DNA from: Paenibacillus silviterrae
GTDB taxonomy: Bacteria > Bacillota > Bacilli > Paenibacillales > NBRC-103111
DNA: 64,000 bases
Reading direction: 5' to 3'
Assembly: GCF_030167925.1 (NCBI RefSeq)
Contig: NZ_JASKUT010000001.1
Span: forward strand, 868,001-932,000
Position numbers and translations under genes: made by a program. The notes under the pieces were generated by a model that worked only from the letters and a program-made list of their open reading frames with translations, was not told where the DNA came from and ran no database searches. This document shows positions 1-64,000 of the stretch, piece by piece; position 1 is the stretch's first letter, and every line of letters begins with the position of its first letter.

Positions 1-388
1 GGTGGAGCTCGTTAAGGAAGGGATTCCCGCCGCGGCCAGACGGACCGGTGGACATCCTGCGAAGAGAAGCTTTCAAGCGCTGCGCATTGCCGTCAATGAC
101 GAGCTGGGTGCCTTTGAGGAAGCGATTGAGCAGTCGATACGCTGCTTAGCTCCCGGAGGAAGAGTGGCGGTTATTACCTTCCACTCTCTGGAGGATCGCA
201 TTTGCAAGACGACGTTTGCCAAGTACGTAGCGAAATGCACGTGTCCTCCGGATTTTCCGATGTGCGTATGCAATAATCAAGGAATCGTCAAGCTGATCAA
301 TCGGAAGCCGATCGAAGCAGGGGAGGAAGAGCTCTCGGTCAACCCAAGGGCGCGCTCCGCGAAGCTTCGCGTCGCCGAGAAGCTATAG
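1..388 (+). CDS. rsmH: 16S rRNA (cytosine-1402-N4)-methyltransferase RsmH, 3' part only
   Basis: This is the last 128 or so codons of RsmH (MraW), which methylates C1402 of 16S rRNA using SAM; the family is about 310 residues, so the N-terminal SAM-binding half lies outside the window. What can be seen is the conserved core FHSLEDRI, the cysteine-rich stretch [12 protein letters not shown] and the family's terminal signature [15 protein letters not shown] before a TAG stop. It sits directly before ftsL, as in the dcw clusters of Bacilli, where mraZ would be expected upstream. Cytosolic. The identification is firm; the true start cannot be seen. Confidence 0.95.
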
Positions 389-448
389 AGAGAACAAAAC
401 TACGGACATATGCCAATGAATATTTAAGGGATAAAGGAGGAACATCCG

Positions 449-907
449 GTGCCAGCCTACATTCATGGAAGCTTAGCAACACAGCCGCGAGAACAAGAGC
501 CGAAGGTCAAAATTAAGGAAACAAAGAAGCTTGTAACCCGAAAGAAAACATTGCCTATTCAGGAAAAGCTGCTTTATTTATTCACAGTGGTTATCTGTGC
601 GGTCGTTGCGGGTGTGATCATTTGGCGATATGCGCAGATTTATGAAATGAATATGCGCATTCAACAGGTGGAAAAGCAGATTCAGCTGCTGGAGGCGGAA
701 AATACCGTATTGAAGTATAAGGTCAGCGAGCTGTCCAAGCCGGAGCGCCTGAATGAGCTGGCGAAGCAGTGGAGCTACGGTCCGCCGGAGGTGCCGCAAA
801 TCAAGACGGTGACCTCGCCGAAAAATTCCACCGCCGCGAAGTCGACTCCGAGCAAATCCGCCGCGGATAGCGCCAAGAAGCCCGGCTCATCGAAGCAAAC
901 CCCATAA
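449..907 (+). CDS. ftsL: Cell division protein FtsL
   Basis: FtsL is a small bitopic divisome protein that pairs with DivIB/FtsQ and DivIC/FtsB and helps activate septal peptidoglycan synthesis. The 152-residue product has a basic cytoplasmic N-terminus, one membrane segment at about residues 41-59 and a coiled coil at about 63-105, the FtsL architecture. The sequence is poorly conserved in this family, so the call leans on topology and on position between rsmH and the septal PBP. The start is GTG with an AAAGGAGG ribosome site 8 bases upstream. The last 35 or so residues form an extracytoplasmic tail rich in Ser, Lys, Ala and Pro, an extension also seen on the PBP and DivIB of this cluster. 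Confidence 0.9.
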   Translation: MPAYIHGSLATQPREQEPKVKIKETKKLVTRKKTLPIQEKLLYLFTVVICAVVAGVIIWRYAQIYEMNMRIQQVEKQIQLLEAENTVLKYKVSELSKPERLNELAKQWSYGPPEVPQIKTVTSPKNSTAAKSTPSKSAADSAKKPGSSKQTP

Positions 908-970
908 TTACATATAGAGAACCTACTACATCATTCTTTTCTGAAGAAAGTTCCTGGAGGGAAAGAGTTC

Positions 971-3316
971 ATGACGAAGAAAGTAAAGCTGCGTTCGCTG
1001 CTCATTGGAGGGGTATTCACCCTCTTTTTTATTGCCTTGGTTTCCAGACTCTATTGGGTTCAGGTAGTTCAGGGCGCCGATCTTTTGTCACAGGCCCAAG
1101 CTCGCTGGGAAACCGATAAAGTGCTTCACCCTGTCCGCGGAACGATCGTGGACCGCAATGATAAAATTCTGGCGGAGGATGCGCCCGCCTTTACGGTAGC
1201 TTTAAATCCGCAAATCATTCATGACAAAAAGATCGTCGAAGAGGTAGTCAAAGGCTTGGCTGGAATCCTGAACACCTCCAATGATCCCGGCGCACTCTCC
1301 GCCTTAGAGGATAAGATTCGTACGCGATTAAATAAGAAGCGTGACGATGGCTCCTATTATCCTCAGGTTGAGATTCGCAACGAGGGCTGGAAAATCGACG
1401 TAGCTATGGCCGATCAGATCAAGAAGATGATCGTCGAGCTGCAAAGCACCTTGGAGACGAAGAAAAGCCTCGGGATTTACCTTCTGGAAGAGCGCAAGCG
1501 CTTCTATCCGGGAGGGCAGCTGCTTGCACAGGTGCTAGGGTATACCGATAAAGAAGGAAAGCCCATTATGGGACTTGAGAAGACGCTGGATAATCAGCTC
1601 AAAGGCGTCGACGGCTGGCTTAGTTATGAGAAGGATCGGTATGGAGTCGAGCTGCCGGATGCCAAGGTAACCTTCCAGCCCCCATCCAATGGCAACAATA
1701 TCCGTTTAACCATTGATAAAAATATTCAATTTTATATGGAAAATGCACTGGAAAAGGTGTACAAAAAGTACAATCCCAAAAGCTTGATGGCCGTCGCGGT
1801 GGATCCGAATACGATGGAAATTTTGGGCATGGTCAACATGCCGAATTTCAACCCGAACCGGTATTGGGAAACAAAGGTATCCAGCGATGTGAACCATGTG
1901 GTTGCCTCGCAGTACGAGCCGGGCTCTACCTTTAAGCTGGTCACGCTGGCCGGTGCTGTGGAGGAGGGGCTGTTTAATCCTGATGAGAAATATCAATCCG
2001 GATCGATCGTAGTGACGGACCGCAGACTGCATGACCACAATATTACCGGGTGGGGCAAAATTTCGTACTTGGAAGGTTTGAAGCGCTCCAGTAACGTTGC
2101 CTTCGTCAAGCTGGGGATGGAGAAGCTCGGGCAGGAGCGTCTGCGGCAATACATCGATAAATTCGGCTTCGGTGTCAAGACAGGCATCGATCTTCCGGGT
2201 GAAGTCCCGGGGATTATCAATATGAGGCGTCCCTCCGAATTCGCTACCTCGACCTACGGACAAGGGATGACTGCAACGGCGATTCAGCAAACGGCTGCCT
2301 ATGCCGCGATTGCCAACGGAGGCAAGCTGATGAAGCCATATATCATCAAGGAAATTTATAATCCGAGCACCGGAGAAGTCGTGGAAAAGAAGGAACCGCA
2401 GGTCATCCGGCAAGTGGTTTCCGAGAGTACGGCGACACAAGTAAGCTCTTATCTGGAGCAGGTCGTTTCGGACCAGGCGATGGGTACGGGACGAAAAGCG
2501 TATATTGACGGCTACCGCGTAGCAGGCAAGACCGGTACGGCGAACAAGGTAGTTCCGGGAGAAAAGGGATATGCGGAAGGGAAATGGGTCATTTCCTTTA
2601 TTGGCTATGCGCCGGTGGAAAATCCGAAAATTTTGGTGACGATTATCGCGGATGAACCGGATTTGAAGGGAGATTACCATTTGGGGGGAGATGTAGCTGC
2701 TCCGGCCTTCAAAGAAATCGTCTCTCAATCGCTTCGCAATATGGGAGTGCCTTCCACGTCACAGCAGCCTCAACAGGTGCAGGTAACGGAGCAAACGTCT
2801 CACGCCAACGCGCCGGACCTGACCGGGCAAACGGTAGATGAGGCGAGAACTACGATGAGCAAGTACGGCGTGGTTGTCGACAGCATCGGCAAGGGCAGCA
2901 AGGTAATCGCCCAATCTCCGCCGAAAGGAACTCAAATTGCCCAAGGGCAGCGAATGTATGTAGTACTGCAGGAAGAAGGAGAGCTTCCTGTTCCTGATAT
3001 GACGGGCAAGTCTCTTCGGGATGCGCTTGAGGTATGTGCTATCGTAAAGGTGCGCTGCCAGTCTACAGGTGAAGGGTATGTAGCTTCGCAGACAACAAGT
3101 GTTGAAGGGGAGGAACGCGTCGTGACTCTTCAACTGAAGCCTTACAACGAGCTGCTCCAATCTCCGGTTCAGGAGAAGGACGGGAAAACGGAAACATCCG
3201 CCAAGCCGGATTCGAAGAAAACGACGCAGCCTGCATCCAAAACGCCTGCGACCAAAACGACGCAGTCAGCAGCAACAGGAAATTCACCGTCTAAAGTTGC
3301 GGCAAACACCCCATAG
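971..3316 (+). CDS. pbpB: Septal class B penicillin-binding protein with two PASTA domains (PBP2B-like)
   Basis: A transpeptidase that crosslinks septal peptidoglycan, corresponding by position to B. subtilis PBP2B. The 781-residue product has one N-terminal membrane anchor (about 10-28), a dimerisation domain, and a transpeptidase domain with the three active-site motifs: STFK (Ser319), SSN (373-375) and KTGT (Lys520). Two PASTA domains follow at about 610-720; the second holds two cysteines. A tail of about 45 residues rich in Lys, Thr, Ser and Ala ends the protein. It starts at ATG after GGAGGGAAAG. PBP2B proteins are about 715 residues, so the extra length is mainly this tail. It lies between ftsL and spoVD, and FtsL and DivIB are its expected partners. 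Confidence 0.93.
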   Translation: MTKKVKLRSLLIGGVFTLFFIALVSRLYWVQVVQGADLLSQAQARWETDKVLHPVRGTIVDRNDKILAEDAPAFTVALNPQIIHDKKIVEEVVKGLAGILNTSNDPGALSALEDKIRTRLNKKRDDGSYYPQVEIRNEGWKIDVAMADQIKKMIVELQSTLETKKSLGIYLLEERKRFYPGGQLLAQVLGYTDKEGKPIMGLEKTLDNQLKGVDGWLSYEKDRYGVELPDAKVTFQPPSNGNNIRLTIDKNIQFYMENALEKVYKKYNPKSLMAVAVDPNTMEILGMVNMPNFNPNRYWETKVSSDVNHVVASQYEPGSTFKLVTLAGAVEEGLFNPDEKYQSGSIVVTDRRLHDHNITGWGKISYLEGLKRSSNVAFVKLGMEKLGQERLRQYIDKFGFGVKTGIDLPGEVPGIINMRRPSEFATSTYGQGMTATAIQQTAAYAAIANGGKLMKPYIIKEIYNPSTGEVVEKKEPQVIRQVVSESTATQVSSYLEQVVSDQAMGTGRKAYIDGYRVAGKTGTANKVVPGEKGYAEGKWVISFIGYAPVENPKILVTIIADEPDLKGDYHLGGDVAAPAFKEIVSQSLRNMGVPSTSQQPQQVQVTEQTSHANAPDLTGQTVDEARTTMSKYGVVVDSIGKGSKVIAQSPPKGTQIAQGQRMYVVLQEEGELPVPDMTGKSLRDALEVCAIVKVRCQSTGEGYVASQTTSVEGEERVVTLQLKPYNELLQSPVQEKDGKTETSAKPDSKKTTQPASKTPATKTTQSAATGNSPSKVAANTP

Positions 3317-3337
3317 CTTGTTCTAACCCCTGGTTGT

Positions 3338-3382
3338 CCTGAATAGGCATGATATGAAGCGATTGCTATTCAGGAGGGGAGG
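3338..3382 (+). promoter_or_regulatory. Stem-loop touching the spoVD ribosome site
   Basis: CCTGAATAG at 3338-3346 is repeated as its exact reverse complement CTATTCAGG at 3366-3374, giving a 9-bp stem with a 19-base loop. The stem's 3' arm runs into the purine-rich ribosome site AGGAGGGGAGG (3372-3382) of spoVD. There is no T-tract, so it is not an intrinsic terminator. It may tune access of ribosomes to spoVD; this is inference. Confidence 0.45.
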
Positions 3383-3390
3383 AAGCGAGT

Positions 3391-5352
3391 GTGAGACCAT
3401 CGAACGTCACCGTTCGTCGTCGTCTATATGCCGCCTTGATCGTCGGAACTTTTCTGTTCTTGCTGCTTTCCGTGCGGCTCGCCTATGTACAGATCTGGAT
3501 GGGACCTAAGCTGTCGGCGGAGGCCGAAGATTCCTGGAGGCGCGAAATACCGTTCAGCGCCAAACGGGGGGAAATTCTGGACCGCAACGGCGTGCAGATC
3601 GTTACGAATATGAGCACGCCGACGGTTTGGGCCATCCCCGCGCAAATTAAAGATCCGCAAGCTACGGCAGCAGCGCTTGCCGCCCAGCTGCAGATGGATC
3701 CGGCCAAGGTGGAATCCTTGATTACCAAGAGGGCGCTCAATGTGCGCATTCAGCCGGGCGGCTGGAAAATCTCGCAGGAAAAAGCAAATGAAATTCGCAA
3801 CCTTCGTCTGCCGGGAATTATTGTTGCGGAGGATAACAAGCGCCATTATCCCTTCGGAGGCTTGGCCGCTCATATTCTCGGCTTTGCCGGCATTGACAAT
3901 AACGGACTTACCGGGGTTGAAGCAAAATATAACAAGGGTCTGAGCGGCGTGAACGGCAATGTGTCTTATCTTGCCGATGCGGCAGGACGCAATATTCCCG
4001 GCTCTTCGCTTCAATATGTGGAGCCGAAGAGCGGCTTGAATCTGCAATTGACGATTGATAGTCACTTGCAATCGATCCTCGAGCGAGAGCTGGATCAAAC
4101 GATGACAAAGTATCAGGCCAAGAGTGTAATCGCCATTATGATGGATCCGAACAATGGGGAAATTTTGGCGATGGGCTCGCGGCCCGGCTACGAGCCCGGA
4201 AGATTCCGCGAGTATCCGAAGGAGAGCTACGACCGGAACCTGCCGATCTGGATGACCTATGAGCCGGGCTCCACGTTCAAGATCATCACGCTGGCTGCCG
4301 CCTTGGAGGAGAAAAAGGTCAATCTGCAGGATTCTTTCCACGATCCGGGCGCCATTGAAGTGGCTGGAGCAAGGCTGCGCTGCTGGAAGCGGGGCGGACA
4401 TGGAAGCGAAACCTTCCTGCAGGTGGTGGAGAACTCCTGTAACCCGGGCTTCGTTGTCATGGGCCAACGTCTTGGCAAAGATAAGCTTTTCGAGTATATT
4501 AATAACTTCGGGTTCGGTAAAAAAACCGGCATAGATCTCGGCGGCGAGGAGAACGGTATTTTGTTCAAGCCGTCGCGCGTCGGCCCAGTAGAGCTGGCGA
4601 CGACCTCCTTCGGGCAAGGGGTATCCGTCACGCCGATTCAGCAAATTACGGCGGTTTCGGCAGCGATTAACGGAGGAAAGCTGTATAAGCCGCACGTAGC
4701 CAGGGCTTGGTATCATCCGGATTCCGGTCAGTTGGTGGATAAGTTTGAGCCTGAGCAGGTAAGGCAGGTGATCTCACCGGAAACCTCCAAGCAGGTGAGA
4801 GAGACGCTGGAGAGCGTCGTGGCCAACGGAACCGGGCGCAATGCCTTTATCGACGGCTATCGGGTGGGCGGCAAGACAGGTACGGCGCAGAAAGTCATCA
4901 ACGGACGCTACTCGGCGGATGAGCATATCGTTTCATTTATCGGCTTCGCCCCTGCAGACGATCCCAAAGTGGTGATTTACGCAGCGGTGGATGATCCGCA
5001 AGGGCTGCAGTTCGGTGGTTTGATCGCCGCGCCTTTGGTTAAGAACATCATGGCGGATACGCTTCGCTATATGAAGGTACCCCAGCGCAAGGAGCAATTG
5101 GACCGCAAGTTTGTCTACGGCGATACGCCGATCGTTGAGGTGCCGAATCTGGTGGGGCGTACGGTGACGGAGATTTATGAGGATTTGAATATGAATTTCA
5201 ATCTCGCCAAATCGGGGCTCGGCAAATATGTGGTCAATCAGGTACCCAAACCGGGGGCAAGGGTCGATCAGGGCTCGACGATTCGCGTTTACTTGTCGGA
5301 TCGAGATCCAGGTATGCCGGAGCAGGGTGCGCCGAAACCGACAACTCCATGA
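3391..5352 (+). CDS. spoVD: Stage V sporulation protein D, sporulation-specific penicillin-binding protein
   Basis: SpoVD is the class B transpeptidase that makes spore cortex together with the glycosyltransferase SpoVE. The 653-residue product has an N-terminal membrane anchor, a dimerisation domain, and the motifs STFK (Ser294), SCN (349-351) and KTGT (Lys495), then one PASTA domain near residues 585-640. One PASTA domain and a length near 646 separate it from PBP2B. Cys331 and Cys350 are 19 residues apart, matching the redox pair known in B. subtilis SpoVD (Cys332/Cys351), whose disulfide is opened by StoA; Cys350 lies inside the SxN motif. The start is GTG after GGGGAGG. The spacing from the previous PBP gene is 74 bp and includes a stem-loop. 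Confidence 0.95.
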   Translation: MRPSNVTVRRRLYAALIVGTFLFLLLSVRLAYVQIWMGPKLSAEAEDSWRREIPFSAKRGEILDRNGVQIVTNMSTPTVWAIPAQIKDPQATAAALAAQLQMDPAKVESLITKRALNVRIQPGGWKISQEKANEIRNLRLPGIIVAEDNKRHYPFGGLAAHILGFAGIDNNGLTGVEAKYNKGLSGVNGNVSYLADAAGRNIPGSSLQYVEPKSGLNLQLTIDSHLQSILERELDQTMTKYQAKSVIAIMMDPNNGEILAMGSRPGYEPGRFREYPKESYDRNLPIWMTYEPGSTFKIITLAAALEEKKVNLQDSFHDPGAIEVAGARLRCWKRGGHGSETFLQVVENSCNPGFVVMGQRLGKDKLFEYINNFGFGKKTGIDLGGEENGILFKPSRVGPVELATTSFGQGVSVTPIQQITAVSAAINGGKLYKPHVARAWYHPDSGQLVDKFEPEQVRQVISPETSKQVRETLESVVANGTGRNAFIDGYRVGGKTGTAQKVINGRYSADEHIVSFIGFAPADDPKVVIYAAVDDPQGLQFGGLIAAPLVKNIMADTLRYMKVPQRKEQLDRKFVYGDTPIVEVPNLVGRTVTEIYEDLNMNFNLAKSGLGKYVVNQVPKPGARVDQGSTIRVYLSDRDPGMPEQGAPKPTTP

Positions 5353-5443
5353 TAAGTAGGTTATTTTTCTCAAAATAGGCTTTTCATTGCTCATATTTTT
5401 GTCCATAATAGATACCATGTGTTTACAATGGGAGGGGTCTCGC

Positions 5444-6934
5444 GTGCAGCTGAAGGAACTGGCTTCTCTTCTGATGGTAAGGCGTGTCGTCGGAGACGAG
5501 AGCATTGAGCTTACCGGTATTCAAACGGATTCCCGCAAGGTAGCCCCAGGCGACTTGTTCATTTGTATCACCGGGCTTTCCGTCGACGGACACAAGTTTG
5601 CGGAAGCCGCAATCGGTCTTGGGGCGGCCGCGTTGATCGTGGAGCGGGAGCTGGATGTGCCGGTTCCGCAGCTGATCGTGAAGGATTCGCGATATGCTAT
5701 GGCCGTTGTGGCAAGCCATTTCTACGGATACCCGAGCCGGGAGCTGAAGGTGATCGGCGTTACGGGAACGAACGGGAAAACGACGACAAGCTACCTGCTT
5801 GAAAAAATATTACGCGATCAAGGTCATACAACCGGGCTGATGGGGAATATCCATATCAAGGTTGGCGATGAATTTCTGGTGAATCACAGCACCAATACGC
5901 AAGAAGCCTTGGAGCTGCAGAGAATTCTTCGTCGAATGCGGGACGTGGGAACGGAATACTGTATTATGGAGGTTTCTTCTCACGGTCTAGCGCTCGGACG
6001 AGTGAAAGGCACACAATTTCGTACGGGGATTTTCACGAACTTAACCCAGGACCATCTGGATTATCACGGGACGATGGAAAAGTATCAAGCGGCGAAAGCG
6101 CTGCTGTTCTCCCGTATGGGCAACGGCTTCAGTGCGAAGCCGGAAGAGCGGGCCTTTGCCGTCCTGAATGCGGACGATGCGGCCACGGCCGATTTCGCCG
6201 AGCAAACGGCTGCCCAAGTGATTACCTATGGTATAGAGCGGCAGGCCGACGTTCGGGCAGAGAATATTCGGGTCACGGCCAAGGGGACGGAATTCCGCTG
6301 CGTTACCTTCGCGGGGACGACGGATTTTGCCATGAAGCTGGTCGGTGAATTCAATGTGTATAATTCGCTCGGAGCGATTGCCGCAGCGCTCGCGGAGGGT
6401 ATTGAGCTGGAGCGCATTAAGGAAAGCCTGGAGGGCGTAGCTTCCGTGGAAGGACGAATGGAGATCGTCGACGAAGGGCAGCCGTTTCTGGTGCTGGTTG
6501 ACTATGCCCATACGCCGGACGGTCTGGAGAACGCACTTGCGACAATCCGTCAATTTGCCGAAGGCCGCGTGATCAGCGTGTTCGGCTGCGGCGGAGACCG
6601 GGACCGGAGGAAGCGTCCGCTCATGGGGCAGGTAACGGCAAAGTACAGCGATTATTTGCTGGTGACGTCGGATAACCCTCGCACCGAGGAGCCGCAGCAA
6701 ATCCTGGAAGACATTGTACCGGGCATCCGGGAAGCGGGGTTCGATGAGGACAGCTATGAGCTGGTCGTCGACCGGCGGGAAGCGATTCATAAAGCGATCC
6801 GGCTTGCGGGTCCGAAGGACATCGTGCTGATTGCCGGCAAAGGCCATGAAACATATCAGGAGATCATGGGGCGCAAGATCGATTTTGACGATCGGCTTGT
6901 TGCCAAGGATGCCATAAGGGGTCGATCAATTTGA
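5444..6934 (+). CDS. murE: UDP-N-acetylmuramoyl-L-alanyl-D-glutamate--2,6-diaminopimelate ligase
   Basis: MurE adds the third stem-peptide residue to UDP-MurNAc-L-Ala-D-Glu in the cytosol, using ATP. The protein shows the Mur ligase P-loop GVTGTNGKTT, the central domain motif with DHLDYHGTM, and the DNPR motif (in TSDNPRTEEP) that marks enzymes selecting meso-DAP rather than lysine. The open frame extends upstream to an ATG at 5387, but the GTG at 5444 has a good GGGAGGGG site and gives 496 residues, close to the family's usual size, so I chose it. It ends by overlapping the start of murF by three bases, implying translational coupling. The DAP acetylase genes at 32-35 kb would supply its substrate. 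Confidence 0.95.
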   Translation: MQLKELASLLMVRRVVGDESIELTGIQTDSRKVAPGDLFICITGLSVDGHKFAEAAIGLGAAALIVERELDVPVPQLIVKDSRYAMAVVASHFYGYPSRELKVIGVTGTNGKTTTSYLLEKILRDQGHTTGLMGNIHIKVGDEFLVNHSTNTQEALELQRILRRMRDVGTEYCIMEVSSHGLALGRVKGTQFRTGIFTNLTQDHLDYHGTMEKYQAAKALLFSRMGNGFSAKPEERAFAVLNADDAATADFAEQTAAQVITYGIERQADVRAENIRVTAKGTEFRCVTFAGTTDFAMKLVGEFNVYNSLGAIAAALAEGIELERIKESLEGVASVEGRMEIVDEGQPFLVLVDYAHTPDGLENALATIRQFAEGRVISVFGCGGDRDRRKRPLMGQVTAKYSDYLLVTSDNPRTEEPQQILEDIVPGIREAGFDEDSYELVVDRREAIHKAIRLAGPKDIVLIAGKGHETYQEIMGRKIDFDDRLVAKDAIRGRSI

Positions 6935-8343
6935 TAAAGCGTACGTTAGCCGATGTCGCTGCGATGTCGGGCGGCACCCTCTCCGGCGACGCGGACGGGG
7001 GGCAGCTCATTCAGGGCGTATCGAAAGATACCAGAACAATAGAACAAGGAAATTTATACGTACCGCTGATCGGGGAAGCCTTCGACGGGCATGCGTTCGT
7101 GCAAAGCGCGTTCGAGAAGGGAGCTGCCGCTTCCTTCTGGCAGAAGGATCATGAGCATCCTCCTACAGGAGTGCCGTTAATCATAGTGGAGGATACGCTT
7201 GCCGCTCTTCAGCAGCTGGCGAAGGCTTACCGTCATCAGCTCGATGTAAGGGTGGTCGGCATTACGGGCAGCAACGGCAAGACGACTACCAAGGATATGA
7301 CGGCGGCCGTGTTATCCACCCGGTTTCAGGTACACAAAACGTTGGGTAATTATAATAACCACATCGGGTTGCCGCTCACTATGCTCCAGCTGTCGGAGGA
7401 GACGCAAATCGCCGTTCTTGAGATGGGCATGAGCGGTCGATGGGAGATCGATTTTCTTTCCCGACTCGCTGAGCCCGAGATTGTGGTCATTACGAATATC
7501 GGGGAGAGCCATCTTCTTCAGCTCGGCTCGCGAACCGAAATTGCCCGGGCGAAAACGGAGATTTTGGCCGGACTTCAAGAGGACGGAGTGCTTGTATATA
7601 ATGGGGACGAACCGCTGATTGAAGAGGTGCTGCCGGAGCTTGACGAACCGGGACGCAGGCTCGGCAAGAGCTTCCGGCGCGTAAGATTCGGTGCGGGAAC
7701 CGACAATGATTTGTATCCTCTGGAGATCCGTATGGAGGGCAAAGGCACGTATTTCACTGTGAATTCCGATAAGGATACAACGGTTTATATACCGCTGCTC
7801 GGCGGTCACAACGTAATCAATGCACTGGCCGCGCTTGCCGTCGGCAAGCACTTTGGTCTGCGGAACGACACCATGGCGGAAGGGCTGAGAAGCCTCGTCA
7901 TGACCGGCATGCGGATTGAAGTGTCGGAAACGCCGTCCGGGGTAACGATTCTGAATGACGCTTACAACGCAAGTCCGACGTCCATGCGAGCGGCCATCGA
8001 CCTGCTGCAGGAGCTGCAGGCGAAAGGACGTAAATTCGCGGTGCTGGCCGACATGCTGGAGCTGGGTGAGCAGGAGGCCGATTTTCATAGGGAAATCGGT
8101 CGGCATTTGAACCCTGCCCATGTGCATACGGTTTACACGTACGGACCTTTGGGGGCTTATATTGCGGAAGGCGCAAGGGAGAAGTTCCCGCAGGATCGGG
8201 TTCGTTATTTTGAAGAGAAAGAACAGCTTGCACATACGCTGTCCGCTGCAACCGCCGATGGAGATGTCGTCCTGATCAAGGGATCGCGCGGCATGAAAAT
8301 GGAACAGGTGGCGGCACGGTTGATGCAGGTGGGGGGAGTTTAA
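6931..8343 (+). CDS. murF: UDP-N-acetylmuramoyl-tripeptide--D-alanyl-D-alanine ligase
   Basis: MurF adds D-Ala-D-Ala to the tripeptide precursor, completing the cytosolic UDP-MurNAc-pentapeptide. The 470-residue protein has the P-loop [14 protein letters not shown], the central motif [13 protein letters not shown] and [11 protein letters not shown], typical of MurF. The start is TTG overlapping the murE stop codon. In B. subtilis murF lies far from the dcw cluster beside ddl; its place here between murE and mraY is the order seen in many other bacteria and in Paenibacillus relatives. Confidence 0.95.
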
Positions 8344-8345
8344 CG

Positions 8346-9308
8346 GTGGATTTCAAAATTGTCATGATTACCTTGGGCGCGGCCTTTTTATTAGCTGTCA
8401 TAATGGGCCCGCTGTTTATCCCGCTTTTGCGGAGATTAAAGTTCGGACAGCAGATTCGAACCGACGGTCCGCAGGGACATCTGAAAAAGGCGGGAACGCC
8501 GACCATGGGCGGCATTATTATTATGCTGGCCTTGGCCGTAGCAGTCCTTCGCTTCGGGGAGAAAAACCTGGAGACGGCGATTTTGCTTGTTGCGTCTCTC
8601 GGGTACGGCTTTATCGGCTTTCTGGACGATTATATCAAAATCCTGTTCAAGCGCTCGCTCGGCTTAACCGCCAAGCAAAAGCTGCTCGGGCAGCTGATCG
8701 TCTCCATTATCGTTTGCGTCATGCTGTCGATGGTGGGACATAGCACGGATATCCGGATTCCTTATCTGGATTTCACGTTTGATCTTAGCTGGCTTTATTT
8801 CCCGTTCGTTATCTTTCTGATGCTCGGAACATCCAATGCCGTTAACTTTACCGACGGACTTGACGGCTTGCTGGCAGGCACGAGCGCCATTGCCTTTGGA
8901 GCGTATTCGATTATCGCTTTAAGCAACAGCCAGCCGAATGTGGCCATTTTTTCCGCAGCTATGGTCGGTGCCGTGTTAGGCTTTCTCGTTTTCAACGCCC
9001 ATCCGGCCAAGGTGTTCATGGGCGATACGGGGTCGCTCGGGATCGGCGGAGGACTTGCTGCCGTGGCGATTTTGACCAAAGCGGAAATATTGCTTGCCAT
9101 GATCGGCGGAGTATTCGTTGTCGAGGTCTTATCCGTGATTATTCAGGTCGTTTCGTTTAAGACAAGGGGTAAGCGGGTATTCAAAATGAGTCCGATTCAC
9201 CATCATTTCGAATTGGTCGGGTGGTCGGAATGGCGTGTCGTCATTTCCTTCTGGACAGCTGGACTCATCCTGGCGGGCATTGGACTTTACATTAATGAGG
9301 TGTTATAA
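8346..9308 (+). CDS. mraY: Phospho-N-acetylmuramoyl-pentapeptide transferase
   Basis: MraY transfers phospho-MurNAc-pentapeptide to undecaprenyl phosphate, giving lipid I. The 320-residue protein has about ten membrane segments and the family signatures: PTMGGI near the N-terminus, [29 protein letters not shown] and the histidine run SPIHHHFE near the C-terminus. The start is GTG two bases after murF ends, with a ribosome site (GGGGGGAG) inside the end of murF. It is therefore tightly coupled to murF and murD. Confidence 0.97.
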
Positions 9309-9310
9309 GG

Positions 9311-10699
9311 ATGGAGCATCCGAAAAACTACAGCGGCCGGCAGGTCGTCATCTTGGGTCTTGCACGCAGCGGTGTCGCTGTAGCTAAGCTATTCTACGAG
9401 ATGGGCGCCGCCGTGACCGTGAACGACAAAAAAGAGCGTCACTTGTGCCCTGAGGCCGATGAATTGACGGCCCTGGGTATTTCTGTTATATGCGGAGAGC
9501 ATCCGGAAGGGCTCGTCCATGAGGGGATTGCCTTGGTTGTCAAAAACCCGGGGATCCCTTATTCCATAGAGCCCGTTAAGCGCGCTCTGGCACTCGGCAT
9601 TGAAGTAGTCACCGAGGTTGAGGTGGCCTTCCATATTTGCAAGGCGCCGGTTGTGGGGATCACCGGGTCGAACGGCAAGACGACGACCACTACCCTGACA
9701 GGACTGATGCTGGAAGCCGGGGGCAAGAAGCCGATTGTGGCGGGCAATATCGGTAGAGCACTGACGGAGGCTGCTCTCGAGGCGGAACCGGACAACATCA
9801 TGGTGGTGGAGCTGAGCAGCTTTCAGCTGAAGGGAACACGCGATTTCGCTCCACGGATCGGGTGTCTTTTGAACATTTATGAGACGCATCTGGATTATCA
9901 CGGCACTATGGACGATTACATCGCTTCCAAAGCCAAGCTGTTTGCGAATCAAGCGGATACGGATACCGCCGTGCTGAACTGGGACGATTCGGTATGCCGC
10001 CAAGTCGCTGAGCAGGTGCAATCGTCCGTACTGCCGTTTTCCCTGAAGCAGCAGCTGGACTATGGAGTATATGTACACAACGGCAATATCGTATATAAAA
10101 ACAGGCAGGGGGATAGGATCCATATCCTTGTTGTAGAGGAGATGGGGATCCCAGGCAGCTTTAACGTGGAGAACGCGATGGCTGCCGCCGCGATGGCTCT
10201 AAGCTTAGGGGTTGCCCCGGAAGCGATTGCCGGCGTTCTTCGCGATTTCCGGGGAGTGGAGCACCGATTGGAATGTGTGGCGGTGAAGAACGAGGTCGCG
10301 TTTTACAACAATTCCAAGGCAACGAACCCTGTGGCTACGCTCAAGACGATTGAAGCCTTCAAGCAGGACATTATTCTGATTGCCGGCGGATTGGACCGCG
10401 GTTCGGACTATATGGAGCTTCTCCCGGCTTTTCAGGGGCAGGTCAAGGGCCTAGTAGCGCTGGGCGAGACGAAGGAAAAGCTGCGACGCGTAGCGGAGCT
10501 CGCAGGATTACAGTTCGTCAAAATCGTCGATACTGGAGAGCATGTACAGGATACCGTGCTGGAAGCGGTCCGATCGGCTTATGCGATGGCGAAGCCGGGA
10601 GATATCGTGCTGCTCTCGCCTGCGTGCGCCAGCTGGGACATGTTTTCATCCTATGAGGTGAGGGGAAGCATGTTTAAAGAGTCCGTGCATAACCTTTAA
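9311..10699 (+). CDS. murD: UDP-N-acetylmuramoyl-L-alanine--D-glutamate ligase
   Basis: MurD adds D-Glu to UDP-MurNAc-L-Ala in the cytosol. The 462-residue protein has an N-terminal Rossmann-like domain starting with VVILGLARSGVAVAKL, the P-loop [14 protein letters not shown], the motif NIYETHLDYHGTM and a C-terminal domain with SPACASWDMF. The length is normal. ATG start two bases after mraY. About 50 bp separate it from spoVE. Confidence 0.96.
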   Translation: MEHPKNYSGRQVVILGLARSGVAVAKLFYEMGAAVTVNDKKERHLCPEADELTALGISVICGEHPEGLVHEGIALVVKNPGIPYSIEPVKRALALGIEVVTEVEVAFHICKAPVVGITGSNGKTTTTTLTGLMLEAGGKKPIVAGNIGRALTEAALEAEPDNIMVVELSSFQLKGTRDFAPRIGCLLNIYETHLDYHGTMDDYIASKAKLFANQADTDTAVLNWDDSVCRQVAEQVQSSVLPFSLKQQLDYGVYVHNGNIVYKNRQGDRIHILVVEEMGIPGSFNVENAMAAAAMALSLGVAPEAIAGVLRDFRGVEHRLECVAVKNEVAFYNNSKATNPVATLKTIEAFKQDIILIAGGLDRGSDYMELLPAFQGQVKGLVALGETKEKLRRVAELAGLQFVKIVDTGEHVQDTVLEAVRSAYAMAKPGDIVLLSPACASWDMFSSYEVRGSMFKESVHNL

Positions 10700-10750
10700 A
10701 GAGGGGGGAACCAAGCCTCCCGATAATCAAAGGTTAGAGGTGTAGGCGCA

Positions 10751-11848
10751 ATGGTCAAAGCACGTTCGGCTCCAGACTTTCTTATGCTCGGCTCCACCTT
10801 GCTGCTGCTTGCGATCGGTGTTGTCATGGTATACAGCGCAAGTGCGGTCATGGCGCTCCGAGAGCACGGTGATGCGTTTTTCTATTTGAAACGGCAAGGG
10901 TTGTTCGCCGCTCTCGGTGTCGTCGCTATGTTCTTCACGATGAACACGGACTATGTCGTTTGGAAAAAGTATTCCAAGCTGCTGCTGCTCATCTGTTTTG
11001 TTTTTCTTGTTGCCGTGCTGATCCCCGGCATCGGCGTCGTGCGCGGAGGTGCGCGAAGCTGGCTGGGAATCGGCTCCTTCGGCATTCAGCCTTCCGAGTT
11101 CATGAAGATGGGCATGATCATGTTTCTGTCCAAATGGCTCTCGGAGGATCAGGGGAAGATTACCGATTTCACCAAAGGATTGCTGCCGCCGCTTGGATTG
11201 GTAGGACTAGCCTTCGGGCTCATCATGCTGCAGCCGGACCTCGGGACCGGTGCGGTGCTTGTCGGCGCTTCGCTGCTCATCATTTATACTGCGGGGGCTC
11301 GGTTGGTGCACCTGTCGTACTTTGGACTGGTCGGCTTGATCGGCTTTGTCGGGTTGATTATTGCTGCGCCGTACCGCTTGAAACGAATTACCGCCTTCCT
11401 GGACCCTTGGGAGGATCCGCTCGGAGCAGGCTATCAGGCCATTCAGTCGCTCTATGCGATCGGCCCCGGGGGCCTGGTCGGACTCGGTCTAGGGATGAGC
11501 CGCCAGAAGTACAGCTATTTGCCGGAGCCTCAAACGGACTTTATTTTTTCCATTATTGCGGAAGAGCTTGGGTTTATCGGCGGTTCTCTGGTGCTGGTGC
11601 TCTTTACTTTGCTTGTATGGCGCGGAATGAGGACGGCCATTACAGCGCCGGATACGTTCGGCAGTCTCCTGGCAGCGGGTATTGTCGGCATGATTGCCGT
11701 ACAGGTCATCATCAATATCGGTGTCGTCATCGGGATGTTCCCGGTTACCGGCATTACGCTGCCGCTGATCAGCGCAGGCGGCTCCTCGCTCACCCTGATG
11801 CTGACGGCTATCGGCATCCTTCTTAACATTTCCCGGTACTCGAGGTGA
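10751..11848 (+). CDS. spoVE: Stage V sporulation protein E (FtsW/RodA family glycosyltransferase)
   Basis: A polytopic SEDS-family protein of 365 residues with about ten membrane segments. SEDS proteins polymerise lipid II, and SpoVE does so for spore cortex with SpoVD. Visible signatures are the ARSWLGIGSFGIQPSEFMK loop, MLQPDLGTGAV, the conserved QTDFIFSIIAEELGFIG and the ending FPVTGITLPLISAGGSS. Position between murD and murG is that of spoVE in B. subtilis; FtsW proper is normally elsewhere in Bacilli, so SpoVE is favoured, but the sequence alone cannot exclude that this copy also serves as the vegetative FtsW. Separated from murG by only three bases. Confidence 0.9.
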   Translation: MVKARSAPDFLMLGSTLLLLAIGVVMVYSASAVMALREHGDAFFYLKRQGLFAALGVVAMFFTMNTDYVVWKKYSKLLLLICFVFLVAVLIPGIGVVRGGARSWLGIGSFGIQPSEFMKMGMIMFLSKWLSEDQGKITDFTKGLLPPLGLVGLAFGLIMLQPDLGTGAVLVGASLLIIYTAGARLVHLSYFGLVGLIGFVGLIIAAPYRLKRITAFLDPWEDPLGAGYQAIQSLYAIGPGGLVGLGLGMSRQKYSYLPEPQTDFIFSIIAEELGFIGGSLVLVLFTLLVWRGMRTAITAPDTFGSLLAAGIVGMIAVQVIINIGVVIGMFPVTGITLPLISAGGSSLTLMLTAIGILLNISRYSR

Positions 11849-11851
11849 ATT

Positions 11852-12934
11852 ATGCATACAAAAAAAATCATTTTTACCGGCGGCGGCTCCGCAGGCCATG
11901 TTACGCCGAACCTGGCGATCATGGCCAAGCTGAGGCCGCGGGGCTGGGACATGGAATACATCGGCTCTCGTGACGGGATTGAGAAAGAAATTATCGATCA
12001 GGAGGGCATTCCTTTCCATCATATCTCCTCCGGAAAGCTGCGGCGTTATTTTGATGTTAAAAATTTCAAGGACCCCATCAACGTGGTTAAAGGGGTGGCG
12101 GAGGCTTATCGCTTGCTTCGCCGCCTGAAGCCGGATCTTGTTTTCTCTAAGGGCGGCTTCGTTTCCGTCCCTGTCATTTTGGCGAGCTGGCTGAACCGGA
12201 TTCCGGTCATTGCCCATGAGTCCGACTTCACGCCGGGACTTGCCAACAAAATCTCCACGCCCTTCGCCTCTCGCGTTTGCGTCACCTTTCCTGAAACGCT
12301 GCGCTATCTCAAAAGCTCCAAAGGGGAGTGCACGGGCTTGCCTATCCGCGACCGGATTCTTGAAGGAAAACCGCTAAAGGGACTTACCCTTTGTGATTTT
12401 CATTCTCAGAAGCCGGTGTTGCTCGTTATGGGCGGTAGCCTGGGGGCGCAGGCGATTAACCGCATCATTCGGGAAGAACTCGATGCGCTGCTGGAGCGGT
12501 ATCAGATCATTCACATTTGCGGGAAAGGCCACGTGGACGCGGTATTTGAAGGCCGCAGAGGTTATAAGCAGTTCGAATATGTCAGCCAAGAGCTTCCCGA
12601 TCTGCTGGCCTGCGCGGATGTAGTCGTCTCCCGAGCGGGTTCTACCTCCATCTTCGAATTTTTGGCGCTGCAGAAGCCGATGCTGCTCATTCCGTTGTCG
12701 CTTCAAGCCAGCAGGGGAGATCAGATTCTCAATGCCAAATCTTTCCAACAACAAGGCTACTGCCGTGTCGTTCAAGAGGAGGAACTGAACGCAGCTGCGC
12801 TGCTGGAGGGCCTAGAGGCGCTTTATGACGGCCGGGACAGCTATCGGCGGCAAATGGCGGCCAGCCCTTACTTAAACGGCACGGATCGCATTGTAGAGCT
12901 GATAGAGGACCTTGCTTCAAGCTCCCGCAAGTGA
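11852..12934 (+). CDS. murG: UDP-N-acetylglucosamine--N-acetylmuramyl-(pentapeptide) pyrophosphoryl-undecaprenol GlcNAc transferase
   Basis: MurG converts lipid I to lipid II on the inner face of the membrane. The 360-residue protein has the N-terminal glycine-rich loop FTGGGSAGHVTPNLA, a second glycine-rich motif LLVMGGSLGAQAIN opening the C-terminal domain, and the donor-binding stretch VVSRAGSTSIFEFLAL. This is a standard GT-B enzyme of normal length. It is followed by a 200-bp stretch before murB in which no convincing gene is seen. Confidence 0.96.
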   Translation: MHTKKIIFTGGGSAGHVTPNLAIMAKLRPRGWDMEYIGSRDGIEKEIIDQEGIPFHHISSGKLRRYFDVKNFKDPINVVKGVAEAYRLLRRLKPDLVFSKGGFVSVPVILASWLNRIPVIAHESDFTPGLANKISTPFASRVCVTFPETLRYLKSSKGECTGLPIRDRILEGKPLKGLTLCDFHSQKPVLLVMGGSLGAQAINRIIREELDALLERYQIIHICGKGHVDAVFEGRRGYKQFEYVSQELPDLLACADVVVSRAGSTSIFEFLALQKPMLLIPLSLQASRGDQILNAKSFQQQGYCRVVQEEELNAAALLEGLEALYDGRDSYRRQMAASPYLNGTDRIVELIEDLASSSRK

Positions 12935-13136
12935 AAAATGCTATAGGCGATTGTCACACTATCTTCCGATTTCACATAAACTACACTATAACCGTGACAG
13001 ACCACCCGGCAGAGAGACGGAAAGCATCGAAAAGCCAAATAAAGAAAAAGCAAAGATGCTGACGGATCTTCGCGGTTTTCGGAAATATAATCCGCAAATC
13101 GGCCGCTTGGAGCGTTCTGTGAAGGAGGTTTTCCCA

Positions 13137-14042
13137 TTGCAACAGGTCATTTCTGAATTGCTCACCGGATCCTATGGCGAAGTCCGGCTGAATGAACCGC
13201 TCGCCCCTTATACCACTTGGAAAATCGGCGGACCTGCCGATGTGCTGCTGACTCCGCACGATAAGGTTCAGCTGGTGGAAGCGGTAAAGCTTCTGCATCG
13301 TCATCAAATCGGCTGGACGGTGCTGGGCAGAGGCTCCAACATGCTGATTACCGACAAAGGGATTCGGGGCATTGTGCTGAAGCTGGGCGATGCGCTCGAT
13401 ACGATCCGATTCGAGGGGGACACGGTTTATGCCGGTGGCGCTTATTCTTTTATTAAGCTATCCGTCATGGCCGGCAAGGAAGGACTGACCGGATTGGAGT
13501 TCGCGGGAGGCATCCCGGGAACGGTGGGAGGCGCCGTCTACATGAACGCCGGAGCGCACGGGTCGGATGTGTCGCGCATCTTACTGCAAGCTGAAGTGCT
13601 GCTCCCTGACGGGGAGTTGGTCATTATGAAGCAGGCGGACCTTGCTTATGCTTACCGTCATTCGCTGCTGCAATCGCAGCCTGGGATCGTAACGGAGGCC
13701 GTATTCCAGCTGGCCCCGGGCGATCGCAAGGAGATTGCTGCGGCTCTGGCAGCCAACAAGGATCGCCGGCTTCGCACCCAGCCGCTGCAAATGGCTTGCG
13801 CCGGAAGCGTCTTTCGCAATCCGGAAGGGCACTTCGCCGCCAAGCTGATTGAAGCAGCAGGCCTCAAGGGTCTTCGTGTCGGAGGCGCCGAGGTATCGCC
13901 GCTGCATGCCAACTTCATCGTTAACACCGGGCAAGCGTCAGCTCACGACGTGCTCAGCCTCATCGAACAAGTGAAATCCATCGTGAAGCAAACGTATGGC
14001 GTGGAGCTTGTACCAGAAGTTTTGGTGGTGGGAGAGCGCTAA
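13137..14042 (+). CDS. murB: UDP-N-acetylenolpyruvoylglucosamine reductase
   Basis: MurB reduces enolpyruvyl-UDP-GlcNAc to UDP-MurNAc using NADPH and bound FAD. Signatures include YTTWKIGGPAD, the FAD loop LGRGSNMLI, the motif EFAGGIPGTVGGAVYMNAGAHG and the C-terminal AGSVFRNPEG and HANFIVN. The frame is open back into murG, but the TTG at 13137 has a near-perfect GAAGGAGGT ribosome site and gives 301 residues, close to B. subtilis MurB, so the longer forms (for example from ATG 13056) are less likely. It precedes murA by 15 bp. Confidence 0.95.
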   Translation: MQQVISELLTGSYGEVRLNEPLAPYTTWKIGGPADVLLTPHDKVQLVEAVKLLHRHQIGWTVLGRGSNMLITDKGIRGIVLKLGDALDTIRFEGDTVYAGGAYSFIKLSVMAGKEGLTGLEFAGGIPGTVGGAVYMNAGAHGSDVSRILLQAEVLLPDGELVIMKQADLAYAYRHSLLQSQPGIVTEAVFQLAPGDRKEIAAALAANKDRRLRTQPLQMACAGSVFRNPEGHFAAKLIEAAGLKGLRVGGAEVSPLHANFIVNTGQASAHDVLSLIEQVKSIVKQTYGVELVPEVLVVGER

Positions 14043-14057
14043 ATCGGAGGTGGGATT

Positions 14058-15332
14058 TTGGAAAAGTTGGTTATCGAAGGCGGGAAACCTCTATCGGGAG
14101 CCATCAAAATTCACGGAGCGAAGAACGCTGCACTACCTATCCTGGCTGCCGCCATTATGGCGGAGGGCACAGTTACTTTAACCAATGTACCGGAATTGTC
14201 CGACATTGGAGTCATGCTCGGCATTCTGCGGAGCTTGGGGTGCGAGGCAGAACAGCAGGGGGATACGGTAACCCTTAACACCATGGGCATTCATCAGACC
14301 CATATTCCGGAGCATTTGATGAGCCAGATGCGGTCCTCGATCTTCCTTATGGGACCGCTGCTAGCGAGGCTGGGCCGCGTAGAGCTGTATCAGCCCGGCG
14401 GCTGTGCCATCGGCGAAAGAAAAATCGATCTGCATTTGAAGGGACTTAGCGCTCTTGGAGCGAAGATCGAAGAGACCGGCAGCAAAATCGTCTGTACGGC
14501 CGAGCAATTGCTCGGAGCGGAAATCGCACTTGATTTTCCGAGTGTAGGCGCCACGGAAAATATCATGATGGCGGCCGTCATGGCCAAAGGCATGACTACG
14601 ATCATAGGCGCAGCAAGAGAGCCGGAGATTCAGGATTTGCAGAACTTCCTGAACTCCATGGGTGCCAATATTATTGGAGCCGGAACGGACACGATTACGA
14701 TCGAAGGCGTAAAGGAATTGGCTCCTTGTACTTATCGCATTATTCCTGACCGGATTGTGGCGGGAACCATCATGATTGCCGCTGCGGTTACCAAAGGCAA
14801 TGTCACGCTGGAGCGGGTGAATCCGGCCCATTTGACCTCGGCGATTCATGTTCTGAAGCGTACGGGTGTTCAAATTGCGATTGACGGTGATATAATGAAT
14901 GTGAGCTGCTTGACCCGCCCCAAGGCGGTGGAGCGGATCATCACTTCGCCTCATCCGGCGTTTCCTACGGATTTGCAGTCGCAGATCATGGTTTTGCTCA
15001 GCTTGGCGGATGGCCTTAGCATCGTGAAGGAGACAGTGTTTGAAGGGCGCTTTAAACACGTTGATGAGCTTTCCCGTATGGGAGCGGATATTCGAGTGGA
15101 TTTGAACTCTGCCTTTATTCGCGGGGTGCCTAGATTGTACGGCGCTTCCGTAGAGGCTACCGACCTCCGTGCCGGAGCCGCGCTGGTCATTGCGGGACTG
15201 GCGGCCCAGGGCACGACGATCATCGATCAGATACATCATATCGACCGGGGCTACGACCGGATCGAGCTGATGCTTACCCAGCTGGGCGCGAAGATTCAAC
15301 GCTCCACGCCGGTGCAAACCGAGAAGCACTAA
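14058..15332 (+). CDS. murA: UDP-N-acetylglucosamine 1-carboxyvinyltransferase
   Basis: MurA carries out the first committed step of peptidoglycan synthesis, moving enolpyruvate from PEP to UDP-GlcNAc. The 424-residue EPSP-synthase-like protein has the N-terminal GAKNAALPILAA and the active-site loop PGGCAIGERKIDLH with Cys116, the residue attacked by fosfomycin. The start is TTG after CGGAGGTGGG. Low-GC Gram-positives often carry two murA paralogues; whether this is the main one cannot be told here. Its place between murB and divIB differs from B. subtilis and puts the whole UDP-MurNAc branch in this cluster. Confidence 0.96.
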   Translation: MEKLVIEGGKPLSGAIKIHGAKNAALPILAAAIMAEGTVTLTNVPELSDIGVMLGILRSLGCEAEQQGDTVTLNTMGIHQTHIPEHLMSQMRSSIFLMGPLLARLGRVELYQPGGCAIGERKIDLHLKGLSALGAKIEETGSKIVCTAEQLLGAEIALDFPSVGATENIMMAAVMAKGMTTIIGAAREPEIQDLQNFLNSMGANIIGAGTDTITIEGVKELAPCTYRIIPDRIVAGTIMIAAAVTKGNVTLERVNPAHLTSAIHVLKRTGVQIAIDGDIMNVSCLTRPKAVERIITSPHPAFPTDLQSQIMVLLSLADGLSIVKETVFEGRFKHVDELSRMGADIRVDLNSAFIRGVPRLYGASVEATDLRAGAALVIAGLAAQGTTIIDQIHHIDRGYDRIELMLTQLGAKIQRSTPVQTEKH

Positions 15333-15360
15333 TATTCCTACTTTATCCATATGAACATCA

Positions 15361-15416
15361 CCGCTGAAATATCCCTTTCCGTAACCGGAGGGGTATCAGC
15401 GGTTTACATATTTTTT
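15361..15416 (+). terminator. Possible intrinsic terminator or attenuator between murA and divIB
   Basis: CCGCTGA at 15361-15367 pairs exactly with TCAGCGG at 15396-15402. Further partial pairing lies inside (TATCCC with GGGGTA). After a short TTTACATA the DNA has a run of six Ts at 15411-15416. The stem is bulged and the T-run is displaced, so this may be a leaky terminator within the operon. Confidence 0.5.
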
Positions 15417-15434
15417 CCTCCAGGAGGACCCAGC

Positions 15435-16295
15435 ATGCAAGCCGAACGATTACCTGTTATGAAAGAGCCGAAGAAGCGGAACCGAAGCAGCCCGAAGCTG
15501 CTTGTTTTTCTGTTTGTCTTCTTTATCACGCTGCTGCTGGTGCTATTCTTTCAATCTACCTTAAGCAAGATTACTGAGGTGGAGATTAGCGGGCAGGAGC
15601 ATGTCTCTGTCGGCGAAATCGGACAAGCAGCCGCCGTACAGCCGGGAGATCATTTTTTTTCCGTATCCTCAAATGAAATCGAGAGCCGTATTAAGAGCTT
15701 GAGAATGATCGAGACGGTGACGGTTTCGAAGCATTTTCCAGGCAAAATTCAAATCGAGGTAAAGGAGTACCCGAAGGTCGCTTATCAGTTCAATGAGTCC
15801 GGCCAAGTGGAAGCGCTGCTCGCCGATGCCAGCGTTGTGAAGGTAACCGCGCTCGGGGCTGTCCTTGACATGCCGATCCTCTCTGGATGGCCTAAAGAGG
15901 ACGCCTCCGGGATGAAGGAGATGCTCTGCCGTGTAATGGGGCAGCTCCCCTCCGTACTGTTCGCCGACGTTTCCGAGATCAAGCCGGACCCTACCGCTTC
16001 GTATCCGGACAAAATTAAGATGTATACTCGCTCCCAATATGAGGTACAAACGACCATCGGATATTTACCTGAGAAAATGAAATATATGGAAAGCTATATT
16101 GCGAATCTTCGCGAGAACAAGGTGAAGGGCGGGATCCTCAGACTGCTGGAAACCGATTCCCACACCCCGTTTGAGGCAGAGCCGTCCAAAACGGATAATA
16201 AAGCCGCCGCTCCTTCGGGAAATGCAGGCTCAAGCAAGGAAACGAATCCGAATCAGACCTCGAATACTCCTGGCAATGGAACACAGAGAAATTAA
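15435..16295 (+). CDS. divIB: Cell division protein DivIB (FtsQ family)
   Basis: DivIB is a bitopic divisome protein that binds FtsL and DivIC. The 286-residue product has a basic N-terminus, one membrane segment (about 21-40), a POTRA domain from about residue 45 (EVEISGQEHVSVGEI) and a beta domain, then a tail of about 40 residues rich in Ser, Asn, Thr, Pro and Lys. An ATG exists 84 bases upstream in frame, but it lies within the possible terminator hairpin; the ATG at 15435 follows CAGGAGG and starts the usual basic N-terminus. The B. subtilis genes ylxW, ylxX and sbp that separate divIB from ftsA are missing here. Confidence 0.9.
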   Translation: MQAERLPVMKEPKKRNRSSPKLLVFLFVFFITLLLVLFFQSTLSKITEVEISGQEHVSVGEIGQAAAVQPGDHFFSVSSNEIESRIKSLRMIETVTVSKHFPGKIQIEVKEYPKVAYQFNESGQVEALLADASVVKVTALGAVLDMPILSGWPKEDASGMKEMLCRVMGQLPSVLFADVSEIKPDPTASYPDKIKMYTRSQYEVQTTIGYLPEKMKYMESYIANLRENKVKGGILRLLETDSHTPFEAEPSKTDNKAAAPSGNAGSSKETNPNQTSNTPGNGTQRN

Positions 16296-16474
16296 GGATT
16301 TACCACTACTCAATACTAGAAAATAATGATAGAATTGGAGCTATTGGTATATTTCCATGCACGAGTGAAAAAAATTGCAAAAAAAAGAGGGAAATGAAGA
16401 GCCGTGTTGAATAAGTACAGGAGGTTTTTACACCGAGGCTCATATCGAATAAAGGTCATAGGAGGTGCCACGGG

Positions 16475-17725
16475 TTGAGCAGCAATGACATCATTGTTAG
16501 TTTGGACATCGGTACATCCAAGGTTCGTGCTATTATTGGAGAAGTCGTTAACGGCGCCATTAATATAATTGGAGTAGGATCTGCCGACTCACAAGGAATA
16601 CGCAAGGGAGCTATCGTCGATATCGATCAGACGGTGCAATCCATTCGAAGTGCAATCGATCACGCGGAACGTATGGTAGGCATTCAGATTTCCGAGGTAT
16701 ATGTCGGGATATCGGGTAATCATATCGCTCTTCAGTCCAGTCATGGGGTAGTCGCAGTTGCCAACGAGGATCGCGAGATCGGAGATGACGATATCGAGCG
16801 CGTTATTCAAGCCGCCAGAGTCATTCCATTAGCACCGGAACGTGAAATCATAGGCGTAGTACCGAATCAGTATGTAGTGGATGGAACGGATCAAATTCAA
16901 GACCCCCGCAGTATGATTGGCGTACGGCTCGAAGTAGAGGCTACGATTGTAACCGGGACCAAGACGGCCATACATAATTTGCTGAGGGTAGTTGAAAAAT
17001 CGGGCTTAAAGGTCGCCGGCCTCATACTCATGTCGCTTGCGGCAGGACATATAGCCCTTTCCAAGGATGAGAAGGCTATCGGGACGGTGCTGGTCGATAT
17101 CGGCGCCGGGGCAACGACGATTGCCGTTTTTAACGAGAATAATATGGTTGCTACGACGACGCTGCCGATCGGCGGCGAATTTATCTCTAATGACATCGCT
17201 TATGGCTTGCGGACTCAGGCGGACATTGCCGAGAAAATCAAGCTAAAGTTCGGTTGCGCGGTAGTTGATCATGCGGCTGGCGATCAGGTATTTAAAGTCA
17301 ATCGAATCGGAAGCAATGTGGACAAGGAGTTCTCGCAGGTTGATTTGGCTAACATCATCGAACCGCGGGTTCAAGAAATATTTCATCTGATTCGGCAAGA
17401 GGTTGCCAGAATGGGATACGGCGACTTGCCCGGAGGTTATGTTCTGACAGGCGGTACGGTATCCATGCCGGGCATGCTTGCCATCGCTCAAGAGGAACTG
17501 GCTACTTCGGTGCGCATCGCCGTTCCGGATTATATCGGTGTTCGTGATCCGTCCTTTACTAGCGGCGTAGGCATTATTCAATATGCTACAAAATACTTGA
17601 GACATTCGAAGCAAAGCGGCAACACGAGAAGATCCGTTGCTAAGAAACCGTCGGGTTCCGATAACGATCAGCCGAAACAAACCATGGTGGAGCGCTTCAA
17701 AAATTGGATCAGTGAATTCATCTAA
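16475..17725 (+). CDS. ftsA: Cell division protein FtsA
   Basis: FtsA is an actin-like ATPase that ties FtsZ filaments to the membrane. The 416-residue protein begins VSLDIGTSKVRAIIGE (phosphate-1 loop), continues with the SHS2/1C insertion, the phosphate-2 loop VLVDIGAGATTIAVF and the adenosine motif YVLTGGTVSMPG. It ends with the amphipathic helix VERFKNWISEFI, the usual membrane-targeting sequence. The start is TTG after ATAGGAGGTG. The 180-bp region before it is AT-rich and may hold a promoter, which fits independent expression of ftsAZ, but no strong -35/-10 pair was found. Confidence 0.95.
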   Translation: MSSNDIIVSLDIGTSKVRAIIGEVVNGAINIIGVGSADSQGIRKGAIVDIDQTVQSIRSAIDHAERMVGIQISEVYVGISGNHIALQSSHGVVAVANEDREIGDDDIERVIQAARVIPLAPEREIIGVVPNQYVVDGTDQIQDPRSMIGVRLEVEATIVTGTKTAIHNLLRVVEKSGLKVAGLILMSLAAGHIALSKDEKAIGTVLVDIGAGATTIAVFNENNMVATTTLPIGGEFISNDIAYGLRTQADIAEKIKLKFGCAVVDHAAGDQVFKVNRIGSNVDKEFSQVDLANIIEPRVQEIFHLIRQEVARMGYGDLPGGYVLTGGTVSMPGMLAIAQEELATSVRIAVPDYIGVRDPSFTSGVGIIQYATKYLRHSKQSGNTRRSVAKKPSGSDNDQPKQTMVERFKNWISEFI

Positions 17726-17782
17726 ACACTTTGGTTATTGGACCGGGCAAGCTTGAAGCTAATTGAGGGGGAAGACTCTTAA

Positions 17783-18922
17783 ATGTTTGAATTTGATATG
17801 GACATGGACCTAATGGCCAAGATTAAGGTCATTGGCTGCGGCGGCGGCGGCAGCAACGCGGTGAACCGAATGATCGAAACCGGCGTGAAGGGCGTAGAAT
17901 TCATTACGGTGAACACGGATGCACAGGCGCTTCATTCCGCCAAGGCCGAGCAACGACTGCAGATTGGCGACAAGCTGACACGGGGACTTGGCGCAGGAGC
18001 GAATCCTGAAGTGGGTAAGAAGGCGGCGGAAGAGTCAAGAGAATTGATCTATAACGCACTGAAAGGTGCGGACATGGTCTTCGTAACAGCCGGTATGGGC
18101 GGAGGTACGGGGACGGGTGCTGCGCCGGTTATTGCAGAAATTGCCAAAGAATGCGGAGCTTTGACGGTTGGTGTCGTAACGCGGCCGTTCACCTTCGAAG
18201 GCCGCAAGCGGTCCCTGCAGGCGGATCAGGGGATTGCAGCTCTCAAAGAGAAGGTAGATACGCTGATCGTGATTCCTAACGATCGCTTGCTCGAGATCGT
18301 CGATAAGAAGACTCCGATGCTTGAAGCTTTCCGCGAAGCAGACAATGTACTTCGCCAAGGGGTACAAGGTATCTCCGACCTGATCGCCGTACCGGGTCTG
18401 ATCAACCTTGACTTCGCCGACGTGAAGACGATCATGACGGAGCGAGGCTCCGCGCTGATGGGAATCGGTGTTGCCAACGGTGAGAACCGTGCGGCGGAAG
18501 CGGCGAAGAAAGCCATCATGTCGCCGTTGCTCGAAACGTCCATTGACGGCGCTCGCGGCGTATTATTGAACATTACGGGCGGCGCGAACTTGTCCCTGTA
18601 TGAGGTGAACGAGGCTGCCGATATCGTTGCCTCCGCAGCCGATTCCGAAGTTAATATGATCTTCGGTGCGGTCATTGACGAGACACTCAAGGACGACATC
18701 AAGGTAACGGTTATCGCGACCGGCTTTGAGCATAAGAACCTCACGGCGCCGCCGATGCGCAAGCCTACAGGCACAAGCGCTACAAGCGGAAACGTACAGC
18801 AGGAAAGCTCGGATTCCCGTCTGAACAATCTTCGTCCGTTCGGAGGCAGCAACGGGCAGGGTGATCAGTTGGATATCCCGACGTTCCTTCGTAACCGCAA
18901 TCGCAACAATTTCGATAAGTAA
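17783..18922 (+). CDS. ftsZ: Cell division protein FtsZ
   Basis: FtsZ is the tubulin-like GTPase forming the Z ring. The 379-residue protein shows the first GTP loop [13 protein letters not shown], the tubulin signature [11 protein letters not shown], the T7 loop region [11 protein letters not shown], a variable linker after about residue 315 and a conserved C-terminal peptide [10 protein letters not shown] that binds FtsA and SepF, both encoded in this window. ATG start after GAGGGGGAAG. A terminator follows at once, so this is the last dcw gene. Confidence 0.98.
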
Positions 18923-18929
18923 TCATTTC

Positions 18930-18971
18930 AGCCTTCGGTTCTACTTTGGTAGATCGAGGGCTTTTGTTTTG
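18930..18971 (+). terminator. Intrinsic terminator after ftsZ
   Basis: AGCCTTCGGTTCTAC pairs, with one bulge and wobble pairs, with GTAGATCGAGGGCT, and the stem is followed by TTTTGTTTTGTT. It starts 8 bases after the ftsZ stop codon and ends the dcw transcript. Confidence 0.85.
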
Positions 18972-18985
18972 TTAGGGCAGAGCTA

Positions 18986-19170
18986 TTACGAGATAAAATC
19001 ACCTTACAGGTACATTCTCGACCGGGAAATGGTCTGAAACGATATATTTTCACTTTAACAGATGTTATTTCCTATCTGATGAGCTTAAGAACACTGCTGT
19101 TACGATATAAAATCATCTTACACAATATAATAGGCACTGCTTCACATCTGTAAGATGAAAATATCACTTT
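18986..19170. repeat. Four degenerate copies of a 25-28 bp repeat in the ftsZ-spoIIGA gap
   Basis: Three copies lie on the plus strand at 18986-19010, 19037-19064 and 19099-19124, and one on the minus strand at 19143-19170. The shared pattern is roughly ACGATATAWWWTCAYCTTACAGATG. Copies 1 and 3 are closest (TTACGAGATAAAATCACC against TTACGATATAAAATCATC). Copies 3 and 4 face each other and share a perfect 9-bp stem, CATCTTACA with TGTAAGATG. No gene is seen here. It might be a binding-site array, a small mobile repeat family or RNA structure; the sequence does not decide. Confidence 0.6.
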
Positions 19171-19360
19171 AGATCGAGATTTCTGAGTCTATCTATTAGC
19201 AGCATAACCTGCTGTCAACAAATACCTCATCTCCCCATTGCACATGCTCAAACAAAGTAACCTCTTCGCGTAATCGAGTTATCATCGAGTCAATCCTTCT
19301 ATCAATGCCGATGGATATATATCCAATTCTCTCACCAATCAACTCTTCCCCACCGCAGCA
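19171..19360. other. Non-coding remainder of the ftsZ-spoIIGA gap
   Basis: Between the repeat cluster and the spoIIG promoter region there is no open frame with a ribosome site and no RNA gene that I recognise. The only item noted is a weak 7/9 match to a Spo0A box (GTCAACAAA on the plus strand, 19214-19222). The last 150 bases are pyrimidine-rich on the plus strand. Confidence 0.5.
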
Positions 19361-19427
19361 CTCGACAAAAGAAGACGCTCACCACCACCACGTTTCAACA
19401 GACTTTGATGATAGATTGCTATATACT
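19361..19427 (+). promoter_or_regulatory. Probable Spo0A-controlled spoIIG promoter
   Basis: A -10 hexamer TATACT lies at 19422-19427. Upstream, CTCGACAAA (19361-19369) and TTCAACAGA (19394-19402) match the reverse of the Spo0A box (TTYGACAAA) at 8/9 and 7/9. The second overlaps the place of the -35 element, with no good -35 at normal spacing, as in the B. subtilis spoIIG promoter, which Spo0A~P activates with sigma-A. The match by layout is good but the boxes are imperfect. Confidence 0.5.
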
Positions 19428-19473
19428 TGTCTCATTCGTGACGAATGGGCTTCAAGCTGGGAGGTATAGGAGA

Positions 19474-20373
19474 ATGATTGTGTACATCGATATCATTTTC
19501 CTGGTGAATCTCATCATCGATGGACTGCTGCTTTGGACTACCGCCTGGTCGAGGAAGCTGAGCTTTCGTTGGTGGAGGCTGCTGTTATCCGCCGGCATAG
19601 GAGCAGGCTATGTCGTGTTTCTATTTTTTCCGCCTCTTGATGTATTGTTCACGTTCGGCGTTAAGTTTCTCTTGTCCCTACTCATGCTGCTAACGGCATT
19701 CGGCTATGGCGGGCTTCAGCATTTTCTGAGAAATTTAGGCTCATTCTACCTTATTAACTTCGCTGCAGCCGGTACGATTCTTGGTGTGCACTATTTCCTG
19801 CAATCCTCAAGCGAAGTGGTTAGCGGTATCGTGTATGGTCATCAGCTCAACGTAGCGGTGACACTGGCCGTGGTCTCGCTGCCCTTCGGGTTCTGGTTAT
19901 TCCGGCAAGTCTCCTCCTTCGCCAAGCGGAAGGAACAGCTTTCGACCTTTATAGCCAAAGTGGACGTACATATCGATGATTTTTTCTCCAGCTGCACTGG
20001 GCTCATTGATACAGGCAATCAGCTGTATGATCCTCTGACCAAAACGCCGGTCATGGTCATGGAGGCCGCCCAATGGAGCGAGCAAATTCCAGAAGCCTGG
20101 ATGCAAAAAATCCGGCAGGCCGAAGTGGATCAAATCGTGACCGCGATCGGGACCGAGCCCTTCGTCTGGCAGGACCGGCTTCGATTAGTGCCTTATCGGG
20201 GGGTGAACCGCAACACGCAATTTATGCTGGCGATCAAACCAGATCGGGTCGTCATCACCACGGGCGAGACGCAAATCGAAGCGATGAAGGTGCTCATAGG
20301 CCTTGACGGGGGCAGGCTTAGCTCCGACAATGCGTACCAAGCGATCATTCATCCTTCGCTGCTGCAATCGTAA
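19474..20373 (+). CDS. spoIIGA: Sporulation sigma-E factor-processing peptidase SpoIIGA
   Basis: SpoIIGA is a membrane aspartic protease in the mother-cell septal membrane that removes the pro-sequence of sigma-E after a signal from SpoIIR. The 299-residue product has about five membrane segments in its first 150 residues and a cytosolic protease half with the catalytic motif [11 protein letters not shown] (Asp179; Asp183 in B. subtilis). The upstream frame is open, but ATG 19474 has the site GGGAGGTATAGG and starts the expected first membrane helix. It is followed 62 bp later by its substrate gene sigE. Confidence 0.95.
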
Positions 20374-20435
20374 ACAAAAATCAGGATCCCATGATACATG
20401 CTGTCCAGCATAGATCAACTTATAGGAGGAAGCGA

Positions 20436-21161
20436 ATGATGTTAGTCAAATGGAAGCTGAAACTGCAAATTATCTATTTCCGTCTTTTGCTGCTGCTCGG
20501 GCTCAAGGGCGAAGAAATTTATTACATCGGTGGAAGTGAAGCGCTGCCGCCTCCGCTCACCCGCGAAGAGGAAGAATATTTGCTGGAAAAGCTTCCATCA
20601 GGCGACGCCGCCATACGGGGAATGCTTATTGAACGCAATCTGCGTTTGGTCGTATACATTGCTCGCAAATTTGAGAATACCGGCATCAACATTGAAGATT
20701 TGGTGTCGATCGGAGCCATCGGGCTGATCAAGGCGGTCAATACATTTGATCCGGAGAAAAAGATCAAGCTGGCCACTTATGCCTCCCGATGCATAGAGAA
20801 TGAAATTCTGATGTACCTTCGCCGCAACAGCAAAATTCGTACGGAGGTATCGTTCGACGAACCGCTCAATATCGATTGGGACGGCAACGAGCTGCTGCTC
20901 TCCGATGTGCTCGGAACGGAGAACGACACCATCTACCGCAACATCGAAGAGCAGGTTGACCGCAAGCTGCTGCATAAAGCGCTGGATAAGCTCTCGGAGC
21001 GGGAGCGGATCATCATGGAGCTCCGCTTCGGGTTGACGGACGGAGAAGAGAAGACGCAGAAGGATGTCGCCGATATGCTGGGCATTTCGCAATCGTATAT
21101 CTCCCGTCTGGAGAAGCGCATTATCAAGCGTCTTCGCAAGGAATTCAATAAAATGGTGTAA
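20436..21161 (+). CDS. sigE: RNA polymerase sigma-E factor precursor (mother cell)
   Basis: Sigma-E directs early mother-cell transcription in sporulation. The 241-residue product starts with a hydrophobic, basic pro-sequence of about 28 residues ending near EEIYYIGG, the region where SpoIIGA cuts, then has sigma region 2 ([22 protein letters not shown]), region 3 and region 4 with the helix-turn-helix [20 protein letters not shown] chose ATG 20436 after TATAGGAGGAAG; an earlier in-frame codon lacks a ribosome site. Co-transcribed with spoIIGA from the upstream promoter. Confidence 0.96.
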
Positions 21162-21269
21162 TCTGGAAACTGATAATTTTTAAAAAAATGTAAGCGAAAA
21201 CGTCCTTGATTTATCTGGGTTTTGTCCAATTTTGACGGATGAGGGCACTTGCGGGACAAGTTCTGCAGC

Positions 21270-21297
21270 GCATAAAAAAACCTTCCAAGGTTATAAT
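21270..21297 (+). promoter_or_regulatory. Sigma-F type promoter upstream of sigG
   Basis: GCATA at 21270-21274 is followed after 14 bases by GGTTATAAT at 21289-21297, a full match to the forespore sigma-F -10 pattern GGnnAnAnT with a near-standard spacer (15 is usual). It lies 35 bp before the sigG start. In B. subtilis sigG is transcribed in the forespore by sigma-F, and later by sigma-G itself, so this fits the known control. Confidence 0.65.
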
Positions 21298-21331
21298 TAA
21301 CAATAATGTTTCTCCTTGGGAGGTTATCACG

Positions 21332-22114
21332 GTGACCCGAAATAAAGTCGAAATTTGCGGTGTAGACACTGCAAAGCTACCTGTTTTGACCAACGCGGAA
21401 ATGCGTGAGTTATTCGTTCAGCTTCAAGAGAAGAATGAGCGGACTGCAAGAGAGAAATTGGTGAATGGCAACCTCCGCTTGGTGCTCAGCGTCATTCAGC
21501 GCTTCAATAACCGCGGCGAGTTTGTCGATGATTTATTTCAGGTTGGCTGCATCGGACTGATGAAGGCTATTGATAATTTTGATTTAAGTCAAAATGTGAA
21601 GTTTTCCACCTATGCCGTACCGATGATAATTGGGGAAATCCGGCGCTACCTGCGGGATAACAATCCGATTCGGGTGTCCCGCTCGCTTCGCGACATCGCC
21701 TATAAGGCGCTGCAGGTTCGCGATGCATTAACGAATCAGAACTCGCGCGAGCCTACGATTTACGAAATTTCCGAAGCGCTCAATGTGCCGAAGGAAGATG
21801 TGGTTTTCGCCTTAGACGCCATCCAGGACCCGGTGTCGCTCTTCGAGCCAATCTACCATGACGGCGGGGACCCGATCTATGTCATGGATCAAATCAGCGA
21901 CGATCGCAACAAGGATGTCTCCTGGATCGAGGGAATTGCCCTCCGGGAGGCGATGCGCAAGCTGAACGACCGCGAGAAAATGATTCTCTCCATGCGTTTC
22001 TTTGATGGGAAAACGCAAATGGAGGTTGCCGATGAGATCGGCATTTCTCAAGCACAAGTATCCCGCTTGGAAAAATCAGCGATTTCGCAAATGCAAAAGC
22101 ACGTTAAAAACTAA
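21332..22114 (+). CDS. sigG: RNA polymerase sigma-G factor (forespore)
   Basis: Sigma-G drives late forespore transcription. The product is 260 residues, the same length as B. subtilis SigG, and begins VTRNKVEICGVDTAKLPVL, the diagnostic N-terminus. Region 2 (NLRLVLSVIQRFNNRGEFVDDL), region 3 and region 4 with VADEIGISQAQVSRLEKSA are intact. The start is GTG after TGGGAGGTTA; the frame is open upstream as far as 21239, but that part overlaps the sigma-F type promoter. Order sigE-sigG is as in B. subtilis. Confidence 0.97.
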   Translation: MTRNKVEICGVDTAKLPVLTNAEMRELFVQLQEKNERTAREKLVNGNLRLVLSVIQRFNNRGEFVDDLFQVGCIGLMKAIDNFDLSQNVKFSTYAVPMIIGEIRRYLRDNNPIRVSRSLRDIAYKALQVRDALTNQNSREPTIYEISEALNVPKEDVVFALDAIQDPVSLFEPIYHDGGDPIYVMDQISDDRNKDVSWIEGIALREAMRKLNDREKMILSMRFFDGKTQMEVADEIGISQAQVSRLEKSAISQMQKHVKN

Positions 22115-22131
22115 GCTCCCGCGAAGGGATA

Positions 22132-22169
22132 AGGTACAGAGTCCGTTTCAGGCTTCTGTGCCTTTTTTT
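22132..22169 (+). terminator. Intrinsic terminator after sigG
   Basis: GGTACAGA pairs with TTCTGTGCC (one G-U pair) around a 13-base loop, followed by seven Ts at 22163-22169. Confidence 0.85.
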
Positions 22170-22257
22170 CATCAGGGCAGGACATTTTCCCTTTCACCTA
22201 CATACATATAGTTATATACCCAGTTCCTTAGATGCACGGTCACAGGAGCTGCTTTCG

Positions 22258-22572
22258 GTGGTGATGGGCATCATGAAAATATCCGATTTCCAAACGAAGG
22301 ATGTTATCAATATTGTAGACGGCAAGAAGCTCGGCCAGGTGAGTGACCTAGAGCTGGATTTGCGGCATGGACGCATTGAGGCTATCATTGTGCCGAATTC
22401 GGCGCGATTCTTCGGTCTGTTCGGCGGAGCGACTGAGGTTGTTATTCCTTGGAGAAATATCGTCAAGATCGGCATGGACGTCGTTCTGGTGAAGCTGGAT
22501 GACCTTCGAACGTATCGTCAGCAGGACGAAGGAGAAGTGACCTACGAATACAACCGCCAATATCGGGAGTAG
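22258..22572 (+). CDS. ylmC: YlmC/YmxH family PRC-barrel sporulation protein
   Basis: A 104-residue protein of the YlmC/YmxH family, with the PRC-barrel-like pattern MKISDFQTKDVINIVDG, then KLGQVSDLELD and IEAIIVPNSARFFGLFGG, ending in VVIPWRNIVKIG. The family is found in endospore formers, is linked to sporulation and has no known biochemical role. Several starts are possible: GTG 22258 or 22261, or ATG 22264, all after the site CAGGAG. A terminator directly follows, so it is probably a one-gene transcript. Confidence 0.85.
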   Translation: MVMGIMKISDFQTKDVINIVDGKKLGQVSDLELDLRHGRIEAIIVPNSARFFGLFGGATEVVIPWRNIVKIGMDVVLVKLDDLRTYRQQDEGEVTYEYNRQYRE

Positions 22573-22587
22573 TAGAAATTGCCGAAG

Positions 22588-22617
22588 AAGAGCATACGGG
22601 CGTGTGCTCTTTTTTTT
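22588..22617 (+). terminator. Intrinsic terminator after ylmC
   Basis: AGAGCATAC pairs with GTGTGCTCT (one G-U pair) around a 4-base loop and runs into eight Ts. Confidence 0.9.
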
Positions 22618-22671
22618 CGGGTGAAGGATCGGTATACTGGTGAAAACAGGTGCAAGGAGGAGGAGGACTGG

Positions 22672-23526
22672 ATGGAGCCTTTTGTTAGGACAATCGCGGA
22701 GAATGGCTGTGAGACCTGGAGACTGGCAAATTGGGAGCAAAAGTATCCTCAGCTTACGTCAGGCTTTACCTCGCGAAAGGGCGGAGTCAGCCGTGAGGCG
22801 TTCGACAGCTTAAACTGCGGACTTCATGTGAACGATAATCCCGCGGATGTGGTGACCAACCGGCAGCTGCTTGCGGAGGCGATCGGCGCGTCATTTGATG
22901 CCTGCACTTATGCCGAACAGGTTCACGGAAGGGAAATTCAAGTGGTCGCGAAGGCACAGGCAGGAGCGGGGAACTCCTCTAGAGAAAAAGCGCTGCAGGC
23001 CAAGGACGGGTTTGTCACGAACGTACCCGGCATTTATCTTCATGCGCTGTTTGCCGATTGCGTACCGTTATATTTTTACGATCCGGTACACAAGGCGGTT
23101 GGGCTGGCTCACGCGGGCTGGAAGGGAACGGTGCTGCAAATCGCCAAGGCTACTCTGGAGACGATGAGCGCGGCGTATGGAACGAAGCCGAGGGACGTTT
23201 ATGCCGCCATAGGGCCTTCCATTCAGGGTTGCTGCTATGAGGTGGACGAGAATGTCATCACCAGGGTGGATAAGACGCTGCGCGAACTGGGGCTTAGCAA
23301 CCAGGTGGGAGCTCAGGAATATGTATATAAAACAATATCCGAAGGAAAATGGATGTTAAGCTTGCAACAATTGAACCGACAAATTATGATAAAAGCAGGA
23401 ATTATGCCAGTTCATATCGAAATAAGTACGTTATGCACAAGCTGTCAAGTGGAAGACTTCTTTTCCCATCGGAAGGAAGGCGGCAAAACAGGACGGATGG
23501 CGGCTTGGATCGGCATACGGGAGTAG
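22672..23526 (+). CDS. pgeF: Purine nucleoside phosphorylase YlmD/YfiH (laccase-domain family)
   Basis: A 284-residue protein of the DUF152/YfiH family. Members were once called polyphenol oxidases; they are zinc enzymes with purine nucleoside phosphorylase and adenosine deaminase activity, and in E. coli YfiH edits wrongly built peptidoglycan precursors. Visible motifs are the YAEQVHG histidine, ADCVPLYFYDP, GLAHAGWKGTV and GPSIQGCCYEV, which carry the His/Cys metal ligands. Start ATG 22672 after AAGGAGGAGGAGG; the open frame before it covers the ylmC terminator and is not used. First gene of a ylmDE-sepF-ylmGH block. Confidence 0.88.
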   Translation: MEPFVRTIAENGCETWRLANWEQKYPQLTSGFTSRKGGVSREAFDSLNCGLHVNDNPADVVTNRQLLAEAIGASFDACTYAEQVHGREIQVVAKAQAGAGNSSREKALQAKDGFVTNVPGIYLHALFADCVPLYFYDPVHKAVGLAHAGWKGTVLQIAKATLETMSAAYGTKPRDVYAAIGPSIQGCCYEVDENVITRVDKTLRELGLSNQVGAQEYVYKTISEGKWMLSLQQLNRQIMIKAGIMPVHIEISTLCTSCQVEDFFSHRKEGGKTGRMAAWIGIRE

Positions 23527-23577
23527 CGCAGGTATATCCTCATCGGTTGCCTGCCGTTAGAACGGGCGGACAGCGAG

Positions 23578-24279
23578 GTGAAAGGGCCTTTGTTACAGGA
23601 ATTACAGCAGAGAATATCGGACGTGGAACATAAAGTTCAGGCTGCTTGCGATCGAGCAGGCAGGGCTCGCGACGACGTACAGATAATTGCCGTCACGAAA
23701 TACGTGTCCTTGGAAACGACAGGCGCGGCATTGGAGGCAGGACTGAACCATATCGGAGAGAATCGTTGGCAGGATGTACAGCCGAAGTGGGAAGCGTATC
23801 ACGACAGAGCGACATGGCATTTTATCGGCCATCTTCAGACGAATAAAGTGAAGGATGTCGTTGGTAAATTCGCGTACATCCACTCTCTTGACCGGCTTTC
23901 ATTGGCGAAAGAGCTGGAGAAGAAGGCTGCAGCCATGGGCATCGTCGTACAGGTCTTTCTTCAGCTGAATATTTCCGGTGAAGAGACGAAGCACGGTTTG
24001 GAGCCGGACAAGCTGTTTGATTTGGTACGCGAGTTGAAACCATTCGAGCATCTCCGGATTGTAGGGCTGATGACGATGGCTCCTTATGAAGCGGAGCCGG
24101 AATCGACCCGGCCGGTATTCCGCGGGCTTCGGGAATGGCGGGACCGATTGAATGCCGAGGGAATTCTGGATTACGAGGTGCCGCATTTATCCATGGGGAT
24201 GTCAAACGACTTCGAGGTGGCTATAGAGGAAGGGGCAACCTGGGTCCGGCTCGGATCCATTTTGGTCGGCAAGGAATAA
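23578..24279 (+). CDS. ylmE: YggS family pyridoxal phosphate homeostasis protein
   Basis: A PLP-binding single-domain protein (233 residues) of the YggS/PROSC/PLPBP family, which buffers free pyridoxal phosphate in the cytosol. Motifs are IIAVTKYVSLET with the PLP lysine, HIGENRWQD, WHFIGHLQTNK and the phosphate-binding end LSMGMSNDFEVAIEEGATWVR. The start is uncertain: GTG 23578 has no good site, whereas TTG 23590 would have GAGGTG ten bases upstream and would shorten the protein by four residues. Gene order ylmD-ylmE-sepF is conserved in Bacilli and beyond. Confidence 0.9.
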   Translation: MKGPLLQELQQRISDVEHKVQAACDRAGRARDDVQIIAVTKYVSLETTGAALEAGLNHIGENRWQDVQPKWEAYHDRATWHFIGHLQTNKVKDVVGKFAYIHSLDRLSLAKELEKKAAAMGIVVQVFLQLNISGEETKHGLEPDKLFDLVRELKPFEHLRIVGLMTMAPYEAEPESTRPVFRGLREWRDRLNAEGILDYEVPHLSMGMSNDFEVAIEEGATWVRLGSILVGKE

Positions 24280-24322
24280 CCGTGATCCGGTGATCAGTAC
24301 TATAAATAAGGAGGAGTTGAAA

Positions 24323-24751
24323 ATGAGCGTTATGAATAAGTTCATGAACTTTCTCGGTCTGCAGGAAGAAGAAGAAGTCATTGAACGCGAACGGGTAGTG
24401 GAGCCGCAGCAGGAGGAAAACGAAACCCCTGTGCAGGATACACGTAGGAATAAGGGAAACATCGTCAGCATTCATTCGCAGAAAAGCGTCCGCGTTGTGT
24501 TGAACGAGCCCCGTTCTTATGAAGAAACGTGGGAGATTGCCGATCACCTGCGGTCCCGCCGGCCGGTTGTCGTCAATCTTCATCGGGCCCGGCCGGATCA
24601 CACGACGCGCATCTTTGATTTTCTGAGCGGAACGGTGTATGCTCTGAATGGCTCGATATCCAAGCTAGGGCCGAATATTTTCCTGTGCACGCCGGAAGGT
24701 GTGGAGATTCACGGCTCCATTACGGAGAATCTCCATCGGGAAGAACAGTAA
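24323..24751 (+). CDS. sepF: Cell division protein SepF
   Basis: SepF (YlmF) binds FtsZ filaments and the membrane and forms rings that organise the division septum. The 142-residue product has an N-terminal amphipathic helix (MNKFMNFLGLQEEEE) that would bind membrane, an acidic linker and the conserved SepF domain with EIADHLRSRRPVVVNLHR and IFDFLSGTVYALNGSI. ATG 24323 follows AAGGAGGAG. It acts with FtsA and FtsZ encoded 6 kb upstream. Confidence 0.95.
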   Translation: MSVMNKFMNFLGLQEEEEVIERERVVEPQQEENETPVQDTRRNKGNIVSIHSQKSVRVVLNEPRSYEETWEIADHLRSRRPVVVNLHRARPDHTTRIFDFLSGTVYALNGSISKLGPNIFLCTPEGVEIHGSITENLHREEQ

Positions 24752-24792
24752 CGTAACGAAGAAGTCCTATTACAGTTAACGAGGTGATCAGC

Positions 24793-25059
24793 TTGTACGT
24801 CATTGAAAGTTATATTCATACATTGATTTTGATCTACCGCTACGTGCTCATCGCCTATGTATTGCTGTCCTGGCTGCCTAATGCAAGAGAAAGCTTTATC
24901 GGTGAGATTTTGGCGAAGCTATGCGAGCCGTATTTATCGATTTTTCGTCGTTTTATCCCGCCGATCGGCGGTATGATTGACATCTCTCCAATCGTAGCGC
25001 TGCTGGCACTGTTCTTTATCGAGCTGGGGCTTTCAGCCGTCATCGGTTTCTTTGTGTAG
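24793..25059 (+). CDS. ylmG: YggT family membrane protein
   Basis: A small membrane protein of 88 residues with two hydrophobic segments and the YggT pattern YRYVLIAYVLLSWLPNA followed by CEPYLSIFRRFIPPIGGMIDISP. The exact role is unknown; chloroplast and bacterial relatives affect nucleoid or division morphology. TTG 24793 after CGAGGTG is the best start; the GTG at 24784 lies inside that ribosome site. Position between sepF and ylmH is conserved. Confidence 0.85.
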   Translation: MYVIESYIHTLILIYRYVLIAYVLLSWLPNARESFIGEILAKLCEPYLSIFRRFIPPIGGMIDISPIVALLALFFIELGLSAVIGFFV

Positions 25060-25072
25060 CAGGTGAAGGAAA

Positions 25073-25855
25073 TTGAACAACGAGAACATTTACTCACATT
25101 TTCACCCGGATGAACATCGATTCGTCGATAAGGCCGCCGAATGGGTGGAGAGAGCGGAGCAGCATGCGCTGAAGCTGACGGACTTTCTTGATCCGCGGCA
25201 AGCGTTTATAGTGAACACATTGGTGAACCGATCCGGTGACGTTCAGGTTCGCTTTGACGGTGGGCACGAGAATGCGGAGCGCAAGCGGGCGATCATTGCG
25301 CCTGACTATCGGGATTTGGCTTCCGAGGATATCGGAATCCGCTTGATCTCGGTCGAGTCGCCGGACGAGAAGCTTAAGGATCTGGATCACGGGGATTACA
25401 TGGGAGCCATCCTAGGTCTCGGTCTGAAGCGGGACAAGATCGGCGACATTTATGTCCGGGAGAACGGTTGTCACTTTCTGGTTGCAGCTGAAGTGGCCGA
25501 CTACATGCGATTGAACCTGACTCAGGTGCACCGTGCCCATGTCATGACGGAGGAGCTGCCGCTGGAACGGCTTATTGCTACGGATGTGTCGCTGGAGGAA
25601 TTGAGCCTTTCCGTCGCTTCGATGCGACTCGACGGAATCGTCAGCGATGTGTATCGTCTAAGCCGCGCGAAAGTGCTGCTGCCGATTAAGGCAGGCCGCT
25701 GTAAAGTGAACTGGAAGCAGGAGGAGGATCCCAGCAAGCCGCTTCAAGCTGGGGATGTGGTATCGCTGCAGGGTTTCGGCCGGTTCAAGGTGCTTGAGGT
25801 CGAGGGAGTATCCAAAAAAGGAAGACAGCGCGTAAGAATCGGCAAATATGCATAG
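25073..25855 (+). CDS. ylmH: S4-domain RNA-binding protein YlmH
   Basis: A cytosolic 260-residue protein of the YlmH family. The first part (to about 170) is the family-specific domain with GRENGCHFLVA-like features (DIYVRENGCHFLVAAEVADY) and the last 70 residues form an S4 RNA-binding domain (LRLDGIVSDVYRLSR and GDVVSLQGFGRFKVLEVEG). Recent work links YlmH relatives to rescue of stalled 50S-peptidyl-tRNA complexes; the older guess was a division role from its context. TTG start after GTGAAGGA. The stop codon lies in the loop of the following terminator. Confidence 0.88.
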   Translation: MNNENIYSHFHPDEHRFVDKAAEWVERAEQHALKLTDFLDPRQAFIVNTLVNRSGDVQVRFDGGHENAERKRAIIAPDYRDLASEDIGIRLISVESPDEKLKDLDHGDYMGAILGLGLKRDKIGDIYVRENGCHFLVAAEVADYMRLNLTQVHRAHVMTEELPLERLIATDVSLEELSLSVASMRLDGIVSDVYRLSRAKVLLPIKAGRCKVNWKQEEDPSKPLQAGDVVSLQGFGRFKVLEVEGVSKKGRQRVRIGKYA

Positions 25856-25871
25856 TTTGCCGATTTTTTTT
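25837..25871 (+). terminator. Intrinsic terminator overlapping the ylmH stop
   Basis: A perfect 10-bp stem AATCGGCAAA / TTTGCCGATT with a 9-base loop holding the ylmH TAG, then eight Ts. Confidence 0.93.
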
Positions 25872-25951
25872 GTTACGGATTGCAGGAAAATGTGGGCTCC
25901 TGTCGAATATAGCAATACCATACAGTCGGATAAAACTTTGGAGGTGCAGCA

Positions 25952-26431
25952 ATGGCTTTAACCCCGCTCGATATACATAATAAAGAATTCAGCCGTTCGT
26001 TCCGAGGCTATGACGAAGACCAGGTGAACGAGTTCCTCGACCAAGTGATCAAGGATTACGAGGCATTGATCCGTGAAAATAAAGATTTGCAGAATCAGCT
26101 CGCATCGATTCAAGAGCGTCTGGACCATTTTTCGAATATTGAGGAAACCCTCAGCAAAACGATCATTGTGGCGCAGGAAGCTGCGGACGAAGTGAAAACG
26201 AACGCCAAGAAGGAAGCGCAATTGATCCTGAAGGAAGCGGAGAAGAACGCGGACCGGATCATCAACGAATCGCTTGTCAAATCCCGCAAGATCGCCCTTG
26301 AGATCGAAGAGCTGAAGAAGCAGGCCTCCATCTACCGCACGCGCTTCCGCACGCTGATTGAAGCTCAGCTCGAGCTGCTCAGCACGGAGGATTGGAGCAC
26401 CTTGGAGAAAATTGAGATCGAATCCAACTGA
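25952..26431 (+). CDS. divIVA: Cell division initiation protein DivIVA
   Basis: DivIVA is a coiled-coil protein that gathers at curved membranes (poles and septa), placing Min proteins and, in sporulation, helping anchor the chromosome. The 159-residue protein begins MALTPLDIHNKEFSRSFRGY; Phe17 and Arg18 match the membrane-inserting pair of B. subtilis DivIVA. Residues 25-60 and 70-150 are heptad-rich coiled coil. ATG start after TTTGGAGGTGC. It has its own region downstream of the ylmH terminator and precedes the ileS promoter. Confidence 0.96.
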   Translation: MALTPLDIHNKEFSRSFRGYDEDQVNEFLDQVIKDYEALIRENKDLQNQLASIQERLDHFSNIEETLSKTIIVAQEAADEVKTNAKKEAQLILKEAEKNADRIINESLVKSRKIALEIEELKKQASIYRTRFRTLIEAQLELLSTEDWSTLEKIEIESN

Positions 26432-26436
26432 GAAAG

Positions 26437-26465
26437 TTGACGTTGGACACGATTTTCGCTATACT
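26437..26465 (+). promoter_or_regulatory. Sigma-A promoter of the ileS leader
   Basis: TTGACG at 26437-26442 and TATACT at 26460-26465 with a 17-base spacer. It begins six bases after the divIVA stop and drives the T-box leader. Confidence 0.85.
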
Positions 26466-26471
26466 CCTCTA

Positions 26472-26779
26472 TATTACCTGAGTTAACATAAACCAAAGCG
26501 ATGACTGGGACAAGTACGCTGCCAAGCGGATGCCAGCGAGCCGGGATTTTGGTGCAAGCCCGGACTTCCTGCAGCAGTGGAATATCACCCAGGAGCGTCT
26601 CTTGAACCTCGTTGCAGTGATCCGGCATGCATGCCGCTATCCGCTGCCAACTGATGATCCGATGTAGAGAGTATCGGCTGATCCCGTTATCGATCGTTTG
26701 AGTGAAGGCTGCTTGCAGCCTTAATCAGGGTGGTACCGCGAGACTTCTCGTCCCTAGTCAGGGATGCGAGGTCTTTTTT
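26472..26779 (+). promoter_or_regulatory. T-box riboswitch (isoleucine) upstream of ileS
   Basis: The leader carries the T-box antiterminator sequence AGGGTGGTACCGCG at 26727-26740 followed by a terminator: GACTTCTCGTCCCT pairs with AGGGATGCGAGGTC and six Ts follow to 26779. Uncharged tRNA binding would favour the antiterminator and turn ileS on. The probable specifier is ATC (26584-26586) in the context GGAATATCACC, which is an Ile codon and agrees with the downstream gene. The specifier was read by eye. Confidence 0.93.
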
Positions 26780-26839
26780 GATTTTTACGAAGAAGCTGTA
26801 GCATTAGTTATTATGGAAGAGATCAGGAGTGGTAGCAGT

Positions 26840-29599
26840 ATGGACTATGGCAAAACACTAAATTTACTTCAAACGGATTTCCCTATGCGCGGCAATTTGC
26901 CGCAGGCCGAACCGAAAATGCAGCAGCATTGGGAGGACATCAACATTTATGCGAAGGTGCAGGAGAGCCGGAAGGGCAAACCGAAATTCATCCTGCACGA
27001 CGGACCTCCTTATGCGAACGGCGATATCCATATCGGGCATGCGCTGAACAAAATTTTGAAGGACATTATCGTACGCTTCAAAACGATGCAGGGCTTCGAT
27101 GCTCCTTATGTTCCGGGCTGGGATACGCACGGTTTGCCGATTGAACAAGCGATCGCCAACGGCGGGAAAGTGGATCGCAAGAAAATGAGCGTCAACGAAT
27201 TTCGCGATTATTGCAAGGAGTATGCCTTACAGTGGGTGGAGAAGCAGAAGGGCCAGTTTAAGCGGCTGAGCATCCGAGGCGACTGGGATAACCCGTATAT
27301 TACGCTCCAGCCGAAATACGAAGCGCAGCAAATCCGCGTCTTCGGGGGTATGGTGAATAAAGGCTATATTTACAAAGGGCTGAAGCCGGTTTATTGGTCT
27401 CCGTCCTCTGAAAGTGCGCTGGCGGAAGCGGAGATCGAATATAAGGACAAAACATCCGCATCCATCTATGTTGCGTTTCAGGTAAAGGACGGCAAGGGCA
27501 AGCTTCCGGAGGATGCAGCCATTGTGATCTGGACGACTACACCTTGGACGCTGCCGGCTAACCTCGGCATCAGTCTTCATCCGGATTTTGAATATGCCGT
27601 AGTCGAGACGGGCGGCAAGAAATATGTGCTGGCGCAGGGCTTGCTGGAAGCAGCATCGAAGGAAATCGGCTGGACCGATGTCAAGGTGCTCTTCACGGTC
27701 AAGGGAAGCGAACTGGATGGCGTGCTTTGTCAGCATCCGTTCTATGACCGTACCTCACTTGTCATGGTAGGCGAGCATGTCACGCTGGAAGCAGGTACCG
27801 GCTGTGTCCACACGGCTCCAGGACATGGGGAAGACGACTTTGTGATCGGTCAGCGCTACAATTTGGGCGTGCTATGTCCGGTGGATGACCAGGGCAAATT
27901 TACGGCGGAGGCGCCGGGCTTTGAAGGGATTTTCTACGACAAAGCGAACAAAATGATTACCGAGAAGCTGGAGGAAACAGGCCACCTGCTCAAGCTCAGT
28001 TTCATTAATCACCAATATCCGCACGACTGGCGGACGAAGAAGCCGGTCATTTTCCGGGCAACGGAGCAATGGTTCGCTTCCGTGGATAAGTTCCGTCAGG
28101 CGATGCTCGATGAAATCAAGCGCATCAACTGGACGCCGGAGTGGGGCGAGGTTCGTCTGCATAACATGATCGCCGATCGTGGAGACTGGTGTATTTCCCG
28201 TCAACGGGCGTGGGGTGTCCCGATCCCGATCTTCTATTGCCGCAGCTGTAACGAACCGCTGGTCAACAATGAGACGATTGAGCATGTGGCCAACATTTTC
28301 GAGCAAGAGGGCTCTAACGCCTGGTTCCAAAGAGAGGAAAAGGACCTGCTGCCGGCAGGAACGGTATGTTCGAAATGCGGACATGATCATTTCCGTAAGG
28401 AAACGGACATCATGGACGTATGGTTCGACTCCGGCTCCAGCCATGTGGCGGTGCTAGAGACCCGTGAAGAGCTGCAGTGGCCTGCGGATCTATACCTCGA
28501 GGGCTCCGACCAGTACCGCGGCTGGTACAATTCGTCGCTCATCACCGGTGTAGCGGTCAAAGGACAGTCGCCTTACAAGGGGATCCTCAGCCACGGCTTT
28601 ACACTGGACGGAGAAGGCCGCAAGATGTCCAAGTCGCTCGGGAATACGGTCGATCCGAAGCAGGTATGCGATAAGCTGGGGGCGGATATTCTCCGTCTAT
28701 GGGTTTCCTCCGTGGACTATCAGTCGGATGTGCGGATTTCGGATAACATCCTGACCCAGATTACCGAGGTGTACCGGAAAATCCGCAATACACTTCGCTT
28801 CCTGCTCGGAAACCTGTATGATTTCAACCCGGCAACCGATCGCGTAGCCGTCTCTGAGATGAACGAACTGGACCGCTTCGCTATGATTCGCCTTCAGCGC
28901 ATGACGGATCGCGTTGTAAAAGCGTATGACAAATATGAATTCCATGTGGTCTACCAAGCGGTGCATCACTTCTGCGCAGTGGAAATGAGCGCGTTCTATC
29001 TGGACATTATCAAGGACCGGCTCTATGCTAATGCACCGGGGGATGCCTCCCGCCGCGCGGCGCAAACCGTATTATATGATGCGCTCACGGCAATAACTAA
29101 ATTGATTGCTCCGATCCTGCCGCATACCGCGGACGAGGTGTGGCAATTCATCGCAGGTAAACCATATGAAACAGTACAGATGGCAGAGCTTCCAGCAGTA
29201 GACGAGAGCCTGTTCAATGAGGCGCTTGAAAGCAAGTGGGAGAAGTTTACGGAGCTTCGCGACGGGGTTCTTAAGGCATTGGAGGAAGCCCGCAAGGAGA
29301 AGCTGATCGGAAACTCGCTAAGTGCCGAGGTACAGCTTTATCCTGACCAAGAAACGTTCGACTTCCTTCAGGGCTTTGAGCAGCTGGATCAGCTGTTTAT
29401 CGTTTCGGCCGTAGCGCTGCATCAGCCGGGTGCGGCTGTACCGGAAGGAGCTCTTACCTTCCAAGGCTTGTCCGTGAAGGTTGCGGTAGCCGAAGGGGAG
29501 AAGTGCGAGCGCTGCTGGATCGTTACCCCTGAGGTAGGTCATGATGCAGAGCATCCGACTCTTTGCAAGCGTTGCTCCAGCGTGATTAAAAACAGCTAA
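26840..29599 (+). CDS. ileS: Isoleucyl-tRNA synthetase
   Basis: Class I synthetase charging tRNA-Ile, with an editing domain that removes valine. The 919-residue protein has the HIGH motif in [11 protein letters not shown] (from His64), the CP1 editing insertion ([13 protein letters not shown]), the KMSKS motif at 595-599 and a C-terminal zinc knuckle CERC...CKRC. The length equals the bacterial B. subtilis type (921). ATG 26840 follows AGGAGTGG; the frame is open back through the T-box terminator but those codons are leader, not gene. Confidence 0.97.
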
Positions 29600-29650
29600 G
29601 AAAAACGAGCTGATCCGCCCAAGGAGGCGGATGAGCTCGTATTCTTTCCA
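29600..29650. terminator. Bidirectional terminator between ileS and the DksA-like gene
   Basis: ACGAGCTGATCCGCC pairs with GGCGGATGAGCTCGT (one mismatch). A-rich bases on the left and T-rich bases on the right let it serve both converging genes. Confidence 0.8.
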
Positions 29651-29651
29651 T

Positions 29652-30416
29652 TTATTCCATTCGGTCTTCAGCGGTCATGTCGGGCTCCAGCAAGCCCCAG
29701 CCTTCACCGCTCTGCATGTAATCCTGATAGGTCCGGTTGCGGACGACAGTAACGTGCTGACCGTACATATCAGTGGCAAGAAAGCTTTCGAAGGCTTCGA
29801 CGTAACCGAGGTTTTCGTCAGCCTCGATCTCCATGTCATTGTAATTATCCGAAACATTAGGGTTCTCCGCCATGGCCGGAGTATTCGAGGTGCCGTAGTT
29901 CTCAACGATTTGCCATGCGTCCTCACCGTCGAACTGGTTCTGCTCATCGAGCTCATCCAAGCTGGTTCGTCCGAAAGGCGGTTGAAGAATTTCCTCTTCT
30001 ACAGGACGACGCTCGGACATATGCGGGTCGGGAACATGCTCGACACAGTAGGAAGCCGTCGGGAGCGCCTGGAGACGTTCGAAGGAGATCGGAGCACCGC
30101 ACGTGCGGCATACTCCATACTGCCCGTTTTCCATACGGGTCAAAGCTTCGTTTACATCGGTGAGATGGCGTTCGGCATTTTCATTCAGGGCAATATCCTT
30201 TTCCCGCTCGAACATTTCAGAGCCGAGATCGGCGGGATGGTTATCAACGGCAGACAGCTCTCCTGTCTGTACCCTTTGTGAGTCGCCGAGTCCATAATTT
30301 TCGTTCTGTTCAAAATGGCCGTCCAGCCACCTTTTCTCCTCGAGCAGCTTGGACTGTAATTGTTGAAGCTGATCGGCAGTTAAATGAGATGCTGCGGATT
30401 CCGGACGCTTCTTCAA
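29652..30416 (-). CDS. TraR/DksA family zinc-finger protein (YteA/YlyA type)
   Basis: A 254-residue protein with an N-terminal coiled coil (HLTADQLQQLQSKLLEEKRW) and a central zinc finger, CRTC then 17 residues then CVEH, so the ligands are Cys-Cys-Cys-His rather than the four Cys of DksA. Family members bind RNA polymerase through the secondary channel. The acidic C-terminal 100 residues have no motif I recognise. In B. subtilis the related ylyA sits between ileS and lspA on the same strand; here the gene holds that place but is reversed. TTG start after AAAGGAGG on the minus strand. Confidence 0.85.
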   Translation of the reverse strand: MKKRPESAASHLTADQLQQLQSKLLEEKRWLDGHFEQNENYGLGDSQRVQTGELSAVDNHPADLGSEMFEREKDIALNENAERHLTDVNEALTRMENGQYGVCRTCGAPISFERLQALPTASYCVEHVPDPHMSERRPVEEEILQPPFGRTSLDELDEQNQFDGEDAWQIVENYGTSNTPAMAENPNVSDNYNDMEIEADENLGYVEAFESFLATDMYGQHVTVVRNRTYQDYMQSGEGWGLLEPDMTAEDRME

Positions 30417-30510
30417 GATCAGACGCCTCCTTTGCTAATGTAGCTATGGTGTTATTTTTGGCGAAGAAACGATTTTTTAGCTAGGTAAATCCTTGTATCA
30501 AGGAGATGAG

Positions 30511-31047
30511 ATGTTGAGATATTACATTTATGCTTTGATTGTGCTTGTTATCGACCAGATCACCAAGTGGATGATCGTGAAAAATATGGCCTATGGCGAA
30601 TCCATTTCCGTTATCGGCGACTTTTTTATGATCACCTCGCACCGGAACCGGGGAGCCGCCTTTGGCATTTTGCAAAATCAGCGCTGGTTTTTTATTGTCA
30701 TTACCATTGTTGTAGTGATCGGAATTGTGTGGTATCTGCGTAAAGCGGTTAGAGAAGGCCAAAGGCTGCTTCCGCTCGCGCTGTCGCTTATTCTGGGTGG
30801 AGCCGTGGGCAATTTTGTTGACAGGGCCTTATTCGGTGAAGTCGTAGACTTCTTGGATTTCCGCTTTACGATTCCTTGGCCGGGAGAGCCGTTCCTTTAC
30901 AATTACCCGATATTTAATGTTGCCGATTCGGGAATCGTTGTCGGGGTAGCGCTGATTTTCCTTGATTCTTTCTTGGGATGGCGAAACGAGAGTAAGCAGA
31001 AAGGCTCCAACCTCAATGAAAGCAAGCAAGAAAGCGGGGAAGCCTAA
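30511..31047 (+). CDS. lspA: Lipoprotein signal peptidase (signal peptidase II)
   Basis: LspA cuts signal peptides from prolipoproteins in the membrane after lipid attachment. The 178-residue protein has four membrane segments, VLVIDQITKWMIV in the first, TSHRNRGAAFGIL, and the two catalytic-aspartate motifs GNFVDRALFGEVVDF and FNVADSGIVVG. ATG 30511 after CAAGGAGATGAG. The C-terminal 25 residues are a polar extension beyond the usual 155 or so residues. Ends one base before rluD. Confidence 0.95.
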   Translation: MLRYYIYALIVLVIDQITKWMIVKNMAYGESISVIGDFFMITSHRNRGAAFGILQNQRWFFIVITIVVVIGIVWYLRKAVREGQRLLPLALSLILGGAVGNFVDRALFGEVVDFLDFRFTIPWPGEPFLYNYPIFNVADSGIVVGVALIFLDSFLGWRNESKQKGSNLNESKQESGEA

Positions 31048-31048
31048 A

Positions 31049-31999
31049 ATGGATGTCATGCAGGAAACGGATTCTGCGGAAGCCCGTTATGAGTGGGTAA
31101 CCGAAGCGGAAGATGCAGGAGAACGAATCGATAAATACGTTACAGAATCGTTGGAGGAGGATGTGTCCCGTTCGCAGGTTCAGCAGTGGATTAAGGACGG
31201 GCATATCACGGTAGATGGGGCTGCGGTGAAGCCGAACCGCAAGCTTGCGGCAGGAGAAACCGTGGTTCTTCATATGCCGGAAGCCCAAGAGCTGGACTTA
31301 GAGCCGGAAAACATTCCTCTAGACGTGGTGTATGAGGACCAAGATGTCATTGTAGTTAACAAGCCCCGGGGGCTTGTGGTTCACCCGGCACCCGGACATT
31401 CCAGCGGCACGTTAGTGAATGCGCTGCTGTTTCATTGCAAGGACCTTTCGGGGATTAACGGCGTCATGCGTCCGGGTATCGTTCATCGTATCGATAAGGA
31501 TACTTCGGGGCTGCTGATGGCGGCCAAAAATGACCTGGCTCATGCCGGCTTGGCCGAGCAGCTTAAGGAGCATTCGGTCAACCGCCAATATATTGCATTG
31601 GTCCATGGGAGTGTTCCTCATGAGCATGGAACCATTGACGCTCCTATCGGCAGAGATCCAAAGGATCGCAAGCTGTATACGGTAACTGAGCGCAATAGCA
31701 AGCACGCCGTTACTCATTTTTTGGTCCTGGAGCGATTTGGGGATTACACACTGGTGGAATTGAAGCTGGAAACGGGAAGGACGCATCAGATCCGTGTGCA
31801 TATGAAGTTTATCGGACATCCGCTCGTAGGAGACCCTGCCTACGGTCCTACCAAAGCGAAGGGTGTCATGATGGAAGGACAGGCGCTTCACGCGGCCGTT
31901 CTTGGCTTCATTCATCCTCGGACGAAGGAAACGCTGCAATTCGAAGCGGAGCTTCCGGAGGATATGCAGAAGGTTCTGTCCATTCTTAGAACACGGTAA
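31049..31999 (+). CDS. rluD: RluA-family 23S rRNA pseudouridine synthase (RluD/YlyB)
   Basis: A pseudouridine synthase of 316 residues with an N-terminal S4 domain (RIDKYVTESLEEDVSRSQVQQW) and the catalytic motif GIVHRIDKDTSGLLM with Asp149. The ending VELKLETGRTHQIRVHM is also typical. Corresponds to B. subtilis ylyB, next to lspA in the same order. ATG 31049 after GCGGGGAAG is chosen; earlier ATGs at 31016 and 30962 lie in the lspA coding region and lack better sites. The exact rRNA target positions cannot be told from sequence. Confidence 0.92.
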   Translation: MDVMQETDSAEARYEWVTEAEDAGERIDKYVTESLEEDVSRSQVQQWIKDGHITVDGAAVKPNRKLAAGETVVLHMPEAQELDLEPENIPLDVVYEDQDVIVVNKPRGLVVHPAPGHSSGTLVNALLFHCKDLSGINGVMRPGIVHRIDKDTSGLLMAAKNDLAHAGLAEQLKEHSVNRQYIALVHGSVPHEHGTIDAPIGRDPKDRKLYTVTERNSKHAVTHFLVLERFGDYTLVELKLETGRTHQIRVHMKFIGHPLVGDPAYGPTKAKGVMMEGQALHAAVLGFIHPRTKETLQFEAELPEDMQKVLSILRTR

Positions 32000-32014
32000 A
32001 GGGAAGAGAAGCCT

Positions 32015-33181
32015 ATGGAGTCGATGGAGAGGTTAATCAATCCGCGGTTGAAGGAAATTCAAATTTCGGGGATTCGAAAAATAGCTAACAAGGTGGCCGC
32101 GTATCCGGACGCAATCTCGCTCACTATCGGTCAACCCGACTTTCCGACGCCGGAGCATATTATGCGCGCCGCGGAGAAGGCCATTGCCGAGCAGAAGACA
32201 ACCTATACGGCCAATGCAGGGCTCTTGGAGCTTCGGCAGGCAATCAGCGCCTTTGTCGCAGGGAAATACGGTCAGCAGTATTCCGCGGCAGAGGAAATCA
32301 TCGTGACCGCAGGAGCGACTCAGGCGCTGGATATTACGCTGCGCACCATACTGCAGGAAGACTGCGAGGTCATTCTGCCGGGACCGATCTACCCGGGATA
32401 TGAACCGCTCGTACGCCTTTGCGGCGGGACCCCGGTATACGTTGACACAACCAGGAATGGGTTTAAGCTAACGGCTTCATTGCTGGAGCCTCATTTGACC
32501 GAACGGACACGGGCTGTTGTGCTATGTTATCCGTCCAACCCGACGGGCCGAGTCATGAGCCCTGATGAGCTGCAGGAAATGGCTGAGCTGCTCTCAGACA
32601 AAAATATATTCGTGATATCCGATGAAATTTATAGTGAATTGATCTATGACGCGCCACACCGTTCCATTGCGACATATCCGGGGATGAGAGATAAAACGAT
32701 TGTCATCAACGGCTTGTCCAAATCACATTCCATGACAGGCTGGCGGATCGGCTATACACTTGCTCCTGCCTATGTGAGCCAGCATATGATCAAGGCACAT
32801 CAATACAATGTGACCTGTGCGAGCTCCATCAGTCAGTATGCGGCATTGGAAGCCATGACTCACGGTGTGGATGACGCTGCCGCAATGAAGACGGAATATG
32901 TGAAGCGTCGCGATTACGTCTATGATCGTTTAGTTGGGATGGGCTTCGAGCTGACCAAGCCGGAAGGGGCGTTCTATTTATTCCCTTCTATTGAGCGGTT
33001 CGGAATCCCCTCCATGGAATTTGCCACACGTCTGCTGGAGGAGCATCGGGTGGCAGTCGTTCCCGGGGATGCGTTTTCGGTTTACGGGGAAGGCTATATT
33101 CGCATCTCCTACGCGTATGCGATGGATGTGCTGGAGCGGGGACTGGATCGATTGGAAGCTTTCGTGAAAGTCTTAACGTAA
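32015..33181 (+). CDS. patA: PLP-dependent aminotransferase, probable N-acetyl-LL-diaminopimelate aminotransferase
   Basis: A 388-residue class I/II aminotransferase with the PLP lysine in NGLSKSHSMTGWRIGY (Lys236), the YPSNPTG motif and SDEIYSELIYD. B. subtilis PatA, of similar size, acts on N-acetyl-LL-2,6-diaminopimelate/2-oxo precursors. The next two genes, on the opposite strand, encode the deacetylase and N-acetyltransferase of that same pathway, which supports the call. A more general aromatic or aspartate aminotransferase activity cannot be excluded by sequence. It starts 15 bp after rluD and so may be cotranscribed with it. Confidence 0.8.
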   Translation: MESMERLINPRLKEIQISGIRKIANKVAAYPDAISLTIGQPDFPTPEHIMRAAEKAIAEQKTTYTANAGLLELRQAISAFVAGKYGQQYSAAEEIIVTAGATQALDITLRTILQEDCEVILPGPIYPGYEPLVRLCGGTPVYVDTTRNGFKLTASLLEPHLTERTRAVVLCYPSNPTGRVMSPDELQEMAELLSDKNIFVISDEIYSELIYDAPHRSIATYPGMRDKTIVINGLSKSHSMTGWRIGYTLAPAYVSQHMIKAHQYNVTCASSISQYAALEAMTHGVDDAAAMKTEYVKRRDYVYDRLVGMGFELTKPEGAFYLFPSIERFGIPSMEFATRLLEEHRVAVVPGDAFSVYGEGYIRISYAYAMDVLERGLDRLEAFVKVLT

Positions 33182-33184
33182 TGC

Positions 33185-33223
33185 AAAAGCGCCTACTTCT
33201 CGAAAGAGAGGCAGGCGCTTTTT
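33185..33223. terminator. Bidirectional terminator between patA and dapL
   Basis: AAAAGCGCCT pairs with AGGCGCTTTT, with an inner CTTCTC/GAGAG stem and a GAAA-like loop; A-run on the left and T-run on the right serve both converging genes. Confidence 0.9.
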
Positions 33224-33235
33224 GCGTAAGGGCGC

Positions 33236-34375
33236 TTACTGCGAGCTTTTCCAAGTGAAATAATCGGTCACGACACGAATGGCAACGTCCATCGCTTGCT
33301 CATCCGGTTCGATCTTGGCATGATGCAATCCATACGGAGTGTTGACGCCCAACCAGAACATGAAGCCGGGTATCCTCTCCAGGAAGTATCCGAAATCCTC
33401 GCCGGTCATTGCTTCGGTGCATTCAAACAGCCGAACATCGTCGACGCGCTGGTCGAGCCAATGCATGAATTCCTTGGTGACTTCTTCATTGTTATACACC
33501 TGTCGATAATTAGCGCCGTAATCAATCTGCGCTTTGCAGTCGAAGGACGCTTCAATTCCTCCGACTACCGCTTCAATCCGCTTCTTGACCAGGTCCATGT
33601 TGTCCTTGGACAGCGTTCGAATGGTTCCTTCCAGCCGTGCCGTCTCCGCTATGATGTTCTGCTTCGTTCCACCCTCCATCTTGCCGATCGTAATAACAGC
33701 GGAATCCAGAGGGTTGACATTCCGCGAAACGATCGTCTGAAGCTGTCCCACCAGCTGGCATGCGGCGATGATCATATCATTGGCCTTATGAGGAAAAGCG
33801 GCATGTCCTCCAGTGCCCTTCAGATCAATGAATAGCTCTGAGGTGTTGGCAAACAGGATGCCCGGCTTGATCGCGATCGTGCCTACAGGATACTCCGGCG
33901 CAATATGCAGCGCGACGATTTGATCGGGCATCCAATCGCTTAGCTGCTCACTTTCCAGCATGGGCTCGGCACCGCCAGGTCCTTCTTCCGCGGGCTGGAA
34001 CAGGAAGGTGATATCATCGCGAATCGGGTTTCGGACAAAATGGGTCAAAATGCCGAGGCCGATAGCCATATGCATATCATGGCCGCAAGCATGCATGTAC
34101 CCGGGATGGGAGGAGCGGAAATCATAGCCCGTATCCTCGTTGATCGGAAGGCCGTCCATGTCCGCCCTGTAGCCGAAACACCGCTGCGGGTTCGTTCCTC
34201 TGACCTTCACCAGAACGCCGGTGCGCCAGGTGCGGAGTTCCAGTCTATCTTTAGGTAACGTGTTGATATAATCCAGTAAATAACGCTGCGTTTTGAATTC
34301 CAGAAAGCCGGGCTCCGGAATTTGATGCAGATCCCTGCGAATGCGCACGAATGCAGATATGTCAGCCGAAGTCAT
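33236..34375 (-). CDS. dapL: N-acetyldiaminopimelate deacetylase (M20 peptidase family)
   Basis: Removes acetate from N-acetyl-LL-diaminopimelate, giving LL-DAP for lysine and peptidoglycan. The 379-residue M20 metallo-hydrolase has [17 protein letters not shown], the metal site [23 protein letters not shown] and [12 protein letters not shown]. It resembles B. subtilis YkuR/DapL; note that the same gene name is used elsewhere for an unrelated aminotransferase. Chosen start ATG (34373-34375) has GAGGAGG upstream on the minus strand. It follows dapH with a terminator-like hairpin in the 84-bp gap. Confidence 0.9.
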
Positions 34376-34409
34376 TCCATGGTCCTCCTCGCGGTATGCG
34401 TCTTTGTGC

Positions 34410-34440
34410 AAAAAAGCCCGGCGTACGGCGCCGAGCCTTC
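34410..34440 (-). terminator. Probable terminator between dapH and dapL
   Basis: On the minus strand GGCTCGGCG pairs with CGCCGGGCT (one G-U) around a short loop, followed by six Ts. As dapL starts only 35 bp further on with no clear promoter, readthrough or attenuation is likely. Confidence 0.6.
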
Positions 34441-34459
34441 AGGCTTTTGCTTTATTTTA

Positions 34460-35173
34460 TTACAGAGTGCGAAGCTCTTTCAAGATTTCGGTCTTGGACT
34501 TGGTCTTGTCGTCAACCTTCTTGATCACGCGAGCAGGCGTACCTGCAACGACCGTGTACTCAGGAACGTCTTCAACGACTACGGCACCTGCCGCTACAAC
34601 GGAGCCTTTGCCTACGCGAACGCCTTCCAGTACTACCGCATTCGCACCGATCATTACGTCATCCTCGATCACAACAGGCTGTGCGGATGGCGGTTCGATC
34701 ACGCCGGCAAGAACGGAGCCTGCGCCGATGTGACACATGTTGCCGACCTTTACCCGTCCGCCGATGACGACGCCCATATCAATCATCGTACCGGAGCCGA
34801 TGGATGCACCGATGTTGATGACGGCGCCCATCATGATGATGGCGTTGTCGCCGATGCCTACCATCTCGCGGATCACCGCGCCCGGCTCGATGCGTGCGTT
34901 GATGTTTTTCAGATCAAGCAAAGGAATAGCGGAGTTGCGGCGGTCATTTTCCACTACATAGTCTTCGATCTTCGCGCTATTGGCATCGAGAACGGCTTTC
35001 ACTTCGGTCCATTCGCCGAACACAACGCCGCTGTTGCCGGTGATGAAGGTTTGGATGCCGGCACCGAAATCAACGGATGCGAGATCGCCTTTCACATATA
35101 CTTTCACTGGAGTTTTCTTTTTGCTGGTTTTAATGAGATTAATGACTTCTTCTGTATTCATTTCGATGGACAT
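34460..35173 (-). CDS. dapH: Tetrahydrodipicolinate N-acetyltransferase
   Basis: DapH acetylates 2,3,4,5-tetrahydrodipicolinate, opening the acetylase branch of DAP synthesis. The 237-residue protein (236 in B. subtilis) has the N-terminal family domain with [13 protein letters not shown] and [20 protein letters not shown], then a left-handed beta helix of hexapeptide repeats ([35 protein letters not shown]) ending [20 protein letters not shown]. Two starts are possible, ATG 35173 or ATG 35161. Diverges from pyrR and has its own promoter. Confidence 0.95.
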
Positions 35174-35228
35174 GATTCGAATCCAGCTCCTTATGTACAT
35201 AATGCCGTGGTAAGCACGAACTACATCT

Positions 35229-35257
35229 TTTATAGCATAAATGAGCGGGACTGGCAA
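35229..35257 (-). promoter_or_regulatory. Sigma-A promoter of dapH
   Basis: On the minus strand, TTGCCA (35252-35257) and TATAAA (35229-35234) are separated by 17 bases, about 55 bp before the dapH start. Confidence 0.65.
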
Positions 35258-35298
35258 TGCTTGGACCATGGGCTTCCGACAGGGGGCGACAAATCCTA

Positions 35299-35327
35299 TT
35301 GACAAGCGTTGTCGAACGTGGGATAAT
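35299..35327 (+). promoter_or_regulatory. Sigma-A promoter of the pyr operon
   Basis: A perfect -35 TTGACA at 35299-35304 and GATAAT at 35322-35327 with a 17-base spacer, just before the pyr leader. Confidence 0.9.
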
Positions 35328-35334
35328 GCTTGTA

Positions 35335-37028
<1,694 letters not shown>

Positions 37029-37100
37029 CGCAAGCGGAGAGCAAAATCAACGGGATAGATGCAGGACAAAAAGTGGAAGCATACGTTATAGGAGGTTCTC

Positions 37101-38387
37101 ATGGGCGTTTGGATTATCAATGCAAAAACAGTGGCAGCAGGGAATGAGCTCGCAAGCAAACATATTTTCATGGAAGACGGCGTCGTCAAGCAAATCGTAG
37201 AGGCAGGCGCGGGCCTGTCGGATACGACAGGACACGAAATCATTGATGCAGCAGGCAAGCTGGTAACGGCGGGGCTGATCGATATGCACGTGCATTTGCG
37301 AGAGCCGGGCTTTGAACATAAGGAAACAATCGCAACGGGAACCCGCTCTGCGGCACGCGGCGGCTTTACTACGATTGCGTGCATGCCGAATACGCGTCCG
37401 GTAATCGATACCGTGGACACGGTGCAGCTGGTGTTGGATAAAGCCCGCACCGAGGGCATCGTTCGCGTGCTGCCGTACGGCTGCATAACGAAGAACGAGC
37501 TTGGCCGCGAGCTGACGGACTTTGACGCGCTGAAGGAAGCCGGGGTCATCGGCTATACCGATGACGGCGTCGGTGTGCAAAGTGCACAGATGATGAAGGA
37601 TGCGATGGCCAAGGCGGCGTCGATCGGCATGCCGATCATCGCTCACTGCGAGGACAACACGCTGGTGGAAGGAGCGGCCGTTTCCGAGGGCGCCTTCGCC
37701 CGGAAGCACGGGTTGAAGGGAATCCCGAACGAATCCGAAGCGATCCATGTCGGACGGGATATTTTGCTAGCAGAGGCAACGGGGGTTCACTACCATGTGT
37801 GCCACGTCAGTACGGAGCAGTCGGTACGGCTCATTCGCCAAGCGAAGCAGATCGGCATCAAGGTGACGGCTGAGGTTTGTCCTCACCATCTGCTGCTCTC
37901 GGACGAGGACATACCCGACAGCATGGATGCCAATTGGAAAATGAACCCGCCGCTGCGTACACCGCGTGATGTGCAGGCTTGCATCGAGGGCTTGGAGGAC
38001 GGAACGCTCGATATCGTCGTAACCGACCATGCTCCTCACAGCGAGGAAGAGAAGGCAAAAGGGATGCAGCTCGCACCTTTCGGCATCGTAGGTTTTGAGA
38101 CGGCCTTCCCGCTGCTCTACACCAAATTCGTGGCCACCGGCAAGTGGACGCTGCAGTTCCTTGTCGACAAAATGACGAAGCTCCCGGCGGACGTGTTCGG
38201 ACTGCCATGGGGTACGCTGGAGCCGGGCAAAACGGCGGACATCACGATCATTGATCTCGAAACCGAAAAAGAAGTGAACCCTGCGGAGTTCGCCTCCAAG
38301 GGACGGAACACGCCGTTTACCGGCTGGAAGCTGAAAGGCTGGCCGACCGCAACGATCGTGGAAGGAAAGGTCGTCTGGTCGGAATAA
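37101..38387 (+). CDS. pyrC: Dihydroorotase
   Basis: PyrC closes carbamoyl aspartate to dihydroorotate. The 428-residue amidohydrolase shows the metal-binding DMHVHLREPGFEHKE, the region HCEDNTLVEGA, a histidine in YHVCHVST and the aspartate motif VTDHAPHSEEEK. Class I type, normal length. ATG after ATAGGAGGT. Seventy-two bases separate it from pyrB. Confidence 0.97.
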   Translation: MGVWIINAKTVAAGNELASKHIFMEDGVVKQIVEAGAGLSDTTGHEIIDAAGKLVTAGLIDMHVHLREPGFEHKETIATGTRSAARGGFTTIACMPNTRPVIDTVDTVQLVLDKARTEGIVRVLPYGCITKNELGRELTDFDALKEAGVIGYTDDGVGVQSAQMMKDAMAKAASIGMPIIAHCEDNTLVEGAAVSEGAFARKHGLKGIPNESEAIHVGRDILLAEATGVHYHVCHVSTEQSVRLIRQAKQIGIKVTAEVCPHHLLLSDEDIPDSMDANWKMNPPLRTPRDVQACIEGLEDGTLDIVVTDHAPHSEEEKAKGMQLAPFGIVGFETAFPLLYTKFVATGKWTLQFLVDKMTKLPADVFGLPWGTLEPGKTADITIIDLETEKEVNPAEFASKGRNTPFTGWKLKGWPTATIVEGKVVWSE

Positions 38388-38444
38388 TTTTGCGATGACG
38401 ATGCAGTCAAGGATAGACTAACAACTTTGGGGAGTTGAAAAGGA

Positions 38445-39620
38445 ATGCAGGCAAGATTGATTTTGGAAGACGGAACCGTATTTACCGGAAAAGCATTCGG
38501 CAGCGAAGGCGAGTCGATCGGTGAGGTTGTTTTCAATACAGGAATTACAGGCTATCAAGAGGTGCTTTCCGATCCGTCCTATTGCGGCCAGATCGTAACG
38601 ATGACATATCCGCTTATCGGAAACTACGGCATTGCCCGTGACGACTTCGAGTCGATCCGTCCTTTTATTCACGGGTTCGTCGTTCGCGAGCACGAAATGG
38701 TGCCCAGCAACTGGAGAGCGGAGTATTCGCTCGACAGCCTGCTGAAGGAGTACGGTATCGTAGGGATCAGCGGCATTGATACCCGGATGCTGACAAGAAG
38801 GATCCGCCACCACGGCGTAATGAAGGGGATCCTGACGACCTCCACGAAGCGTGTAGAAGAGCTGCTGGAGCAAATGAAGGGCGCTTCTTTGATGACGGAT
38901 CAAGTGCCTCGCGTTTCTACTAAAAGCGTCTACAGCTCACCGGGAACGAAGGAACGCGTCGTGCTGGTTGACTTCGGCTCCAAGAGCGGCATCATGCGTG
39001 ACTTGAGCAAGCGCGGCTGCGACATCGTGGTTGTGCCTCACGACACGACGGCGGAGCAAATCCGCAGACTAGCACCGGACGGCATTCTGTTGTCCAACGG
39101 CCCTGGGGATCCGAAGGATGTAGCTCATGGTTCGAAGATGATCGCAGAGCTGCTCGGCGAATTCCCGATCTTCGGTATCTGCCTCGGACATCAGCTGTTC
39201 GCTCTCGCCAGCGGCGCCGATACCGAGAAGCTGAAATTCGGTCATCGCGGCGGCAACCATCCGGTGAAGGATCTCCAAACCGGCCGCTGCTACATCACTT
39301 CCCAAAACCATGGCTACACGGTGAAGGAAGACTCCATTGCGGGAACGGATTTGGAAGTAACGCACATCAACAACAACGACCGGACGATCGAAGGTCTGCG
39401 TCATAAGAAATATCCGGCGTTCTCCGTGCAATACCATCCGGAGGCGGCACCTGGACCGTTCGATTCCAGCTATCTGTTCGACGACTTTATCCAAATGATC
39501 CGCGATCACAAAGAAAACAACCCGCAGGAATCCAGACAAGCCCGGATCGCGGCGGCTTATCAAGCGCAAAAAGCGGCAACTGCAGCATCGAAAGGAGAAT
39601 TCTCGTATGCCCAAAAATAA
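38445..39620 (+). CDS. carA: Carbamoyl-phosphate synthase small subunit (glutaminase)
   Basis: CarA releases ammonia from glutamine and passes it to CarB. The 391-residue protein has the N-terminal CarA domain and a class I glutaminase domain with the nucleophile loop [13 protein letters not shown], then [11 protein letters not shown] carrying the His-Glu pair. The end has an alanine/lysine-rich extension of about 25 residues. It overlaps carB by 14 bases. As pyrimidine-operon located genes these correspond to B. subtilis pyrAA/pyrAB. Confidence 0.96.
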
Positions 39621-42600
39621 AGAACTCAAAAAAATTCTCGTTATCGGCTCCGGTCCGATCGTTATCGGCCAGGCGGCTGAGTTCGACTATGCAGGTACGC
39701 AGGCGTGCCAAGCGCTGAAGGAAGAAGGTATGGAGGTTGTCCTGATCAACAGCAACCCGGCAACCATCATGACCGATACGAATATGGCCGATAAGGTGTA
39801 CATCGAGCCGATTACACTGGACTTCGTTACCCAAATCATCCGCCAAGAGCGTCCGGACGGCTTGCTGCCTACCCTCGGCGGTCAAACGGGCCTGAACATG
39901 GCCGTTGAATTGGCCCGCGCAGGCGTCCTCGAGCGCGAGAACGTGAAGCTGCTCGGTACACAGCTTACCGCCATTGAGAAGGCGGAGGACCGCGACCTGT
40001 TCCGCGACCTGATGCGCGAGCTGGAGCAGCCGGTTCCGGAGAGCACGATCGTTACAACCGTGCAAGAGGCGCTCAATTTCGCCAATGAAATCGGGTACCC
40101 GATCATCGTACGTCCTGCCTACACCCTTGGCGGTACAGGCGGCGGAATTTGCGCCACCGAAGAAGAGCTGCTTGAAACGGTTGCTTCCGGAATCCGCTAC
40201 AGCCCGATTAATCAGTGCTTGATCGAGAAGAGCATCGCCGGCATGAAGGAAGTCGAATACGAGGTCATGCGTGATGCGAACGACAACTGTATCGTCGTCT
40301 GTAACATGGAAAACTTCGACCCGGTAGGCGTACATACGGGAGACAGTATCGTAGTTGCGCCGAGCCAAACGCTGTCCGATCGCGAGTATCAAATGCTTCG
40401 CTCGGCATCGCTCAAAATCATTCGCGCCCTGAACATCGAGGGCGGATGTAACGTACAGTTCGCCTTGGATCCGCTCAGCTATCAATATTATGTTATCGAA
40501 GTAAATCCGCGCGTAAGCCGCTCCTCTGCGCTTGCTTCCAAGGCGACAGGCTACCCGATCGCCAAGATGGCGGCCAAAATCGCAATCGGCTACACGCTGG
40601 ATGAAATCGTCAACCCGGTAACGGGTCAAACCTACGCATGCTTTGAGCCTACGCTGGATTATATCGTTTCCAAAATCCCGCGCTGGCCATTCGATAAATT
40701 TACGGCAGCCAACCGCAAGCTCGGCACGCAGATGAAAGCGACAGGCGAGGTGATGGCGATCGGCCGCACCTTCGAGGAATCGATTCACAAAGCGGTTCGT
40801 TCCCTGGAGATCGGTGTGCACCGTCTCTACCTGAAGGATGCCGAAGGCCTTGACCAAGCAACCCTGGAAGCGCGCCTGATCAAGCCGGACGATGAGCGCA
40901 TCTTCCTGATCGCTGAGGCTCTGCGCCGCGGGTATACCGTACAGCAGCTGCAAGATTTGACGCATGTGGACTGGTGGTTCCTGCACAAGCTGGAAGGTCT
41001 CATCAAGTTTGAAGAGGAGCTTCAGCAGGCTGAGCTTACCGAAGAACTCGTGTATCAAGCGAAGCGCAAAGGCTTCACGGACCGCGCTATCGCCGAGCTT
41101 CGCACGAAGGCGGGCCTAAGCACCTACACGAACGAGCTGGAGATTCGGGCATACCGCAAGAGCTTGAATATCAAGCCGGTTTACAAAATGGTAGATACGT
41201 GCGCGGCCGAGTTTGAAGCTACGACACCGTACTACTATTCGACCTACGAGACGGAGGATGAAGTGACCGAAACAACGAAGCAGAAGGTCGTTGTCCTAGG
41301 CTCCGGTCCGATCCGTATCGGTCAAGGGATTGAGTTCGACTACTCCACGGTGCATGCCGTATGGGCGATCCAGAAGGCGGGCTACGAGGCGGTTATCATT
41401 AACAACAACCCGGAAACCGTATCGACGGATTTCAGCACCTCCGACCGTCTGTACTTTGAGCCGCTGTTCTTCGAGGATGTCATGAACGTGATCGAGCGCG
41501 AGCAGCCGCTGGGAGTTATCGTCCAGTTCGGCGGGCAAACGGCGATCAACCTGGCCGCTCCGCTGTCCAAAGCCGGTGTGCGGATCTTGGGTACGGAGCT
41601 GGAAAACATCGATGCGGCGGAAGACCGCAAGAAGTTCGAAGCGCTGCTCCGCGAGCTTGAGATTGCTCAGCCGCCGGGCGGAACGGTAACCTCGGTCGAC
41701 CAGGCGGTAGGCATGGCATCCAACTTCGGTTATCCGGTGCTGGTACGTCCTTCCTACGTCTTGGGCGGTCGTGCGATGGAGATCGTCTATTCCGACGAAG
41801 AGCTGCTCAGCTACATGGAATATGCGGTGAAAATCAATCCGGAGCATCCGGTTCTGATCGACCGTTACATGCTGGGTAAGGAAGTCGAGGTTGACGCGAT
41901 CTGCGATAAGGAAACCGTTCTGATTCCAGGCATCATGGAGCATATCGAGCGCGCCGGGGTTCACTCCGGAGACTCGATCGCGGTATATCCTCCGCAAACC
42001 GTTTCGGAGAACATTAAGCAGCAAATCATTGAAATTACTACGAAGATTGCCCGCGGCCTGCAGGTTGTCGGCTTGGTCAACATCCAATTCGTTATCTATA
42101 AAGAGCAAGTGTATGTGATCGAGGTAAATCCGCGCTCCTCACGTACCGTACCGTTCCTCAGCAAGGTTACGAAAATACCGATGGCCAACGTAGCTACCCG
42201 CGTGATCATGGGCGAGAAGCTCGCTGATATGGGCTATCAAACGGGCTTGTGGCCGGAGGATGATTTCGTATCCGTGAAGGTGCCGGTCTTCTCCTTCGCG
42301 AAGCTGCGCCGAGTAGATACGACGCTAGGACCGGAGATGAAATCGACCGGTGAAGTCATGGGCCGCGACAAGAACTTCAGCAAGGCGTTGTATAAGGGCC
42401 TTATCGGCTCCGGCATGAAGATTCCGCCAACCGGCGCGATTATCGCTACGGTAGCGGATAAGGACAAGGAAGAGGCTACGGAAATTCTTCGCGGCTTCTA
42501 CAACCTGGGCTACAAAATTGTGGCAACAGGCGGTACGGCCGATGCACTGGAGCAAGCCGGATTGCGCGTAACCCGCGTGAACAAGCTGAGCGAAGGCACG

Positions 42601-42816
42601 CCGAACATTCTTGACCTGATCCGCAACGGAGAAGCTCACTTCGTCGTCAATACGCTGACCAAAGGCAAAACGCCGGAGCGTGACGGCTTCCGGATTCGCC
42701 GTGAAGCGGTTGAGAACGGTGTGGTTTGCATGACGTCGCTGGATACGGTCAACGCGCTTCTGCATATGCTTGAGGCGATTAACTTCCAATCGACGGCTAT
42801 GCCGGCACACGTATAA
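39607..42816 (+). CDS. carB: Carbamoyl-phosphate synthase large subunit
   Basis: CarB makes carbamoyl phosphate from bicarbonate, ammonia and two ATP. The 1069-residue protein shows the two homologous ATP-grasp halves: [20 protein letters not shown] with [17 protein letters not shown] in the first, [19 protein letters not shown] with [19 protein letters not shown] in the second, and a C-terminal MGS-like allosteric domain ([20 protein letters not shown]). Normal length. ATG after AAAGGAGAATTC inside carA. Confidence 0.98.
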
Positions 42817-42831
42817 GCAGTAACAAGGTTC

Positions 42832-42920
42832 GATTAGCACAGCGCCTGGGGATTCTTCCCAGGAGGCTGTGCTAATCCCATGCTTAGGCGGTCTTCGGAC
42901 TGCCTTCACCATATGGAAGG
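42832..42920 (+). promoter_or_regulatory. Three tandem stem-loops between carB and pyrF
   Basis: First, GATTAGCACAGCGCCTGGG pairs with CCCAGGAGGCTGTGCTAATC (42832-42877) with few mismatches and a short loop. Second, GGCGGTC-TTCG-GACTGCC (near 42886-42903) is a 7-bp stem with a UUCG-type loop. Third, CCTTC (42903-42907) can pair with GAAGG (42916-42920), part of the pyrF ribosome site. No T-tract follows, so these are not normal terminators. They could act in mRNA processing or translation control. Confidence 0.6.
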
Positions 42921-42931
42921 GGAGTAGCACG

Positions 42932-43663
42932 TTGTCCAGTCTGCCGAATGCAGCATCAAAAATTATGGTGGCGCTAGATTATCCGACAGCCGATCAAGCG
43001 GAGGCGCTCGTACAAAGCCTTCAAGGCATTCCTTGCTGGATGAAGGTAGGAATGCAGCTGTTTTACAGTGCCGGTCCCGGATTTGTGGCAAGTCTGAAGG
43101 AACGCGGATATCATGTATTCCTGGATCTGAAGATGCATGATATCCCGAATACCGTGAAAGGCGGCTCTGAAAGTGTAACGCGTCTTGGCGTCGATATGTT
43201 TAACGTGCATGCCGCGGGCGGAAAGCAGATGATGGAGGCTGCGCTGGAAGGGGTGGACAAAGGGATGGCTGCCGGTGCTGTGAAGCCGGTGGTCATTGGG
43301 GTTACCCAGCTCACCAGCACAAGTCAAGAGGTCCTGAACGGCGAAATTGGAATTCAAGGCTCGGTGGAGAGTGCCGTGATTCGTTATGCGGAGCTGGCGA
43401 GGTCCGCCGGCTTGCATGGCGTTGTAGCTTCGCCGCTTGAGGTGGTACGGATTAAAGAAGCCTGCGGGACAAGCTTTGTGACGGTAACTCCGGGGATACG
43501 GCCGGCCGGCGCAGACATCGGCGACCAGTCCCGCGTCATGACGCCGGAGGAAGCGTTCCGTCAAGGAACGGACTATGTGGTCATCGGCAGGCCGATCACG
43601 GCTGCTGCGAGCCCTAGAGCGGCCTTGGAATCGATTATCGAAGCGATCGCTGTTTCCCAATAA
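42932..43663 (+). CDS. pyrF: Orotidine 5'-phosphate decarboxylase
   Basis: PyrF converts OMP to UMP, the last step of the pathway. The 243-residue TIM barrel has the active-site motif [20 protein letters not shown] near the N-terminus and VTPGIRPAG and DYVVIGRPI for phosphate binding. The start is TTG 42932 after GGAAGGGGAG; the frame is open upstream through the stem-loops but those codons are not expected to be used. Confidence 0.95.
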
Positions 43664-43688
43664 TATAACCGAGGAGTTGTACAAACGC

Positions 43689-44345
43689 ATGAGCGCTAAT
43701 TCCATTCGTACGAACCCGAAGCTGGCGGAAAATATTGCTGCGGCTTTGCTTAAGATCGGGGCGGTAGCCCTTCGTCCGAACCAGCCGTTTACTTGGACTT
43801 CGGGTTTGAAATCCCCGATTTACTGTGATAACCGGCTGACTATCTCTTATCCTGAAGTACGAGAGATGATTGCGGATGGCTTCGTCCAGCTGATTAAAGA
43901 GAACTATCCCGACGCGGAGATGATTGCCGGAGCGGCTACAGGCGGCATTCCTCACGCGGCTTGGGTTGCGCAGAAGCTGAATCTGCCGATGGTTTACGTG
44001 CGGGATAAAGCGAAAGGGCACGGGAAGGAAAACCTGATTGAAGGGGCCATTCAGCCGGGGCAAAAGACCGTGGTAATCGAGGACCTGATCTCCACAGGGG
44101 GAAGCTCTCTGAAGGTTGCTCTTGCTGTAAACGAAGCGGGAGCACAATCGCTAGGGGTGCTCGGCATTTTCTCCTATCAGTTTGATAAAGCGAAGGAAGC
44201 GTTCGACGGTGCGGGAGTGCCCTTCGAGACATTGACCAACTACACGACGCTTGTGGACGTTGCCTTGAAGCAGGGAAGCATTGAGGAGCAGGATCTGGAA
44301 GCGCTGCGGGCGTGGCGCGCAAATCCAAGCGAGTACGGGAAGTAA
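43689..44345 (+). CDS. pyrE: Orotate phosphoribosyltransferase
   Basis: PyrE joins orotate to PRPP, giving OMP for PyrF. The 218-residue protein has the PRPP motif [17 protein letters not shown] and the orotate/PRPP loop [21 protein letters not shown] 43689, with GAGGAG 12 bases upstream, is a slightly long spacing. Last gene of the pyr operon. The dihydroorotate dehydrogenase genes pyrK and pyrD, which lie before pyrF in B. subtilis, are absent and must be elsewhere. Confidence 0.96.
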
Positions 44346-44351
44346 GTTGAG

Positions 44352-44393
44352 AAAAAGCCTTAATCGAGCTGTGATCGATTAAGGCTTTTTTTT
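44352..44393. terminator. Bidirectional terminator between pyrE and mtnB
   Basis: AAAAAGCCTTAATCGA pairs exactly with TCGATTAAGGCTTTTT around a 7-base loop, with flanking A and T runs; serves both converging operons. Confidence 0.95.
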
Positions 44394-45038
44394 CTACTTT
44401 TTCAGCAGCTCCCAGCGGTATACATACTCGAACAGGAACTCGAACGCCTCCAGATGGCGCTTGGCCTCGAAGGCATTGGCACCCCAGGCGTAAATACCGT
44501 GCTTACGAAGCATAATCCCTGGAATGCGGGGCTTCATCGCACCTTCAATCAGAGGAGCAATACGAGGGACGTCCGCGTAATTCGGCACAATCGGAATCTC
44601 GATATGCGCTTCCTCGTCCCAAATGTTAAACGCCTTAATCAGCTCAACGCCATCCACCGGTATCGAGCCGCGCTCCCAGAATAGCTCCGAGACAAGGTTA
44701 TTAAATACCGTATGTACGTGAAAAATGGCGCCGCAGCCCGTCAGGCGATAAATTTCGCAGTGGATCGACGTTTCGGCGGATGGTTTCAATGAGGTCGGCT
44801 CGATCGGTTTACCTTGCTGATCGACGAGCAAATAGTCCGACGGAGTATTAACCGATTTATCTTTGCCGCTGGCCGTGATGGCGAAAGCAAATTGCTCCGG
44901 CGTGAAATCGCCGACGCGAATGGATAAATTGCCGCTTGTCCCTTGAAACCAGCCTCTTGCGGCTAAATTCGTCTTGATCTCCGTCAGCTCGGCGAAAGCC
45001 TGCTGTTTGTCTTCCAAACGAATGCTGCTGTAGCTCAC
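44394..45038 (-). CDS. mtnB: Methylthioribulose-1-phosphate dehydratase
   Basis: MtnB removes water from 5-methylthioribulose-1-phosphate in the methionine salvage pathway. The 214-residue class II aldolase-fold protein has GWFQGTSGNLSIR at the N-terminus, the zinc histidines in IFHVHTVF and a third in LRKHGIYAWG. It overlaps mtnX by four bases and is the last gene of the minus-strand block. The acireductone dioxygenase gene mtnD, next to mtnB in B. subtilis, is not here. Confidence 0.93.
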   Translation of the reverse strand: MSYSSIRLEDKQQAFAELTEIKTNLAARGWFQGTSGNLSIRVGDFTPEQFAFAITASGKDKSVNTPSDYLLVDQQGKPIEPTSLKPSAETSIHCEIYRLTGCGAIFHVHTVFNNLVSELFWERGSIPVDGVELIKAFNIWDEEAHIEIPIVPNYADVPRIAPLIEGAMKPRIPGIMLRKHGIYAWGANAFEAKRHLEAFEFLFEYVYRWELLKK

Positions 45039-45697
45039 TTCACTTTCATCTCCTCTAAGCGGTTAATTACGTCGTAAAAGTCCTCATATTTGTCATAAGG
45101 GAGCCTGAGCTCCTCGCACATTTGAATCAAATGAGAGCGGGCAAACACCGTATCGACCAGCTTGGCGCCTTCAAAATCCGTCACGCTGTCACCGATCAGA
45201 ATGCGATGATATTCCTCTGCGGGATAGGATCGGATAATCGTCGTCTTGCACATACCGCAGTCATTACTGCAATGCGAGTCGCATGCGTGCGGCCACGTAA
45301 TGCGAATGCGGTCGCCTCCAAAGTCGCTGCCGTTGCAATAGATGCTTTCCTTAGGGATGGCAAACTCGGATAATACCGGGTACACGAAAAAGTCAATGCC
45401 GCCGCTCGTAACCAGGAAGGTGATCGCTTCCTTCCTGCAATAGTCGAGCAGCTCCTGAAAGCCCGCCCGGATCGTTACGTTGCCGATCGCATAGTCGATG
45501 ACTTCCTGCTTCATCGAGGTCGGCAGCAGAGCGAACATGCGGCCGACCCCCTCGCGGATGGAGATCTGCTTGGAGATGACCTGATCCACCAGGGTATCCC
45601 AGCCCTCCGGTTTGAAATGCTTCATGATTGCGACGATGTTGTCGTTAACAGTGATCGTCCCGTCAAAATCGCAGAAAATGATGCGCTTCTTCGTCAT
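45035..45697 (-). CDS. mtnX: 2-hydroxy-3-keto-5-methylthiopentenyl-1-phosphate phosphatase
   Basis: MtnX is a HAD-family phosphatase making the acireductone precursor in methionine salvage. The 220-residue protein has the HAD nucleophile motif FCDFDGTITVND, motif II LVTSGGIDFF and motif III IGDSVTDFEGA. A cluster of cysteines and histidine (CDSHCSNDCGMCK) in the cap is typical of MtnX. Overlaps both neighbours by four bases (ATGA), so translation is coupled. Confidence 0.93.
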   Translation of the reverse strand: MTKKRIIFCDFDGTITVNDNIVAIMKHFKPEGWDTLVDQVISKQISIREGVGRMFALLPTSMKQEVIDYAIGNVTIRAGFQELLDYCRKEAITFLVTSGGIDFFVYPVLSEFAIPKESIYCNGSDFGGDRIRITWPHACDSHCSNDCGMCKTTIIRSYPAEEYHRILIGDSVTDFEGAKLVDTVFARSHLIQMCEELRLPYDKYEDFYDVINRLEEMKVK

Positions 45698-46935
45698 TCC
45701 TTGATCCCCCAGGTCTCGATGGCTGTCTGAAGCTCAGGATGCTGCGATGCGTATTCGCGCAAGGATTGGCCGCTCAGCACGCCGTCGATGGCTTGACGGA
45801 ACGCTTTGCCCCCGGCAATGGCGCCCATCGGATGGCCGTGGACGCCGCCGCCGGCGTTCACTATCACTTCACTGCCGAAGTCCTTGAGGATCAGCGGCAC
45901 AAGTCCCGGATGAATCCCGGCGGAGGGAACAGGGAAGCTTTGCTTAAGCGGCGAGCCTTGGGTATTCAGCAGCACTTCCTTGATGGCCATGTTCTCTTCC
46001 CGCGGCATGACGACAGAGCCGTAAGGGGAGGGGAACAGCACCAAATCGGCCCCGGCCAGACGCATGAGCTTGCCGAGCAGTACGTTAGCGGCAATACCAT
46101 GATGAGGCGACGGATAGAAGGCACCCGCAAGCGCAGGATGAGCCATGATCGGTACGCGAATGTCCGGGTTGCGGCTTAGCTCGTGGAGCGCATCATAGCC
46201 GTAAGCCAGCACGTTAAAGAGTAGGGCGTTGGCTCCGGCGTCAATCGCTTTCTTGGCTTGATCTAAAAGCGAGAAGGTAGGTCCGGTCAGATTGACGGCA
46301 TACAGCAGCTTTTGTCCGGTTTCCCGTTCAGCCTGTGCAGCAGCCTGCATGCAAGCCTCTACACGCTTCTCGATCGGCGTCAGCGGGTTTTCGAATAAGA
46401 TTTCGTCATCCTTAATCAAATCTACGCCGCCGGCCGCCTGAAGGTAGAACTGCTCCTTCAAGGCAGGCAAATCATGTCCGATGACGGATTTGAAAATGCT
46501 CATCAATAACGGGCGGTCATGAACGCCGAGCAAATTGCGCACCCCTTGGATGCCGAACTTCGGACCGGGGAAAGCACTCAGGAAGCCTTCCGAAAACTCC
46601 AAATCAATCAGCTTGATCCGGCCGTCCATGGACAGCTTGCCGAACACGGTCACGAGCAGTGCGGGGATGTCCCGGCTGAAGTTGACGTCAGGGTAGGCGA
46701 TCTGAATATCGGCATAACGGCTCGAAGCCGGTTCTCCTGCAGAAGGCTCATGGACTTCTACCTTGACGACACGTCCGAGATGCTTCTCCATTTCGGCTTT
46801 TTTTGCTTCAGGAAGCTCAGTCCAGCTGCCGACCGTTAGACCGACGGCAATGCCGAGCGCTTTTTTATCAAAGTCGGCTTTCTCATCGTACAGACGATAA
46901 GTAGCCAAGCAGTAATTAGAGTAGGATGTGCTCAT
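45694..46935 (-). CDS. mtnW: 2,3-diketo-5-methylthiopentyl-1-phosphate enolase (RuBisCO-like protein)
   Basis: MtnW enolises diketomethylthiopentyl-1-phosphate. It is a form IV RuBisCO of 413 residues with the barrel motif DLIKDDEILFENPLTPIEKR and a phosphate-binding GGGVHGHPMGAIAGG, but without carbon-fixing residues. It starts 18 bp after proC, whose ribosome-site region (GCAGGTG) fills the gap, leaving no space for a promoter or SAM riboswitch. Confidence 0.94.
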   Translation of the reverse strand: MSTSYSNYCLATYRLYDEKADFDKKALGIAVGLTVGSWTELPEAKKAEMEKHLGRVVKVEVHEPSAGEPASSRYADIQIAYPDVNFSRDIPALLVTVFGKLSMDGRIKLIDLEFSEGFLSAFPGPKFGIQGVRNLLGVHDRPLLMSIFKSVIGHDLPALKEQFYLQAAGGVDLIKDDEILFENPLTPIEKRVEACMQAAAQAERETGQKLLYAVNLTGPTFSLLDQAKKAIDAGANALLFNVLAYGYDALHELSRNPDIRVPIMAHPALAGAFYPSPHHGIAANVLLGKLMRLAGADLVLFPSPYGSVVMPREENMAIKEVLLNTQGSPLKQSFPVPSAGIHPGLVPLILKDFGSEVIVNAGGGVHGHPMGAIAGGKAFRQAIDGVLSGQSLREYASQHPELQTAIETWGIKE

Positions 46936-46953
46936 CTTTCGTTTTCACCTGCT

Positions 46954-47823
46954 TTACTTGGATTTGGAAATGACAGAGTCGCTTAAGGCGGCGCCGATCT
47001 CCGATGCGCGTTCCGCGGCCCGAAGGACCGCTTGGGACACGGCGGTCTCGAATTCGTAGGATGCAAGCTTCTCCAGGGCGGCTTGCGTCGTGCCGTTCGG
47101 TGAGGTCACCTTACGGCGGAGATCGGCCGGATCCTCGCCGGTCGTCTCTACCATCTGGGCTGCTCCGAGCACCGTCTGTACGGTTAAGCGCCGGGCTTCC
47201 TCCGGCGATAATCCTCCTTGGACTCCTCCGGCAATCATAGCCTCCATCATGTAGTAAATGTAAGCCGGGCCGCTGCCGGAGACGCCGGTAACGATGTCCA
47301 GCAGCGATTCCTTAACAACGGAAACAATGCCCGTGGTTTCGAACATTTCCAGTGCGAGCTGACGCTGCTCCTCCGTCACGGCCGGGGAGAAGCTAAGCCC
47401 CGTTGCTCCGAGGCCGATCGTACTCGAGGTGTTCGGCATCGTCCGGACCATCGGCTGGCCCGATACGCCCAAAATCGCTTCTATGGTGTCCATGGAGAGG
47501 CCGGCAATGACCGATACGATCAGCTGCTCCTTGCGCAGATAGCTCTTGAGCCCGATCAGGCCTTCCACAGCATCTTTCGGTTTGAACGCGAGGACAACGA
47601 TGTCGGCGTTCTGCACGACCTTGTTTTTGTCTGCCGGGTCGGTAACGTACTGTACACCGTAAAGCTCATGAAGCTTTTCCAGCTGTGCGGTATTCGAACG
47701 ATTCGTCACGTGTACGTTCGCAGCGGAATCAGGCTGGACGGAGACGAGTCCGCGTACGATGGCCTCCGCCATACTGCCTGCGCCGACGAAAGTTATTTTC
47801 GAATCGGATAATGTAAGAGACAT
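46954..47823 (-). CDS. proC: Pyrroline-5-carboxylate reductase
   Basis: ProC reduces pyrroline-5-carboxylate to proline, the last step of the pathway. The 289-residue protein begins with the dinucleotide fold ITFVGAGSMAEAIVRGL, has VRTMPNTSSTIGLG and the C-terminal signature VTSPNGTTQAALEKL with VSGSGPAYIYYMMEA. It resembles B. subtilis ProI/ProH. It lies 26 bp after proA and 18 bp before mtnW, so it sits inside one transcript that runs from the Pro T-box. Confidence 0.95.
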   Translation of the reverse strand: MSLTLSDSKITFVGAGSMAEAIVRGLVSVQPDSAANVHVTNRSNTAQLEKLHELYGVQYVTDPADKNKVVQNADIVVLAFKPKDAVEGLIGLKSYLRKEQLIVSVIAGLSMDTIEAILGVSGQPMVRTMPNTSSTIGLGATGLSFSPAVTEEQRQLALEMFETTGIVSVVKESLLDIVTGVSGSGPAYIYYMMEAMIAGGVQGGLSPEEARRLTVQTVLGAAQMVETTGEDPADLRRKVTSPNGTTQAALEKLASYEFETAVSQAVLRAAERASEIGAALSDSVISKSK

Positions 47824-47848
47824 ATAGCATTACTCCCTTTGTCAGGGG

Positions 47849-49129
47849 CTAGCCGCGCACTTGGCCGCTGCCGCTGACGATGTATTTAGTGGATGTTAGC
47901 GCCGGCAAGCCCATAGGACCGCGGGCATGAAGCTTCTGTGTGCTGATGCCGATCTCCGCGCCGAAGCCGAACTCGAAGCCGTCCGTGAAGCGGGTGGAGG
48001 CATTGTGATATACAGCTGCCGCATCCACTTCATGTAGGAAGCGAGCCGCATTGTCTGCGTTCTCCGTAACGATGCACTCGGAATGCATCGTTCCATGCAG
48101 ACGGATGTGCTCCAGCGCTTCTTCCAGGCTATCCACAATGCGAATATTCAGGATGTAATCGTTGTACTCGGTGTCCCAATCCTGTGGCGCGGCCGACTTG
48201 ATGCCGGGAATGGCGCTCACAGCCTTCTCGTCACCGCGAAGCTCTACGTTTAAATCGGTGAAGCGGCTCGCAACGGTTGGCAAATGAAGGGCTGCGAAGC
48301 CCTTATGCAGCAGCAGCGTCTCCATAGAATTGCAAACCGACGGGCGCTGAACTTTGGCATTCACGGCAATTTGCAAAGCCATATCGGGATCCGCGCTCTC
48401 ATCCACAAAGGTATGGCAGATGCCGGCGCCGGTTTCTATGACGGGAACGGTGGCGTTCTTGACTACGGTCTGGATTAAGGAAGCGCCGCCCCGTGGAATA
48501 ACTACGTCCAGCAGGCCGTTCAGCTTCAGCATTTCGTCGACAGAGCCGCGATCCGGGTCAAGAATAAGCTGCAAGCCGTCAGCCGGCATGGCTGTTTGTG
48601 CAAGGGCGGCATGCAGCACCTCGACAATGCGGCGGTTCGATTCTAGTGCCGAGGACCCGCCGCGCAGGACAACGGCGTTGCCCGTTTTGAGGCACAGGCC
48701 TGCGGCATCCACCGTAACGTTCGGGCGCGCCTCGTAGATCATGCCGATGACGCCGAGAGGCACGCGTACCTTGCGCACCTGGAGACCGTTCGGACGGGCG
48801 AACTCCTCCAAGGTATCTCCAACGGGATCAGGAAGCTCCACCACCTGACGGAGACCTTCCGCCATAGCTGCTATGCGCTGCTCATTCAATGCCAAACGAT
48901 CGAGCAGGGAAGTGCTTGTGCCGTTCTCGCGGCCGCGCTGGAGATCGAGGGCGTTGGCTTCGATGATGGAAGCCTGCTCGGTTACAAGGGCGTCGGCCAT
49001 AGCGAGCAAAGCGTCATTCTTCTGTTCCGTTGTCAGACGCGCCAGCTTAGGTGCCGCTTGCTTCGCCAATCGCGCTTTTTGTACGACTTCACTTACTTGT
49101 ATGGTTTGTTCGAGTTGAGACATATTCAT
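47849..49129 (-). CDS. proA: Gamma-glutamyl phosphate reductase
   Basis: ProA reduces gamma-glutamyl phosphate to the semialdehyde with NADPH. The 426-residue aldehyde dehydrogenase-like protein has the catalytic cysteine in TGAGICHTFVDESAD, the family stretches VPLGVIGMIYEARPNVTVD and LRGGSSALESNR, and the end GPMGLPALTSTKY. The start MNMSQ is preceded by GCGGGGAATGA. Twenty bases after proB. Confidence 0.96.
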   Translation of the reverse strand: MNMSQLEQTIQVSEVVQKARLAKQAAPKLARLTTEQKNDALLAMADALVTEQASIIEANALDLQRGRENGTSTSLLDRLALNEQRIAAMAEGLRQVVELPDPVGDTLEEFARPNGLQVRKVRVPLGVIGMIYEARPNVTVDAAGLCLKTGNAVVLRGGSSALESNRRIVEVLHAALAQTAMPADGLQLILDPDRGSVDEMLKLNGLLDVVIPRGGASLIQTVVKNATVPVIETGAGICHTFVDESADPDMALQIAVNAKVQRPSVCNSMETLLLHKGFAALHLPTVASRFTDLNVELRGDEKAVSAIPGIKSAAPQDWDTEYNDYILNIRIVDSLEEALEHIRLHGTMHSECIVTENADNAARFLHEVDAAAVYHNASTRFTDGFEFGFGAEIGISTQKLHARGPMGLPALTSTKYIVSGSGQVRG

Positions 49130-49148
49130 TCCCCGCTTTCTTATAAGT

Positions 49149-50276
49149 TTAGTTTACCGAGCCGCGCTGCTTCATGGAGATGGCCAGGGTGACCCACTCA
49201 TCCCGGTGAATCACTTCCATGCGGTTGACATCAATACGCTTCTGTACTTCTTCAGTGCTTAGGCCGGCAACGGCTTGAAGCTGCCAGGAAGCGTAATTGA
49301 CGACACCCCGGCCAACCGTCTGTTGGCTCTGATTGACGACCTCAATGACGTCGCCCGGATGAAATTCTCCTTGCACCTCCCGCACACCGGCGGGGAGGAG
49401 GCTGCGGCCGCCGGAAACCATGGCGAGCTCCGCCCCGTCATCGACAACCACCCGGCCTTGCGGCTGGGAGTGGAATCCCAGCCATTGCTTTTTGACGGGG
49501 AGGTTATGCTCACTGGTGACGAAGTACGTCCCTTTGCCTCGATCCTCTGCAGCAAGCAGCAGGTCTCCCGGCTCGTTAACGCGTCCGACGAAGACGGGGA
49601 CGCCGCCGCGCATGGCGATTCGCGCTGCCTCCACCTTCGAGCGCATACCGCCGGTGCCGACCGAGGAGCCGGAGCCTCCGGCCATCCGGTACAGCTCCTC
49701 GCTGATTTCCTCGATCCGGTCGATGCGCTGCGCATCCGGATTTTTCCGGGGATCCTCGGTGTAAATGCCTTCCGTATCGGTAATAATGATCAGCTTGCGG
49801 GCCCGAAGCAGATTCGCTACCAGGGCAGAGAGCGTATCGTTATCGCCGAACTTCAGCTCGTCAACGGATACCGTATCGTTCTCGTTGATGATGGGGATGA
49901 TGCTGTGCCGCAGCAGCTCTTCAATCGTCATTTGCGCATTGTGAATTCGTTTCCGGTTGGAAAAATCGGAGCGGGTCAGCAAAATCTGCCCGACCCCAAT
50001 GCCATGACGTGAGAACGCCGCTTGATAGGCTTGCATCAGAAGCGCCTGCCCTACGGAAGCGGAAGCCTGCTTCTCATGGACCAGCTTGGGGCGGCTCGCG
50101 TAGCCGATCTCCCGGAAGCCGGCCGCCACCGCTCCCGACGTGACGAGCAGAACCGATTCGCCTTGCCGGTGGAGCGAGGCAAGCTCCTGAGCAAAAAATT
50201 CAATTTTGTCCCGGTTTAAGCCGCCCTCGTCCGAGGTAAGAGAGCTGCTTCCGATTTTGACAACGATCGTATGCAT
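49149..50276 (-). CDS. proB: Glutamate 5-kinase
   Basis: ProB phosphorylates glutamate, the feedback-controlled first step of proline synthesis. The 375-residue protein has an amino acid kinase domain (VVKIGSSSLTSDEGG, VTSGAVAAGFREIG, NDTVSVDELKFGDND, GTGGMRSKVEAARIA) and a C-terminal PUA domain of about 90 residues, the long form that tends to be feedback-inhibited. First gene after the T-box leader on the minus strand. Confidence 0.96.
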   Translation of the reverse strand: MHTIVVKIGSSSLTSDEGGLNRDKIEFFAQELASLHRQGESVLLVTSGAVAAGFREIGYASRPKLVHEKQASASVGQALLMQAYQAAFSRHGIGVGQILLTRSDFSNRKRIHNAQMTIEELLRHSIIPIINENDTVSVDELKFGDNDTLSALVANLLRARKLIIITDTEGIYTEDPRKNPDAQRIDRIEEISEELYRMAGGSGSSVGTGGMRSKVEAARIAMRGGVPVFVGRVNEPGDLLLAAEDRGKGTYFVTSEHNLPVKKQWLGFHSQPQGRVVVDDGAELAMVSGGRSLLPAGVREVQGEFHPGDVIEVVNQSQQTVGRGVVNYASWQLQAVAGLSTEEVQKRIDVNRMEVIHRDEWVTLAISMKQRGSVN

Positions 50277-50321
50277 CGCATAAGTCCCTTCTTTCCGACT
50301 GAATGCTTATGTAACAAAATC

Positions 50322-50560
50322 AAAAAAGGCTTCCGTCCATGAAGGACGAAAGCCTGCAGCTTCCGCGGTACCACCTTGCTTGATGAAAAAAGTTCATCCT
50401 ACTCACACCCTAATAACAGCAGGGCAACCGTCCAACTCGTCGTTGGCCGTTCCGGGGCGGGTTCGGGAAGCGGTCACGGTAAATTCTTGCAGCCGATGGA
50501 ATTTACTCTCTGCGCGTGCGGGGACTTTCCTACTATTCCCTTCATAACGTTTGTTTTTCT
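50322..50560 (-). promoter_or_regulatory. T-box riboswitch (proline) upstream of proB
   Basis: On the minus strand the T-box sequence AAGGTGGTACCGCGGAA (50361-50377) is followed by a terminator in which AGGCTTTCGTCCTTC pairs with GGACGGAAGCCT and six Ts (50322-50355). Stem I is visible: GTAAATTC/GAATTTAC at its top, GGGAA/TTCCC at its base, and AGTA of the S-turn. The bases before the TTCCC read GTGACCGC, so CCG (50471-50473), a Pro codon, is the likely specifier. The function agrees with proBAC downstream. Confidence 0.88.
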
Positions 50561-50564
50561 ATAT

Positions 50565-50593
50565 AGGATAGCATGCAAACCTTTGTTTGTAAA
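50565..50593 (-). promoter_or_regulatory. Sigma-A promoter of the proB leader
   Basis: On the minus strand, TTTACA (50588-50593) and TATCCT (50565-50570) are 17 bases apart, between the mtnE stop and the T-box. Confidence 0.6.
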
Positions 50594-50600
50594 GGCGATC

Positions 50601-51803
50601 TTAGCCGAACAGCTGCAGCTTAGCTACGCGATCGACTGCCTCTTGCAGGCGCTCTTCCGAGCTAAGGAGACCTAAGCGGACATAGCCTTCGCCGTGGTCC
50701 CCAAAACCGATGCCCGGGGCGACGACGATCTTCGCTTCCTCCAGCAGCAAATCTGCGAGTGAGGAAGAGGTATGGCCTTTGGGCACCGGCAGCCAAGTAA
50801 AGAACGAGCCCTGGGAGCGGTTCGCCTCCCAGCCGATGCGGTCAAGCGCACCGAACAGCGCGTCCCGTCGGCTTTGATAAACGGAAACGAGCTGTTCCAC
50901 GCAGTCCTGTGGACCGGTTAACGCGGCGGCCGCAGCGACCTGGATGCCACCGAACAAGCTGCAGTAGTAGTGGTCCTGAATGAGGTTGATCAGACGAACG
51001 ACCTCGCGGTTGCCAAGGGCGAAGCCGACGCGCCAGCCGGCCATGTTGTAGGTTTTGGACAAGGTGTAAAATTCAACGCCGACCTCTTTGGCTCCCGGCA
51101 GCTGAAGGAAGCTTACGGGCTTTTGTCCGTCGAAGCCGATAGCGCCGTATGCGAAGTCGCTCGCGACGACGATGCCGTGCTGTGCGGCGAAGCGAATCGT
51201 TTCCTCATAGAAGGAAGCTGGTGCGGAAACCGCTGTAGGATTGTTCGGGTAGTTGATAAACATCAGCTTCGCTTTATTCACGTCGTCCGCAGATAAAGCC
51301 GAGTAGTCCGGCAGGAAGGCATTGGACTCTCTTAGCGGCATGAAGGCCATCCGGGCACCCGAGAGGGCGACGCCCGACCAGTAATCGGGGTATCCAGGGT
51401 CAGGCACCAGGCATACGTCACCCGGGTTCAGCAGGCACTGGGCGATCTCCACAAGGCCGGTTTTGCCTCCGAAAAGAATGGCCACTTCCGTTTCCGGATC
51501 CAGCTCTACACCGTAATCCTCGCGGTAGCGCTGGGCGACGGCTTGCTTCAGGAAAAGAAACCCATTGAAGGGAGGATACTTATGGTATAGGGGGTTTTCC
51601 GCAGCTTCCTGCAATGCCTTGACAATATGAGGGGGCGTAGGCCGGTCCGGGTTGCCTTGCCCCAGGTTGATCACATCATGGCCGGCTGCAATTTGCTCGT
51701 TCGCCTTGCGTACCAGCTTGGCAAAAAATTGTGTCGGCAGGTGCTGCATGCGCTCTGCCGGAGTAACGGGAAAAGCCGATACGTACGGATTGTTCATATT
51801 CAT
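50601..51803 (-). CDS. mtnE: PLP-dependent aminotransferase, probable 2-keto-4-methylthiobutyrate aminotransferase
   Basis: A 400-residue class I/II aminotransferase with NYPNNPTAV, SDFAYGAIGFD and the PLP lysine in YTLSKTYNMAGWRVGF. Size and gene context point to B. subtilis MtnE (398 residues), which makes methionine from ketomethylthiobutyrate as the last salvage step; it lies divergent from mtnU as part of the mtn group. Substrate range of such enzymes is broad, so an LL-DAP-type or aromatic role is not excluded. It ends 8 bp before the -35 of the proB promoter. ATG start follows GGAGTGAATTATAG on the minus strand. Confidence 0.78.
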   Translation of the reverse strand: MNMNNPYVSAFPVTPAERMQHLPTQFFAKLVRKANEQIAAGHDVINLGQGNPDRPTPPHIVKALQEAAENPLYHKYPPFNGFLFLKQAVAQRYREDYGVELDPETEVAILFGGKTGLVEIAQCLLNPGDVCLVPDPGYPDYWSGVALSGARMAFMPLRESNAFLPDYSALSADDVNKAKLMFINYPNNPTAVSAPASFYEETIRFAAQHGIVVASDFAYGAIGFDGQKPVSFLQLPGAKEVGVEFYTLSKTYNMAGWRVGFALGNREVVRLINLIQDHYYCSLFGGIQVAAAAALTGPQDCVEQLVSVYQSRRDALFGALDRIGWEANRSQGSFFTWLPVPKGHTSSSLADLLLEEAKIVVAPGIGFGDHGEGYVRLGLLSSEERLQEAVDRVAKLQLFG

Positions 51804-51904
51804 CTATAATTCACTCCATCAATGTAGGTATAGTCGGCTAAGCATACAGCTATTAATTTACCACGAAACGGCAGGGGTGTATATGCTTTTCCTAGGATGG
51901 GCCG

Positions 51905-51933
51905 TTGATCTTCCCGTATGCATAGACTATCAT
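51905..51933 (+). promoter_or_regulatory. Sigma-A promoter of mtnU
   Basis: TTGATC (51905-51910) and TATCAT (51928-51933) with a 17-base spacer, 31 bp before the gene. Confidence 0.65.
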
Positions 51934-51963
51934 AGAAACTAATTATTCGAGGGGAGCGCTGCT

Positions 51964-52761
51964 ATGATGAGTACGCGATGGAATATTGCGCTTCTGCAGA
52001 TGGACATTGCCATCGGGGAGCCAGACCGGAATTTTGCGAAGCTGGAGGAGCTGCTGGAGCAAGCTGTGCAGCATGAGGAAAAGCCGGATGTCATTGTTTT
52101 TCCGGAAATGTGGAATACAGGCTATGCGCTGGAGAGAATCGATGAGCTCGCGGATCCGATGGGAGAAAGAACCTCCGAGCTATTGTCCTCGTTCAGCCGT
52201 AAGCACGGGGTGAATCTCGTAGGAGGCTCGATCGCGGAGAAGCGGAGCGACGGCGTCTACAATACGATCTACGCCTATAACCGTGAAGGGGAGCGGGTGG
52301 CGGACTACTCCAAAATTCATCTGTTCCGTCTGATGGATGAGGAGAAGTTTCTCCAAAGCGGGGATCGCGTAGGGGCCTTGCAGCTGGACGGCGTGCAGGC
52401 GGGAATGATGATCTGCTACGACATCCGCTTTCCGGAGCTCGCGCGCAAGCTGGCGCTGGGAGGAGCCCAAATCCTGTTCGTGCCGGCCGAATGGCCGAAT
52501 CCGCGCCTGCATCACTGGCGGACGCTGCTTCAGGCGCGCGCAATCGAGAATCAAATGTTCGTCGTATCGTGCAATCGGGTAGGCGTTAGCGGCACCACCG
52601 AATTTTTCGGTCATTCCATGGTTATCGATCCGTGGGGAGAGGTGCTCGCAGAGGGCGATGGGACGGAGCAGGTCATCCGGACTGCCATTGACCTTTCGAC
52701 TGTGCCGGAGGTGCGAAGCCGGATCCCGATTTTCGAGGATCGCAGGCCTGCATTATACTAA
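51964..52761 (+). CDS. mtnU: Carbon-nitrogen hydrolase, MtnU-type omega-amidase
   Basis: A 265-residue nitrilase-superfamily protein with the catalytic triad Glu48 (FPEMWNTG), Lys117 (YSKIHLFRL) and Cys151 (MICYDIRFPELAR). In B. subtilis the mtnU (ykrU) gene belongs to the methionine salvage group, and omega-amidases of this type hydrolyse 2-oxoglutaramate left by glutamine-dependent transamination, which would pair with MtnE. Divergent from mtnE. ATG start after CGAGGGGAGC. Other amidase substrates remain possible. Confidence 0.85.
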   Translation: MMSTRWNIALLQMDIAIGEPDRNFAKLEELLEQAVQHEEKPDVIVFPEMWNTGYALERIDELADPMGERTSELLSSFSRKHGVNLVGGSIAEKRSDGVYNTIYAYNREGERVADYSKIHLFRLMDEEKFLQSGDRVGALQLDGVQAGMMICYDIRFPELARKLALGGAQILFVPAEWPNPRLHHWRTLLQARAIENQMFVVSCNRVGVSGTTEFFGHSMVIDPWGEVLAEGDGTEQVIRTAIDLSTVPEVRSRIPIFEDRRPALY

Positions 52762-52768
52762 TAAAAGT

Positions 52769-52812
52769 AAGAAGCCTTGGGCATCCGGTTCGGACAGCTC
52801 AAGGCTTCTTTG
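52769..52812. terminator. Terminator between mtnU and the LysR gene
   Basis: AAGAAGCCTTG pairs exactly with CAAGGCTTCTT around a 20-base loop; short T-run on the plus side. May serve both converging genes. Confidence 0.75.
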
Positions 52813-52834
52813 ATAATTCGGGACGTGCCTGAGC

Positions 52835-53737
52835 TTACTCCTGCCGCTCCATTACTTCACGGAACGTATGCATGAACGCCTCTACGGCCTTGGACAAATA
52901 ACGTCCCTTCCGGTATGCGATCACCAGCGTTCTTGTCGGATGGGTTGCCAGCGGACGGTAAGCGGGAGTCAGCTCGCTCCAGCCGCCGCGGGACACCATG
53001 TTCGGCACGAACGCAATGCCCATGCCGGCGGCCACCAGCGATTGCACTGTCTCGATATTGCTGCTCTCAAAGACGATCTTCGGAGTGAAGCCGCCGGCCG
53101 TCTGACAAAGCTCCAGCGTAATCTGGCGGAAGCCCTGCCCTTTTTTCAAGGCGATGAAGGGCTCGCTCCGCAGCGCGGCGATGTCGATCGGATGCCCAGA
53201 CCCGGAACGGGTGAGCGGATGCTGCGGCGGCAGCGCCAGGACGATCTGCTCCTCGATCACCGTTTCATAGGTAAGGGAATCATCGGCAAGCGGCAGGGAG
53301 AGCAGGCTGATATCCACCTGGCCAATACCTGTCAAATGCTCCAGATTGGCGGAGGTTTCCTCCACAAGCACGATCTCGATCTCCGGGTAGCGGGTCTGAA
53401 ATACCGGGAGGACAAGCGGAAGCACATGGGCTCCGGTAATCGGCAAGCTGCCTACCACGAGCTTGCCTTTGCGCATTTGGGAAATGTCCTCCATCTCACG
53501 CTTCAGCTGCTCGACCATATCGAGAATCGACTGTGCTTTCTCTACGAATAAGGAGCCGGCATGGGTCACTTCGACGGAGTTCGTCGTCCGCTGGAACAGC
53601 AGAACGCCGAGCTCCTTCTCCAGCTTGGACAGCTGCTGGCTGAGAGAGGGCTGAGCAATATGAAGCTTCTCCGCCGCACGGGAGAAGTTTTTGTCTATGG
53701 CAATCTGAAGGGCATATTGCAGCTGTCGCAGCTCCAC
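52835..53737 (-). CDS. LysR family transcriptional regulator
   Basis: A 300-residue LysR-type regulator with the winged helix-turn-helix in residues 15-60 (FSRAAEKLHIAQPSLSQQLS) and an effector-binding domain after about residue 90. It resembles the CysL/CynR-like group of Bacilli, but the ligand cannot be read from sequence. It starts three bases after the CYTH gene ends and so belongs to a two-gene minus-strand operon that faces leuCD, making leuCD a candidate target. Confidence 0.9.
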   Translation of the reverse strand: MELRQLQYALQIAIDKNFSRAAEKLHIAQPSLSQQLSKLEKELGVLLFQRTTNSVEVTHAGSLFVEKAQSILDMVEQLKREMEDISQMRKGKLVVGSLPITGAHVLPLVLPVFQTRYPEIEIVLVEETSANLEHLTGIGQVDISLLSLPLADDSLTYETVIEEQIVLALPPQHPLTRSGSGHPIDIAALRSEPFIALKKGQGFRQITLELCQTAGGFTPKIVFESSNIETVQSLVAAGMGIAFVPNMVSRGGWSELTPAYRPLATHPTRTLVIAYRKGRYLSKAVEAFMHTFREVMERQE

Positions 53738-53740
53738 CGG

Positions 53741-54241
53741 CTATACCTCCTTGCCGTTATTCTGAACATGAATCCACAGCTGCTTATTGCGGTACTCCTC
53801 TTCGCTGCCGACCTCAGGGCCGAACCAGGACGGGGGCTGAAAGCCGTTCGCCTCCTCCTCGGACCGGAATTCCACCTCAACCACTCGGAGGTCAAATTGC
53901 TCATACTCGTCGATGTCGTAGTGCAGACCGCCTGCTTCCAAGGAAGTCCGCGTCTTGCGCAGCGGCTTTTTCCCGGAATGGCCCAGCAGCTGCTCATAAA
54001 TATCGGAGGAAATGGAATACTCGATCTCCTCCCGGGACATGCCGTGCCCTCTTTTGAATGTGTGGGTAAAGGTGTCCCCCGCTTCGGAAGAGAGGCGGCG
54101 GATGCGGATTTCTTCTTGCTTGGAGAAAGCAAGGTAGGTCTGGTCAATCTCCTGGCGGGTTAGCAGCCGCAGGGAACCGTTCTCGATTTCCACCTGTGGA
54201 AAGCGTCCGAGCTTGTACTTGCGTTCGATTTCCATATTCAT
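53741..54241 (-). CDS. CYTH-domain protein (triphosphate tunnel metalloenzyme family)
   Basis: A 166-residue CYTH protein beginning with the diagnostic EIERKYKL (ExExK) motif, with further tunnel residues RIRR, HTFKRGHGMSREEIE, KTRTSL and VVEVEF. The family binds triphosphates and divalent metals and includes inorganic triphosphatases, thiamine triphosphatases and adenylate cyclases; which activity this has is unknown. First gene of an operon with the LysR regulator. The ATG at 54239-54241 follows AAGGATGTG on the minus strand. Confidence 0.82.
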   Translation of the reverse strand: MNMEIERKYKLGRFPQVEIENGSLRLLTRQEIDQTYLAFSKQEEIRIRRLSSEAGDTFTHTFKRGHGMSREEIEYSISSDIYEQLLGHSGKKPLRKTRTSLEAGGLHYDIDEYEQFDLRVVEVEFRSEEEANGFQPPSWFGPEVGSEEEYRNKQLWIHVQNNGKEV

Positions 54242-54291
54242 TCGATATCAGCACATCCTTATAGTTTATTACTAAAACCTATCAAGCCTAT

Positions 54292-54336
54292 AGATATTAT
54301 ATCTTGGAACAATCAAGAAAGAAATGATAGTATGAT
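54292..54336 (+). promoter_or_regulatory. Palindrome and -10 region upstream of leuC
   Basis: AGATAT-T-ATATCT (54292-54304) is a perfect palindrome, in the style of LysR sites (T-N11-A). TATGAT at 54331-54336 could be the -10 of leuC, with no good -35 at 17 bases, as expected for an activated promoter. The palindrome would lie near -45. Assignment to the neighbouring LysR protein is inference. Confidence 0.4.
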
Positions 54337-54386
54337 AGCAATAAAGCACTTTTGATGCATACTTAACTTTTTAAGAGGTGGAACCG

Positions 54387-55805
54387 ATGGCAAAAACAAT
54401 GTTCGAGAAGATTTGGGACAACCATGTCATTCAATCTGAAGCCGGCAAGCCGAGCGTCATTTATATCGACCTGCACCTGGTTCATGAGGTGACTTCCCCG
54501 CAAGCGTTCGAAGGGCTTCGCCTGAGCGGCCGCAAGGTTCGCCGTCCGGACCTGACATACGCAACGATGGATCACAACGTGCCGACGAAGGACCGCTTCA
54601 ACATCACGGATCCGATCTCCAAGCAGCAGATCGACACCTTGTCGAAGAACTGTGCCGACTTCGGCGTAACGCTGTTCGACCTGAACAGCATCGATCAAGG
54701 CGTTGTTCACGTTATGGGACCTGAGCTTGGTTTGACTCACCCGGGTAAGACGATCGTGTGCGGCGACAGCCACACTTCGACTCACGGCGCATTCGGCGCA
54801 CTCGCTTTCGGTATCGGTACGAGCGAAGTAGAGCACGTTCTGGCTACTCAGTGCTTGCAGCAATCGAAGCCGAAGACACTGGAAGTGCGCATTAACGGCA
54901 GCCTGAAGCCGGGCGTTACGGCGAAGGACTTGATCCTCGGCGTCATTGCGAAATACGGTACGGATTTTGCTACAGGGTACGTTATCGAGTACACCGGTGA
55001 AGCCATCCGCAACCTGTCCATGGAAGAGCGTATGACCGTTTGTAACATGTCCATCGAAGCTGGCGCACGCGCAGGCTTGATCGCTCCGGACGAAACGACG
55101 TTCGAATACCTGCGCGGCCGTCAATACGTGCCGCAAGGCGAAGCATTCGACGCAGCTGTAGCTGAGTGGAAGAAGCTGACTACCGATGCAGGCGCTGCCT
55201 ATGACCGCGTAGAAGAGTTCGACGCCGACAGCCTGATCCCGCAAGTAACCTGGGGCACAAGCCCGGGCATGGGTACAGACGTTACTGCGAACGTACCGAA
55301 CCCTGCGGATTTCGCTACAGAGAATGAGCGTAAGGCAGCAGAGAAGGCTATCGAGTACATGGGTCTGACACCAGGTACGCCTATGACGGCGCTGAAGGTA
55401 GACTATGTATTTATCGGCTCCTGTACGAACGGACGGATCGAAGACCTTCGCGCGGCAGCGGCTGTTGCTCAAGGCTACAAGGTAGATCCAAGCGTAACTG
55501 CGATCGTGGTGCCAGGCTCCGGCCGAGTGAAGCTGCAGGCGGAGAAGGAAGGTCTCGACAAGATCTTCACCGAAGCAGGCTTTGAATGGCGCGATGCAGG
55601 CTGCTCGATGTGTCTTGCGATGAACCCTGACGTACTGAAGCCAGGTCAGCGCTGCGCATCCACCTCCAACCGGAACTTTGAGGGTCGTCAAGGACGCGAC
55701 GGACGTACGCATCTCGTATCGCCGGCGATGGCGGCAGCAGCTGCGATCGAAGGTCATTTCGTCGATGTGCGCGACTGGAAGTTCAAAGTAAAGCAAGAAG
55801 CTTAA
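54387..55805 (+). CDS. leuC: 3-isopropylmalate dehydratase large subunit
   Basis: LeuC with LeuD isomerises 2-isopropylmalate to 3-isopropylmalate in leucine synthesis. The 472-residue aconitase-family protein shows [20 protein letters not shown] (first cluster cysteine nearby), [16 protein letters not shown] and [10 protein letters not shown], which hold the three Fe-S cysteines, and [14 protein letters not shown] 54387 after AAGAGGTGG. Codon use looks skewed to a few codons, as in highly expressed genes. The leuA and leuB genes are not nearby, unlike the single ilv-leu operon of B. subtilis. Confidence 0.96.
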
Positions 55806-55832
55806 TCTTAGCGATGTGAGGAGATAGACGAC

Positions 55833-56444
55833 ATGGAAGCTTTTACTAAGCATACCGGATTAGTCGGTCCCGTGGACCGTGTGAATGTAGATACAGATGC
55901 CATCATCCCTAAGCAATTTCTGAAGCGTATTGAGCGCTCCGGCTTCGGTCAGTTCCTTTTCTATGAATGGCGCTTTGACCTGAACGGCAAGGAAATCGCT
56001 GAGTTCTCCTTGAATCAGCCGCGCTACCAAGGCGCATCCGTACTGATCTCCCGCGCGAACTTCGGCTGCGGCTCCTCCCGTGAGCACGCTCCTTGGGCGA
56101 TTCAGGACTACGGCTTCAAGGTGGTTATCGCCCCTTCGTACGCCGACATTTTCTACAACAACTGCTTCAAGAACGGAATCCTGCCGATCAAGCTGAGCGA
56201 AGAACAGGTGGAAGAGCTGTTCCAGCGCACAGCGAAGAACGAAGGCTACCAGTTGACAGTGGATCTGGAGAACAAGAAGATTACGGACGCTCAAGGCCTT
56301 GAGATCTCCTTCGACCTGGATGAGCACCGCCGCCAGTTCCTGCTGCAGGGTCTTGATGATATCGGCTTGACGCTGAAGCATGAAGACAAAATTGCCGCAT
56401 ATGAAGCTGCGCATAAGGATCGCCTGGCTTATAACGTGAACTAA
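55833..56444 (+). CDS. leuD: 3-isopropylmalate dehydratase small subunit
   Basis: The 203-residue partner of LeuC, carrying the swivel domain. It has [29 protein letters not shown] and [19 protein letters not shown], all typical of LeuD. It starts 27 bp after leuC with the site GTGAGGAGA. A strong terminator follows. Confidence 0.97.
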
Positions 56445-56445
56445 C

Positions 56446-56487
56446 AAAAAAAACCTGTACCTCATTTGCGAGGTGCAGGTTTTTTTG
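56446..56487. terminator. Bidirectional terminator between leuD and the GGDEF-EAL gene
   Basis: AACCTGTACCTC pairs with GAGGTGCAGGTT (one mismatch) around a 6-base loop, flanked by eight As and seven Ts. It overlaps the last codons of the minus-strand gene. Confidence 0.92.
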
Positions 56488-58525
56488 TCATATACTGCTT
56501 TAAGAGAGCTGACATTTCTGCGGCGCTATCCGGCTTGCTGAACATGTAGCCTTGCATTTGTGTGCAGCCCATACCAAGCAGCTTGTCTTTATCCTCAGCG
56601 CTCTCCACTCCCTCGGCAATCACGTTTAGCTGCAAACTTTTTGCCATGGCAATGACCGCTTTCATAATAGCATCCTTGCCATCCTTTACAAAGGAACGAT
56701 CGATCTTGATGGTATGAATGGGAAATTTCTCAAGATAGCCTATGGATGAATAACCGGTCCCGAAATCATCGATAGAAATAGAAATGCCGAGGTCAGCCAG
56801 CTTCTGAAGAATGTGAACGGTATGGTGGACATTACTCATCGCCGCCGTCTCGGTAACCTCTAAATGAAGATGAGCCGGCTCGAGACCGCATTGATCCAAC
56901 GCATCCTTTACAACGGCTGTAAAGTGTCCTTGCTCCAGCTGTTTCACCGACACATTCACGGAGATAAAAAAGTCGGAGAAGCCTTGATCGATCCATTCCT
57001 TGGTTTGCTTGCAGGCCTGCTGCAGGACCCATTGTCCGATGGCCTCGATCAAGCCGATTTCCTCCGCTATAGCAATAAACTCCATGGGAGGAACGAAGCT
57101 CCCGTTCAATTTCCAACGTAGAAGTGCCTCCATGCCTTTGATTCGGTTATTCTCCGCATCAACAATCGGCTGGTAATGGACTTCCAGCTCATCGTGCTCC
57201 AATGCCTTGCGAAGTCCCTGTTCAAGCAGTAAGCGTTCCTGATACTTATCAGTAAGGTCATCCGTAAACAGCTGATACGTGTTCTTTCCTTTTGCTTTAG
57301 ACAAATACATAGCTTGATCCGCACGTTGAATCAGATCTTCATAGTGATGTCCATGGATCGGATAGCCGCTAATTCCGATGCTTGCGGTGATGATCAATTC
57401 ATAACCGGCGAGCAGGAAAGGCTCGGACAACCGGAGAAGAATACGCTTGGCTGCATCGCCGGCATCAGACAAACTCGAAATATTCTCAACAATAACCGCA
57501 AATTCATCCCCGCCAAGCCTGGCCACTTTAGCGTTCTCGGGAACACTGCGGCTGATGCGGAGCGCGGCCGCGCATAACAGCTGATCTCCCAGCTCGTGAC
57601 CGAGCGAATCGTTAATGACCTTGAAGCCGTCTAAATCGAGATACAGGACGGCGGCCATTTGTCCGCAGCGCTCGGCCCGCTCCATGGCGTCCGTGAGCTG
57701 AGTACGGACACAGCGGCGGTTCGGCAGGCCTGTTAATGCATCGCGATACGCCATGTCATGCAGTCGAACCTCGGTTTGCTTGCGCTCGGTGATATCCGTA
57801 ATCACCCCGTCGAGCCTCAGCAGCTCACCGTATTCATCCATCACGGGAACCGTGTAATCATATATCCAGCGAAGGCTGCCGTCTGCCCGAAAAATTCGAT
57901 ACTCGTGCTTGATTTTCATGCCATCCCCCAGAGAAGCTTGCTTTTCCTCGACTCTTGGCAAATCCTCCGGGTGAATCAGCTGCCTCCACAGACTGGGCTC
58001 ATGAGAGAAATCTTCCTGCGTATACCCGTAAATTATTTGACAGGCTGGGGATATACTGAGCAGCTTACGGCTTCGAACGTCCATAGACCAGAGACAAACG
58101 TCGATGGATTCAAATATGTTTTGCAAATGCATTTGTGTGGTCAACAGAGCTTTTTCCAGCTGCTTACGGTGGGTCATATCCTTTGCGATCCCAATAACGC
58201 CGGTAATTTGTCCGCGGGTCATTACCGGTACGGCAGTTATGGTGATATCCGCATGCTCGCCGTTTTTTCGAAGAATCCCAATGTCGAAATCGGCACGATG
58301 TCCGTGATAAGCTACCTTCCGAAAAATCATTTGGGACATCGGAACATATGCGGGCGCTATCAGAGGGAGGAAGGAGATGCCGATTAGTTCCTTCTCCGAA
58401 TAGCCTGTAACCTGAAAGAAGGCTTCGTTGCAGGCGGTGAACCTTCCCTTTAAGTCAACCACATAGCAGGGGTCCGGATTATCATCGAAAAGAGAAATCA
58501 AGGAGTTTTGCAAAATAACATCCAT
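56462..58525 (-). CDS. PAS-PAS-GGDEF-EAL cyclic-di-GMP signalling protein
   Basis: A 687-residue cytosolic protein without visible membrane segments. Domains in order: PAS (about 5-115), PAS with PAC (about 130-245, with HEYRIFRADGSLRWIYDY), GGDEF (about 250-415; GGDEF intact at 338-342, in RLGGDEFAVIVEN) and EAL (about 425-675; EALLRWK intact from Glu466, DDFGTGYSS present). Both catalytic signatures are therefore complete, so it could make and break c-di-GMP, with the PAS domains sensing a signal. The start is ATG 58523-58525; an upstream GTG adds three codons. Possible Spo0A box before the gene. Confidence 0.93.
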   Translation of the reverse strand: MDVILQNSLISLFDDNPDPCYVVDLKGRFTACNEAFFQVTGYSEKELIGISFLPLIAPAYVPMSQMIFRKVAYHGHRADFDIGILRKNGEHADITITAVPVMTRGQITGVIGIAKDMTHRKQLEKALLTTQMHLQNIFESIDVCLWSMDVRSRKLLSISPACQIIYGYTQEDFSHEPSLWRQLIHPEDLPRVEEKQASLGDGMKIKHEYRIFRADGSLRWIYDYTVPVMDEYGELLRLDGVITDITERKQTEVRLHDMAYRDALTGLPNRRCVRTQLTDAMERAERCGQMAAVLYLDLDGFKVINDSLGHELGDQLLCAAALRISRSVPENAKVARLGGDEFAVIVENISSLSDAGDAAKRILLRLSEPFLLAGYELIITASIGISGYPIHGHHYEDLIQRADQAMYLSKAKGKNTYQLFTDDLTDKYQERLLLEQGLRKALEHDELEVHYQPIVDAENNRIKGMEALLRWKLNGSFVPPMEFIAIAEEIGLIEAIGQWVLQQACKQTKEWIDQGFSDFFISVNVSVKQLEQGHFTAVVKDALDQCGLEPAHLHLEVTETAAMSNVHHTVHILQKLADLGISISIDDFGTGYSSIGYLEKFPIHTIKIDRSFVKDGKDAIMKAVIAMAKSLQLNVIAEGVESAEDKDKLLGMGCTQMQGYMFSKPDSAAEMSALLKQYMTKKPAPRK

Positions 58526-58561
58526 GGTAAACACCGCCCATTTATTTCATCACTCTTCTTA

Positions 58562-58570
58562 TTCGACAAA
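58562..58570 (-). promoter_or_regulatory. Perfect Spo0A box facing the GGDEF-EAL gene
   Basis: On the minus strand TTTGTCGAA, a 9/9 match to the 0A box TTTGTCRAA, 37 bp before the start codon of the GGDEF-EAL gene. A GATAAT-like -10 lies just upstream of it on that strand, which would place the box in the transcribed start region, a position fitting repression. Confidence 0.6.
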
Positions 58571-58578
58571 AAAAGACA

Positions 58579-58598
58579 TTATCCTTCCCTTAGGATAA
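58579..58598. promoter_or_regulatory. Inverted repeat TTATCC-N8-GGATAA
   Basis: Perfect 6-bp arms at 58579-58584 and 58593-58598. One arm contains the GATAAT-like -10 of the minus-strand gene. It may be an operator or just promoter overlap. Confidence 0.35.
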
Positions 58599-58627
58599 CG
58601 ATCTAAGCTTCTCGGCGGTTTTTCCTT

Positions 58628-58650
58628 TTTGTCGAACGGTTGTGTATAAT
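58628..58650 (+). promoter_or_regulatory. Perfect Spo0A box and -10 of the hbd-ackA promoter
   Basis: TTTGTCGAA at 58628-58636 is a second 9/9 Spo0A box; TATAAT at 58645-58650 is a perfect -10. The box takes the place just downstream of a missing -35, close to the arrangement of Spo0A-bound promoters. The gene starts 49 bp after the -10. Confidence 0.6.
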
Positions 58651-58698
58651 AACACTGAGCAGAAGTGGTTAGACGAGTGAAGGAGTGTATCGTGAACT

Positions 58699-59574
58699 AT
58701 GTTGACATACAGCCGTATCGGTGTAGTGGGAGCAGGGACGATGGGTCAAGGCATTGCGCAGATGCTGGCGGCTCAAGGGCTGGAGGTGGTGCTCGTTGAA
58801 CGCTCCCAGGAGAAGATCGATCAGGCCCTCAAGCAGATAGAGATGAGCCTGGATAAGCAGCTGGAGAAATGGGCCATCACCGCCGTCGAGAAGAAGCTGA
58901 TTCTCGGAAGAATTCAATGCAGCCGGGAGCTGCAGCCGCTGGCGGATTGTCAGCTGGTCATTGAATCCGTAAGCGAGGATGTGGACATCAAGAAGCAGCT
59001 GTTCCGCGAGCTGGATGCCGTTTGTCCGAAGCCTATCATCCTGGCCAGTAATACATCCACTCTCAGCCTGACGGAAATTGCGGCGGAAACCGGATGCCCC
59101 GAAAGGGTAATCGGTTTGCACTTTATATATCCTGTATCCAAAATCGATCTTGTGGAAATCATCCGGGGCTTGCGCACAAGTGAACAGACCTTCACTGAAA
59201 CGAAAAGGTTCGTTGAAAATACGATTCAGAAGCGGGGCATTCAGGTCTATGAATCCCCTGGCTTCGTAACGACCCGGCTGATCTGCACCCTGATCAACGA
59301 GGCGCTGCACGTGCTGTCGGAGGGGGTAGCCACAGCGGAGGATATCGATGCGGCAATGCGTATCGGTTATGACTTTCACTACGGACCGCTGGAGATGGCG
59401 GACCGGTTCGGGCTCGATTCCGTGCTGGCCGCGATGGAGCGGATGTTCCGGGAGTTCGGAGATCTGAAATATCGTCCGGCCGTCCGGCTGAAGCAAATGG
59501 TGAGGGCGGGGCATTTGGGGACCAAAACGGGGCAAGGCTTTTTTCGATATGATGAGGACGGTGACCGGCTATGA
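58699..59574 (+). CDS. 3-hydroxyacyl-CoA dehydrogenase family protein (3-hydroxybutyryl-CoA dehydrogenase-like)
   Basis: A 291-residue NAD-dependent dehydrogenase with the Rossmann loop GVVGAGTMGQGIAQML and the C-terminal GTKTGQGFFRYDEDG. The catalytic His is present in GLHFIYPVSKIDLVEII, but the usual HFFNP is changed to HFIYP. The usual PGFVVNR is PGFVTTR here, so the substrate-contacting Asn of the family is Thr. It may act on another 3-hydroxy acid or acyl-CoA. ATG start after AAGGAGTG. Its stop overlaps the ackA start (ATGA). Confidence 0.8.
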   Translation: MLTYSRIGVVGAGTMGQGIAQMLAAQGLEVVLVERSQEKIDQALKQIEMSLDKQLEKWAITAVEKKLILGRIQCSRELQPLADCQLVIESVSEDVDIKKQLFRELDAVCPKPIILASNTSTLSLTEIAAETGCPERVIGLHFIYPVSKIDLVEIIRGLRTSEQTFTETKRFVENTIQKRGIQVYESPGFVTTRLICTLINEALHVLSEGVATAEDIDAAMRIGYDFHYGPLEMADRFGLDSVLAAMERMFREFGDLKYRPAVRLKQMVRAGHLGTKTGQGFFRYDEDGDRL

Positions 59575-60785
59575 ACGTGCTTGTTATTAATGCGGGGAGC
59601 TCGTCGCTTAAATTTCAGCTTTACAATATGGAGGACGAATCAGTGCTGGCCAAGGGCCGGGTAGAGCGCATCGGCATGGAATCGGCGATTCTGACCTATG
59701 AACCGGGTGATAGGCCGGAGGTCCGGGAAGTCGAGGAGGTGCTCGAGCATACGACCGCCGTCCGCAAGGTGCTGGAGATGCTGGTTCATCGCACGCACGG
59801 CGTGCTTACCTCCGTTCAAGAGATCGATGCCGTCGGCCATCGGGTTGTGCACGGAGGAGAGACGTTCTCCAGCTCGGTGATCGTGAATGAGGAAGTGAAG
59901 CGCGAAATCAAACGTTTGTTCGATCTGGCGCCCTTGCACAATCCTGCGGCCATGCTCGGCTTGAATGCGGTGGAAGCGAATATGCCGGACACCCCGCAGG
60001 CGCTTGTGTTTGATACCTCCTTCCACCAGTCCATGCCGCCGGTTTCTTATTTGTACCCGATCCCTATGGTGCTGTATAAAAAGCACAAGGTTCGGCGTTA
60101 CGGCTTCCATGGCACCTCCCACGCTTATGTGAGCGAACGGGCGGCCGCATACCTTGGGCGCCCTCTGGAGAAATTGAAGCTGGTGACCTGCCACATCGGG
60201 AACGGGGCAAGCTGTGCAGCGATCCTGGAAGGCAAATCTGTCGATACCAGCATGGGAATGACCCCGCTGGAAGGCTTGATGATGGGAACGCGCAGCGGCG
60301 ATATCGATCCGGCCATCGTGCCTTTCACGATGGGCAAGGAAGAGCTGACCTTGAACGAGGTAAGCTCCATGCTCAACAAACACAGCGGCTTAATGGCGAT
60401 ATCGGGCCTCGGCAGCGATATGCGTGAGGTTACGCAAGCGATGGAGGCGGGGGATCGCAACGCGAAGCTTGCCTTCGATATGTATGAGTACCGTCTGCGC
60501 AAGTATATAGGTTCTTACGCGGCTGCGATGAACGGACTGGACGCGATCGTGTTCACGGCTGGAGTGGGGGAGAATTCTGCTGTGCTTCGGGCGGCGGTGT
60601 GCCGGAATCTCACTTACTTCGGAGTGGATCTCGATGAGGAGGCCAATGCCCGCCGGGAGCCGGGGGACAGGGAAATCACCAAGCCGGGATCGCGCGTTAA
60701 GGTGCTGATCATCCCTACGAATGAAGAGCTGGTCATTGCACGCGATACGCATCGATTGATTTTGGAACAAAACCGTGTAAAATAA
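59571..60785 (+). CDS. ackA: Acetate kinase
   Basis: AckA moves phosphate between acetyl phosphate and ADP. The 404-residue ASKHA-fold protein has LVINAGSSSLKFQLYN, VGHRVVHGGETFSSS, GFHGTSHAYVSERAA, CHIGNGASCAAI and FTAGVGENSAVLR, all in order. No phosphotransacetylase gene is next to it. It is coupled to the dehydrogenase gene by a four-base overlap; acetate kinase is favoured over butyrate or propionate kinase by these motifs, but narrow substrate choice cannot be read. Confidence 0.93.
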   Translation: MNVLVINAGSSSLKFQLYNMEDESVLAKGRVERIGMESAILTYEPGDRPEVREVEEVLEHTTAVRKVLEMLVHRTHGVLTSVQEIDAVGHRVVHGGETFSSSVIVNEEVKREIKRLFDLAPLHNPAAMLGLNAVEANMPDTPQALVFDTSFHQSMPPVSYLYPIPMVLYKKHKVRRYGFHGTSHAYVSERAAAYLGRPLEKLKLVTCHIGNGASCAAILEGKSVDTSMGMTPLEGLMMGTRSGDIDPAIVPFTMGKEELTLNEVSSMLNKHSGLMAISGLGSDMREVTQAMEAGDRNAKLAFDMYEYRLRKYIGSYAAAMNGLDAIVFTAGVGENSAVLRAAVCRNLTYFGVDLDEEANARREPGDREITKPGSRVKVLIIPTNEELVIARDTHRLILEQNRVK

Positions 60786-60839
60786 TACGTTGCAATGAAT
60801 ACATACTAACAAGGTACATTTGACAGGAGGTAGACCGGT

Positions 60840-62138
60840 ATGGGCAGAAATTTAGTCATGATCCGCGACGTGGATCAGCATATAAATGAAACGGTGACCA
60901 TCGGATGCTGGCTGCACAATATTCGCTCCAGCGGCAAAATTCGCTTTCTTCAGCTGCGCGACGGTTCGGGCTTCATTCAAGGCGTTGTGGTGAAAAGCGA
61001 AGTGGCGGAGCAAATATGGGAGGATGCGGGAAAGCTTACGCAGGAGAGCTCGCTGTACGTAACGGGCGTTGTGCGTGAAGACACGCGGAGCAAAGGCGGC
61101 TTCGAGCTGACGGTTACCGGCGTGGAGATCATTCAGATTGCGACGGATTATCCGATTACTCCCAAGGAGCATGGGGTGGATTTCCTTATGGACCACCGTC
61201 ACCTGTGGATTCGTTCTCCGCGGCAGCGGGCGATTCTCGTGATCCGTGCCCAGATCATTCAAGCGGTTCAGGAATTTTTCGATAAGCGGGGCTTCCATTT
61301 AGTTGATCCTCCCATCTTGACGCCTTCCTCCTGCGAGGGGACGACAAACCTGTTTCATACGAAGTATTTTGACGAGGATGCCTATTTGACGCAAAGCGGG
61401 CAGCTCTACATGGAAGCTGCAGCGATGGCACTCGGCAAAGTCTATTCGTTCGGACCGACCTTCCGCGCGGAAAAATCGAAGACCCGCCGTCACTTGATCG
61501 AGTTCTGGATGATTGAGCCGGAGATGGCCTTCGTAACGCATGAGGAGAATTTGGAAGTGCAGGAGCAGTTCGTATCTTACGTGGTCCAGTCGGTCGTGGA
61601 GAAATGCCGCAAGGAGCTCGAGGTGCTGGAGCGGGATATTTCCAAGCTCGAGCGGATTCAGGCCCCGTTCCCGCGCATTACTTATGATGAGGCTGTGAAA
61701 TTCCTGCAAAGTAACGGACATGAATTCACATGGGGCGAGGATTTTGGTGCGCCGCACGAAACGGCGATTGCCGAGTCATACGACAAGCCGGTCTTTATCA
61801 CCCATTATCCGACCTCGATTAAGGCGTTCTACATGAAGCCGGACCCGAATCGTCCCGAGGTGGTGCTCTGCGCGGACATGATTGCACCGGAGGGCTACGG
61901 CGAAATCATCGGCGGAAGTCAGCGGATCGACGATCCGGAGCTGATGGAGCAGCGATTCCAGGAGCATGAGCTGTCTAAAGAGGCGTACCAATGGTATCTG
62001 GATCTTCGCCGATACGGGTCGGTTCCGCACTCGGGCTTTGGCCTTGGTTTGGAGCGGACGGTTGCCTGGATCTGCGGGCTGGATCACGTGCGCGAAACGA
62101 TTCCGTTCCCAAGGCTCCTGTACCGTCTTTACCCGTAA
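60840..62138 (+). CDS. asnS: Asparaginyl-tRNA synthetase
   Basis: Class IIb synthetase charging tRNA-Asn. The 432-residue protein has an OB-fold anticodon domain in its first 110 residues ([21 protein letters not shown]), class II motif 2 in [20 protein letters not shown] and motif 3 in [18 protein letters not shown] after ACAGGAGGT. It lies 54 bp after ackA; in B. subtilis aspB, not hbd-ackA, precedes asnS-dnaD. Confidence 0.95.
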
Positions 62139-62189
62139 ACAGAGCTTCATTGGCTGCAGGCATACGATTAGGGGAGAGAGGGATATGTC

Positions 62190-62864
62190 ATGAAGCATAA
62201 TGATTCGGATAGGCTGGAGCTGACTTCCCTTTTGCTGTCCGGCTGGAAGGAAGGGAGTGTCGATGTTCCCTACTGGCTGTTTCAATATTACACAAGGCTG
62301 GGCATCAATGAGCTGGACGTCATGCTGGTGCTGCATGTGATGGCTTTTAAGGCGAAGGAGGGCAAGGACTTTCCGACGCTGGAGGAGCTGCAGGACAGGA
62401 TGTCCGTTTCCCCGGAGAAGGTCATCTCCACATTGCAGAAGCTTCTGAAGGAAGGGCTGCTCCAGATTGATCAAGAGGTGGATCCGGTCAGCGGGGTCCA
62501 TTGCGAGAAGTATAACTGGAATCCGCTGATGCAGCGGCTTGCGGAGCAGCGGGTCGATGACCTGATGGCGCAAAAGCTGGCGGCGCGGACGGCTCCGTCT
62601 TCGAAGGGAAACGATATTTATTCGACCTTCGAAAAAGAGTTCGGCCGGCCGCTCACCCCCATGGAGCTGGAGTCGATTACGGGCTGGCTCGATAAGGACC
62701 GTTACCCGGAGGAGCTTATTCTGGCGGGGCTGAAGGAAGCGGTATTCGCAGGGAAGGTACACTTCCGGTATATCGACCGGATTCTCATTGAATGGCATCG
62801 CAACCGGGTGACAAGCGCCCAGCAAGCAAAGGAATATGCACAGAAATTCCGCTCCTCGCGGTAA
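62190..62864 (+). CDS. dnaD: DNA replication initiation protein DnaD
   Basis: DnaD helps load the replicative helicase at origins and at restart sites, with DnaA or PriA, DnaB and DnaI. The 224-residue protein has an N-terminal winged-helix domain (to about 100) and a C-terminal DnaB_2 domain with FEKEFGRPLTPMELESI and the DNA-binding YIDRILIEWHRN (YxxxIxxxW). Normal size. ATG after GGGGAGAGAGG. Order asnS-dnaD is as in B. subtilis; nth, which follows there, is absent. Confidence 0.93.
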   Translation: MKHNDSDRLELTSLLLSGWKEGSVDVPYWLFQYYTRLGINELDVMLVLHVMAFKAKEGKDFPTLEELQDRMSVSPEKVISTLQKLLKEGLLQIDQEVDPVSGVHCEKYNWNPLMQRLAEQRVDDLMAQKLAARTAPSSKGNDIYSTFEKEFGRPLTPMELESITGWLDKDRYPEELILAGLKEAVFAGKVHFRYIDRILIEWHRNRVTSAQQAKEYAQKFRSSR

Positions 62865-62871
62865 AATAAGA

Positions 62872-62913
62872 ACGACCTGCATCTCCCTGTCGGGCGAAGC
62901 AGGTCGTTTTTTG
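62872..62913 (+). terminator. Intrinsic terminator after dnaD
   Basis: AACGACCTGC pairs exactly with GCAGGTCGTT, followed by six Ts. The following 205 bp up to 63118 are AT-rich; a TATAAT at 63049-63054 may be the -10 for the ABC gene, without a good -35. Confidence 0.9.
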
Positions 62914-63118
62914 TATTCATCGGCGTTCACCAGGTCTATGCCTTAACTGCCTCTCATGAAAAGGTTTTTCCGACAAATGTTTTCAAAGTGAAAAAAATTT
63001 TTAATATTTCGGTATAAATTTTGTAACATTTGGGCATAAGCTCACGTCTATAATTTGTAAAATCATCCAGAAGACAAGAAGAAAGAGAGAGAAAGCGGAG
63101 GGACAGAGGAGGGGGACA

Positions 63119-63907
63119 ATGCTTTCATGGCTGCGTAAATCACAGAAAAGCCCGGCCGAAGAAATCCCTGCGGAACGAACAGCCGAAGGGTTGAACTTAG
63201 AGCCAGCCTTAGAGCAGATGAATTTGGATCTAAACGCACCGCTGCTCCGTGTAGCCGGAGTCGAACGCTCGTTTCAGGTCGGCGGGCAGCCCCTGCACGT
63301 ACTGAAAGGGATCGATATGGTGCTTTATCCGAAGCAGCTTGTGATGCTGAAGGGCCGCTCCGGCTCCGGCAAGACGACACTGCTTAATATGATCGGCGGG
63401 CTTGATCAACCGAACCAGGGGGAGATCGTGTTCAGGGAGCATCCCTTTCATCGGCTGGGCGATGATGAACGAACCTTGATCCGGAGGAAGGACATCGGTT
63501 TTATTTTTCAATCGTTCGCTCTGATGCCTTTGTTATCTGCCTGGGAGAATGTAGAGCTGTCGCTTCGGATGTCCGGAGTACCCCGATCCGAATGGAAGGG
63601 CCGGGTAGCTCACTGCCTGGAGCTGGTGGGTCTTACCAAGCGCATGCACCACCGGCCCTTCGAGCTTTCCGGGGGAGAGCAGCAGCGGGTAGCGATCGCC
63701 AAAGCGATTGCGCACCGTCCCAGCCTGCTGCTCGCCGATGAGCCGACAGCGGAGTTAGACTCTCAGATGGGCGCGCAGGTCATGGCCGTGTTTCGCGAAA
63801 TTATCCAAACAGAGCATGTGACCATATGCATGACTACACACGACCCGACGATAATGGAGGTTGCCGACCATGTATTCGAGATGGTGGATGGAAAATTCGT
63901 TTCGTAA
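63119..63907 (+). CDS. ABC transporter ATP-binding protein (MacB/LolD-like)
   Basis: A 262-residue ATPase subunit with Walker A GRSGSGKTTLLNM (Lys85), the Q-loop FIFQSFALMP, signature LSGGEQQRVAIAKAI, Walker B LLLADEPTAELD and switch histidine in TTHDP. The sequence type is that of the MacB/LolD/FtsE group, which drives extrusion or mechanotransmission rather than import. A polar N-terminal extension of about 35 residues precedes the domain. ATG after GAGGAGGGGG. The membrane and adaptor parts must lie beyond the window, beginning with the lipoprotein gene. Confidence 0.9.
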   Translation: MLSWLRKSQKSPAEEIPAERTAEGLNLEPALEQMNLDLNAPLLRVAGVERSFQVGGQPLHVLKGIDMVLYPKQLVMLKGRSGSGKTTLLNMIGGLDQPNQGEIVFREHPFHRLGDDERTLIRRKDIGFIFQSFALMPLLSAWENVELSLRMSGVPRSEWKGRVAHCLELVGLTKRMHHRPFELSGGEQQRVAIAKAIAHRPSLLLADEPTAELDSQMGAQVMAVFREIIQTEHVTICMTTHDPTIMEVADHVFEMVDGKFVS

Positions 63908-64000
63908 CGCCAAACGGAGGTCAAGCGGAAGGTCAAGAGTACTTATGCTCATGACCTTGGTGGCGGTGCTAGCCGTGACCGGCGGCTGCTCCGTGCTGCC
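63888..64000 (+). CDS. Putative lipoprotein, 5' part only
   Basis: An open frame running off the window, overlapping the end of the ABC gene by 20 bases. From ATG 63888 it would encode a basic n-region (RNAKRRSSGRSR), a hydrophobic stretch (VLMLMTLVAVLAV) and a lipobox TGGC, with Cys at codon 63987-63989, i.e. a signal peptide cut by LspA. Being next to a MacB-like ATPase, it may be a membrane-fusion adaptor. The start is uncertain: ATG 63945 or 63870 are alternatives. Confidence 0.6.
   Translation, partial: MENSFRNAKRRSSGRSRVLMLMTLVAVLAVTGGCSVL

Follow-up and report, generated by a model that had tools for sequence, protein, structure and literature searches.

The 164-bp intergenic gap between a GGDEF-EAL gene (minus strand) and the divergent hbd-ackA pair (plus strand) of Paenibacillus silviterrae (58535-58698 of the 64,000-nucleotide stretch analyzed here, referred to as the window) carries what we tentatively read as a sigma-H promoter of the GGDEF-EAL gene, back to back with a Spo0A box in the hbd-ackA promoter. 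We favor this reading with a confidence that falls a little short of even. Sigma-H use, Spo0A binding and the direction of control are what we infer from the nucleotide sequence; on that basis, a c-di-GMP enzyme as well as a gene pair of acid metabolism may come under control when cells enter sporulation.

The genome around the window comprises 7.44 Mb in four contigs. On the minus strand, the open reading frame and domain matches define a PAS-PAS-GGDEF-EAL protein of 690 aa with a GTG start (56462..58534), for which an alternative ATG start at 58525 is possible by eye. Its GGDEF and EAL domains were both above the cut-off and, judged by domains alone, the enzyme may make or break c-di-GMP. 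The plus strand encodes an hbd-like 3-hydroxyacyl-CoA dehydrogenase of 291 aa (58699..59574), identified by Pfam, although no NCBIfam model among the 25 shown reaches its cut-off, followed by ackA, an acetate/propionate family kinase (59571..60785; TIGR00016 above cut-off). Gene starts were set mechanically as the longest ORF, and the hbd promoter counts and tree given below use the aligned first residue as the hbd start. An Rfam scan of 58300-58900 gave no match.

The gap contains two perfect matches to the 0A box, TTTGTCGAA, one on the minus strand (58562..58570), overlapping the -10 of the predicted GGDEF-EAL sigma-H promoter, and one on the plus strand (58628..58636; core TGTCGAA at 58630-58636), within the hbd core promoter. 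The sequence-only reading had described two perfect 9-mers on opposite strands, 66 bp apart from start to start, with a TATAAT beside one of them, and these positions were confirmed, the TATAAT lying at 58645-58650, 8 bp past the plus-site core. Its view that two perfect sites in so short a gap are improbable also held, since about 0.03 such gaps are expected genome-wide, a figure obtained by arithmetic from the sampled intergenic rate over some 5,800 gaps.

Both copies of TTTGTCGAA in the window are in this gap. Two or more copies anywhere in the window occurred in 13 of 100 whole-window shuffles, so that the number of copies says little by itself and it is their clustering that matters. Genome-wide, 103 copies were found in 7.44 Mb, and the next closest pair among 100 places listed was 1,174 bp apart. 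The pattern read backwards, used as a control, had 163 copies, and TTTGTCGAA is thus not enriched in the genome overall. In a sample of 1.264 Mb (60 stretches of 20 kb plus the window, with 147 kb intergenic), 5 of 15 copies were intergenic, two of these being the window pair; the other three give an expectation of 0.003 per 164 bp and a probability of about 6e-6 per gap for at least two copies. The core TGTCGAA was found 37 times between genes in the same 147 kb vs. 15.2 on average for 180 permuted, CG-containing 7-mers, ranking second.

The fuller sigma-H consensus is RNAGGAWWW-N11/12-RNNGAATWW. The minus strand at 58559..58587 reads GAAGGATAA-TGTCTTTTTTT-GTCGAATAA and matches all named positions, which predicts a sigma-H promoter with AGGA at 58585-58582, GAAT at 58564-58561 and 17 nt between them. 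The sequence-only reading had not recognized that its minus-strand box forms the end of this consensus. The chance of AGGA at sigma-H spacing, at any position, is 1.3%. For Sporomusa, where dRNA-seq was used to map SigH promoters, AGGA plus GAAT with 17-18 nt between is described (PMC12456013). Since the -10 half reads TTTTGTCGAAT, a Spo0A box is matched too; this 0A match is contained within the full sigma-H consensus, and a sigma-H -10 element explains the minus site at least as well, though the site could be both.

Of 1365 background genes, 14 had the strict sigma-H pattern upstream in the sense orientation vs. 2 reversed and 1 antisense. Among 29 sense matches from the GGDEF and background sets, the letters before GAAW were GTC in 7 and ATC in 5, a preference suggesting that sigma-H may itself favor RTCGAAW and yield 0A matches. 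A T, the letter that a 0A box would want there, preceded the G in 6 of the 7 GTC cases. Sigma-H as the cause of all TTTGTCGAA sites was rejected: among 59 sampled loci, AGGA at sigma-H spacing accompanied one of 21 other intergenic and one of 38 coding copies, and the intergenic figure indicates that most of these sites are not sigma-H elements.

Both regulators are encoded in the genome. Spo0A was found with 418 bits, and its DNA-binding domain aligns, nearly identical, along the full length of the chain in PDB 1lq1 (Stage 0 sporulation protein A), which we take to be the B. subtilis protein; the stretch SRVERAIRHAIEVAW, presumably the recognition helix, is identical. SigH matched TIGR02859 with 369.5 bits (cut-off 294.8). 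Among sporulation genes, spoIIAA is a sigma-H target, and the sigma-H consensus with GAAA for GAAT is present 47 bp before its open frame and at -84 of spo0A. Upstream of spo0A there are also TTTGTCGAA (-166), CATGTCGAA (-65) and the same sigma-H/0A composite as at the minus site; spo0A is reported as SigH-regulated (PMC12456013). No sigma-H consensus was found before spoIIE, and the upstream regions of spoIIE and sigF had no TGNCGAA, that of spoIIGA having one TGACGAA; near-consensus 0A boxes are described as usual at early sporulation genes (PMC3485338). In the window, spoIIGA (19405-20373, plus strand) is followed by two sigma-factor-like ORFs and is preceded by a near match, CTCGACAAA, rather than a perfect TGTCGAA core. 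Elsewhere in the window, a strict sigma-H consensus, GCAGGAAAAT...GTCGAAT (25882-25908, plus strand), is located upstream of divIVA (25952-26431, DivIVA by Pfam), with 43 bp to the start codon; a sigma-H promoter there would link the placement of the division site to the onset of sporulation.

A second PAS-GGDEF-EAL gene of the window genome (L262, G000:C1:5093350-5096350) has TTTGTCGAA just upstream and TATAAT close behind, without a sigma-H -35. This case prompted a test of the GGDEF genes as a set, which is therefore post hoc for the window genome, G000. There, the set comprised 34 of 35 GGDEF family matches (one of them, L297, below the family cut-off); the remaining match is the window gene itself, which was excluded. 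Three further genomes, G013, G016 and G002, with 39, 36 and 31 GGDEF matches, contributed 30 loci apiece, of which 26, 25 and 27 were testable.

TGTCGAA was present at -200 to +60 in 7/34 GGDEF genes of G000, 5/26 of G013, 2/25 of G016 and 7/27 of G002. This amounts to 21/112 overall compared to 86/1365 in a background from G000, G013 and G002 that includes the window gene and the GGDEF gene L153, at the same place as L293 (binomial, 6.4e-6), and TGTCGAA was the most frequent motif upstream of GGDEF genes when set against 480 control 7-mers. The three other genomes, serving as a check on the post hoc result, had it in 14/78, with no enrichment in G016 alone. The strict sigma-H pattern preceded 7/112 GGDEF genes in the four genomes vs. 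14/1365 background genes (Fisher, 5.7e-4), and 9/112 vs. 20/1365 with GAAA allowed. AGGA at N11/12 from TGTCGAA was observed before GGDEF genes in 7 of 14 sense and none of 8 antisense cases, the background values being 4/41 and 2/44. In the orthologous GGDEF genes L310 and L341 (75% identical), the -35, the -10 and a T run preceding the -10 are kept and most of the spacer differs. A claim covering all GGDEF genes was rejected in view of the G016 value and of 29 non-window loci that the window protein retrieved within the genus, a part of which also belong to the GGDEF sets: the sigma-H consensus was found in none and TGTCGAA in 3.

The closest homologue found for the GGDEF-EAL protein belongs to another genus of the family (L020 in G029; 50% identity over residues 8-538, where the locus ends). 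Approximately 185 bp before its start, TTTGTCGAATTT, which contains TTTGTCGAAT, is present in sense orientation. The -35 is degenerate, with AGGGGGAAA at the N11 position and GGGG where sigma-H needs AGGA, so that the strict pattern is absent; a second near match, TTTTTGTCGAT, occurs about 60 bp beyond TTTGTCGAATTT. Because TTTGTCGAAT is kept without the sigma-H -35, Spo0A may act at the minus site, and the letters upstream of L020 would speak for a Spo0A box or a composite there. The sequence-only proposal of Spo0A control on this side is therefore backed by L020 and weakened by the sigma-H -10, which explains the site at least equally well. Another homologue, L112 (44%), has neither a sigma-H -35 nor a TGTCGAA element upstream.

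A GGDEF-EAL gene beside hbd was found in none of 16 congeners (L002-L015, L021, L023; 1.5 kb on each side), where leuD lies upstream of hbd, and in none of 80 named hbd loci (flanks of at most 5 kb), nearly all of them from Paenibacillus and with hbd at most 80% identical to that of the window. The best match to the GGDEF-EAL protein was at most 49% identical in each of 24 congeners. The divergent pair is thus, as far as seen, particular to this lineage. Conservation of the two-box arrangement, which the sequence-only reading had named as a check, was rejected, as no such operator occurs in these loci.

On the hbd side, TATAAT (58645..58650, plus strand) is the predicted -10 element, and TTGTGTATAAT is retained at the hbd-ackA -10 in many near relatives. 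A simple scan of 58400-58800 for sigma-70-type promoters found none, which means that this TATAAT is without a good -35. The plus-site core has a T-rich flank and no AGGA at sigma-H spacing; likewise, none of 31 other box-bearing hbd loci had AGGA at this spacing or a sigma-H match within 150 bp. In the unselected set of 81 loci (the window plus the 80 named), 32 carry TGTCGAA no more than 120 bp before hbd. It is present in 9 of 45 promoter clusters and ranks first of 480 7-mers, with an average of 0.44 clusters for 180 permuted 7-mers. This recurrence, together with the conserved DNA-binding domain and the intergenic excess of TGTCGAA, supports the earlier proposal of Spo0A control as far as hbd is concerned.

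Along an hbd tree of 80 rows (L081, which lacks ackA, was excluded), the box state changes 8 times. One distant clade (starred, macerans/timonensis) has TGTCGAA in 18 of 18 rows; its seven core columns are all invariant and flanked by variable columns, and elsewhere 43 of 106 columns are invariant. The box is absent from the near relatives L026, L027, L033 and L044, and from the rows nearest to the window on the tree (L044, L048, L050); the window seems to have gained its hbd box separately. In macerans/timonensis promoters, some 7 bp separate the end of TTCGACA from TACAAT; apart from L101, the rows compared here had been selected because they carry the box. The tyrfis/elgii group has it farther upstream, at about -93. 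Box and promoter thus recur among hbd genes, though at no one fixed place.

Further observations were made on these promoters. The 18 macerans/timonensis loci (among L065-L105) share a strongly conserved block, GCTAAGATATTATTATATGTTGGGT, at about -97 to -71, upstream of the 0A box, and in many tyrfis/elgii promoters (e.g., L028) a dyad, AACGC-CGAAA-GCGTT, directly precedes GTGTATAAT, a possible operator for another regulator. Two candidates were discarded. In the macerans/timonensis clade, a TTTGTCGAA near -229 of hbd, considered as a second box, lies inside an upstream ORF ending at -121 to -134 in the four loci looked at (L065, L088, L096, L099). The window genome also has a second hbd-ackA pair (L025, G000:C1:2468526; 63 and 62% identical), whose upstream region, without TG[ACT]CGAA, gives no support for the hbd box.

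Instead of a sigma-H promoter facing a Spo0A box, both sites may be true Spo0A boxes, through which Spo0A~P would repress or switch both genes, the sigma-H likeness of the minus site being incidental. This is possible, though we regard it as doubtful. The occurrence of two perfect 9-mers in one gap, the conserved Spo0A binding domain and the intergenic excess of TGTCGAA all suit it, as do the 14 of 21 GGDEF genes that have TGTCGAA without a sigma-H-spaced AGGA, the retention of TTTGTCGAAT in L020 with a degenerate sigma-H -35, and the T run before GTCGAAT in the window, L310 and L341. However, it leaves AGGA at the exact sigma-H spacing to coincidence, at the 1.3% given above, and the GTC (7/29) and ATC (5/29) triplets before GAAW suggest that sigma-H alone can make a 0A match. 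Doubt may also fall on the plus strand, where the match could be a functionless chance 9-mer, the gap then consisting of a sigma-H promoter and an ordinary hbd promoter. Near relatives do without the box, and the intergenic rate (37 in 147 kb) predicts TGTCGAA in about 4% of such gaps; yet this is a full 9-mer, it lies within a core promoter, and 0A boxes recur in hbd promoters; a chance origin is unlikely.

The sigma-H -35 is also part of a terminator-like hairpin on the minus strand (58577..58600; 9 pairs and a loop of 6, then a T run), with an inverted repeat, TTATCCT-N6-AGGATAA, at 58579-58598, one arm of which is the -35 itself. This dyad and T run could represent an intrinsic terminator or a leader hairpin with TTTTTTTGTCGAA as its U tract, in which case neither regulator would act. 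Such a role, to which the terminator-like call (58600-58577) and an RNA fold of -11 kcal/mol (z -2.65) lend some weight, seems very improbable to us: hbd-ackA points away, so that there is no minus-strand gene directly upstream to terminate, shuffles expect 0.3 such calls, and GTCGAATAA at sigma-H spacing would be left unexplained.

If the gap is a sigma-H promoter back to back with a Spo0A box, sigma-H would turn the GGDEF-EAL gene on through GAAGGATAA-N11-GTCGAATAA as cells leave growth. Rising Spo0A~P would occupy the hbd core promoter, between the -35 region and TATAAT, lowering hbd-ackA expression, and may additionally damp the sigma-H promoter of the GGDEF-EAL gene. The plus site is placed between -35 and -10 and the minus site over the sigma-H -10. 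Read from this geometry, both would more simply be sites of repression by Spo0A~P, and activation of the GGDEF-EAL gene would be possible through sigma-H only. The opposite-direction switching of the two genes proposed previously is not supported, both sites being inside the stretch occupied by polymerase, where their position suggests a block at both.

A more general proposal is that sigma-H drives a set of c-di-GMP enzymes in Paenibacillus via a -10, TGTCGAAT, that doubles as a Spo0A box; sigma-H would start and Spo0A~P would stop their expression, producing a pulse of c-di-GMP turnover timed to the onset of sporulation, and the window gene would have been recently placed beside a Spo0A-controlled hbd-ackA promoter. 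We consider this proposal speculative and, as a whole, rather unlikely.

With its AGGA and GAAT halves 17 nt apart, in sense orientation and near the gene, the minus site resembles the sigma-H promoters of other Bacillota, such as spo0A Ps and spoIIA; it differs from them in that the promoter is predicted and the gene encodes a c-di-GMP enzyme instead of a core sporulation function. In B. subtilis, Spo0A represses the c-di-GMP phosphodiesterase gene pdeH (yuxH), whose protein differs in architecture from the window GGDEF-EAL protein. The link between sporulation control and c-di-GMP turnover is common to both, whereas for the window gene sigma-H is the somewhat better-supported regulator. A TGTCGAA core with a T-rich flank adjoining a promoter is shared with 0A-box target promoters, the core and its contacts being as described in PMC3485338. 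Unlike in those promoters, the minus match overlaps a sigma-H -10; the plus match, between -35 and -10, would by its position suit a repressor site. Candidate Spo0A boxes near fermentation genes also recall the clostridial control of acid and solvent genes by Spo0A (for Spo0A and 0A boxes in clostridia, see PMC8102284), the Paenibacillus counterpart being the hbd-ackA pair, at which boxes come and go between clades. In C. difficile, c-di-GMP is reported to lower early sporulation gene expression (PMC8653836). Among the literature matches listed, judged by titles and abstract openings, no report tied Spo0A or sigma-H to Paenibacillus c-di-GMP genes or to hbd-ackA.

Since the sigma-H -10 (RNNGAAT) and the Spo0A box (TGTCGAA) share letters, sigma-H promoters can be misassigned when only boxes are searched for, and checking for AGGA at 11 or 12 nt helps to tell the two apart. 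If the arrangement described here is true, early sporulation control would extend to the large set of c-di-GMP genes in Paenibacillus, and Spo0A would recurrently target hbd-ackA within the genus.
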